A stretch of DNA of 36,159 nt from Desulfococcus sp. 4484_241 (GTDB lineage Bacteria > Desulfobacterota > Desulfobacteria > Desulfobacterales > Desulfosudaceae), in assembly GCA_002085115.1 (NCBI GenBank), contig MZGQ01000025.1, positions 1 to 36,159 on the forward strand, in the 5' to 3' direction. Below the pieces are notes generated by a model. The model worked only from the letters and a program-made list of their open reading frames with translations. It was not told where the DNA came from and did no database searches. This document shows positions 1 through 36,159 of this stretch, piece after piece. The first letter of the stretch is position 1. Each line of letters begins with the position of its first letter. Position numbers and translations under genes: made by a program.

Positions 1-266
1 AGGATAAATTGTGATTCATACTCTTGCCACGATGCAGAACGGAAAACCGGCTGTATCCCGAGACTTTCCGCCTGTTTCTCTATCAATGGTTTGGGAAGCC
101 CGTGGGAACGGGAAGTTTTGCCATCCTCCGCGAGCATAGTGAAAAGAGCGCGGGGTTTACCGCCGTTTTTTATAGCATTGTACAATGCCAGGCAGGAGTC
201 TTTCCCCCCGCTCCAGGAACAGAAAAAAGAACGGCCATCTATGATTTTCCTTACGTCTGATGTCAT
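1..266 (-). CDS. DUF71/COG2102 ATP pyrophosphatase (Dph6-like), partial
   Basis: Reading the minus strand from the ATG at 264-266 gives an open frame of 88 residues running off the left edge, so only the N-terminus is present. It carries the PP-loop signature WSGGKDS near residues 18-24, followed by a downstream SHG segment, as in the DUF71/COG2102 family of adenylating N-type ATP pyrophosphatases. Eukaryotic and archaeal members amidate diphthine. Bacteria lack diphthamide, and comparative genomics has predicted a B12-salvage role for one bacterial subgroup. That would fit the cobalamin operon at 2256-6739, but this is inference. The family call is firm; the substrate is unknown. The start is the first ATG of the conserved frame; no strong ribosome-binding site is visible. 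Confidence 0.72.
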   Translation of the reverse strand, partial: MTSDVRKIIDGRSFFCSWSGGKDSCLALYNAIKNGGKPRALFTMLAEDGKTSRSHGLPKPLIEKQAESLGIQPVFRSASWQEYESQFI

Positions 267-446
267 GATTCATTCTCTAATCGGCACCAGGATAGTACTG
301 CAGACCCTTGCACCTCCGGGCCGGGGCACAACTGTTCATGCCAATCCGGTTTAAAAATATGGCCTCAGGCATGTATAAAAAGCCCGCGGGAAAAATCCAT
401 TCATGGGTTAAACGAACTGTTGCCGTTAAAACCCTACGATCCCGAA

Positions 447-2099
447 TTACCCCCCGGCATACATGTTTCTTAAGTCTTTTTTACTTATCTTGCCGACACT
501 TGTCTTTGGTATAGTGTCAACAAACTCCACCCGGTTTGGCACCCCATACTTGGGGATAATCCCCTTTTCAACAAACCTTTGGTAAAAATCCTTTATATCC
601 TGTTCGGTGACCTTGCCCCGGAACTCTTCGTGGAGAACCACAACCGCTATGGGCCGTTCACCCCATTTTTCATCCGGTACTCCGATCACCGCTGCCTCAC
701 TTACAGCTTCATGCTGACTGAGAATATCCTCCAGCTCCAGGGATGACAGCCACTCTCCACCGGTCTTTATGACGTCCTTGATACGGTCGGTAATCTGCAG
801 ATACCCTTCCTCGTCGATATATCCAACATCCCCGGTATGCATCCAGCCGTCTTTCCAGAGTTCTTCGCTCTTCTCAGGATCCTTCAGATAACCCTGTGTC
901 AGCCAGGGGGCTCTCACAACAACTTCCCCGGTGCTTTCACCATCATGGGGCATGGAATTACCGTCAGAATCAACCACCCTAAGCAAAACATTGGGTACCG
1001 GCATGCCTGTTTTGCAGCGAATGGGCACCTGTTTTTCAATATCCCAGTCGAGCATATGGGGTTTCAGTATGGCGGCAGTAAGCAGCGGACAGGTTTCGGA
1101 CATGCCATAGGCGCTTATTATGTTGATGTTGTTCTCCAGCGCGGCCTTGCACAATCCCTGCGGCAGGGCGGCACCACCAATAACGACCTTCCAGTTCGAA
1201 AGATCCAGATCCTTAATTATGGGGTTTGTCACCAGCATATGAATTATTGTCGGCACACAATGGGAAAAGGTCACCTTCTCTTCCAGTATCAGTTTCAAAA
1301 GTATTGCCGGCTCATACTTGCCGGGATAGACCTGCTTGTTGCCAAGCATTGTGAACATGTAGGGCATGCCCCAGGCATGGACATGAAACATCGGGGTCAG
1401 CGGCATATAGACATCGCCTGTATTAACGTTTACCGGAGAATTGTAGGCGCATACGGCTGTAACCAGGCCATAGGTATGCAACACCAGCTGGCGATGGCTG
1501 TAATAAACCCCTTTTGGCAAACCGGTAGTGCCGGTCGTGTAGAAGGTTGTGGCCATTGTGTCTTCGTCAAAATCGGGAAAATCATATTCGGCAGGGGAAT
1601 TGGCCATGAGCGCCTCATATTCACCGGCAAACTCAAGACCGCCCTGGGACTGTTCCCCTTCATCGGTTAACAGAACCAGCTTTTCAACCGTCTTGAACTG
1701 ATCCTTTACAGACGCCAGAAGCGGAACAAAGTCGGAATTGACCAGTATAACCTTGTCCTCGGCATGGTTGATGGTATAGATAAGCTGTTCAGGCGATAGG
1801 CGGATGTTGATGGTATGCAGCACCGCACCAATCATCGGAATGGCAAAAAAGCACTCCAGGTAGCGGTGCGAATCCCAGTCCATCACGGCGACCACATCCC
1901 CTTCTTCAACCCCCAGTCCCCTGAGGAGATTGGCAAGCCTGGCTACCCGCTCCGCCAAGGTGCGATAGTTGTAGCGCATCTTGTCCCTATACACGATCTC
2001 CTGTTCGGGATTGTAGTTAAGAGGACTTTGCAGGATGTTTTTGATCAACAGCGGGAAATAAAAAGCGGAAGGGTTTTTTTCTATTTTTTTCAAAGCCAT
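447..2099 (-). CDS. Long-chain acyl-CoA synthetase (AMP-forming)
   Basis: This 550-residue protein activates a carboxylic acid to its acyl-CoA through an acyl-adenylate. All adenylate-forming family motifs are visible: the phosphate loop [10 protein letters not shown] at 188-197, YGMSET at 331-336, HTGD at 421-424, the hinge region [15 protein letters not shown] near 436-450, and the C-terminal catalytic lysine K537 in [11 protein letters not shown]. The length is normal for FadD-like medium or long-chain synthetases. The start is set by a very strong Shine-Dalgarno (GGAGGTGG) a few bases upstream of the ATG. It is monocistronic, with its own promoter directly behind cbiB. The chain length of its substrate cannot be read from sequence; anaerobes of this group use such enzymes in fatty or aromatic acid oxidation. 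Confidence 0.9.
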
Positions 2100-2195
2100 G
2101 GTCCACCTCCTTGCCTGAATCGTTAAAACAGGCTTTTCATATGGTTAGACTGCCAGGGATTTAAAACAAAGGCCCTGTTGGTATGATACCTGTAA

Positions 2196-2225
2196 AGTAT
2201 ACCGTATCGGCTCCATAAAATTCAA
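2196..2225 (-). promoter_or_regulatory. Putative sigma70-type promoter of the acyl-CoA synthetase gene
   Basis: On the minus strand TTGAAT (2220-2225) and TATACT (2196-2201) are separated by 18 bases, about 95 bases upstream of the acyl-CoA synthetase start. The site lies in the short gap after cbiB, which suggests that the synthetase gene is transcribed separately from the cobalamin operon. Pattern match only. Confidence 0.45.
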
Positions 2226-2255
2226 ATTTTAAAATATCAGGGACAGGGCAAACCA

Positions 2256-3206
2256 TCATCCAATCCCGCACAAAAGAGTTGCGATACCGGTTGCGAGGGC
2301 AGCGGAAAGCAGCATAAGGTCGCAGGCCCTGCGGATATCACCAGGGCGTGCATTGCCGTATCCCTTGCCGATAAACGGCTTTTCATGGCACACGCCGCCG
2401 TAATAGCCGGGGCCACCCATCCATACGTCAAGCGCACCTGCAAACGCAGCCTCCGGATAACCTGAATTCGGGCTGCTGTGGTTTCGTCCGTCTGTTGCAG
2501 CGGTGGATAAAACGGCTTTCCCGCGCCTGCCAAGCAGGAACGCCGCAAGTGCGATTATTGGAACCGATAATCTTGCCGGTAAAAAATTGGCGGCATCATC
2601 GATCCTTGCGGCAACCTTCCCGAACTTCCCGTACCGGGCGTTCCTGTATCCTACCATCGAATCGAGAGTGTTTGCCATCCTGTACGCAACGGCCAGCGGT
2701 GCGCCTCCGATCACCGCAAAAAAAAGCGGCGAGACCACGCCATCCACCAGGTTCTCCGCAACGGTCTCTACAGCGGCACGGGCAATGCCGCTGCTGTCCA
2801 GCCGGCCGACGTCCCTGCCCACGATAAGGGAAAGCCGTTCCCTTGCCAGGGATTCCCTGCCTTCTGCCAGTGGTCCTGCCACCGCCATGGCCGACCTTTC
2901 AAGCTCGCAGGCTGAAATGCAGAAATAGAGCATGACCGTGTCTGCCAGGATAGATGCAACAGGTGAAACCATGAGGCAGCAGGTGTGCACGAGAAACGCA
3001 ACAGCCCAGCCCGAAACAATAAGCGAAAACGCAAAAAGCCCCCCTGAAACCACGGGGTTTACAGGGAGTCTTCTGAAAACCGGCTCGGCCCGTTCAATTG
3101 CCCGGCCCATAAGCCTGACCGGATGCATGGCAAAGACCGGATCGCCGGTTGCCATGTCCAGGAGAAATGCGGCCACAACAGCCTGCCACTGGATTGCCAC
3201 TGTCAA
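2256..3206 (-). CDS. cbiB: Adenosylcobinamide-phosphate synthase CbiB
   Basis: CbiB is an integral membrane enzyme that attaches aminopropanol phosphate, the product of CobD, to adenosylcobyric acid. The protein has the family N-terminus (AFLLDMATGDP..AMHPVRLMG), several hydrophobic segments, the RDVGRLD stretch, the ETVAENLVDGVVSPLFF block, and a late NSGYPEAAFAGAL block. The open frame extends 43 codons upstream into the preceding gene, but that extension is unrelated to CbiB. The TTG at 3204-3206, overlapping the TGA of the LUD gene and about 10 bases after GAGG, gives a normal 316-residue protein. A GTG at 3198-3200 is the alternative. It is the last gene of the cobalamin operon. Confidence 0.85.
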   Translation of the reverse strand: MTVAIQWQAVVAAFLLDMATGDPVFAMHPVRLMGRAIERAEPVFRRLPVNPVVSGGLFAFSLIVSGWAVAFLVHTCCLMVSPVASILADTVMLYFCISACELERSAMAVAGPLAEGRESLARERLSLIVGRDVGRLDSSGIARAAVETVAENLVDGVVSPLFFAVIGGAPLAVAYRMANTLDSMVGYRNARYGKFGKVAARIDDAANFLPARLSVPIIALAAFLLGRRGKAVLSTAATDGRNHSSPNSGYPEAAFAGALDVWMGGPGYYGGVCHEKPFIGKGYGNARPGDIRRACDLMLLSAALATGIATLLCGIG

Positions 3207-3856
3207 AGTCCAAGATCCTCGTTTATAAGCACCAGGATAATCCTGCCCTTTGGAAACGATTTTTCGGTAATTACCCATGTATTGCAGATACGGTCGGGAC
3301 TGGAGCAGTCGTGGCAGGATGCGGTTTTGGAACACGGAGTTTTCTTTTCGAGCCTCATGGCGTTAACCGGTGCGGCATAATCCTTTATCCGTGCAATCCC
3401 GGCGTCGATGTCAGGAACGATCTTGTTTCTTCCTGCAAGGACCACCACGTTTTTAGGGCCGAATGCCAGGGCAGCGACCCTGTTTCCTATCATGTCCAGG
3501 TTGACCAGTTCGCCTGTTTCCGTGACCGCATTGGAACCGGTGATGAAAAGGTCTGTCAAAAGCGCCTTGCGGCGCCGCTCAAGCGCCTGTTCGCTGGGAA
3601 TACTCTTGTCAAAGGTATCTATAACCTCGATCTCTGTCAGCCCCTTCAGCCTGTCGTAAAGCCCTGTGGAGATAAAGGTCTGGGAACCGCCCCACCCCAG
3701 GCTTTTCGGGGAAAGTGCGGGCATAATCCTGTTTAACACAAGTTCAGCAGCATCATTCGAATTCCGGACCACATGGACTTCAAAATTGTTTGCCTCAAAA
3801 GAGTTTTTCACTTGTTCCATTTTTGTTGTCCAGTAGTTTTGAACGTGATTTTTCAT
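3203..3856 (-). CDS. LUD-domain (LutC/YkgG-like, DUF162) protein in the cob operon
   Basis: The protein has 217 residues and belongs to the LUD family, shown by the GWGGSQTF core near residue 55, a TGSNAVTETGELVN stretch and a Cys cluster (PCSKTASCHDCSSPDRIC) in the C-terminal third. LUD proteins include LutB/LutC of lactate oxidation, but many stand-alone members have no known function. Here it sits between cobD and cbiB, overlapping cbiB by a few bases, with no lutA or lutB nearby. A role connected with cobalamin assembly or its redox chemistry is therefore more likely than lactate use; that is inference. The start is the ATG with GGAGGTG immediately upstream; an earlier in-frame ATG lies inside that ribosome-binding site. 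Confidence 0.75.
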   Translation of the reverse strand: MKNHVQNYWTTKMEQVKNSFEANNFEVHVVRNSNDAAELVLNRIMPALSPKSLGWGGSQTFISTGLYDRLKGLTEIEVIDTFDKSIPSEQALERRRKALLTDLFITGSNAVTETGELVNLDMIGNRVAALAFGPKNVVVLAGRNKIVPDIDAGIARIKDYAAPVNAMRLEKKTPCSKTASCHDCSSPDRICNTWVITEKSFPKGRIILVLINEDLGL

Positions 3857-3874
3857 GTTCACCTCCATCCTGTT

Positions 3875-4954
3875 TTAAAGGTTGCAAAGTTTTTCCACCA
3901 GCATCCTGTTGTACTTTCTTGTTTTAAGAGAAATCCTTATATACCTGTTTGACAGCCCGCGAAAATTGGAACAGTCCCTTATGAGAATCCTGTTTGCCGC
4001 AAGAGCTTCATACACTCCGCGGGATGTCATCCCATGGCCAAGCCGCAGCAGCATGAAACAGGCGGCAGACGGGAACACGTGAATATCGGGTGAGCCTTGC
4101 AGGGAATTTGATACAAACCGCCTCTCCTCCCCGACAGTTTCAACCGTGTGAGCGATGAAACCGTCTGCCATGTCCTGGTGTTCCATGAGCCACCCGGCGG
4201 CGGCATGTGCAAGCGCGTTGACACTCCAGCATGGAATGTGTTGTTCCAGCAGGGCGGCGATTTTTTCCGGACAAGCGGCAAACCCAATTCGCAGCCCGGG
4301 TATGCGGAATATTTTCGACATGGAAGTAAGCACGACCAGATTCGAAAGCCCGGTTGAACCCATCATGCTAAGCTCATGTTCCCTGCCTGTAAACGGCAGG
4401 TATGACTCGTCTATGACAAAAACCACGTCAGGGTTGGCCCTGCATATTCCAAGCAGCTCTTCTTTCTCTGTCAGCACGCCTGTTGGGTTGTTCGGGTTGC
4501 AGATAAATACGATGTCCGGAGCCTTTTCCCTTATACAATCAATCACCCTGTCTGCTGAATGTGCAAACCCGTCGTTTCCGGATGCCTCAAGGAAAAGGGT
4601 ATCGACTCCGCAGACGGAACATGCAGTCTCATAATCGGAATAGGCCGGAACAAGTACAAGGGCGCGACGCACGCTCAGGGCTGCCGGAAGGGCAAAGATA
4701 ATCTGCGTTGTCCCGTTTGCAGCGATTACCCGGGCCGGGTCGATCCCGTGCAGGCCGGCAAAGGCTCTGCGAATACCATAAGCATCGGCTTCCGGAAGCA
4801 TGGCAATATCGGCAAGCCGCTCTTTCAGAAACTCCGCCAGCCCCTGCGGAGGGCCAAAAGGGTTCATGTTGCTGCTCATGTCGATAATATCGCACGGATC
4901 ACATCCAATGCGTCTGGCCAGCGTGTAAACGTTTCCGCCGTGCACCTGTTCCAT
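3875..4954 (-). CDS. cobD: Threonine-phosphate decarboxylase CobD (class I/II aminotransferase fold)
   Basis: This PLP enzyme makes (R)-1-amino-2-propanol phosphate from L-threonine phosphate, the linker that CbiB attaches. The N-terminal HGGNVY motif at residues 5-10 is typical of CobD and helps separate it from histidinol-phosphate aminotransferase. Further motifs are NPNNPTG at 153-159, IDESY at 181-185, and the PLP lysine K214 in SMSKIFRIPGLRIGF. The start used gives 359 residues and has AGGGGAG seven bases upstream. Earlier in-frame ATGs at 4972 and 4978 overlap the cobS stop and are possible. The context (cobS before, cbiB after) supports CobD over HisC. Confidence 0.85.
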   Translation of the reverse strand: MEQVHGGNVYTLARRIGCDPCDIIDMSSNMNPFGPPQGLAEFLKERLADIAMLPEADAYGIRRAFAGLHGIDPARVIAANGTTQIIFALPAALSVRRALVLVPAYSDYETACSVCGVDTLFLEASGNDGFAHSADRVIDCIREKAPDIVFICNPNNPTGVLTEKEELLGICRANPDVVFVIDESYLPFTGREHELSMMGSTGLSNLVVLTSMSKIFRIPGLRIGFAACPEKIAALLEQHIPCWSVNALAHAAAGWLMEHQDMADGFIAHTVETVGEERRFVSNSLQGSPDIHVFPSAACFMLLRLGHGMTSRGVYEALAANRILIRDCSNFRGLSNRYIRISLKTRKYNRMLVEKLCNL

Positions 4955-4971
4955 AGCCATGCTCCCCTGCA

Positions 4972-5694
4972 TCACCATACCTTTGCCGAGGCCGCCAGAA
5001 ACAGCACGGTTTCTGTAACCTCGATCATCGCACCGAGCATGTCACCGGTGATGCAGCCCATCCTTTTCTTGTAAAACAGGATCATTCCCCCGCACACAAG
5101 GACAAAAAACAGGTTTAAAACAATCATGACACTGCCGGCAAAGACAGAAAGGAACACCACTGCGGCTGCCCACCTGAAATCGTACGGTTTAAGCTCATCT
5201 TCGAAAAAAGAAGCGGCAGTGCCGGATTCCCTGCCGTAATCCAAAAAATGCATGCCCACGAGCACGGCAGACCGGCCGTATGCAGGCACGAGGATCAACA
5301 CCAGGAACCTGTGTGTATCTATATCATGCAGCCCCGCCCATTTTACCGCAAGGCAGCAGACAACGCTCACAACGCCTATTGCACCGGTACGGCTGTCCTT
5401 CATGATCCTCAAAGCGTCCGAGAGCGGCCTTTTGCCGTAGAGTCCGTCAGCCGTGTCTGCCAGGCCGTCCAGATGAAGGGCGCCAGTGATCCATGCAAGG
5501 AACACGACGTCAATGGCAGCCGCCGCAGAAGTTGACCACAGCTTACCTGCGGCCGCATCAAACAGGGCAAGCAGCAAGCCTATTAAAAGGCCGGCAACAG
5601 GTGCATACACCGAGGCCCCCTTGGGATCAAAGTCCGAATCGTGACCAACCGGTAAAACGGTGAAAAAACGCAAGGATGAGAAAAAACGGGTCAT
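4972..5694 (-). CDS. cobS: Adenosylcobinamide-GDP ribazoletransferase CobS
   Basis: CobS joins alpha-ribazole to adenosylcobinamide-GDP, the final nucleotide-loop step, at the membrane. The 240-residue protein starts with the usual RFFSSLRFFTVLPVG, is strongly hydrophobic, and contains the diagnostic ITGALHLDGLADTADGL block followed by RIMKDSRTGAIGV. The start ATG overlaps the cobU stop in an ATGA arrangement, so the two are likely translationally coupled. The open frame extends further upstream, but that part only shadows cobU. Confidence 0.92.
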   Translation of the reverse strand: MTRFFSSLRFFTVLPVGHDSDFDPKGASVYAPVAGLLIGLLLALFDAAAGKLWSTSAAAAIDVVFLAWITGALHLDGLADTADGLYGKRPLSDALRIMKDSRTGAIGVVSVVCCLAVKWAGLHDIDTHRFLVLILVPAYGRSAVLVGMHFLDYGRESGTAASFFEDELKPYDFRWAAAVVFLSVFAGSVMIVLNLFFVLVCGGMILFYKKRMGCITGDMLGAMIEVTETVLFLAASAKVW

Positions 5695-6224
5695 CCTGTT
5701 TCCCCCTTCACCACGACGGGTATGCCGGCAACCATCCATACGACCCTGTCTGCAAAGGCGGCCATGGAACTGTTGACCATGCCCATAACATCCCTGAAGT
5801 GCCTGGCAAGCGGGTTTTCCGGCACGATCCCGCTGCCCACCTCGTTGGTGACGATGATAATATCGCTCCGGGCCCTGTCCATGGCGTTCCGGAGCGATTT
5901 AACATGCTCCATTATCGCTGCCGTGTCCTGCGTTTGCTCAAGCAGGTTGCTTGTCCACAGAGTCAGGCAGTCTATCAGTATAACATTGGTGCCGGGCTCT
6001 ACGCGTTTTATGGCACCTGCAAGATCAAGCGGGCATTCCACGGTTTCCCAGCCTTTACCCCTCTCCTGCCTGTGTTTTTCCACCCTGCTGCGCATCTCAT
6101 CGTCACGTGGCACGCAGGTGGCGATAAAAACCTTCTTCCCGTTTTCATTGCAGCCGGCAAGTTTAAGGGCATAACCGCTCTTGCCGCTTCTGCATCCTCC
6201 TGTAACAAGCGTGATGTTCTTCAT
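5691..6224 (-). CDS. cobU: Adenosylcobinamide kinase / adenosylcobinamide-phosphate guanylyltransferase CobU
   Basis: CobU phosphorylates adenosylcobinamide and then transfers GMP, preparing the substrate of CobS. The 177-residue protein has the Walker A motif GGCRSGKS at residues 9-16, the RVEKHRQERGKGWETVE region, and the well-conserved VTNEVGSGIVPENPLARHFRD block. Its ATG overlaps the TAA of the upstream cobO gene (TAATG), and its stop overlaps the cobS start. The length is normal for the family. Confidence 0.93.
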   Translation of the reverse strand: MKNITLVTGGCRSGKSGYALKLAGCNENGKKVFIATCVPRDDEMRSRVEKHRQERGKGWETVECPLDLAGAIKRVEPGTNVILIDCLTLWTSNLLEQTQDTAAIMEHVKSLRNAMDRARSDIIIVTNEVGSGIVPENPLARHFRDVMGMVNSSMAAFADRVVWMVAGIPVVVKGETG

Positions 6225-6739
6225 TATTTCTCTATTCCCGGCCTGGCCGGGACTCCCTTGTCAAAATAATGTTTTACCGGTTTCATCTCGGTGACAAGGT
6301 CTGCCTTGTTTATAACCTCTTGTGGAACGTTGCGCCCCGTAATAACCAGTTCAACAGATTCAGGCTTTAAATCTATCAGCCGAACGATACGGTCTGCCGT
6401 AAAAAGGCCGCAACCGGCGGCAACATTGGCCTCGTCGGCTATTACAACGTCGTATTCACCGGACTGCAGAGCTGTTTCAAGCGCCAAAAGTCCCTCCTCT
6501 GCCGCGGCAATATCCCCAGCCGAAGGTTTGCCGAGGATAAAATGGCCGGTCCCAAACTGACGAACCGTGATCCGGGGTTCAAACGGCTTCAAAGCCGCTA
6601 TTTCGCTGTAATCACCGAATTTCATGAACTGTCCCATATAAACCCTCAGCCCTGCGCCAAAAGCGCGAAGCGCCAACCCAAGGGCTGCTGTGGTTTTACC
6701 CTTTCCGTCACCCGTATAAACCTGAACGTATCCTTTCAT
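6224..6739 (-). CDS. cobO: Corrinoid adenosyltransferase (CobO/BtuR type)
   Basis: This ATP:corrinoid adenosyltransferase puts the 5'-deoxyadenosyl group on Co(I) corrinoid. The protein (171 residues) shows the family P-loop GDGKGKTTAALG starting at residue 10, then MGQFMKFG, DVVIADE and the VELVITGRNVPQEVI block. It is the first gene of the cobalamin operon. The upstream AGCCGGAGGGCAT gives a good ribosome-binding site. I looked for a cobalamin riboswitch in the 283 bases upstream and do not see one, although an unrelated cistron at 35.6 kb has one. Confidence 0.92.
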   Translation of the reverse strand: MKGYVQVYTGDGKGKTTAALGLALRAFGAGLRVYMGQFMKFGDYSEIAALKPFEPRITVRQFGTGHFILGKPSAGDIAAAEEGLLALETALQSGEYDVVIADEANVAAGCGLFTADRIVRLIDLKPESVELVITGRNVPQEVINKADLVTEMKPVKHYFDKGVPARPGIEK

Positions 6740-7022
6740 ATGCCCTCCGGCTGTCCAGTTGCTTACTCAACAGCTACACCTGCCCATATGCTCCCAGGGC
6801 TGCATAACCCGTAAATTCTTTGAATTTTCACCAGAACAAGCAGTCAAAGCCCGGATACACGGCATTTACCATATACCAATCAACCGGCCAAGGCAATCTG
6901 CCAAAAGTGTGGTAAAGGGGGCTGCCTTGATTTCCAAAGAGCCGTGATTATAATCTGATTGTTGATGCTACCGGAAAACGCTTGAAACGTATGATGCAAA
7001 ATAACAGTAATAAGGCAGATGG
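6740..7022. other. Divergent intergenic region, cobO / clpX-like gene
   Basis: This gap of about 280 bases separates the minus-strand cobalamin operon from the plus-strand heme cluster and must hold promoters for both. I see no convincing consensus promoter pair, no riboswitch core and no intrinsic terminator. A 32-codon minus ORF at 6767-6865 lacks a ribosome-binding site. Confidence 0.5.
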
Positions 7023-8825
7023 TTGAATATCATGAAAGCAGGTGACAAACAGGCTCTTGATCCAAAAAAAATAGAAAAAGAGATCAACGAGTTTTTGCAT
7101 GAAAAGTATGGAGATGCCATAAGGCTTGTAACGCCGGTGATGGTCCCCGAGCCCGGGGGCGGGGATAAGGAGGACGGCGGCCGGCCCAAAAGCGGCCGCC
7201 TCCGTTTTGACCTGAAGCCGGAAGAGCTTATAGCCTACCTGGACCAGTATATAATCCGCCAGGACGAAGCCAAAAGGATCATAGCGACCAAGATATGTAC
7301 ACACTTCAACAGGATAACCAAGCAAGGCCTTTGGGATAAAGCAGGCAGGATGGTGGGTGGGATAAAGAACAACATCCTGATGATAGGCCCCACAGGTGTA
7401 GGCAAGACCTACATGATAAAACTCATCGCGAAGAAGCTCGGGGTTCCTTTTGTAAAGGGTGATGCCACAAAGTTCAGTGAAACCGGCTACGTGGGCGGTG
7501 ATGTCGAAGATCTCGTGCGTGATCTTGTAAGAGTGGCTGACAACGATATCGAACTTGCCCAGCATGGTATCGTGTATATCGACGAGATCGACAAGATAGC
7601 CTCCAGCAGAGGCCTTATCGGTCCTGATGTTTCAAGGTCAGGCGTACAGCGGGCGCTTCTTACCCTCATGGAAGAAACAGAGGTGGAGATGCGGGTGCCT
7701 CATGACCCGGTCTCGGTAATGCAGGAGGTTGAATATTTCAGGAAAACAGGGAAAAGAGAAAGACGCACCATAAACACGAAAAACATCCTGTTTATAATGA
7801 GCGGGGCATTCCACGGTATGGAAGAGATAATTTCAAGGCGGCTCTCACAGCAATCCATCGGCTTCGGAGCCAGGGTCTCAGACCGTTCGCAAAACCCGTA
7901 TGAGATAATGAAACATGTCAAGACCGAAGACCTGACCGAGTTCGGATTCGAGGCGGAATTCGTGGGCAGGCTGCCGGTAAGAGCTGTTTTTGAAAGCCTG
8001 ACAGAGGAGGATCTTCTTGCCATATTAAAGAACCCCAGCAACCCCATCATTATTTCGAAGAAGATGGATTTTGCAGCCTACGGCATAGATATAAAATTCG
8101 CACAGGATGCACTTGAGATTATAGCCACACAGGCTGCGGCTGAAAAAACGGGCGCGCGCGGACTTATAAACGCTGTTGAGCGTGCCCTTATAAATTTTGA
8201 AAGCCGACTGCCCTCCATGGGAGCGACCTGTTTTGCGGTAACCTCGTCAGCAATCAAATCTCCCAGGCGTGAACTTGAACGGTTCCTCTCTGATGAGGGG
8301 CTTCACTATGCAGATCAGGTTTTTGAAAAAACGCGCCGTGCCGAAAAATCTGCGGTAAAAACCCATATAATGGAAAACTGCAAAAAGCTGGCAGAAAAAC
8401 ACGGCATACCGTTTACGGATGATTATATAGATGCCCTGGCCGAGTTTGTCACCACCAGGATAACGGATGTTGAAAACGCCTTTGAGACCATCGCATCTTA
8501 CATGGATGAAATCAAAAACATAGAACGTTACTTTGCCGGAAAGTATCAGATTGATGTTGAGCTTTCCAAAGACGCTGTTTGCTATATGGTAAGCCAGTAT
8601 GTTAAGGATGGGTTTGCAAATTTCGGTAAAATATGCGAAGAGCTGACAGACAAATTTATTGACGGTTTCAGGCTTCTTTCGGAAAAAGCCGGTGTCGACC
8701 GGTTCACGATAACACAACAGGCCCTGATGTTCCCTGAAACATGGCTTGAGAACCTTATACGCAGGGCCTTTGAAAAAGAACCGGCGACACGAGGCCAGGG
8801 ACCGGATGATGAAAGCGAGACATAA
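7023..8825 (+). CDS. ClpX-like AAA+ ATPase with long C-terminal extension
   Basis: The 600-residue protein is a HslU/ClpX-family unfoldase. The AAA+ core shows Walker A GPTGVGKT (122-129), the ClpX pore-loop sequence GYVGGDVEDLVR (155-166), Walker B VYIDEID (184-190), EFVGRLPV (312-319) and the sensor-2 GARGLINAVE (377-386). An IGF tripeptide at 279-281 sits at the position of the ClpX loop that docks onto ClpP. It differs from ordinary ClpX in lacking the N-terminal zinc finger and in having about 170 extra C-terminal residues of unknown fold. The stop abuts the ahbC start (TAAATG), so it is probably coupled to the heme operon. The TTG start has AAGG seven bases upstream; an ATG at 7032 is the alternative. 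Confidence 0.85.
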   Translation: MNIMKAGDKQALDPKKIEKEINEFLHEKYGDAIRLVTPVMVPEPGGGDKEDGGRPKSGRLRFDLKPEELIAYLDQYIIRQDEAKRIIATKICTHFNRITKQGLWDKAGRMVGGIKNNILMIGPTGVGKTYMIKLIAKKLGVPFVKGDATKFSETGYVGGDVEDLVRDLVRVADNDIELAQHGIVYIDEIDKIASSRGLIGPDVSRSGVQRALLTLMEETEVEMRVPHDPVSVMQEVEYFRKTGKRERRTINTKNILFIMSGAFHGMEEIISRRLSQQSIGFGARVSDRSQNPYEIMKHVKTEDLTEFGFEAEFVGRLPVRAVFESLTEEDLLAILKNPSNPIIISKKMDFAAYGIDIKFAQDALEIIATQAAAEKTGARGLINAVERALINFESRLPSMGATCFAVTSSAIKSPRRELERFLSDEGLHYADQVFEKTRRAEKSAVKTHIMENCKKLAEKHGIPFTDDYIDALAEFVTTRITDVENAFETIASYMDEIKNIERYFAGKYQIDVELSKDAVCYMVSQYVKDGFANFGKICEELTDKFIDGFRLLSEKAGVDRFTITQQALMFPETWLENLIRRAFEKEPATRGQGPDDESET

Positions 8826-10010
8826 ATGATAGGTATATCAAAACTTTACTGCGGGACCACGGAACCTTCCGACGCCCTTCGCTATGGCAGGCGATCCGAG
8901 GAACTTCCATCCCACCTTCTGCAGTTCTCAATCGACAAGAGGCCGGTAGTCGTGTGGAACATAACCAAACAGTGCAACCTGAAATGCGTTCACTGTTACG
9001 CATACGCAAAAACCAGGCCGGGTGAAAACGAACTTTCCACAGAAGAGGGCAAGGCACTTATAGATGACCTTGCCGACTTCAGGGCGCCGGTAATTCTCTT
9101 CTCGGGTGGTGAGCCGCTGATGCGGCCCGATCTTCCCGAGCTTGCCGCCTATGCGGTAAAAAAGGGGATGAGGGCCGTGATATCCACGAACGGAACTCTC
9201 ATAACAGAGGAAACGGCAAAAGTTCTTAAGGATATCGGTCTTTCATACGTCGGCATAAGCCTTGACGGAGGAAGGGAGATAAACGATCGGTTTCGGGGCG
9301 TCAAAGGCGCTTTTGACGCTGCCCTGGAGGGAATACGGAACTGCCGCAAGGCAGGGATAAAGGTCGGGCTGCGTTTTACCATAAACAGGTCAAATGTAGA
9401 CGAGGTGCCGGTCCTTTTTGACATACTTGAGGAAGAGGATGTCCCGAGAATCTGCTTTTACCACCTCGTCTATGCCGGACGAGGTTCCAAACTCATAAAC
9501 GACGACCTCACACACGAGCAGACACGGCAAACCGTAGACCTTATCATTGACCGGACAAAAGACCTGCACGACAGGGGGCTTGCAAAAGAGGTCCTCACGG
9601 TGGACAACCACGCCGACGGCCCCTACCTTTATCTCAGGCTGCTGCGTGAAGATCCTGACCGGGCAGCGCAGGTGCTTGAACTGCTTAAAATGAACGAGGG
9701 CAACAACTCGGGCCGTGGCATAGGATGCGTAAGCTGGGATGGCGAGGTCTACGCTGACCAGTTCTGGCGGCATTACAGCTTCGGTAACGTCAGGAACAGG
9801 CCGTTTTCAGAGATATGGACCGATACATCAGAACCGCTGATGGAAAAGCTGAAAGATAAAAAGAGATACGTGAAAGGAAGATGCTCAAAATGCAGATGGC
9901 TGGACATATGCGGAGGCAACTTCCGCGTACGCGCCGAAGCAGCCACCGGCGATCTGTGGGCGCCTGACCCTGCATGTTATCTTACTGACGAGGAGATAGG
10001 CATAGCATAA
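8826..10010 (+). CDS. ahbC: AhbC, radical SAM enzyme of the alternative heme pathway (12,18-didecarboxysiroheme deacetylase)
   Basis: AhbC removes the acetate side chains of didecarboxysiroheme to give iron-coproporphyrin III in organisms that make heme from siroheme. The protein opens with MIGISKLYCGT, which is nearly invariant in AhbC. It carries the radical SAM cysteines C50, C54 and C57 (CNLKCVHC), SGGEP, and a C-terminal cysteine region (CSKCRWLDICGGNFRVRAEA) for an auxiliary iron-sulfur cluster. Its 394 residues match AhbC length. The start ATG directly follows the stop of the ClpX-like gene. The assignment rests on recognising the family's N- and C-terminal blocks and on hemB and ahbD next door. 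Confidence 0.92.
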   Translation: MIGISKLYCGTTEPSDALRYGRRSEELPSHLLQFSIDKRPVVVWNITKQCNLKCVHCYAYAKTRPGENELSTEEGKALIDDLADFRAPVILFSGGEPLMRPDLPELAAYAVKKGMRAVISTNGTLITEETAKVLKDIGLSYVGISLDGGREINDRFRGVKGAFDAALEGIRNCRKAGIKVGLRFTINRSNVDEVPVLFDILEEEDVPRICFYHLVYAGRGSKLINDDLTHEQTRQTVDLIIDRTKDLHDRGLAKEVLTVDNHADGPYLYLRLLREDPDRAAQVLELLKMNEGNNSGRGIGCVSWDGEVYADQFWRHYSFGNVRNRPFSEIWTDTSEPLMEKLKDKKRYVKGRCSKCRWLDICGGNFRVRAEAATGDLWAPDPACYLTDEEIGIA

Positions 10011-10042
10011 CCATTAAATTAGCGGCAAAAGGAGTCAACATA

Positions 10043-11014
10043 ATGTTGTTCCCTGATTACAGGCCAAGACGTCTCAGGCGCAATGAAAATCTCAGACGCA
10101 TGATACGCGAAACAAGGCTCTCGGTCGATAACCTTGTTTACCCAATGTTTGCCGTTCCCGGCAAGGGAATAAAGGACCCGATCGCTTCGATGCCGGGGCA
10201 GTATCACCTTTCCACTGACAACCTTGTCCGCGCGGCAAAAGAGGCTGCCGGTCTTGGCATACCCGCGATCATGGTTTTTGGACTGCCGGAGAAAAAGGAT
10301 CCCCTTGGTACCGGGGCTTATGCCAGGGACGGGATCGTACAAAGGGCGGTAAGCGAACTTAAAAGCGCCCTTCCCGATCTTGTGGTCATAACAGATGTCT
10401 GCCTTTGCCAGTACACAGACCATGGGCACTGCGGCCTGCTCGACGGTAACGAGATTGACAACGACTCAACATTGGAGATAATCGCTAAAACAGCCCTGTC
10501 GCACGTAAAAGCCGGAGCGGACATGGTAGCCCCTTCCGACATGATGGATGGAAGGATTGCCGAAATCAGGGAAGTGCTTGATGAAAACGGGTTCACGAAC
10601 ACGCCTGTCATGTCATACGCGGTAAAATACTGCTCATCATATTACGGCCCCTTCAGGGAGGCAGCCGAATCAGCGCCCAGGTTCGGAGACAGGAAAACCT
10701 ACCAGATGGACCCTGCAAACGCTATAGAAGCGATACGCGAGGCAAGCATGGACGTGGAGGAGGGGGCGGACATTATCATGGTAAAGCCTGCGCTCCCATA
10801 CCTCGACATAATAAGAACCATACGTGACGAAATCGACCTTCCTGTCGCTGCCTACAACGTAAGCGGAGAATACTCCATGATCAAGGCCGCCCAAAAAATG
10901 GGGTGGCTTGACGGTGAAAAGGTAATGATGGAAACCCTGCTTGGAATCAGGCGGGCCGGCGCAGATATTATTCTCACCTATTTTGCAATGGAAGCAGCCA
11001 GACTTCTTGGTTAA
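10043..11014 (+). CDS. hemB: Porphobilinogen synthase (delta-aminolevulinate dehydratase)
   Basis: HemB condenses two aminolevulinate molecules into porphobilinogen, the first shared step of siroheme, heme and corrinoid synthesis. The 323-residue protein has the zinc-binding cysteines C120, C122 and C130 (VCLCQYTDHGHC), pointing to the Zn-dependent type. The two Schiff-base lysines are K195 (AVKYCSSYYGPFREA) and K248 (IMVKPALPYLDIIR). AAAGGAG precedes the ATG. It lies between ahbC and ahbD with short gaps, so the three are likely one operon. Confidence 0.96.
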   Translation: MLFPDYRPRRLRRNENLRRMIRETRLSVDNLVYPMFAVPGKGIKDPIASMPGQYHLSTDNLVRAAKEAAGLGIPAIMVFGLPEKKDPLGTGAYARDGIVQRAVSELKSALPDLVVITDVCLCQYTDHGHCGLLDGNEIDNDSTLEIIAKTALSHVKAGADMVAPSDMMDGRIAEIREVLDENGFTNTPVMSYAVKYCSSYYGPFREAAESAPRFGDRKTYQMDPANAIEAIREASMDVEEGADIIMVKPALPYLDIIRTIRDEIDLPVAAYNVSGEYSMIKAAQKMGWLDGEKVMMETLLGIRRAGADIILTYFAMEAARLLG

Positions 11015-11032
11015 GCCATAAAGGCAGGCATT

Positions 11033-12127
11033 ATGTCCCAAAAACATCCCGCAGGAGAGCATAACGGTAAAAAAGCCGAACTTCGGCTTGTAGCATGGGA
11101 GACAACACGCAACTGCAATCTGTCCTGCCGCCACTGCAGGGCATCGGCCACCATGGGGCCATATTCCGGCGAGCTTGACACAGATGCATCTTTCCGCCTG
11201 CTGGACCAGATAGCCGAAACAGGCAGCCCCATCGTCATACTCACCGGGGGCGAGCCGCTGCTTCGGCCCGACATATTCGACATAGCAGCCCATGGCACCT
11301 CAAACGGCCTGAAAATGGTCATGGCACCGAACGGCACGCTGATAACGGAAGAGAGCGCCAAAAAAATGGCGGATGCCGGGATCAGCCGTATCAGCATAAG
11401 CATAGACGGCGCGACAAGGGAGGATCACGACTCGTTCAGGGGAGTGGACGGGGCATACGAGGGCGCCCTGCGCGGGGCGGAACTGGCAAAGGAAGCGGGC
11501 ATCGATTTTCAGATAAACACAACCGTAACCCGTCTGAACATGGAGCAGCTGCCACGCATCATGGCCCTTGCCGAGTCGATCGGTGCGGTTGCCCACCATA
11601 TTTTTCTTCTTGTACCAACCGGCCGCGGCCGGGAAATGGCGGAGCAGGCCATCTCGGCGCAGGACTATGAAAACACGCTCAACTGGTTTTACGACCAGCA
11701 AAAAATATCGTCACTTCAGCTCAAGGCTACCTGTGCTCCCCAGTATTACCGTGTGCTCAGGCAGCGGGCAAGGATGGAGAACATATCCGTTTCATTCAAG
11801 ACCCACGGCCTCGATGCTGTTACCAGGGGATGTCTGGGCGGAGTCTCGTTCTGCTTCATTTCACATGTGGGTATCGTGCAGCCCTGCGGATTTCTGGAAC
11901 TCAACTGCGGGGATGTGACGAGCCAGCATTTTGGCGAAATATGGCGCGACTCTGTCATATTCAACAATCTCCGCAACTACGATATGCTGGGTGGAAAATG
12001 CGGAATATGCGAATACAAGAGGGTCTGCGGCGGTTGCCGGGCAAGAGCCTATGAGGCTACCGGTGACTACCTTGCCGAGGAACCTCTTTGCGTTTACCAG
12101 CCGGCCAAACAGAGCCAACCCCTGTGA
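11033..12127 (+). CDS. ahbD: AhbD, radical SAM heme synthase (Fe-coproporphyrin III decarboxylase)
   Basis: AhbD converts iron-coproporphyrin III to protoheme by oxidative decarboxylation of two propionates. The 364-residue protein has the radical SAM cysteines C28, C32 and C35 (CNLSCRHC), the GGEPLLRPD motif, SISIDGA, and a cysteine-rich C-terminus (CGICEYKRVCGGCRARAYEATGDY) that holds an auxiliary iron-sulfur cluster. It is 18 bases after hemB. A related family such as NirJ is conceivable, but the ahbC neighbour and the short N-terminus before the SAM motif favour AhbD. The electron acceptor in vivo is not evident; the GlcF-like gene downstream is a candidate. Confidence 0.88.
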   Translation: MSQKHPAGEHNGKKAELRLVAWETTRNCNLSCRHCRASATMGPYSGELDTDASFRLLDQIAETGSPIVILTGGEPLLRPDIFDIAAHGTSNGLKMVMAPNGTLITEESAKKMADAGISRISISIDGATREDHDSFRGVDGAYEGALRGAELAKEAGIDFQINTTVTRLNMEQLPRIMALAESIGAVAHHIFLLVPTGRGREMAEQAISAQDYENTLNWFYDQQKISSLQLKATCAPQYYRVLRQRARMENISVSFKTHGLDAVTRGCLGGVSFCFISHVGIVQPCGFLELNCGDVTSQHFGEIWRDSVIFNNLRNYDMLGGKCGICEYKRVCGGCRARAYEATGDYLAEEPLCVYQPAKQSQPL

Positions 12128-12136
12128 CTGGATATC

Positions 12137-13465
12137 ATGAAAAAGCTCACCGAGCTTGCCCGGCTCGTTTCACAGCTTGAAGAACTTACGTCGGCCTGCA
12201 AAAAATGCGGGGCATGCCAGTCCGTGTGCCCGATTTTTGAACAGACCGGCATGGAAAAGGACTTTGCCCGCGGAAAAATAGCCGTTCTTGACGGAGTGAT
12301 GGAACAGGTTGTCTCAAACTCCGGCGCAGTGCTCCAGCGCCTTGACAACTGCCTTCTTTGTGGCTCCTGCCAAACCGTATGCCCGAACAGGGTGGAAAGC
12401 CTGAGAATTTTCTTTTCTGCAAAAAAGATCCTTGCCAACTACAAGGGGTTGTCGCCTGCAAAAAAATTTTTGTTCAGACAGATTCTTGCAAAACCGTATG
12501 TGTTTAACAGTGTCCTGTCCATTGGTTCGCTGATGCAGGGGCTTGTTCTGAAAAAACAGGGGGCTGCTCCCGGCACAAGAGCCCCCCGGTTCCCGGCATC
12601 CCTGATACTCGAAGGACGGCACGTGCCTCCGCTTGCACAGGTGCCGTTTCACAAACAAAAAACCGCCGAAAGCCTGAAAATCGGCCTGCCTGTGGAAAAC
12701 TCCTCCCGCGATACAAAACGCGCCCTTTTTTTTACAGGATGCCTGATTGACAAGATTTTTCCCGATATTGCAAAAACATCTGTTGAAGTCCTGAAAGCCC
12801 GGGGTTTTACACCTGTTATACTTGAAGATGAGTGCTGCTGCGGCATCCCGGCCCTTTCTTCCGGGGACCATGAGGCGTTTACTCAAATGGTGCGCCACAA
12901 CCTTGCACAAATGTCGAAGCTCCGGTTCGATATTCTTGTTACCGCCTGCGCGACATGCGCCTTTACAATAAAAAAAGCGTGGCCGATGATGTGGGATAAA
13001 GCTGACAGCGATTATGAAAAAATAGAAGCTGTTGCCAATAAAACGGCAGATATTACACAACTGCTTGGGGGGCCGCTTGTTAACAAAAAAACAGTTTCAA
13101 ATCAAAATGCCGTCCCGGTGACATACCATGATCCATGCCACCTGAAAAAATCGCTTGGCGTTTCAGAGGAGCCAAGAGCGCTTATCAATGCAAACCCCGA
13201 TTGCAGGCTGGTGGAAATGGCGGCGCCGGATGCCTGCTGCGGCATGGGCGGAGGTTTCGGTGTTACACACCTGCAAATGTCGGCCGCAATCGGCGCTTCC
13301 AAGCTGCAAAGTATCCTTGACACAGGCTCAAAAATAGTGGCAACCACCTGCCCCGCCTGCATGATCCAGATCGCAGGCCTGCTGTCAAAAGCCGGTCACA
13401 AAGATATCTCGGTTTGCCACGTGATTGAACTATACGCAAAAGCAGCCCCTTTTGATGTGGTTTAA
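12137..13465 (+). CDS. GlcF/LutA-like iron-sulfur protein with two CCG domains
   Basis: The N-terminus (442-residue protein) holds two 4Fe-4S ferredoxin motifs, C21/C24/C27/C31 (CKKCGACQSVCP) and C72/C75/C78/C82 (CLLCGSCQTVCP). Two CCG domains of the HdrB/GlcF type follow, one with ECCCGIPALSSGD near 232-244 and one with ACCGMGGGFG near 365. This is the layout of GlpC and GlcF subunits that move electrons from a flavin dehydrogenase, yet no dehydrogenase subunit is adjacent. It starts 10 bases after ahbD and likely belongs to the heme operon. Accepting electrons from AhbD is plausible but is inference. Confidence 0.85.
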   Translation: MKKLTELARLVSQLEELTSACKKCGACQSVCPIFEQTGMEKDFARGKIAVLDGVMEQVVSNSGAVLQRLDNCLLCGSCQTVCPNRVESLRIFFSAKKILANYKGLSPAKKFLFRQILAKPYVFNSVLSIGSLMQGLVLKKQGAAPGTRAPRFPASLILEGRHVPPLAQVPFHKQKTAESLKIGLPVENSSRDTKRALFFTGCLIDKIFPDIAKTSVEVLKARGFTPVILEDECCCGIPALSSGDHEAFTQMVRHNLAQMSKLRFDILVTACATCAFTIKKAWPMMWDKADSDYEKIEAVANKTADITQLLGGPLVNKKTVSNQNAVPVTYHDPCHLKKSLGVSEEPRALINANPDCRLVEMAAPDACCGMGGGFGVTHLQMSAAIGASKLQSILDTGSKIVATTCPACMIQIAGLLSKAGHKDISVCHVIELYAKAAPFDVV

Positions 13466-13471
13466 TTAAAA

Positions 13472-13512
13472 CGGACACCATGTTAAGAGTCAAACAAAAA
13501 AGGAGGTGTCCG
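13472..13512. repeat. Inverted repeat at the left edge of an IS remnant
   Basis: CGGACACC at 13472-13479 is exactly complementary to GGTGTCCG at 13505-13512, just before the ATG of a transposase fragment. An AGGAGGT in the second arm is the transposase ribosome-binding site. The layout resembles the left end of IS3-type elements, in which end and leader overlap. Confidence 0.5.
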
Positions 13513-13745
13513 ATGAACAAGAGAAAGAAGAGGCCGAATTATATAAGCGAGTTCAGGGAAGATGCGGTCAGGCTGGTGGTGGACACGGTTATACCTGTAA
13601 TGAAGTAGCCCGGCGGCTCGGTATGGCCGGTTCTAACGTTACCCGCTGGGTACGGCTTTATCGTCAGGATCAGGAAGATATAAGCGAGACAGGAGTAACC
13701 CGACGGGAGGTCGAAGCAAGTCAAGAGCCTGGGCCCAGTCGATGA
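13513..13745 (+). pseudogene. Decayed IS3-family transposase orfA (frameshifted, truncated)
   Basis: The first frame reads MNKRKKRPNYISEFREDAVRL and then stops early. One base over, the frame continues with GYTCNEVARRLGMAGSNVTRW, the helix-turn-helix of IS3/IS911-type OrfA. A single missing base near 13582 explains the break. The second frame ends at 13743-13745 after losing similarity, and no orfB follows. A strong AGGAGGT lies upstream of the ATG. This is a dead fragment; it marks insertion activity at the end of the heme operon and next to the toxin-antitoxin pair. Confidence 0.75.
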
Positions 13746-13838
13746 CAAGCATTTCCACGATGAACTTACTGCACTCGGCTTGATGTAGGCGAGAACGTCC
13801 TGCGATAAGACAGGTTTAATAAGTGCATTCACGGTGGA

Positions 13839-13867
13839 CTTGCAAAAACGTTGCGCGTTCTTGCAAG
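13839..13867. repeat. Hairpin between the IS remnant and the toxin-antitoxin genes
   Basis: CTTGCAA (13839-13845) and TTGCAAG (13861-13867) form a perfect 7-base stem. It extends inward, with one mismatch, by AAACG/CGTTC to about 12 pairs around a TTGCG loop. There is no T-run after it, so it is not a standard intrinsic terminator. It may be part of the old mobile element. Confidence 0.4.
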
Positions 13868-13901
13868 CCGGTTATACTTTCATTGGGCAGCTTAAAAAGA
13901 G

Positions 13902-13930
13902 TTGACAAGGCGTACGTAATAACGTACATA
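13902..13930 (+). promoter_or_regulatory. yefM-yoeB promoter with overlapping palindromic operator
   Basis: TTGACA (13902-13907) is followed after 17 bases by TACATA (13925-13930). Between and overlapping them lies the perfect palindrome GTACGT-AATA-ACGTAC (13912-13927). YefM-family antitoxins are known to bind palindromes with a GTAC core, so autoregulation by the complex is expected. The ATG follows about 37 bases after the -10 with AGAGGT as ribosome-binding site. Confidence 0.6.
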
Positions 13931-13967
13931 TATACTGATCCAAAAATTTTATTGTAAGAGGTAAATT

Positions 13968-14210
13968 ATGCCGATATTAACCGCCACAGAAGCAAGGTCA
14001 AAACTTTATGGCCTGATCGATGAAACTGCCGCGTCCCATGAGCCAATAATTATAAAAGGCAAACGCGGTAATGCAGTGCTTATCTCTGAAGATGACTGGC
14101 GCTCTATCCAAGAAACAATTTATCTTCTGAACATTCCAGGCATGCGGGAATCAATACGCGACGGTTTAGCTACTCCCGTCGAGAAGTGTACAAAGGAACT
14201 TGATTGGTAA
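13968..14210 (+). CDS. yefM: Antitoxin of the YefM/Phd family
   Basis: The 80-residue protein has the YefM pattern: TATEARSKLYGLIDE at the N-terminus for DNA binding, EPIIIKGKRGNAVLISEDDW in the middle, and a polar C-terminal tail (PVEKCTKELDW) that neutralises the toxin. It ends with TAA overlapping the toxin ATG by one base, the usual antitoxin-first order. Its promoter carries a GTAC-type palindrome. It neighbours an IS remnant, consistent with an acquired module. Confidence 0.9.
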   Translation: MPILTATEARSKLYGLIDETAASHEPIIIKGKRGNAVLISEDDWRSIQETIYLLNIPGMRESIRDGLATPVEKCTKELDW

Positions 14211-14470
14211 TGTGGCAGGTCGTCTTCACAAAGCAAGCGCAGCAAGATGCAAAAAAACTTTCAGCAGCCGGTTTAAGACCAAAAGCAGAGCAACTGATTG
14301 AGGTCTTGCGTGAAAATCCTTTTATGACGCCTCCCCCCTATGAAAAATTATTGGGGGATTTATCCGGGGCATATTCCCGGCGTATAAATATTCAGCATCG
14401 TCTTGTCTATCAGGTTCTTGAGGCCGAAGAAATAGTTAAGGTTATACGAATGTGGACTCATTACGAATAA
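14210..14470 (+). CDS. yoeB: Toxin of the YoeB/Txe family, mRNA endonuclease
   Basis: YoeB cleaves mRNA in the ribosomal A site. This 86-residue protein ends in the conserved tail SGAYSRRINIQHRLVYQV and VIRMWTHYE, containing the family's catalytic Glu/Arg/His-Tyr region. The start used is the ATG overlapping the yefM stop (TAATG). A TTG two codons earlier, with AGGA six bases upstream, is possible. The pair looks intact. Confidence 0.9.
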   Translation: MWQVVFTKQAQQDAKKLSAAGLRPKAEQLIEVLRENPFMTPPPYEKLLGDLSGAYSRRINIQHRLVYQVLEAEEIVKVIRMWTHYE

Positions 14471-14580
14471 TTTTTTTAAAAGCGTTTTATGAGCGTCCGC
14501 TCGTAAAAGCAGTTATTTTGCCTGTTGAAGATATTAAAGAGCACAAGAAAGGGCAGACACAATCTGCACGACAGAATTAG
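14471..14580 (+). other. Possible coding remnant after yoeB
   Basis: One plus frame (about 14473 to TAG at 14578-14580) is open for 35 codons and reads like protein (ERPLVKAVILPVEDIKEHKK), but it has no start codon or ribosome-binding site. It may be the tail of a gene lost when the IS/toxin patch was inserted. It overlaps the end of the acyltransferase gene by a few bases. Confidence 0.25.
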
Positions 14581-15533
14581 TTGGCTTCAAGATCCATGGA
14601 CGCTGAAGTGGAATCCTCGCTGGTTTTGCTGCTTTTATCTTCAACCAGTGGCAGCAGTCTGGTTATTTTTGCATCCTTTTTCTCCCACAGAGTGTTGATC
14701 CAGTCCTGGAACCTGGCGCGGAACTCCTCGTCCCCCAAATAATCGCCTATAAGCTCATCGGTAACAGGAATTGTTTCAACATCAACAACCACCTTGCGAA
14801 TACGGCCGCACAGGAAATCCCAGAAACTTCTGGGGCCGGGAGGATATACAATAGTTACATCCACTATACTCTTGAGATGCTCCCCCATCGATTCAAGAAC
14901 AAAGGCCACGCCACCCGCCTTGGGACGAAGCAGGTTCTTATGGGGAGATTGCTGCTTTGAATGTTTTTCCTTTGTAAAGCGGGTTCCTTCGACAAAGTTC
15001 ATCACCGATACCGGCATGGTGGCAAATTTGGCACACGCCTTTTTCGTAATCTCTATATCCCTGCCTTTCAGGTGGGGATTTTTTTTTAAAAATTTGCCTG
15101 AATACCGGCGCATGAAAGGAAAATCAAGTGCCCACCATGCCAGGCCCAGAACCGGCACCCAGATCAGTTCCTTTTTTAAAAAAAACTTCAAAAACGGAAT
15201 CCGCCGGAAAAACACACGTTGAAGAATCAGAATATCCACCCATGTCTGGTGGTTGCTGACAACCAGGTACCATCCTCTTTCCTTGAGGCCTTCCAGACCG
15301 GATACAACGATCCGGGTCTTATTGAAAAGGTCCTGGTTCAGGTTGTTGCAGTAAATCCAGGCAAACGAAATCCTGATAAGAAGTTTTTCATAAACCGGTT
15401 TTAAAAAAGGAAGCGGCAAAACAAGCCGTAAAACAGCCACGAAATAGAGCGGGACGCACCAGAAAAAAGTGTTTAAAACATAAAGCAGCAATGAAAGCGA
15501 ACCTCGAACCACATCCGGTAAAAATGACAGCAT
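14577..15533 (-). CDS. 1-acyl-glycerol-3-phosphate acyltransferase family protein (PlsC/YihG-like)
   Basis: The protein has 318 residues. A hydrophobic N-terminus (about residues 10-60) anchors it in the membrane. The acyltransferase motifs are NHQTWVD (H95...D100, the HX4D catalytic pair) and FVEGTRF (180-186). The EGTR block, the WWALDFPFMRRYS stretch and the length resemble the YihG/LCLAT branch rather than short housekeeping PlsC. It transfers acyl groups to a lysophospholipid, but the exact acceptor is unclear. AAAGGATTTGT before the ATG is a good ribosome-binding site. It is transcribed away from the hdr operon. Confidence 0.85.
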   Translation of the reverse strand: MLSFLPDVVRGSLSLLLYVLNTFFWCVPLYFVAVLRLVLPLPFLKPVYEKLLIRISFAWIYCNNLNQDLFNKTRIVVSGLEGLKERGWYLVVSNHQTWVDILILQRVFFRRIPFLKFFLKKELIWVPVLGLAWWALDFPFMRRYSGKFLKKNPHLKGRDIEITKKACAKFATMPVSVMNFVEGTRFTKEKHSKQQSPHKNLLRPKAGGVAFVLESMGEHLKSIVDVTIVYPPGPRSFWDFLCGRIRKVVVDVETIPVTDELIGDYLGDEEFRARFQDWINTLWEKKDAKITRLLPLVEDKSSKTSEDSTSASMDLEAN

Positions 15534-15968
15534 ACAAATCCTTTCTTACCATAAAACCGATACAAGCTGCAGGCAAAACGCCTGCCGGTTCCAACCTTGA
15601 GATCTACGAGCTACATACATATCTGATACTGCCTGAACGGGACACCCGATTTTATTGGTTTTACAAAAATTTTACAAAAACACCTGCGGCAGGTACAACC
15701 TTTGAGCCATAAAATCCCTTTGGCCCTGCTGCTGCAAACCGTTCCATGACAAGGCATGACAGAGAGACAGACCCGGGATTTTAATTTGAACTTGACATAA
15801 AAGAAGGGGCTGGAGTATCTTTATAACATCGTACCTTATGCGAAACATCGTTCCCATGGAGAAAGCACGGGTCTCCTCCCTTTTTCGATTTCTCCTGGCT
15901 CCCGGGCGGCTGTTTCGCCTGGTTTTACCTTTTTATGGAACCGTATTACAGGCACAGGAGCTTAAAAC
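15534..15968. other. Intergenic region between plsC-like gene and hdr operon
   Basis: No gene is supported in these 435 bases. Visible elements are a 13-base palindrome ACCTGC-G-GCAGGT at 15682-15694, a promoter pair at 15792-15821, and a leader of about 140 bases before hdrC. The leader contains a weak hairpin GGAGA/TCTCC (15858-15862 with 15872-15876) followed by TCCCTTTTT, which could attenuate transcription. The hairpin is too short to be sure. Confidence 0.4.
15792..15821 (+). promoter_or_regulatory. Putative promoter of the hdrCBA-mvhD-metVF operon
   Basis: TTGACA (15792-15797) is followed after 18 bases by TATCTT (15816-15821). It is the only good sigma70-like pair in the gap and lies about 148 bases upstream of the hdrC ATG, leaving a long leader. 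Pattern match only. Confidence 0.45.
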
Positions 15969-16577
15969 ATGACGGTATCCGCCATTGAGGTTGCTCCGGA
16001 TTCTGTTTCATCCCTGCTCTCGGAGGTGATGGAACGGTCCGGTCAAAACCTTCTTGCCTGCTACCAATGCAGGCGTTGTGCCGGGGCATGCTCTGTAGGT
16101 GACGAAACAGGATTTTTCACACCTGACCGACTTATTCGAACCATCCTCATCGGTGACCGAACGGCTGCACTTAACAATGAACTGGTCTGGAAATGCGTTT
16201 CATGCTACACCTGCGGCATCCGCTGCCCCAACGGCATACAGACCGGAAGAATCACCGAGACCCTTAAAAAAATGGCCAAGGAGGCCCACATCGATTCACC
16301 ATATCCCAAAATGGTCCATTTCCACGATTCGTTCGTGCAATCCGGACTGCGCTGGGGCCGGGTTAATGAAACCGAATTCATGGCGTCATATGAGCTCAAA
16401 AACAGTTTGTCTCTGTTAAAGCAAATGGACTTTAGGAGTGTTGCCGATGAAATATCGCGCCAGATAAAACTGGCTCTTTCGATGTTAAAGTTACGGCGCA
16501 TGCATTTCGGGTTCCTCTCTGCAAAGGGACGCAACGAGATAAAACGGCTTCACAAACAATTCAAAAACAAACACTGA
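15969..16577 (+). CDS. hdrC: HdrC-like heterodisulfide reductase subunit
   Basis: HdrC (202 residues) carries two 4Fe-4S clusters that wire HdrA to HdrB. The cysteine sets are C31/C34/C37/C41 (CYQCRRCAGAC) and C76/C79/C82/C86 (CVSCYTCGIRCP), with the DRLIRTIL segment between them as in methanogen HdrC. AGGAGCTTAAAAC precedes the ATG. It is the first gene of the operon and ends 11 bases before the hdrB start. In bacteria such subunits do not reduce CoM-S-S-CoB; here the partner genes point to methylene-tetrahydrofolate reduction. Confidence 0.92.
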   Translation: MTVSAIEVAPDSVSSLLSEVMERSGQNLLACYQCRRCAGACSVGDETGFFTPDRLIRTILIGDRTAALNNELVWKCVSCYTCGIRCPNGIQTGRITETLKKMAKEAHIDSPYPKMVHFHDSFVQSGLRWGRVNETEFMASYELKNSLSLLKQMDFRSVADEISRQIKLALSMLKLRRMHFGFLSAKGRNEIKRLHKQFKNKH

Positions 16578-16588
16578 TGAGGTCCACA

Positions 16589-17476
16589 ATGGAACTGGCC
16601 TATTACCCGGGCTGCTCGCTCAAACAATCCTCCTCCCTGTACGATCGCCAGATGCGGCTTGTCATGGAGAGGCTGGGAGTGACTTTGAAAGAGCTGGATG
16701 ACTGGAACTGCTGCGGCGCAACCTCGGCAGGGAAAACAGACGATTTTCTGTCCATAGCCATGCCGGCGCGCAACCTTGGCATAGCAGCCGGTTCCGGACA
16801 AAGCGAGCTTGTTATCCCGTGCTCGGCATGCTACTCCAGGACCCTGGTTGCAAAACATTACCTGGAGGCTGACAGGGAAATCAAAGAGACCATAAATCTC
16901 GGGCTGTCTAAAAAAATCGTCTCAGATGTAAAAGTGTTGTCGATTCTCGAGGTGCTGCTTGGCCTTATAGAATCGGGAGAACTTGCCAGGCAGCTTGTTT
17001 TTAAACCCAAGGGGCTCAGGCCCGCCTGCTATTACGGCTGCATGCTCACCCGCTTTCCATTCCCCGTGCCGGTGCCCGACGACGTTGAAAACCCCCGCGG
17101 AATGGAACGCATTCTGGAGGCCATGGACCTTCACCCGCTGGAATGGAACTGCAAGACAAGCTGTTGCGGGGCGTCATCTGCAGTTACAGACCCGGAAGTA
17201 TCTTATGGACTTATGGCCAAAATAATAAGGGATGCCCTTGCCCGCGGTGCAAACTGCCTTGTCACGACCTGCCCGATGTGCCAGATGAACCTTGACGCCT
17301 ACCAGGATGAAGTCTGCGCCAAACATGGTATCAGCGAACGTCTGCCAACATATTTCATAACCGAAATCGTTGGAGTGGCAATGGGTATGGGAATAAAACC
17401 CCTTGAAATAGACAGGCACTTCGTGGATGGAACAAAACTCTTGGAGGAGCTGGAAAGATATGAGTCAGAACAGTAA
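16589..17476 (+). CDS. hdrB: HdrB-like heterodisulfide reductase subunit
   Basis: HdrB (295 residues) contains two CCG domains that in methanogens bind non-cubane 4Fe-4S clusters and carry out disulfide reduction. Visible cysteine groups are C9 (YYPGCSLK), C41-C42 (DWNCCGATSA), C78/C81 (CSACYSR), C192-C193 (KTSCCGASSA) and a late CPMCQMN. All are present, so the clusters can form. The chosen ATG has GAGG six bases upstream; an ATG four codons earlier overlaps the hdrC stop but lacks such a site. The 3' end overlaps hdrA by 17 bases. Confidence 0.92.
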   Translation: MELAYYPGCSLKQSSSLYDRQMRLVMERLGVTLKELDDWNCCGATSAGKTDDFLSIAMPARNLGIAAGSGQSELVIPCSACYSRTLVAKHYLEADREIKETINLGLSKKIVSDVKVLSILEVLLGLIESGELARQLVFKPKGLRPACYYGCMLTRFPFPVPVPDDVENPRGMERILEAMDLHPLEWNCKTSCCGASSAVTDPEVSYGLMAKIIRDALARGANCLVTTCPMCQMNLDAYQDEVCAKHGISERLPTYFITEIVGVAMGMGIKPLEIDRHFVDGTKLLEELERYESEQ

Positions 17477-20468
17477 TCTGTCCGGTTCGGTCATGATCGT
17501 TGGAGGCGGTATCGGCGGAATGCAGGCCGCTCTTGATCTTGCAGACAGCGGTTTCAAGGTGCACATGGTTCAAAAGGATTCTTCCCTGGGCGGCACCATG
17601 GTGATGCTGGATAAAACCTTCCCGACCGGCGACTGTTCCATGTGCATGATCTCTCCAAAGATGGTGGAGATCGGAAGACACCCCAACATAGAGATCCACA
17701 CGCTGGCCGAAGTTACCGGGATAAACGGAGAACCGGGCCGCTTCAAAGTGATGGTAAAGCTTCAGCCAAGGTATGTTGACCCTGACAAATGCACAGGCTG
17801 CGGGGTCTGCGAGAAGAAATGCCCAAAGCTGGTCACCAGCGAATTCGAGCAGGGGCTCACCAAGAGAAAGGCTATTTACTCCCTGCTGGCCCAGGCTGTC
17901 CCAAACACCCGGGTAATAGACAGTGACAACTGCTTGTTTTTTCAGCGCGGCAGATGCAAGGCGTGCGAGAAATTCTGCACCGCCGGCGCCATTAACTTCG
18001 AAGACACGGGAAAAGAGATCGAGATCACCGTTGGCTCTGTAATCCTGTCACCGGGCCTGGCCCGCTATGACGCCACACGCCATCAGGAGCTTGGTCTCGG
18101 CCGCTGGCCAAACGTGGTCTCGTCCATACAGTTTGAACGGATACTTTCAGCTTCCGGCCCTTTCTCAGGAGAAATACTGCGGCCGGGCGATAAAAGGCAT
18201 CCCCGTAAAATTGCGTGGATACAATGCGTAGGGTCCCGTGACACCAATCACGGCAACCCCTGGTGCTCGTCGGTCTGTTGTATGTACGCGACAAAGCAGG
18301 CGATTATTGCAAGAGAACACGACTCTTCAATCGAACCGACCATCTTCTACATGGAGCTGCGGGCGTTTGGCAAGGATTTTGACAAGTATGTTGACCGGGC
18401 CAAAAATCAGTATGGCGTCCGCTACCACAGGGCCATGGTATCTGCAGTACATGAGGAAGCTGGTACAGGCAATCTTATCCTGAGATATGCCGACACAGAC
18501 GGCACTCTCGTTGATGAGATGTTTGACATGGTGGTTCTGTCAGTAGGACTTGAACCGCACCGGGATGCAATTGAACTTGCAAAAACTTTCGCCATCGAAC
18601 CGAACCGGTACGGCTTTGCCAAAACAGGCGCCTTTACCCCTGTGGATACCACCAGGCCGGGTATTTTTGTCACCGGCACATACCAGGGACCCAAGGATAT
18701 TCCGGAAACCGTGACCCAGGGCAGTGCGGTTGCAGGCAAGGCCATGGCGTTGCTGGGCGAGGCTCGGGGCAGTGAAATAGTAAAAAAGGAGTTGCCTCCT
18801 GAAACCGACGTGGGCGATGCCGAAGCCAGAATAGGAGTTCTGGTCTGCCACTGCGGCATAAACATTGCCCAGACGGTGAATATAGAAGAGGTGGTTGAAG
18901 CAGCAAAGGGTCTTCCGAACGTGGTGTATGCGGCAGACCTTATGTACGCGTGCTCACAGGACAGCCAGCAGACCATAAAAGACCTGGTGCGGGAGCACAA
19001 CCTCAACCGCGTGGTTGTGGCTTCCTGTACACCCCGTACCCATCAGCCACTGTTCCAGGAAACCATACGCGACGCAGGCCTGAACAAATACCTGTTCGAA
19101 CTTGCGGATATAAGGGAGCAGTGCGCATGGTGCCACATGGGACAAAACAAGGAGGCCACGGCAAAGGCTATTGACATAGTTAAAATGGTCGTTGCAAAAG
19201 TGAAAAGGTTCGAGCCTGTCCATACCGACTCTGTGCCGGTAACACACGGAGCTATGGTGATAGGAGGTGGTGTTGCCGGCATGACTGCGGCACTTGCGCT
19301 TGGCGACCAGGGGTACGATGTCCATATCGTTGAAAAAACAGACACACTGGGCGGACTTGCCAAAAATGTGTACAGGACCCTGGATGGAAGTGATGTTCAG
19401 GCATTTCTTGCCAAACAGATAGAAAAAATCCTGAACCATCCCCGAATAACCGTACATACCGGCGTGGAAATCAAGAGTACCGACGGTTTTGTCGGTAACT
19501 TTAACACCACGCTCTCAGATGGCTCATCGTTCGCCCATGGCGCAATCATAGTTGCCACCGGAGGCGTTGAATATGAACCCACGGAATATTGCTACGGGCA
19601 AAGCGACGCCATTATGACCCAGCGACAACTGGAAAGACTCCTGGAAACCGAAACGTTTGAGCCGGCGGCCTCGTTTGCAATGATCCAGTGCGTGGGCTCC
19701 CGTGAGGAACCCTTCAACTACTGCTCGAGAATTTGCTGCCAGGACGCAATAAAAAACGCCATCGCCATAAAAGAGAAATATCCGAACGCATCTGTGACCA
19801 TATTCTACAGGGACATACGCACCTACGGCCTGAGAGAAGACTACTACAGAAAAGCCAGGGAACTTGGAGTGCTTTTCGTAAGGTTCGAGCCGGACCGCAA
19901 GCCAGAGGTAACCGTCACCAGCGGGAAGCCGGCCATACGCGCCTTTGATTATATTCTCGGCAGGGATATAATCGTACGCGCCGATTATCTTGCCCTTTCC
20001 ACGGGGCTGCGTCCCCACCCATCGACCGAGGATATTGGTAAACTCTACAAGCTTACCCGCAACCCGGACGGATATCTTCTTGAGGCTCACGTTAAACTTC
20101 GGCCGGTTGATTTTCCGAGTGAGGGAATATTCGTAGCCGGTCTGGCACATGCTCCAAAGAACCTTGACGAAACCATAAGCCAGGCCCTTGCCGCTTCAGG
20201 CCGTGCCGGGGTTCTTCTTTCCCGCGACAGGCTCGATGTTTCAGGTATAATCGCAAAGCACAACAGGGACATATGCATGTCCTGTCTTGCCTGTTTCCGT
20301 GTATGCCCGTTTGACTCTCCGTTTATCGATGAAGACGGACGGATCAGCCATAACGAGGTCAAATGCATGGGATGCGGCATCTGTGCCGGCATATGCCCGG
20401 CCAAGGCATTCCAGGTAAACAATTTCAGGGATGACCAGATTATAGCCATGATAGACGCAATAACCTGA
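17460..20468 (+). CDS. hdrA: HdrA-like flavoprotein with two tandem HdrA modules
   Basis: HdrA is the FAD subunit that handles electron input and possible bifurcation. This 1002-residue version is a head-to-tail double. Module one has the FAD fingerprint VGGGIGG (14-20), a 4Fe-4S set CTGCGVCEKKCP (111-122), further cysteines at 158-173, and CVGSRD at 256-261. Module two begins with the canonical HdrA start VLVCHCGINIA (460-470), then a second FAD fingerprint GGGVAGM (602-608), CVGSRE (744-749), and a C-terminal two-cluster ferredoxin (CMSCLACFRVCP from 939 and CMGCGICAGICP at 969-980). The start is the ATG inside the hdrB end, after GGAGG/GGAAAG. The N-terminal half also resembles QmoA-type flavoproteins. 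Confidence 0.9.
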   Translation: MSQNSNLSGSVMIVGGGIGGMQAALDLADSGFKVHMVQKDSSLGGTMVMLDKTFPTGDCSMCMISPKMVEIGRHPNIEIHTLAEVTGINGEPGRFKVMVKLQPRYVDPDKCTGCGVCEKKCPKLVTSEFEQGLTKRKAIYSLLAQAVPNTRVIDSDNCLFFQRGRCKACEKFCTAGAINFEDTGKEIEITVGSVILSPGLARYDATRHQELGLGRWPNVVSSIQFERILSASGPFSGEILRPGDKRHPRKIAWIQCVGSRDTNHGNPWCSSVCCMYATKQAIIAREHDSSIEPTIFYMELRAFGKDFDKYVDRAKNQYGVRYHRAMVSAVHEEAGTGNLILRYADTDGTLVDEMFDMVVLSVGLEPHRDAIELAKTFAIEPNRYGFAKTGAFTPVDTTRPGIFVTGTYQGPKDIPETVTQGSAVAGKAMALLGEARGSEIVKKELPPETDVGDAEARIGVLVCHCGINIAQTVNIEEVVEAAKGLPNVVYAADLMYACSQDSQQTIKDLVREHNLNRVVVASCTPRTHQPLFQETIRDAGLNKYLFELADIREQCAWCHMGQNKEATAKAIDIVKMVVAKVKRFEPVHTDSVPVTHGAMVIGGGVAGMTAALALGDQGYDVHIVEKTDTLGGLAKNVYRTLDGSDVQAFLAKQIEKILNHPRITVHTGVEIKSTDGFVGNFNTTLSDGSSFAHGAIIVATGGVEYEPTEYCYGQSDAIMTQRQLERLLETETFEPAASFAMIQCVGSREEPFNYCSRICCQDAIKNAIAIKEKYPNASVTIFYRDIRTYGLREDYYRKARELGVLFVRFEPDRKPEVTVTSGKPAIRAFDYILGRDIIVRADYLALSTGLRPHPSTEDIGKLYKLTRNPDGYLLEAHVKLRPVDFPSEGIFVAGLAHAPKNLDETISQALAASGRAGVLLSRDRLDVSGIIAKHNRDICMSCLACFRVCPFDSPFIDEDGRISHNEVKCMGCGICAGICPAKAFQVNNFRDDQIIAMIDAIT

Positions 20469-20511
20469 TTTGAGCAACTTATCTATTCGGTAACAAGAGA
20501 GGACTGCCTAA

Positions 20512-21027
20512 ATGAGCCATCAGCAGACAACAAGGGTCAAAAAGGAGGAGGAAAACAAGGCGGCCCCGGTGGAAAAACCGGTTGTGCCACCGCCGGGATG
20601 GGAACCAAACATACTCGCCATCGCTTGCCACTACTGCGCCTTTGCGGCAGCCGATCTCGCGGGAGTCATGCGCCTGTCATACCCTCCTAATGTGAAGGTC
20701 ATACGCCTGCCATGCACGGGCAAGCTTGATCATTTTTACGTACTGCGCGCACTTGAGCGGGGGATTGACGGCGTTTTCGTGGCCGGGTGACTGGAGGGCC
20801 AGTGCCATTTCCTGGATGGAAATACAAACGCTAAAAAAAGAATAGAATATTTAAAGAAGCTTATCGTGAAGGTTGGCATAGACCCTTCACGCATCGAGAT
20901 GTATAATCTGTCTGCCGCAATGGGACCCCGGTGGGCCGAGATATGCACCGAGTTTACTGAACGGATCCGTCAGCTTGGGCCATCGCCCGTATGGCTGGCG
21001 GAGCATAATCACCACGAAAAGGAGTAA
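20512..21027 (+). CDS. mvhD: MvhD-like iron-sulfur subunit, probable selenoprotein (in-frame TGA = Sec93)
   Basis: MvhD (2Fe-2S) links HdrA to its electron partner. The frame opens at 20512 and meets TGA at 20788-20790 after residue 92, then continues in the same frame to TAA at 21025-21027 with clear MvhD sequence on both sides: ...GVFVAG-[TGA]-LEGQCHFLDGN... In the family this position is the Cys of GCLEGQCH. Sec93 gives a 171-residue protein of normal MvhD length, whereas stopping at 92 would lose over 45 percent of the domain. A possible bacterial SECIS hairpin follows the TGA. A nonsense mutation or sequencing error is the alternative, but the replaced residue being a cysteine argues for selenocysteine. 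MvhD- and HdrA-type proteins include known selenoproteins. selA, selB, selC and selD are not in this window. Confidence 0.88.
20791..20823 (+). promoter_or_regulatory. Candidate bacterial SECIS element for the mvhD TGA
   Basis: Directly downstream of the TGA, ATTTCC (20807-20812) pairs perfectly with GGAAAT (20818-20823) around a TGGAT loop. The loop lies about 22 bases from the TGA, in the range used by SelB-dependent bacterial elements. A competing, weaker stem is CCAG (20799-20802) with CTGG (20812-20815). The structure was judged by eye only. Confidence 0.5.
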
Positions 21028-21032
21028 TCACC

Positions 21033-21701
21033 ATGATTGTAGGGGAGCAGAAACCTCTGGAAGAGATATGGGAGATGGTCAAGCCCTATAAGAAGGTGCT
21101 CGTGTTCGGATGTAATACATGCGTTGCCGTATGCCATTCCGGAGGGAACAAGGAGGCCGAAATCCTGGCATCCCTTCTTCGGATAAAGGCAAAGCAGGAA
21201 CAGGTGGAGATGGAGATAAAAAACTCAGGCATAGAGAGGCAGTGCGAGCATGAGTTCTACGAGCCTGTTACAGAAGAGCTGAACTGGGCTGACCTTGTAC
21301 TGTCAACCGCCTGCGGCGTTGGGGTGCAGTTCACGGCTGAAAAGTTGGCCACAACCCCCGTGTTCCCGGCATTGAACACCACCTTCATGGGCGCTGTAGA
21401 CGCGCCCGGAGTTTTCACGGAACGGTGCCAGGGATGCGGTCAGTGCATACTTGCGATCACGGGAGGTATATGCCCGGTGTCAAGGTGCGCCAAGCGTCTT
21501 TTAAATGGTCCTTGCGGAGGATCCTCAAACGGCAAGTGTGAAATAAACAAGGATGTGGACTGTGCGTGGCAGTTGATAGTGGACCGGTTGGCGGCCCTGG
21601 GCAGGCTGGACGACTATGAAAAACTCACACCTATCAAGGACTGGTCCAATGAACGTTCAGGCGGACCCAGAAAAATGGTCAGGGAGGATTTGCAGCAATG
21701 A
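21033..21701 (+). CDS. metV: MetV-like methylene-tetrahydrofolate reductase C-terminal domain protein
   Basis: The 222-residue protein belongs to the MTHFR C-terminal (zinc-binding/iron-sulfur) family that forms the MetV partner of MetF in acetogens. It is cysteine-rich: FGCNTCVAVCHSGG near residues 25-38, STACGVG mid-protein, and a dense C-terminal set (CQGCGQCI...GGICPVSRCAK...GPCGGSSNGKCEI...DC). AAGGAG lies eight bases upstream of the ATG, five bases after the mvhD stop. The stop overlaps the metF ATG (ATGA). In Moorella-type complexes MetV docks MetF to HdrABC-MvhD; the same is inferred here from gene order. Confidence 0.9.
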   Translation: MIVGEQKPLEEIWEMVKPYKKVLVFGCNTCVAVCHSGGNKEAEILASLLRIKAKQEQVEMEIKNSGIERQCEHEFYEPVTEELNWADLVLSTACGVGVQFTAEKLATTPVFPALNTTFMGAVDAPGVFTERCQGCGQCILAITGGICPVSRCAKRLLNGPCGGSSNGKCEINKDVDCAWQLIVDRLAALGRLDDYEKLTPIKDWSNERSGGPRKMVREDLQQ

Positions 21702-22627
21702 GCGAAAAAACACCCAGCAAGCTGGAAAAAATTCTTCGCCAGGGGCACCTCGCGGTGACATCCGAATGTGGACCTCCGAGAGGCAGCGATCCCGAAGTGA
21801 TCAGGGAAAAGGCAGAAATGATAAAGGACTATGTCGATGCGATTAACATAACCGACAACCAGACAGCCATGACCCGTATGTGCAGCCTGGCATCCTGTAT
21901 CCACCTCAAGCTTATGGGGCTTGAACCTGTTCTCCAGATGGTTACCCGCGACAGGAACCGCATAGCCATGCAGAGTGACATCCTGGGAGCTGCATCATTT
22001 GATATATACAACATATTATGCCTTTCCGGCGACCACCAGAGTTTTGGTGATTGCCCGACGGGCCAGAACGTTCATGACATAGACTCCATGCAGCTTATAC
22101 AGACCGTCAGGCTGATGCGCGATGAGGGTAAATTCCTCGGCGGCGATGAAATCGCAAGACCCCCCAGGATGTTCGTCGGTGCAGCCGCAAACCCGTTTGC
22201 CGATCCATTTGAAATAAGGGTCCCAAGGCTGGCTAAAAAAGTGGCTGCCGGCGTCGAGTTTATCCAGACCCAGTGCATATACAATCTTGACCGGTTCGAG
22301 GAGTGGATGAAAAGGATCAGGGACAGGGGGCTCCATGAAAAGGTTTTTATCCTGGCCGGCCTGACCCCGATGAAATCCGCCGGCATGGCCAGATATATGA
22401 AAAACCGTGTGCCTGGTATGGACGTCCCGGATGAAATAGTAAAGCGGCTTTCCGACACGCCCAAAGAGAAACAGGCCGAGGAGGGAATAAAAATCTGTAT
22501 TGAATCTATCCAGAGGCTGAAAGAGGTAGAGGGCGTAAGCGGCTTTCATATAATGGCAATCGAGTGGGAAGAAAAGGTCCCTGAAATCGTCAGGCAGGCA
22601 GGCCTGTACCCCAGGCCGAGCCTTTAA
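21698..22627 (+). CDS. metF: 5,10-Methylenetetrahydrofolate reductase (MetF)
   Basis: MetF reduces methylene- to methyl-tetrahydrofolate with FAD. The 309-residue TIM-barrel protein has the N-terminal TSECGPPRG, AINITDNQTAMTRMCSLA, LSGDHQSFG and AAANPFADP blocks, and GVEFIQTQCIYN in the second half. These match the short MetF of bacteria with a Wood-Ljungdahl pathway, not the longer eukaryotic enzyme. It overlaps metV by four bases, so the two are likely translated together. In either direction (CO2 fixation or acetate oxidation) this is the C1 step served by the Hdr electron module. Confidence 0.94.
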   Translation: MSEKTPSKLEKILRQGHLAVTSECGPPRGSDPEVIREKAEMIKDYVDAINITDNQTAMTRMCSLASCIHLKLMGLEPVLQMVTRDRNRIAMQSDILGAASFDIYNILCLSGDHQSFGDCPTGQNVHDIDSMQLIQTVRLMRDEGKFLGGDEIARPPRMFVGAAANPFADPFEIRVPRLAKKVAAGVEFIQTQCIYNLDRFEEWMKRIRDRGLHEKVFILAGLTPMKSAGMARYMKNRVPGMDVPDEIVKRLSDTPKEKQAEEGIKICIESIQRLKEVEGVSGFHIMAIEWEEKVPEIVRQAGLYPRPSL

Positions 22628-22645
22628 TAACCGCGGGGAGGATAT

Positions 22646-23737
22646 ATGAAGACCTTTCAAGACCTGATTGAAGAGGTTCAGAAACCGGGCCTGTGCCACC
22701 ACTGCGGCGGGTGTGTTACTTTCTGCACATCGATAAACTATGGAGCCCTTGAGCTTGACGAAAACGGCATGCCCCGCTTTGGAGACCGGGACAAGTGTAT
22801 CGAGTGCGGACTTTGTTACTCAATATGTCCAGAGATAAACGAGCTGGACGAAGAAACAAAAAAAATGGTCTCCTGGGAACCGCCTATAGGCAGGGTAATC
22901 GAACTGACTGCAGCCAGGGCAATGGATCCGGCCATCCGGGCGAAGGCCACTGACGGCGGAGCTGTCACGGCGATCCTTCTTCACCTGTTTGATACGGGCC
23001 GCATAGACGGCGCTATCGTGACCAGGCAAACCGGCCTGCTGAACAGAGAGCCGCACCTGGCAATGACAAGGGAGGATATTATCGAGTCGGCAGGTTTTTT
23101 CCTCGGCACATCCCACGGAATAAAACATTTCGGCCATGACTACTCGACATATTCCCCTTCTGTCCAGGAGTTCCGCCCCGTTATGGAAAAAGGCCTTAGC
23201 CGTATTGCCCTGGTGGGGACACCCTGCCAGATAGAGGCGGTAAGAAAAATAGAGGTGCTCGGTATTGTACCTTCCGACTCGATAAAATTCTGCCTGGGCC
23301 TGTTTTGCTCCGGCAACTTCACGTTTGACGAAGATGAGAAAAAACAGCTCGAAAAGATCGGCGGGTTCAGCTGGGATGCGGTAAAAAAAATAAACATAAA
23401 AGAAAACTTCATGGTGTATCTCAGTGACCAAAGCGTAATATCCATTCCGCTTGAAAAGATCGATTTCATGAAACGGTTTGCCTGCCGGTTCTGCATGGAC
23501 TATTCAGCTGAATATTCAGATATATCATTCGGGGGAATAGGCGCAAAAGAGGGCTGGACCACCGTGATCACCCGAACCCCGCTGGGCAGGGCTGTTCTTG
23601 CTGATGCCAGGGGAAAAACCATTGAAACAGCATCGGCTGATGGTTTAAAAGCGTCCTCCCGGAATACGATTAAAACCGTTGCAGCCGCCTCAAAACAAAA
23701 AAGGGAGGCGGCAAAGAAAAAACGCGAAAAGTTGTGA
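22646..23737 (+). CDS. FrhB/FdhB-like (coenzyme F420 hydrogenase/dehydrogenase beta-type) protein
   Basis: The N-terminus holds two 4Fe-4S motifs, C17/C20/C23/C27 (CHHCGGCVTFC) and C51/C54/C57/C61 (CIECGLCYSICP). The rest of the 363-residue protein is the FrhB_FdhB flavin domain, with DGGAVTAILLHLFDTG, ALVGTPCQIEAVRKIE, FCLGLFCSGNF and CRFCMDYSAEYSDISFGGIGA. Family members exchange electrons between FAD, iron-sulfur clusters and F420, ferredoxin or NAD(P)H. The ribosome-binding site is GGGGAGG. It follows metF by 18 bases and is probably a further electron entry for the Hdr-Met complex; the electron donor is not deducible. The lysine-rich end (KKKREKL) is unremarkable. Confidence 0.85.
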   Translation: MKTFQDLIEEVQKPGLCHHCGGCVTFCTSINYGALELDENGMPRFGDRDKCIECGLCYSICPEINELDEETKKMVSWEPPIGRVIELTAARAMDPAIRAKATDGGAVTAILLHLFDTGRIDGAIVTRQTGLLNREPHLAMTREDIIESAGFFLGTSHGIKHFGHDYSTYSPSVQEFRPVMEKGLSRIALVGTPCQIEAVRKIEVLGIVPSDSIKFCLGLFCSGNFTFDEDEKKQLEKIGGFSWDAVKKINIKENFMVYLSDQSVISIPLEKIDFMKRFACRFCMDYSAEYSDISFGGIGAKEGWTTVITRTPLGRAVLADARGKTIETASADGLKASSRNTIKTVAAASKQKREAAKKKREKL

Positions 23738-23750
23738 GGCCCGGCAGGTC

Positions 23751-24161
23751 ATGGCTGCTAAAAACAGGAAAGTGATCCTGGTAGTGGACGACGAAGCCGA
23801 CTTTGCTTTGATCGTAAAGAAAAATTTGCAAAAAAAAGGCTTTAACATTGATATAGCCTATGACGGTACCCAGGCACTTGAAAAAATAAGATCAGACCCG
23901 CCATGCGCCGTTATTCTGGATATGATAATGCCTGAAAAAAGCGGCAAAGAAGTTTGCGCCGAGCTGAAAAATGACTCCAGGCTGCGCTCCATTCCCGTAA
24001 TTTTGTTAAGTTCCGTTCCCGGCACCGTTGGTTCAACCCGTTTTTCCACCCTTCCAAAAAACGTCATGGGAGCAGACGACTACCTGCCAAAACCGGCATC
24101 GGTGGAAGAGATTATCCAGTGCCTTGAAAAGCTCGCCGGGCCGTTTGATAAAACTTTATGA
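23751..24161 (+). CDS. Single-domain response regulator (CheY-like receiver)
   Basis: The protein has 136 residues and is only a receiver domain: acidic pair D13-D14, phosphorylatable D57 in VILDMIMPEKSG, S87/S88 at the switch position, and K114 in DYLPKP. A longer open frame starts inside the FrhB-like gene, but the conserved domain begins after the ATG at 23751. That ATG is preceded by a poor AGGTC and is 13 bases after the upstream stop. With no output domain it must act through a partner protein. Its place at the end of the hdr-met operon suggests some link to regulation there, but none is shown. Confidence 0.85.
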   Translation: MAAKNRKVILVVDDEADFALIVKKNLQKKGFNIDIAYDGTQALEKIRSDPPCAVILDMIMPEKSGKEVCAELKNDSRLRSIPVILLSSVPGTVGSTRFSTLPKNVMGADDYLPKPASVEEIIQCLEKLAGPFDKTL

Positions 24162-24299
24162 CAACAGGCTTGCATACCGGGACCAAGAAGACCGCTGAAA
24201 AATCTGTATTGGCAAACCTGTTTTGCTGCAGTGCATTTACCAAAATCATGCGCCGGCCGTAAAGGGTTTGAAGTTTTTACAACAGAACCTGTTTTTTTC

Positions 24300-24345
24300 T
24301 TGACACCGTTTGGTGGCGTGTTGTTATTTTGGTCAAACGACCAAA
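24300..24345 (+). promoter_or_regulatory. tetR promoter with overlapping 18-base operator palindrome
   Basis: TTGACA (24300-24305) and TTATTT (24324-24329) are 18 bases apart. At the -10 begins a perfect inverted repeat TTTGGTC-AAAC-GACCAAA (24328-24345). Position and symmetry fit a TetR-type autorepressor site controlling tetR and the genes after it. The gap between the response regulator and this site (24162-24299) holds nothing else I can recognise. Confidence 0.6.
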
Positions 24346-24384
24346 CAATCAATTTGCCATTCAACTTCTATTTTGGGGGCGGAC

Positions 24385-24990
24385 ATGGGACGAAAAAGCA
24401 TGGCGGATCAGCGACGCAGCGAAATAATCGACGCTTTTTACAGGTGCGTCGCGCGGGAAGGCTTTTCAGGCGCATCTATCAGGAAAGTGGCCCAGGAGGC
24501 AAACGTAAAACCAAGCATACTGCACCACTATTTTCAAAACCGTGACGAGATGATCGAGACGCTTGTGGCACACTATACGGACATGATTTTTGAATATTTC
24601 AATAAAAAAATGAGACCATACAAAGATCCGGAAGAGCGTCTTGCACACGCCCTGCGTTTTCTGTTCGGCCCGGGCATGATCGGCGATGAAGTTACCGGGG
24701 TTTTCCTGGAGTTCATGGTGGAGGCCCGGCACAACCCAAGGGTCCGTAAAACACTGGCAACCACTTTCCGCCGTTTCCGGGCAGCAATAATCGATTTCAT
24801 TGACGATATCGAAACGTTCAAGGTCCTTCCTGGCGGGACAAAAAATGCATACGCTTCCATGATAATAGCAATGCACGAGGGAATGGAGATCCAATGGTTC
24901 GCAAACCCGCGTGATGTTTCCCTGAAAAAAGCGGCTGATATTGCACGCATGTTTATAGAAATGTTGGCAACACAAAAAGGTGGCAAATGA
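24385..24990 (+). CDS. TetR-family transcriptional regulator
   Basis: The 201-residue protein has the N-terminal helix-turn-helix (DQRRSEIIDAFYRCVAREG, then ASIRKVAQEANVKPSILHHYF at about 28-48) and an all-helical ligand domain, similar in style to BetI-like regulators. The frame extends upstream, but the ATG after GGGGGCGGAC, directly following the operator, is the likely start. Its stop overlaps the ATG of the alanine dehydrogenase gene (ATGA). It probably represses its own operon through the palindrome at 24328-24345. The ligand is unknown; candidates are a lipid-like or amino compound handled by the downstream genes. Confidence 0.88.
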   Translation: MGRKSMADQRRSEIIDAFYRCVAREGFSGASIRKVAQEANVKPSILHHYFQNRDEMIETLVAHYTDMIFEYFNKKMRPYKDPEERLAHALRFLFGPGMIGDEVTGVFLEFMVEARHNPRVRKTLATTFRRFRAAIIDFIDDIETFKVLPGGTKNAYASMIIAMHEGMEIQWFANPRDVSLKKAADIARMFIEMLATQKGGK

Positions 24991-26102
24991 TAATCGGTAT
25001 TTTAAAAGAGATAAAAACAGAAGAGTACCGGGTGGCCATGACTCCGGCCGGCGTGGAAGTACTTGTCAAGCATGGGCATGAGGTCCTGGTGGAAAAAGCG
25101 GCCGGTATCGGAAGCGGGTTTGCGGATGAAGATTACACAAAAGCAGGTGCCAGGATAGTAGAGCCTGCGGAAAAAATTTATGAACTTGCAAAAATGGTAA
25201 TGCACGTCAAGGAGCCTCAGCCATCCGAATACGGGCTTATAAAAAAGGAGCAGATTTTATTTACATACCTGCACCTGGCTGCAAACCGGACTCTTACGGA
25301 CGCACTTGTCAAAACCGGCGCCATATGCATAGCGTATGAAACCATCCAGAAAAACGACGGCTCCCTCCCCCTTCTGACGCCGATGAGTGAAGTGGCAGGA
25401 CGGATGTCCATGCAGGAAGCCGCCAAATTTCTCGAGATGTCAAAAGGGGGGCAGGGGATACTGCTTGGTGGTGTTCCAGGTGTTGAACCGGCCAACGTAC
25501 TTGTTATCGGTGGCGGTGTAGTGGGCGTAAATGCGGCAAAAATGGCCTGCGGCCTTGGCGCAAAGGTCACCCTTCTTGACACCAGGCTTGACCGGCTGCG
25601 TTACCTGTCCGACGTTATGCCGAAAAACTGCTTTTTGCTCATCTCAAACCCCGCAACCATAAGAGACCGAATCCGTGTTGCGGACGTGGTGATAGGCGCG
25701 GTTCTTCTGCCCGGCGCAAGAGCACCGAAACTTGTTACAAGGGACATGCTGAAAACCATGAAAAAAGGGGCCGTGATGGTGGACGTTGCGATAGATCAAG
25801 GGGGATGCTTTGAAACATCAAGGCCCACAACCCATTCCGACCCGGTTTTTATCGAGGAGGGCGTCGTTCACTACTGTGTGGCAAACATGCCGGGTGCCGT
25901 TCCAAGGACATCTACCCATGCCCTTACCAACGCCACACTGCCCTATGTCCTTGAGTTGGCGGAAAAGGGCTGGCAAAGGGCGGCCATGGAAAACCCGGAA
26001 ATATGCGCAGGGGTAAATATCGCAAAAGGAAAGATTACATGTTCCGGAGTAGCCGAGGCCTTTGGCCTTGAATGCGCTCCTGTTGAAAGAGTACTGCAAT
26101 AG
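24987..26102 (+). CDS. ald: Alanine dehydrogenase
   Basis: Ald interconverts alanine and pyruvate plus ammonia with NAD. The 371-residue protein has the family N-terminus (GILKEIKTEEYRVAMTPAGV), MHVKEPQPSE with the substrate lysine, TYLHLA, the dinucleotide loop VIGGGVVG near 173-180, VDVAIDQGGCFETSRPTTH, and VANMPGAVPRTST. Length and motifs are complete. Translation is coupled to tetR by a four-base overlap, placing it under the same TetR control. This is unusual for a general alanine catabolic gene and suggests a specialised role within the operon. Confidence 0.95.
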   Translation: MIIGILKEIKTEEYRVAMTPAGVEVLVKHGHEVLVEKAAGIGSGFADEDYTKAGARIVEPAEKIYELAKMVMHVKEPQPSEYGLIKKEQILFTYLHLAANRTLTDALVKTGAICIAYETIQKNDGSLPLLTPMSEVAGRMSMQEAAKFLEMSKGGQGILLGGVPGVEPANVLVIGGGVVGVNAAKMACGLGAKVTLLDTRLDRLRYLSDVMPKNCFLLISNPATIRDRIRVADVVIGAVLLPGARAPKLVTRDMLKTMKKGAVMVDVAIDQGGCFETSRPTTHSDPVFIEEGVVHYCVANMPGAVPRTSTHALTNATLPYVLELAEKGWQRAAMENPEICAGVNIAKGKITCSGVAEAFGLECAPVERVLQ

Positions 26103-26143
26103 ACAGGAGACTGCAAATACCAACCTACAGCAAAGGAGTTAGC

Positions 26144-26861
26144 ATGAGCCAGGACCTTATACTATCAAGGCTGAACCTTCAGGCCGTGCTGCCCAATCTT
26201 GAGACTCTCATAGAAAACGACGCCAAGGCGGCAGAGATGACAAGAGGGTGGAACGCCTGCATTCAGTTCACCGTGAAAAAAGGACCAAGCGCCTATGTAT
26301 GTTTCACAGACGGCAGATGTAAAGTGGGGGCGGGAAAAGCACCGCAGTCTGACATCTTGCTTTTGTTTTTCTCATGTCGTCACCTGAACCGTATGTTTGA
26401 CAACGAGGCGATGCCGATTCCACTGAAGGGATTCACACGTCTCTCGTTTCTTTCAAAACAGTTTCCCAGGCTCACCGACAGGCTGGAGTATTTTCTGAAA
26501 CCCACCGACGAGCTGCTTTCAGATAATGAGTATGCCAGAATCAACACGCTGCTGAGCCTTTACACCGCAGGACGGGCTGTCAGTATACTTTCCGAAGAGG
26601 ATAAGATATGCAAAACCATAGCTTCCGGGATGCCTGACGGGGCCACTATTATGATGAAGATTCTTCCGGACGGCCCTGCTGTCACGCTGCTTGCAAATGA
26701 CGGGGCAATTTCCATGATTCCGGAGGAACACGAATCCCCCACAGCTGCTCTTTTGATAAACGGCTATAGCCCTGGGAGAAATCAAAATAATGGGACAGAT
26801 ACCGCAGATAGACGCGGTTGACCTGATACTGGACAGGATCCCAATATACCTGAAACAATAA
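26144..26861 (+). CDS. SCP2-like (sterol carrier type) protein, frameshifted near 26758
   Basis: The start (AAAGGAG six bases before the ATG) opens a frame ending at 26821. From about 26760 the shifted frame reads TAIALGEIKIMGQIPQIDAV and on to a TAA at 26859-26861, which looks like the true C-terminus: the alanine-glycine-isoleucine pattern closes an SCP2-like fold, and the new stop lies 12 bases before the next gene. One extra A in the AAA run at 26758-26760 explains it. The protein appears to hold two SCP2-like halves (IQFTVKKGPSAYVCFTDGRC early, then ATIMMKILPDGPAVTLLAND). Such domains bind hydrophobic ligands. The error could be real, programmed or a sequencing artefact. Confidence 0.62.
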
Positions 26862-26873
26862 GCGAGGCGCCAA

Positions 26874-28118
26874 ATGACTTACACCTATAAAAAATCAAGA
26901 GAGTTGTTTGAAAAAGCCGTTCGTGTAATCCCGTGTGGACTTTATGGCCACTTCAGCCCTGCACCGATGGTCCCGCCGGAGCACTACCCCTTCTATGCAC
27001 AAAAGGCAAAAGGCTCAAGGTTCATAGACGTGGACGGCAACGAGTTTATCGATTACATGTGTGCATACGGGCCCATGGTCCTGGGCTACAACAACGAGGT
27101 GGTTGACAGGGCAGCGCTTGACCAGCTGTCCCTTGGCAACTGCATGACATGCGCCAGCCCGGTGATGGTGGAGCTTGCCGAAAAACTGGTCGAGACCGTA
27201 TCTGTCGCAGACTGGGCGTTTTTCGCAAAAAACGGAAATGATGTCACGACTTACGCCATAATGACGGCCCGTAACGCCACCGGCAGGAAAAAGGTTGTTC
27301 TAATAAAGGGCGGGTATCACGGCGTCGCACCGTGGACACAGACACTGGGGCACAACGGTATTATCGAAGAGGATACTGCCCATTTCATACGGATACCATG
27401 GAACGATCCAACGGCATTTGAAAGAGTCATCGATGAACACCCCGATGATATCGCGGCGTTCATGGCGACCCCATACCACCACCCTGTTTTTGAAGACAAT
27501 GAGATGCCGGCTGACGGGTATTGGCAGAAAATCGAATCCATCTGCAGGAAAAACGGCATAGTTCTGATAGTGGATGACATTCGCTGTGGATTCAGGCTTG
27601 ATATAAGAGGCTCGAACGAGTATTTCGGATTTTCGCCCGACCTTATATGCTTCTGCAAGGCAATCGGAAACGGCTATCCGATATCCGCCCTTGTCGGTAC
27701 GGATTCCCTTAAAACCGCGGCATCAAAGGTTTTCTATACCGGGAGTTACTGGTTTTCGGCTGTTCCAATGGCGGCCGCCATAGCCACTATAGATGAGATG
27801 AAACGGATAAACGCCACGGCAATGATGCTGGAATTCGGCGAAAAACTGAAAAACGGGCTGACCGAGGTGGCAAAACACCATGGCTACAACCTGAAGTTTA
27901 CAGGTCATCCGTCAATGCCATACCTGAGGATAACCGACGACCCGACGCTGATGCTTCACCAGAAGTGGTGCGGTGAATGTACAAGGCGTGGAGCATTTTT
28001 TGCCTCACACCACAACTGGTTTGTTTCAGCCGCGCATAACCAGGAAGACCTGGACCGCACTTTACAGATTGCGGACGATGCATTCAAGGCAATCAAGAAC
28101 AGCCGGAACAACAGCTAA
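26874..28118 (+). CDS. Class III aminotransferase, glutamate-1-semialdehyde aminomutase-like
   Basis: The 414-residue PLP enzyme has the class III layout: VDGNEFIDYMCAYGPMVLGY early, GGYHGVAPW, the IVDDIRCGFRL aspartate block near 234-244, and the PLP lysine K262 in CFCKAIGNGYPISALVG. It resembles HemL but differs in several blocks, and the tetrapyrrole genes lie 15 kb away in another operon. A specific aminotransferase or aminomutase is therefore more likely than the housekeeping HemL. With Ald in the same operon, alanine/pyruvate could serve as amino donor or acceptor. GAGGCG lies before the ATG. The substrate is not deducible. Confidence 0.85.
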   Translation: MTYTYKKSRELFEKAVRVIPCGLYGHFSPAPMVPPEHYPFYAQKAKGSRFIDVDGNEFIDYMCAYGPMVLGYNNEVVDRAALDQLSLGNCMTCASPVMVELAEKLVETVSVADWAFFAKNGNDVTTYAIMTARNATGRKKVVLIKGGYHGVAPWTQTLGHNGIIEEDTAHFIRIPWNDPTAFERVIDEHPDDIAAFMATPYHHPVFEDNEMPADGYWQKIESICRKNGIVLIVDDIRCGFRLDIRGSNEYFGFSPDLICFCKAIGNGYPISALVGTDSLKTAASKVFYTGSYWFSAVPMAAAIATIDEMKRINATAMMLEFGEKLKNGLTEVAKHHGYNLKFTGHPSMPYLRITDDPTLMLHQKWCGECTRRGAFFASHHNWFVSAAHNQEDLDRTLQIADDAFKAIKNSRNNS

Positions 28119-28132
28119 CAATGGAGGCAGAC

Positions 28133-28534
28133 ATGTCGCTTACAAGTGAAGAATTAGCCCTGCTGAATGAAAAGGCATACCAGGCGAGGAGGGACATAAT
28201 CGACATCACCGCATGGTCAGGCGGTGATCCGGAGATGGTAAACTGGACCGGCAAGCAGCCTGAAAGAATTTACCAGATAACCGTTGACGATGACATAGCG
28301 GCATACCTGCGGGTAAAAGCCGGCAAAACAAAAGCAGGCAGGGGTACCTATACGAGAAGACGGCCTTTCATACACCTTAAGTTTAACGGCATAGATGGCG
28401 CCATGCCGGTTATATTAAACGAGGTTGACATGCTTTCTGCAGTAAAATCGGGTTATCTCACCATGGAAGGATCACCAGAGCATGGACGCGATTTCGGGGA
28501 CTTCATGATGAAAATACAGGATCTCATAACATAA
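28133..28534 (+). CDS. Small SCP2-like protein of unknown function
   Basis: The 133-residue protein has a mixed N-terminus followed by a C-terminal half (AYLRVKAGKTKAGRGTYTRR..., then VILNEVDMLSAVKSGYLTME and GSPEHGRDFGDFMMKIQDLI) that resembles the end of SCP2 lipid-carrier domains, in which a 'G..~.~eGs' strand precedes the last helix. This is a weak resemblance read by eye. The ATG used is preceded by GGAGG six bases upstream; an ATG four codons earlier lies inside that site. It follows the aminotransferase by 14 bases and closes the TetR-controlled operon. Confidence 0.6.
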   Translation: MSLTSEELALLNEKAYQARRDIIDITAWSGGDPEMVNWTGKQPERIYQITVDDDIAAYLRVKAGKTKAGRGTYTRRRPFIHLKFNGIDGAMPVILNEVDMLSAVKSGYLTMEGSPEHGRDFGDFMMKIQDLIT

Positions 28535-28955
28535 TCTCACAACCCGGATACTTGTGCGTTAAAAATCGTCCCCCTCCCTCCGGGCCAGTCTCACCCCGGG
28601 GGGGATTTGAAGCGGTGATTGAAAACGGTATGAAAGGCCGGAAAAGTTCGGTTACCATATTGCCAAACAAGGCCATGGAGGTCAGACGCAGCCGGGTGTC
28701 GGGCGCTTGGCTCTGTGACGTGCATCGGCGGTGGCAGGCAAAGAAGCACCGTACGCTCCTGAGACTTGCCACCCGCGATCCTCATGGAGATAAGTGAGGA
28801 TTGAGAAGGAAGCAGGCAATGTCTATCTGAAACCGGAGGAGAACTGATTAAACCCCATAATGGAATTTACATAAAAAATGTTGCTTTATCGAAAACCAAA
28901 ATGGGGCGTTCGTTTTTACTGGGCCATTACACTTCGCTTGACTCGGGACTAATCC
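28535..28955. other. Unassigned region after the SCP2/aminotransferase operon
   Basis: No gene is supported here. The stretch begins with a C-rich/G-rich pair (TCCCCC near 28569-28574 and a run of seven G near 28599-28606) that can fold but has no T-run. Both strands contain open frames of 60-80 codons (plus 28552-28797, minus 28591-28785) without ribosome-binding sites or recognisable domains. It may be a relic of a mobile element; I cannot name one. Confidence 0.4.
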
Positions 28956-29711
28956 TTATTTTTGTCGGGCAGGTGTCGAGCCCAGAGAAAAGTATGCGAG
29001 GAGACTGGTTCCAACGACTCGCTTTGGCAACACGTAATAATCCAAAAGCATTGCATAAGAAACTATCTTATGGACCAACTGGCTTAGTCCATGTGGTGCC
29101 CCAACACCTATTTTTCTTTTTTTCTTTAGAATGGCTTGAAGCCAGGCAGGAATATACACTAAGTGAAAAAAGTAACCCAGGTGTGAGCGCTTCACGTTGA
29201 GCTTAAAGGATAGGCTGTTTAGCATTTCTATTGTATATCGCTTGTAATGGCTATAGAATTCGTCATAATCTGACCATAATTCCGGGCGGGCAGGAACGGT
29301 AATGATAAGATGTGATAGACGGGGAAACGCAGCTACCAGATTCTGGATAAATTCTACCGGGTCATGTATGTGTTCGATTACATCAAGTAAAAGGATGGTT
29401 TCATAGCGCTGTCTTTCAACACTCGGGATATCGGCGGCGTTTATGCCAACGTAGATATATTTTTCAACAGCGGCAAGAGGTTTTACTTCAGCCAATTCGG
29501 CGCCGAAACAGTTTATCCCCCTGTCCCGTAAATATTTTACCGTAATGCCTTTACCACAACCAACATCAAGAATTGCAGCATTGGGATTCGCCTGAGTCCT
29601 TATTGTATTTGCTATGATTCTGTTTCGCGCCAAATACCACCAATGGTTTTCTATACCGTCTGGACAAGCGCTTTCATATTGATAATTATGAAATTCTGAT
29701 TTCATTTTCAT
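28956..29711 (-). CDS. Class I SAM-dependent methyltransferase
   Basis: The 251-residue protein carries the SAM-binding motif I ILDVGCGKG, then an acidic residue at the end of strand two (FGAEL), motif ILLLDVIEHI and IITVPARPELWSDYDEFYSHYKRY, as in Methyltransf_11/23-type enzymes that often modify quinones, lipids or surface glycans. The frame extends upstream to a TTG at 29795, but the ATG at 29709-29711 (or two codons later) better matches the usual start; neither has a clear ribosome-binding site. The gene is visibly richer in A and T than its neighbours and stands alone between unassigned stretches, suggesting transfer. The substrate is unknown. Confidence 0.75.
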   Translation of the reverse strand: MKMKSEFHNYQYESACPDGIENHWWYLARNRIIANTIRTQANPNAAILDVGCGKGITVKYLRDRGINCFGAELAEVKPLAAVEKYIYVGINAADIPSVERQRYETILLLDVIEHIHDPVEFIQNLVAAFPRLSHLIITVPARPELWSDYDEFYSHYKRYTIEMLNSLSFKLNVKRSHLGYFFHLVYIPAWLQAILKKKRKIGVGAPHGLSQLVHKIVSYAMLLDYYVLPKRVVGTSLLAYFSLGSTPARQK

Positions 29712-29841
29712 TGTTAGTGTACCATTTTGCCTGCTATTTCGTTTCGAGCTGCTGCGATGTAGCCATCGGAGAAAGAGCTTGAAACTGGTGGCCAAATCAG
29801 TACTTCAAAGGTTTACCAAAGTCAAGAAAGAAGGAAACCAA

Positions 29842-30081
29842 ATGACCCACTGCAAAGAGAATAACCCAATTGGACAGATGATGGAAGCGGTAATTGAATG
29901 GAAAGGTTACGACCTTCCCGTACAGTATGAGGATGCCATTCCCGGCTCCATAAAGGAGCCAAGGGAAGCCACAGGCCAAGCTGACGGGAGGCCTTTTCTT
30001 TTTGGACAAGCAACAGAAAAGAACCATAAAAGAGTGCCAGGCATTTTAAAATTAGCTATTTTTAACTTGTTTAGACAATAG
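29842..30081 (+). CDS. Hypothetical small ORF (79 residues), doubtful
   Basis: This ORF has an AAGGAAACCAA before its ATG but no recognised domain. Residues include MMEAVIEWKGYDLPVQYEDA and a basic, AT-rich end. It lies in a stretch from 29712 to 30187 that holds no convincing gene otherwise, next to the AT-rich methyltransferase. It could be a chance frame or a gene fragment. Confidence 0.25.
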   Translation: MTHCKENNPIGQMMEAVIEWKGYDLPVQYEDAIPGSIKEPREATGQADGRPFLFGQATEKNHKRVPGILKLAIFNLFRQ

Positions 30082-30187
30082 TAATTTCATGGATTGCCAC
30101 ATAATTCCAACAGTAAAGACAATTTCCCGTATGCGACCAAAACATACCCTGTCAATCCAAGCTTGGGAAATACATGAAACATCCTTG

Positions 30188-30619
30188 TTAGCCGTTTTCG
30201 ACCAAATTCTTTACTATGTCCAACATGGGCGGGCGTAAAGGCCGCCACCTTGGAGAAATTGCAACGCCTTCGCGCCAGGTGAAATCGACCACCTCATATA
30301 TTTCTGGAATCTGCTTAACCTTCTTTACTCCGTACTTCACCTCGGGGTAATGCTCGATCCAAAGCATTCTTTGGGGATCGATGCCGAACTTGCCTGAAAT
30401 GGATGTGGCAAGCGGACCGGCCCATCCTTTTACAGTTATGGCATCACCGGGCACATCCGATACCACGACAATATTTGGGCGCATGTGCAAAACGCTATCG
30501 GCAGGATCATCGTCAAGCCTGAAAATCTTGAGCATGATCTTTCCCTGCGCCAGTCCCAGAGGTTTTCCAAGCCCTTTCCACTGGTATATTCCATTATACA
30601 GAATCATGTCACTGCCCAT
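30188..30619 (-). CDS. Conserved-looking protein of unknown function downstream of the NorD-like gene
   Basis: The 143-residue protein is soluble, with a readable amphipathic pattern (RPNIVVVSDVPGDAITVKGW, MLWIEHYPEVKYG, VVDFTWREGVAISPRWRPL). I do not recognise its family. It starts 28 bases after the stop of the NorD-like gene. The nine codons between that TAG and this ATG are in the same frame and free of stops (PWLVIRKAQ), so the true start could be earlier or a non-ATG codon; no strong ribosome-binding site is visible. It is probably co-transcribed with the VWA gene. Confidence 0.6.
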   Translation of the reverse strand: MGSDMILYNGIYQWKGLGKPLGLAQGKIMLKIFRLDDDPADSVLHMRPNIVVVSDVPGDAITVKGWAGPLATSISGKFGIDPQRMLWIEHYPEVKYGVKKVKQIPEIYEVVDFTWREGVAISPRWRPLRPPMLDIVKNLVENG

Positions 30620-30646
30620 CTGTGCTTTGCGGATGACCAGCCACGG

Positions 30647-33376
30647 CTATCCGGTAAGCCGTCCGTAAATTTTCAGCAGCCTGTCCGGCAGTTCACGCAC
30701 ATCGGAAATAACGGTGTGGCTTACCTTGCCATAAACATTGTCAAGAGCCCTGTCGCCCGGTATATTCACCGTTATGGTATGAACCGCTATTCTCTCGGCA
30801 CGGGCTTCCAACAATGCCCGACGCGTATCCTCTATTGCCCGTTCCCTTTTGTAACCTATGTCATTGGGGAATCCATCGGTAACTATAATAAGCAGCCTGG
30901 AAACCGCGGGCACATCCCTGAGTTTTGCCGTAGCGTGTCTCACGGCTGCCCCCATTCTCGTGTTGCGCTGGGGGGAGAGCCAGCCGATACAACGCCTGGT
31001 CTCATCATTCATGAAATCATCAAACTCTTTTATAACAAAATAATCAACCCCCAGGCGCCCCGACCCTGAAAAGCCGGCGATTGAGTACAAATCGCCGACA
31101 ACGTCAAGAGCCTCGCAAAAAAGAACGGCGGCCTCCTTTTCAACATCGAGCACCGTGGTATCACCAGACCCTGCCACATAATTTGAAGTTGATCGGGAAA
31201 CATCGATAAGAAGCATGACAGCTACGTCACGCACCTGTTTCAAACGTTTTATGTATATTCTTTCAGAAGGAGTCAATCCGCATCTTCTGTCAACGACAAA
31301 ATCTATGAGCTGCCGGTAATCAAAATCATCACCCTCACGCCATTTTCTTAAAACAGCCATCCCCTGAGGTTTTAAAAGCTCAAATGCGTAGCGGATCCTC
31401 TTAACAAGCCCCCTGTGCCTCTCTAACACTGTTTCGTAAAACATGTTATCGCCTTCGACCGCCTTGTTCTCACGCACGAGAACATAATCATCAAGATAAT
31501 CACCTATGGTGTTGTCCCATTCCCGATAACGGAAAGCAGACCCGGCAAACGGTGAATAGACGGGAGGCTGCTCGTAACACTCACTGAACTCATCCAATCC
31601 CATTGCCGAAAGATCGGGCGCATCCCCCCCTCCTTCCAGGGGCCCGCCGCCATCCCTGACAACTCTTGTTATGTCATCGGAGTTAAGCGCCCCTCCCCGT
31701 TCGGCCAGATGTTTAAGCAGATCGGTCTTGTATACCCTGTAACCCGCTTTTTCGATTTTCTCCTTGACCCTGGAAGCCAGCTGCTCATATTTTCCGAAAG
31801 CACTGGCAAAGAGGGCTGGACGCACGCGAAGCCCGTAAGGCATTCTTTCAGTAGTATACGTTTCCACGCCGTTGCAAAAATTATGACCAAGACGGTCAAA
31901 AACAGCCGATACAGCCATTGCGCTTGCCTCGGGAAACCTTTTCCCGGCCGCATGGCGGTAAAACAGGTCCCGGATTGTATTAAACGTATCGAGCCCGGCA
32001 CCGTCGATAAAAGCCGCCGGCTCCGCGCCAAGGGCAATGACTGCACAGAGGTTGTACATAAACGTTCCGCCGGCGCTGATTCCTTTTACAAGATGTGAAT
32101 AGAACCTGCGGGCTCCGCCGGGGTAGGACTCCTCAAGCAGGGTTTTTACCCTGCCATACTCGATTATGGAAAAAAGGTCGGCCGCAAGCAGGGGGACAGG
32201 GAACAGGCTGAAAAACCTTTCCATGTCAGGGCCACCCTTGTCTGTCCGGCTGTTTTTTAACAGCCCTTTGCAATATTCCAAAGCCCTCTCAAAATCGAAA
32301 TCAAACGTACCGAACTCAAAAAGGCCCGCCTCTATCCACGCCAGCGCCTTATAGACCAGCTGATTGTCCCTGCGATACGGATAAACAGCCACCTCGTCTG
32401 CAAGATATACGCTACGGCCATCATAACAGGCGATAACCGAGTCGGTGTCACTTCCGAGCAGCCCTCCGGGAATGGAGGATACAGGCTTTACCGATATGCG
32501 TCTCCCGGTGCGTGCCTGTATATAACGGGAAACACCCTGCTGCATTTCGGCAAAAACAGCGGTGGAACGCAGCCTGTCACAAGCCTCTATGCCGGCTCTT
32601 GATTCCAGGCATAAAAACCTTTCACCAGCCGTCTTGTCACGCGCATACATCTCAAGGCCCATGTCGACAAACTTTTCAAGATCTCTTCTGGATAAAAACG
32701 AAAGTTCTCCGGCAAGTGCATCCGCGAAACTGCAGGCAAGATCGAAATCGAGAGCGGCGACCCTTCGCAATTGTTCTATGGTCCAGGCCCTTCCGGCCGG
32801 CTTGACAGAAACAACCATACCTGGAATTTGGCCGGCAAATCTCCTGTACTGATTATATGTAAGGTCGTGAGAGAACAGGTCATGTAGCAGGTCCATGTAG
32901 GCCAGCCCGGCATCCAGACTGCCATCGGCTATAAGTGTTGTAACCACCTCCAGGGGCTCCGCTGCTATGGCATAAAGCCATTTGTGCCTTAGCATGGCAA
33001 TGGTGTCCAGAAATTTTCGAACAAAAGGTCTGTCACCGTTAATAATGACGTGGCTGAGTGTACCTGCCATTATCCTGCCAAGACTTGGGCCCTCCTTCAT
33101 GGCATCCCGCACAGCGGTGCTGTATTGTTCCATTGCTTCCGTATTTGCGCCGGCTTTTGCAAGTGCCATATATCCGTTGGCAACGGTCTTGCCCAACCTT
33201 GGCTCCAGTGACAGGCCATACACGACATCCTCTGCCATTGTTTCAAGTATCTTGCAGGGCAGATCACTGCCTATATCGGAAAGGCCTGCTTCTATATATT
33301 CCGCAATTTCAGGATCGGCGATATATAGCGTCTCCATGAAATGTCGCTTGTTGTCTGTTTTGTTCTCCTGTTTCAT
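30647..33376 (-). CDS. NorD/CbbO-like von Willebrand factor A domain protein
   Basis: The 909-residue protein ends in a VWA domain with an intact metal-ion (MIDAS) site: DVSRST at 725-730, TRMG near 805, and TDGFPND near 833. The last segment (RELPDRLLKIYGRLTG) is the NorD/CbbO style of ending. The long N-terminal part is mostly helical and without catalytic motifs. NorD and CbbO work with MoxR-type AAA+ partners (NorQ, CbbQ) to activate metalloenzymes such as NO reductase or Rubisco. No such ATPase gene is adjacent here, so the partner and target are unknown. GGGAAAC precedes the ATG. Confidence 0.85.
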   Translation of the reverse strand: MKQENKTDNKRHFMETLYIADPEIAEYIEAGLSDIGSDLPCKILETMAEDVVYGLSLEPRLGKTVANGYMALAKAGANTEAMEQYSTAVRDAMKEGPSLGRIMAGTLSHVIINGDRPFVRKFLDTIAMLRHKWLYAIAAEPLEVVTTLIADGSLDAGLAYMDLLHDLFSHDLTYNQYRRFAGQIPGMVVSVKPAGRAWTIEQLRRVAALDFDLACSFADALAGELSFLSRRDLEKFVDMGLEMYARDKTAGERFLCLESRAGIEACDRLRSTAVFAEMQQGVSRYIQARTGRRISVKPVSSIPGGLLGSDTDSVIACYDGRSVYLADEVAVYPYRRDNQLVYKALAWIEAGLFEFGTFDFDFERALEYCKGLLKNSRTDKGGPDMERFFSLFPVPLLAADLFSIIEYGRVKTLLEESYPGGARRFYSHLVKGISAGGTFMYNLCAVIALGAEPAAFIDGAGLDTFNTIRDLFYRHAAGKRFPEASAMAVSAVFDRLGHNFCNGVETYTTERMPYGLRVRPALFASAFGKYEQLASRVKEKIEKAGYRVYKTDLLKHLAERGGALNSDDITRVVRDGGGPLEGGGDAPDLSAMGLDEFSECYEQPPVYSPFAGSAFRYREWDNTIGDYLDDYVLVRENKAVEGDNMFYETVLERHRGLVKRIRYAFELLKPQGMAVLRKWREGDDFDYRQLIDFVVDRRCGLTPSERIYIKRLKQVRDVAVMLLIDVSRSTSNYVAGSGDTTVLDVEKEAAVLFCEALDVVGDLYSIAGFSGSGRLGVDYFVIKEFDDFMNDETRRCIGWLSPQRNTRMGAAVRHATAKLRDVPAVSRLLIIVTDGFPNDIGYKRERAIEDTRRALLEARAERIAVHTITVNIPGDRALDNVYGKVSHTVISDVRELPDRLLKIYGRLTG

Positions 33377-33529
33377 GTTTCCCTGTTTCTCTTGCTCTTC
33401 CCATCACCATCCTGCAATACCCTACACATATTAACCGGTTTCCATTCATAAACACCTTTTCCCCATTTCCGGCCTGGTACGGGGAAAATCCCCCCCTCTG
33501 AAACGCCTTGTATCATAAATGCTTACCAC

Positions 33530-33558
33530 TTGACAGTACGTTACTTATTCTATATAGA
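33530..33558 (+). promoter_or_regulatory. Strong sigma70-like promoter of the receiver-PATAN gene
   Basis: TTGACA (33530-33535) and TATAGA (33553-33558) are 17 bases apart, giving a leader of about 70 bases. Upstream in the same gap, GGGG-AAAAT-CCCC (33481-33493) could fold into a small hairpin. This divergent gap also must serve the NorD-like gene; no good minus-strand pair was found. Confidence 0.6.
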
Positions 33559-33632
33559 ACCTTATGGATTTATGTGAATCACCGGGGAAAATATCATAAC
33601 AGCTTATACGAATAAACAAGGACCGTTGATCA

Positions 33633-34367
33633 TTGAAAAAAGTTCTTATCGTAGATGACGATTCTGTTTCCCGTGGCCTGCTGTCACGGGTCATGAAACC
33701 ATACTGCAAATCCTTTGAGATCATAACGGCAAAAAACGGGGCTGAAGCCGCTGACCTTATGACAACCGAAAAAATCGACCTGATAATCACAGACCTGCAA
33801 ATGCCGGTGATGAACGGATTCCAGTTGCTGGAATATATAGATAAAAACTATCCGGGTACTCCTGTTTTTCTCATGACCGCCTTCGGCTCAGAGGTGATCG
33901 AGAAGAAAGCCTACGCCCTGGGGGCTTACAAATATTTTGAAAAGCCCCTTAACATGGATATACTGACCGACGCAATTTTCGAACAGCTCAACGCTGGCGT
34001 GGAGGGGAACCTTACGGGAATAAGTCTTCCATCGTTCTTGCAGCTCCTCGAAATGGAAAGAAAAACATGCACGGTAAAAGTAAAGTCCGGCGACAAGGCC
34101 GGAACCATCTATTTTAGAGACGGAACGATGATCAACGCCGCAACCGACCAGCTTAAGGGAGAAAAGGCCGCTATTGAAATGCTGTCCTGGGACCAGATTC
34201 AATTTGAGATTACCGGGATATGCCGCAAGAAGGAACGCGTGATTCGTACACCCCTCATGAACATACTGATGGAAGGCCTTAAAATAAAGGATGAAAAGGA
34301 CTCAAAATCACGGTTAAGACCGCTTACCGATTTTTCATCCAAAAAGAATGTAAGAAAGTTAAAGTAA
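33633..34367 (+). CDS. Response regulator with PATAN (DUF4388) output domain
   Basis: Residues 1-118 are a receiver (acidic D8-D10, phospho-acceptor D54 in IITDLQMPVMNG, T82, K104 in YFEKP). Residues 124-195 match the PATAN/DUF4388 pattern (GNLTGISLPSFLQLLEMERKT, then GTIYFRDGTMINA). PATAN domains mediate protein contacts in regulators of motility, polarity and signalling. The C-terminus is basic and lysine/serine-rich. The start is TTG, as no ATG fits the conserved KKVLIVDDD beginning; AAGGA lies ten bases upstream. No kinase gene is nearby. Confidence 0.85.
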   Translation: MKKVLIVDDDSVSRGLLSRVMKPYCKSFEIITAKNGAEAADLMTTEKIDLIITDLQMPVMNGFQLLEYIDKNYPGTPVFLMTAFGSEVIEKKAYALGAYKYFEKPLNMDILTDAIFEQLNAGVEGNLTGISLPSFLQLLEMERKTCTVKVKSGDKAGTIYFRDGTMINAATDQLKGEKAAIEMLSWDQIQFEITGICRKKERVIRTPLMNILMEGLKIKDEKDSKSRLRPLTDFSSKKNVRKLK

Positions 34368-34449
34368 CAGGTGCCATTTCCTATATTTTAAGCATCAATT
34401 TCTTCCCTGCACAAGGCGCTGCACAGGGATAAACGAAAGGAGACCCCAA

Positions 34450-35181
34450 ATGAAAAAAATCACAGCAACCATTCTGGCAGTCCTGTTTCTCATTGCCGGA
34501 GCCTACGGATGCCAGAAGGCAAACCAAAAAAACGAAAAGCCTGTAAAACTTGACAGTGACAAGGCCAAAACAAGTTATGCCATTGGTATAAACATCTGGC
34601 AATCACTGCAAAACATTAAGGATGAGATCAACATCGACCTTGTCATAAAAGGCATTGAAGATAAGGCCAAGGGAAGTTCCGTCCTTCTTTCAGATGAAGA
34701 GGCCCGCACAGCACTGATGAATTTTGCAAAAAAAAGAAGAGAAAAGATGCAAAAGGAACGTGAAGAGCAGGCCAAGAAAAACCTGGAGGAAGGTAAGAAA
34801 TTCCTTGAAGAAAACAAAAAGAAAAAAGGAGTTGTTGTTACAAAAAGCGGCCTGCAATACATGGTTATAAAAAAGGGGAATGGTCCAAAACCGTCCAGGA
34901 CCGACCAGGTAATGGTAAACTATAAGGGAAGCACTATAGACGGAAAGGTCTTTGACAGCACATATGAAAGCAACAAACCAGCCAAGGTCGATCTTTCAAA
35001 AACAATAAAAGGTTTTGCCGAAGCCATCCAGCTGATGCCTGTCGGGAGCACCTACCGGGTCTTCCTTCCGCCGGAACTGGGTTACGGGGAAAGAGGCGCA
35101 GGCAGAATAGGCCCCAATTCAGTGCTTATATTCGATATCGAACTTTTAAAAATAGTCAAAAAACAGGACCAGGCAAAATAA
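34450..35181 (+). CDS. FKBP-type peptidyl-prolyl isomerase lipoprotein (FkpA/Mip-like)
   Basis: The 243-residue protein has a signal peptide (MKKITATILAVLFLIAGAYG) ending at C21, a near-consensus lipobox, so it is probably lipidated and periplasmic or outer-membrane bound. Residues 35-130 form the helical dimerisation arm typical of FkpA/Mip, with the lysine/glutamate-rich helix 92-125. Residues 132-240 are the FKBP domain (SGLQYMVIKKGNG, VMVNYKG, GKVFDSTYE, GFAEAIQLMPVGS, PPELGYGERGAG). It assists folding of exported proteins. AAAGGAG precedes the ATG by seven bases. It appears monocistronic, with a terminator-like hairpin after it. Confidence 0.93.
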   Translation: MKKITATILAVLFLIAGAYGCQKANQKNEKPVKLDSDKAKTSYAIGINIWQSLQNIKDEINIDLVIKGIEDKAKGSSVLLSDEEARTALMNFAKKRREKMQKEREEQAKKNLEEGKKFLEENKKKKGVVVTKSGLQYMVIKKGNGPKPSRTDQVMVNYKGSTIDGKVFDSTYESNKPAKVDLSKTIKGFAEAIQLMPVGSTYRVFLPPELGYGERGAGRIGPNSVLIFDIELLKIVKKQDQAK

Positions 35182-35223
35182 AGTAACTGCAAAAGGATGA
35201 TCCCTTAAAAAAAAATCGGGACA

Positions 35224-35266
35224 GCTGCTCCAAACATTAAAGGGGTGGAGGAGCCATGATTTTTTT
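35224..35266 (+). terminator. Probable intrinsic terminator after the FKBP gene
   Basis: GCTGCTCCA (35224-35232) pairs with TGGAGGAGC (35246-35254), with one internal mismatch, and is followed by CATGA and seven T. The 13-base loop is larger than usual. It separates the FKBP gene from the promoter of the riboswitch transcript. Confidence 0.45.
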
Positions 35267-35267
35267 C

Positions 35268-35295
35268 TTGACATCCTTTGGGAAAGGTGTAGAAA
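35268..35295 (+). promoter_or_regulatory. Putative promoter of the cobalamin riboswitch transcript
   Basis: TTGACA (35268-35273) is followed after 16 bases by TAGAAA (35290-35295), placing the transcription start at about the 5' end of the riboswitch aptamer. Confidence 0.5.
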
Positions 35296-35304
35296 AGCAG
35301 GGTA

Positions 35305-35467
35305 GTTTCAGGTGCCTTTAAGGCATAAAAGGGAATCCCGTGAAAATCGGGAGCGAGCCCGTCGCTGTAATCGGGGACGAAAGCCGCAGGATGTCACTGC
35401 TTGGTTAAGCCAGGTGGGAAGGCGCGGCAAGTAGGGTGATCCGAAAGCCAGAAGACCTGCCTGAGAC
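35305..35467 (+). ncRNA. Cobalamin (B12) riboswitch aptamer
   Basis: The sequence follows the cobalamin aptamer consensus in order. The P1 arm is GTTTCAGG (35305-35312), pairing with CCTGAGAC (35460-35467). Between them come the core AAAAGGGAATCCCGTG, the GAGCCCGTCGCTGTAATCGG stretch, the CACTGC...AAGCCAGGTGGGAAGGC B12-box region, and CCGAAAGCCAGAAGACCTGCC at the 3' end. It controls the transcript running to the right, with an intrinsic terminator 60 bases further on, so repression by adenosyl- or methylcobalamin at the transcription level is expected. Confidence 0.95.
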
Positions 35468-35530
35468 ATGGTTTAGCAACTTCGTGGACAAAAGGCGCTA
35501 AACAAGGTGTATTCGAGGATAAAGATGGGA

Positions 35531-35570
35531 AATCCCCGGATCGATTCATATCGGTCCGGGGATTTTTTTT
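35531..35570 (+). terminator. Intrinsic terminator of the cobalamin riboswitch expression platform
   Basis: AATCCCCGGA (35531-35540) pairs with TCCGGGGATT (35555-35564). The stem continues inward through a T-G wobble and CGAT/ATCG to about 15 pairs with a TCAT loop, and eight T end the element. It lies before any coding sequence, so ligand-bound aptamer would favour termination upstream of the small ORF. Confidence 0.9.
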
Positions 35571-35622
35571 GGGGGGGGCTATGGAGTACGGGAAATTTAT
35601 GCGGGAAAGGAGGCGAAGAGAT

Positions 35623-35883
35623 ATGAAAACAGGGGTGATTCTCTATGTAACCGGGGCCGATGGGCCTGAAAACGATCTTGATGTCATGCAGATGGCGCGC
35701 AACCTCAATATCGGTGCCGACAGGCTTGAGACGGTGGTCAGCACATCCTCGTGTTTTGATGTGATGGATGCCTGGTGGAAGCTGACCGCAAAAGGCATGA
35801 AAAGGATTGTGTGCATGTTCGCCGAAGTGACAGATGGACGACATTTGCGACTCACCGGACGGGAATTGCGATTGTGCGGATGA
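35623..35883 (+). CDS. B12-riboswitch-controlled small protein of unknown function
   Basis: The 86-residue protein starts MKTGVILYVTG with AGGAGG about nine bases upstream; an in-frame ATG at 35581 extends it but lacks such a site. It has a beta-alpha-beta look (a hydrophobic first strand, DLDVMQMARNLNIGADRLETV, VMDAWWKLTAKGMKRIVCMF), cysteines at about 48, 65 and 85, and no recognised domain. It is the first gene behind a cobalamin riboswitch, so its product is made when B12 is scarce and is likely linked to corrinoid or cobalt uptake, salvage or synthesis. I cannot name the family. Confidence 0.65.
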   Translation: MKTGVILYVTGADGPENDLDVMQMARNLNIGADRLETVVSTSSCFDVMDAWWKLTAKGMKRIVCMFAEVTDGRHLRLTGRELRLCG

Positions 35884-36078
35884 GTGAGCAAAACGGAGGG
35901 GGAAATGTGGATGGCCTCCGGGATGCGGTGACCATTTAACCGGCTGGATTTCCATGTTTGGGTAAACTTTTTCTTATGGCGGGACACTGTTTGTCGACCG
36001 CAGTTTGAACCGGAAGTGTTCGTGGCTTTTTTATTTGTAACATTTTACAACGATGAAATGGAAAGGGAGGACACTGGT

Positions 36079-36159
36079 ATGACAAAAAGAAACATGCTGC
36101 AAGCCACTACCGCGGTCTTGATGTTGCTGTTTATATTGGGCTGCGGTTTGCCTGCTTTT
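36079..36159 (+). CDS. Lipoprotein, N-terminus only (runs off the window)
   Basis: GGGAGG nine bases before the ATG opens a frame that reads MTKRNMLQATTAVLMLLFILGCG and continues to the last base. This is a bacterial lipoprotein signal peptide with lipobox LGC (cysteine 22). The mature protein is not visible. It probably lies on the B12-riboswitch transcript, so a cobalamin- or cobalt-binding lipoprotein (for example BtuF- or periplasmic CbiK-like) is possible, as inference. The gap from the small ORF (35884-36078) shows nothing else. Confidence 0.6.
   Translation, partial: MTKRNMLQATTAVLMLLFILGCGLPAF

Follow-up and report, generated by a model that had tools for sequence, protein, structure and literature searches.

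The closest described counterparts of the locus analysed here are the Hdr-type methylenetetrahydrofolate reductase gene sets of Moorella thermoacetica and Sporomusa ovata, which encode HdrCBA, MvhD and MetVF (PMC9430772); in Sporomusa, HdrA, HdrB and MetF are pulled down by MvhD (PMC9430772). In a methanogen complex, the single [2Fe-2S] cluster of MvhD is close enough to HdrA for electron transfer (PMC5861303). Selenocysteine (Sec) is itself known in proteins of this family. It was reported in MvhD of Desulfobacterium autotrophicum in 2009 (PMC2702500) and in that of Desulfococcus multivorans (PMC5109826); the initial annotation of our locus had called it known for some methanogens and deltaproteobacteria. 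The family motif of the Sec-containing MvhD, FrhD and VhuD proteins, which are found in methanogens, Asgard archaea and sulfate reducers and go with a hydrogenase or a formate dehydrogenase, is given as CxxU (review PMC13188914).

Our window, by which we mean the whole stretch of 36,159 nucleotides that was analysed, comes from Desulfococcus sp. 4484_241 (G000 below), a draft MAG of 128 contigs that is 87% complete. It carries hdrC, hdrB, hdrA, mvhD, metV and metF in a co-linear run, the Hdr-type gene set, in the order found in Sporomusa (Table 1). Two features set it apart from the Moorella and Sporomusa loci: an FrhB-like gene follows metF, an adjacency shared by part of the Sec-MvhD clade described below, and its MvhD has a predicted Sec, whereas the literature examined on both acetogens makes no mention of Sec in their MvhD. 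With respect to the known Sec-containing MvhD, FrhD and VhuD proteins, to whose family it belongs, our protein differs in that its gene is tied to metVF, and in that the Sec lies in the second cysteine motif while CxxC keeps a plain Cys. The Hdr subunits are named by resemblance because their scores fall short of the curated thresholds set for the archaeal equivalog models; the hdrA-like protein has two nucleotide-disulfide oxidoreductase regions (Pfam/NCBIfam). Away from the cluster, a 909-residue open reading frame on the minus strand (30647-33376) has no Pfam match at E 1e-10.

Table 1. Coordinates of the features of the hdr-mvhD-metVF locus, numbered from the first letter of the window.
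Feature	Position	Strand	Evidence or remark
hdrC-like, 4Fe-4S dicluster protein	15969..16577	+	Pfam/NCBIfam
hdrB-like, CCG domain protein	16577..17476	+	Pfam/NCBIfam
hdrA-like, listed with 1013 aa (start possibly further downstream)	17427..20468	+	Pfam/NCBIfam
mvhD/flpD selenoprotein gene	20512..21027	+	171 codons, one internal TGA; Pfam FlpD match and orthologues with same TGA
in-frame TGA, predicted Sec93	20788..20790	+	first Cys of G-C-x2-G-x-C motif; TGA in 80/80 named relatives
SECIS hairpin ATTTCC-TGGAT-GGAAAT	20807..20823	+	folding; complete stem in 80/82 distinct Sec genes
metV (DUF5981, MTHFR C-terminal partner)	21033..21701	+	PF12225 E=3e-38
metF (methylenetetrahydrofolate reductase)	21698..22627	+	PF02219 E=5e-35
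FrhB/FdhB-like iron-sulfur flavoprotein	22646..23737	+	PF04432/PF04422

The mvhD frame is broken by a single TGA, and the family sequence goes on beyond it without a shift. Translated with TGA as U, the gene gives 171 residues before a TAA stop, with U93 within GULEGQCH. Residues 34-156 cover positions 1-123 of the 123-position FlpD profile (PF02662, E=1.8e-46), and since this match extends over the full profile across the TGA, the reading frame continues past it, as the initial annotation had claimed. Its placement of the TGA at the first cysteine of GCLEGQCH also holds: in alignments residue 93 corresponds to the first, conserved Cys of G-C-x2-G-x-C in relatives and in solved MvhD and VhuD chains (matches to the MvhD chains reach E values down to 2e-40). 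Could the TGA nevertheless be a true stop, leaving a 92-residue N-terminal product or two separate pieces? Nothing but the stop codon itself speaks for this, and we consider it extremely unlikely, because the FlpD domain spans the TGA, the homologues with Cys are single chains, and termination would cost two of the five conserved Cys positions. The mechanical list of open reading frames does contain the 92-residue part alone, which is the stub that plain gene calling had been expected to yield, and ordinary calling may cut MvhD short in many genomes from these bacteria. The other FlpD copies in the genome, two on contig C44 and one fused on C107, are all without an internal stop.

Strong evidence for a functional codon comes from comparison with relatives. 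Peptide patterns that leave out the Sec codon, applied to a single genome from each GTDB species, found 177 relatives, of which we examined the best 80. For those 80, all named and drawn from Desulfobacterota and Nitrospirota, with type strains and complete chromosomes included, the homologous codon is TGA without exception; in three with the variant motif GU-x2-E-x-C it was confirmed by eye. Whole genomes of the same order agree, in that the best matches in G002, G012, G041, G015, G019 and G040 contain exactly one TGA each, at the homologous codon. A tree built from 107 FlpD proteins places the window and the relatives' loci in a clade with support 100/100, in which Sec occupies the site in 80 of 80 rows. 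A draft MAG in so many contigs invites the suspicion that mvhD is a pseudogene disabled by mutation, or that its TGA was misread in sequencing. However, the same TGA recurs in independent genomes of two phyla, complete chromosomes among them, and the protein is conserved on both sides of it, which leaves that explanation practically no chance. The initial annotation had raised the prospect of a TGA confined to this assembly, with an ordinary TGT or TGC in close relatives; the close relatives carry TGA.

The gene context is conserved as well, with metV near mvhD in all 80 relatives and metF in 73 of them. Because the closest relatives examined share the TGA without exception, we regard this known selenoprotein family as a standard part of the folate-pathway redox cluster; selenium use in MvhD thereby reaches into the Hdr-type methylenetetrahydrofolate reductase cluster, and does so in two phyla. 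One locus we count against a MetVF-linked explanation: the nearest relative, G002 (L055, G002:C1:1372000-1391000), has hdrCBA-mvhD(Sec) without metV or metF within 19 kb. The initial annotation had called Sec in a MetVF-linked MvhD notable, and this stands in part: we found no report of it in the open-access literature, where absence is no proof, but it is not peculiar to this genome, being the rule in a large clade.

A hairpin downstream of the TGA had also been proposed, and its position is borne out: it has a 6-bp stem and a 5-nt loop, and 16 nt separate the stem from the TGA. By itself the window hairpin is weak, with z between -0.3 and -1.4 in single-sequence folding and P of about 0.18 given the protein and the codon usage, and we rejected such folding as proof of a SECIS element since it is not significant. 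The significance of the predicted element comes from conservation, not from the window sequence alone. Of 82 distinct Sec genes, 80 keep all six pairs, as against one of 24 homologues in which the site is Cys, counts that come from related sequences and are not independent events; when the Sec genes are reshuffled among synonymous codons, complete stems number 12.3 of 82 on average and 21 at most. At the fourth pair, 58 of the 82 have T-A and 24 have A-T, a compensatory change in which a Phe-to-Tyr codon change on one side is accompanied by a synonymous change of a Gly codon on the other. Nearly all Sec genes have TGGAA as the loop. An Rfam search of 20000-21500 gave no match, and a CTGG/CCAG helix directly 3' of the TGA was discarded as an element, not being conserved. 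One MvhD with Cys at the site (L035) retains a nearly complete hairpin, likely a relic of a recent change from Sec to Cys.

Does the organism have the means to insert Sec? The initial annotation had proposed a search for selA, selB, selC and selD, and three of the four are present in G000: C71 encodes SelA (524 bits), C117 encodes a SelD (382.7 bits) whose gene likewise contains an in-frame TGA, and C61 carries a canonical tRNA-Sec that has G73. The genome is thus not one devoid of sel genes. The fourth, selB, was not found in this 87%-complete genome, either by family search or with the SelB of G002 as query, the matches being other translation GTPases. We count this against the Sec reading, but given that level of completeness we take it for an assembly gap; SelB is present in all five relatives checked.

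The one serious rival to Sec is cysteine, inserted at the UGA either throughout or when selenium is scarce by a selC*-type tRNA-Cys(UCA) acting with SelB or SelB*. A review (PMC7609411, citing Mukai 2017) describes selC* tRNA-Cys(UCA) as having U73 and a 12-bp acceptor-plus-T helix, with selB* next to it in Desulfobacterales and Syntrophobacterales. G000 has a second UCA-anticodon tRNA (C71:26142-26238; L003 1501-1597) with both of these traits, which rule it out as a duplicate tRNA-Sec, and G002 has a close relative of it (L160), likewise with U73 and the 12-bp helix. Both differ from the selC*/SelB* system in that they have G1:C72 and in that no selB* was found, beside the tRNA or elsewhere, in the draft G000 or the complete G002. 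We therefore say that the second tRNA resembles selC*, and do not class it as a member. In G012, G015 and G019 the likeness to the described system is closer, a UCA tRNA with A1:U72 and U73 adjoining a second selB. From its sequence features, then, the organism may possess a tRNA that can insert Cys at UGA, and in this the tRNAs of G000 and G002 and the selB-adjoining tRNAs of the other three genomes favour cysteine decoding. The Sec route genes selA and selD and the canonical tRNA-Sec of G000 argue against it, as do the lack of selB* in complete G002 and two drafts, G040 and G041, in which MvhD has the TGA and we saw no other UCA tRNA; we judge it quite unlikely. Slightly less so, if still improbable, is dual decoding, in which tRNA-Sec would supply Sec when selenium is available and the selC*-like tRNA-Cys(UCA) would supply Cys when it is not. 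Were this true, the folate-pathway redox complex would have a built-in response to selenium limitation.

Some observations adjoin this question. The second UCA tRNA of G000 lies about 5.4 kb upstream of selA. A cysteine synthase-CysRS fusion of about 770 aa occurs in addition to a normal CysRS in G000 (L182, C25), G002 (L183) and G012 (L181); being this fusion, the second CysRS of G000 was rejected as a possible CysRS*. In G015 (L169, contig C31, approximately 6336-12791) a compact run on one strand comprises hdrA, flpD(Cys), a HesB-like gene, the UCA tRNA and the second selB, an arrangement that suggests a link of the selC*/selB* pair to Hdr genes in that genome.

Sec at residue 93 of a MetVF-linked MvhD, as first proposed for this locus, is supported as the best reading. 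The gene very probably specifies a Sec-containing MvhD, the predicted [2Fe-2S] carrier of an HdrCBA-MvhD-MetVF assembly, made by read-through that would depend on SelB and the hairpin. SelB would bind the hairpin just 3' of the UGA and deliver Sec-tRNA-Sec, and the ribosome would read through to yield the full-length protein. Sec would take the place of the first Cys of G-C-x2-G-x-C, one of the five conserved Cys positions, and would most probably lie at or beside the [2Fe-2S] cluster, which it might adjust or protect while MvhD carries electrons. Homology predicts that the protein connects HdrA with either MetVF or the FrhB-like subunit, and electrons would pass between HdrA and one of these partners. 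Formation of such a complex, with methylenetetrahydrofolate reductase activity, would be expected from the Sporomusa and Moorella work. That selenium tunes the electron link of HdrA, as the initial annotation had it, is plausible.

Residue 93 is one of two places at which bacterial MvhDs of the same gene context put Sec. In four more distant MvhDs adjoining metV and metF (L065, L066, L067 and L068), the TGA stands at the second Cys of CxxC, and the position equivalent to residue 93 is a plain Cys. A different conserved SECIS-like stretch, close to GGACCTGGCAGGTTCC, follows the TGA in these genes. None of the 107 bacterial sequences has Sec at both positions. The solved chain 9sfi_K has a non-standard residue (X) at both motif positions, one of them that of residue 93, so that one of its two sites is shared with our protein; that each X is Sec is our reading, and it fits with the "2" listed for the selenocysteine MvhD family (PMC13188914). 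The alternation of Sec between the two motifs suggests that both may belong to one site. With Sec in either motif, it becomes testable whether the two positions play the same role at the [2Fe-2S] site.
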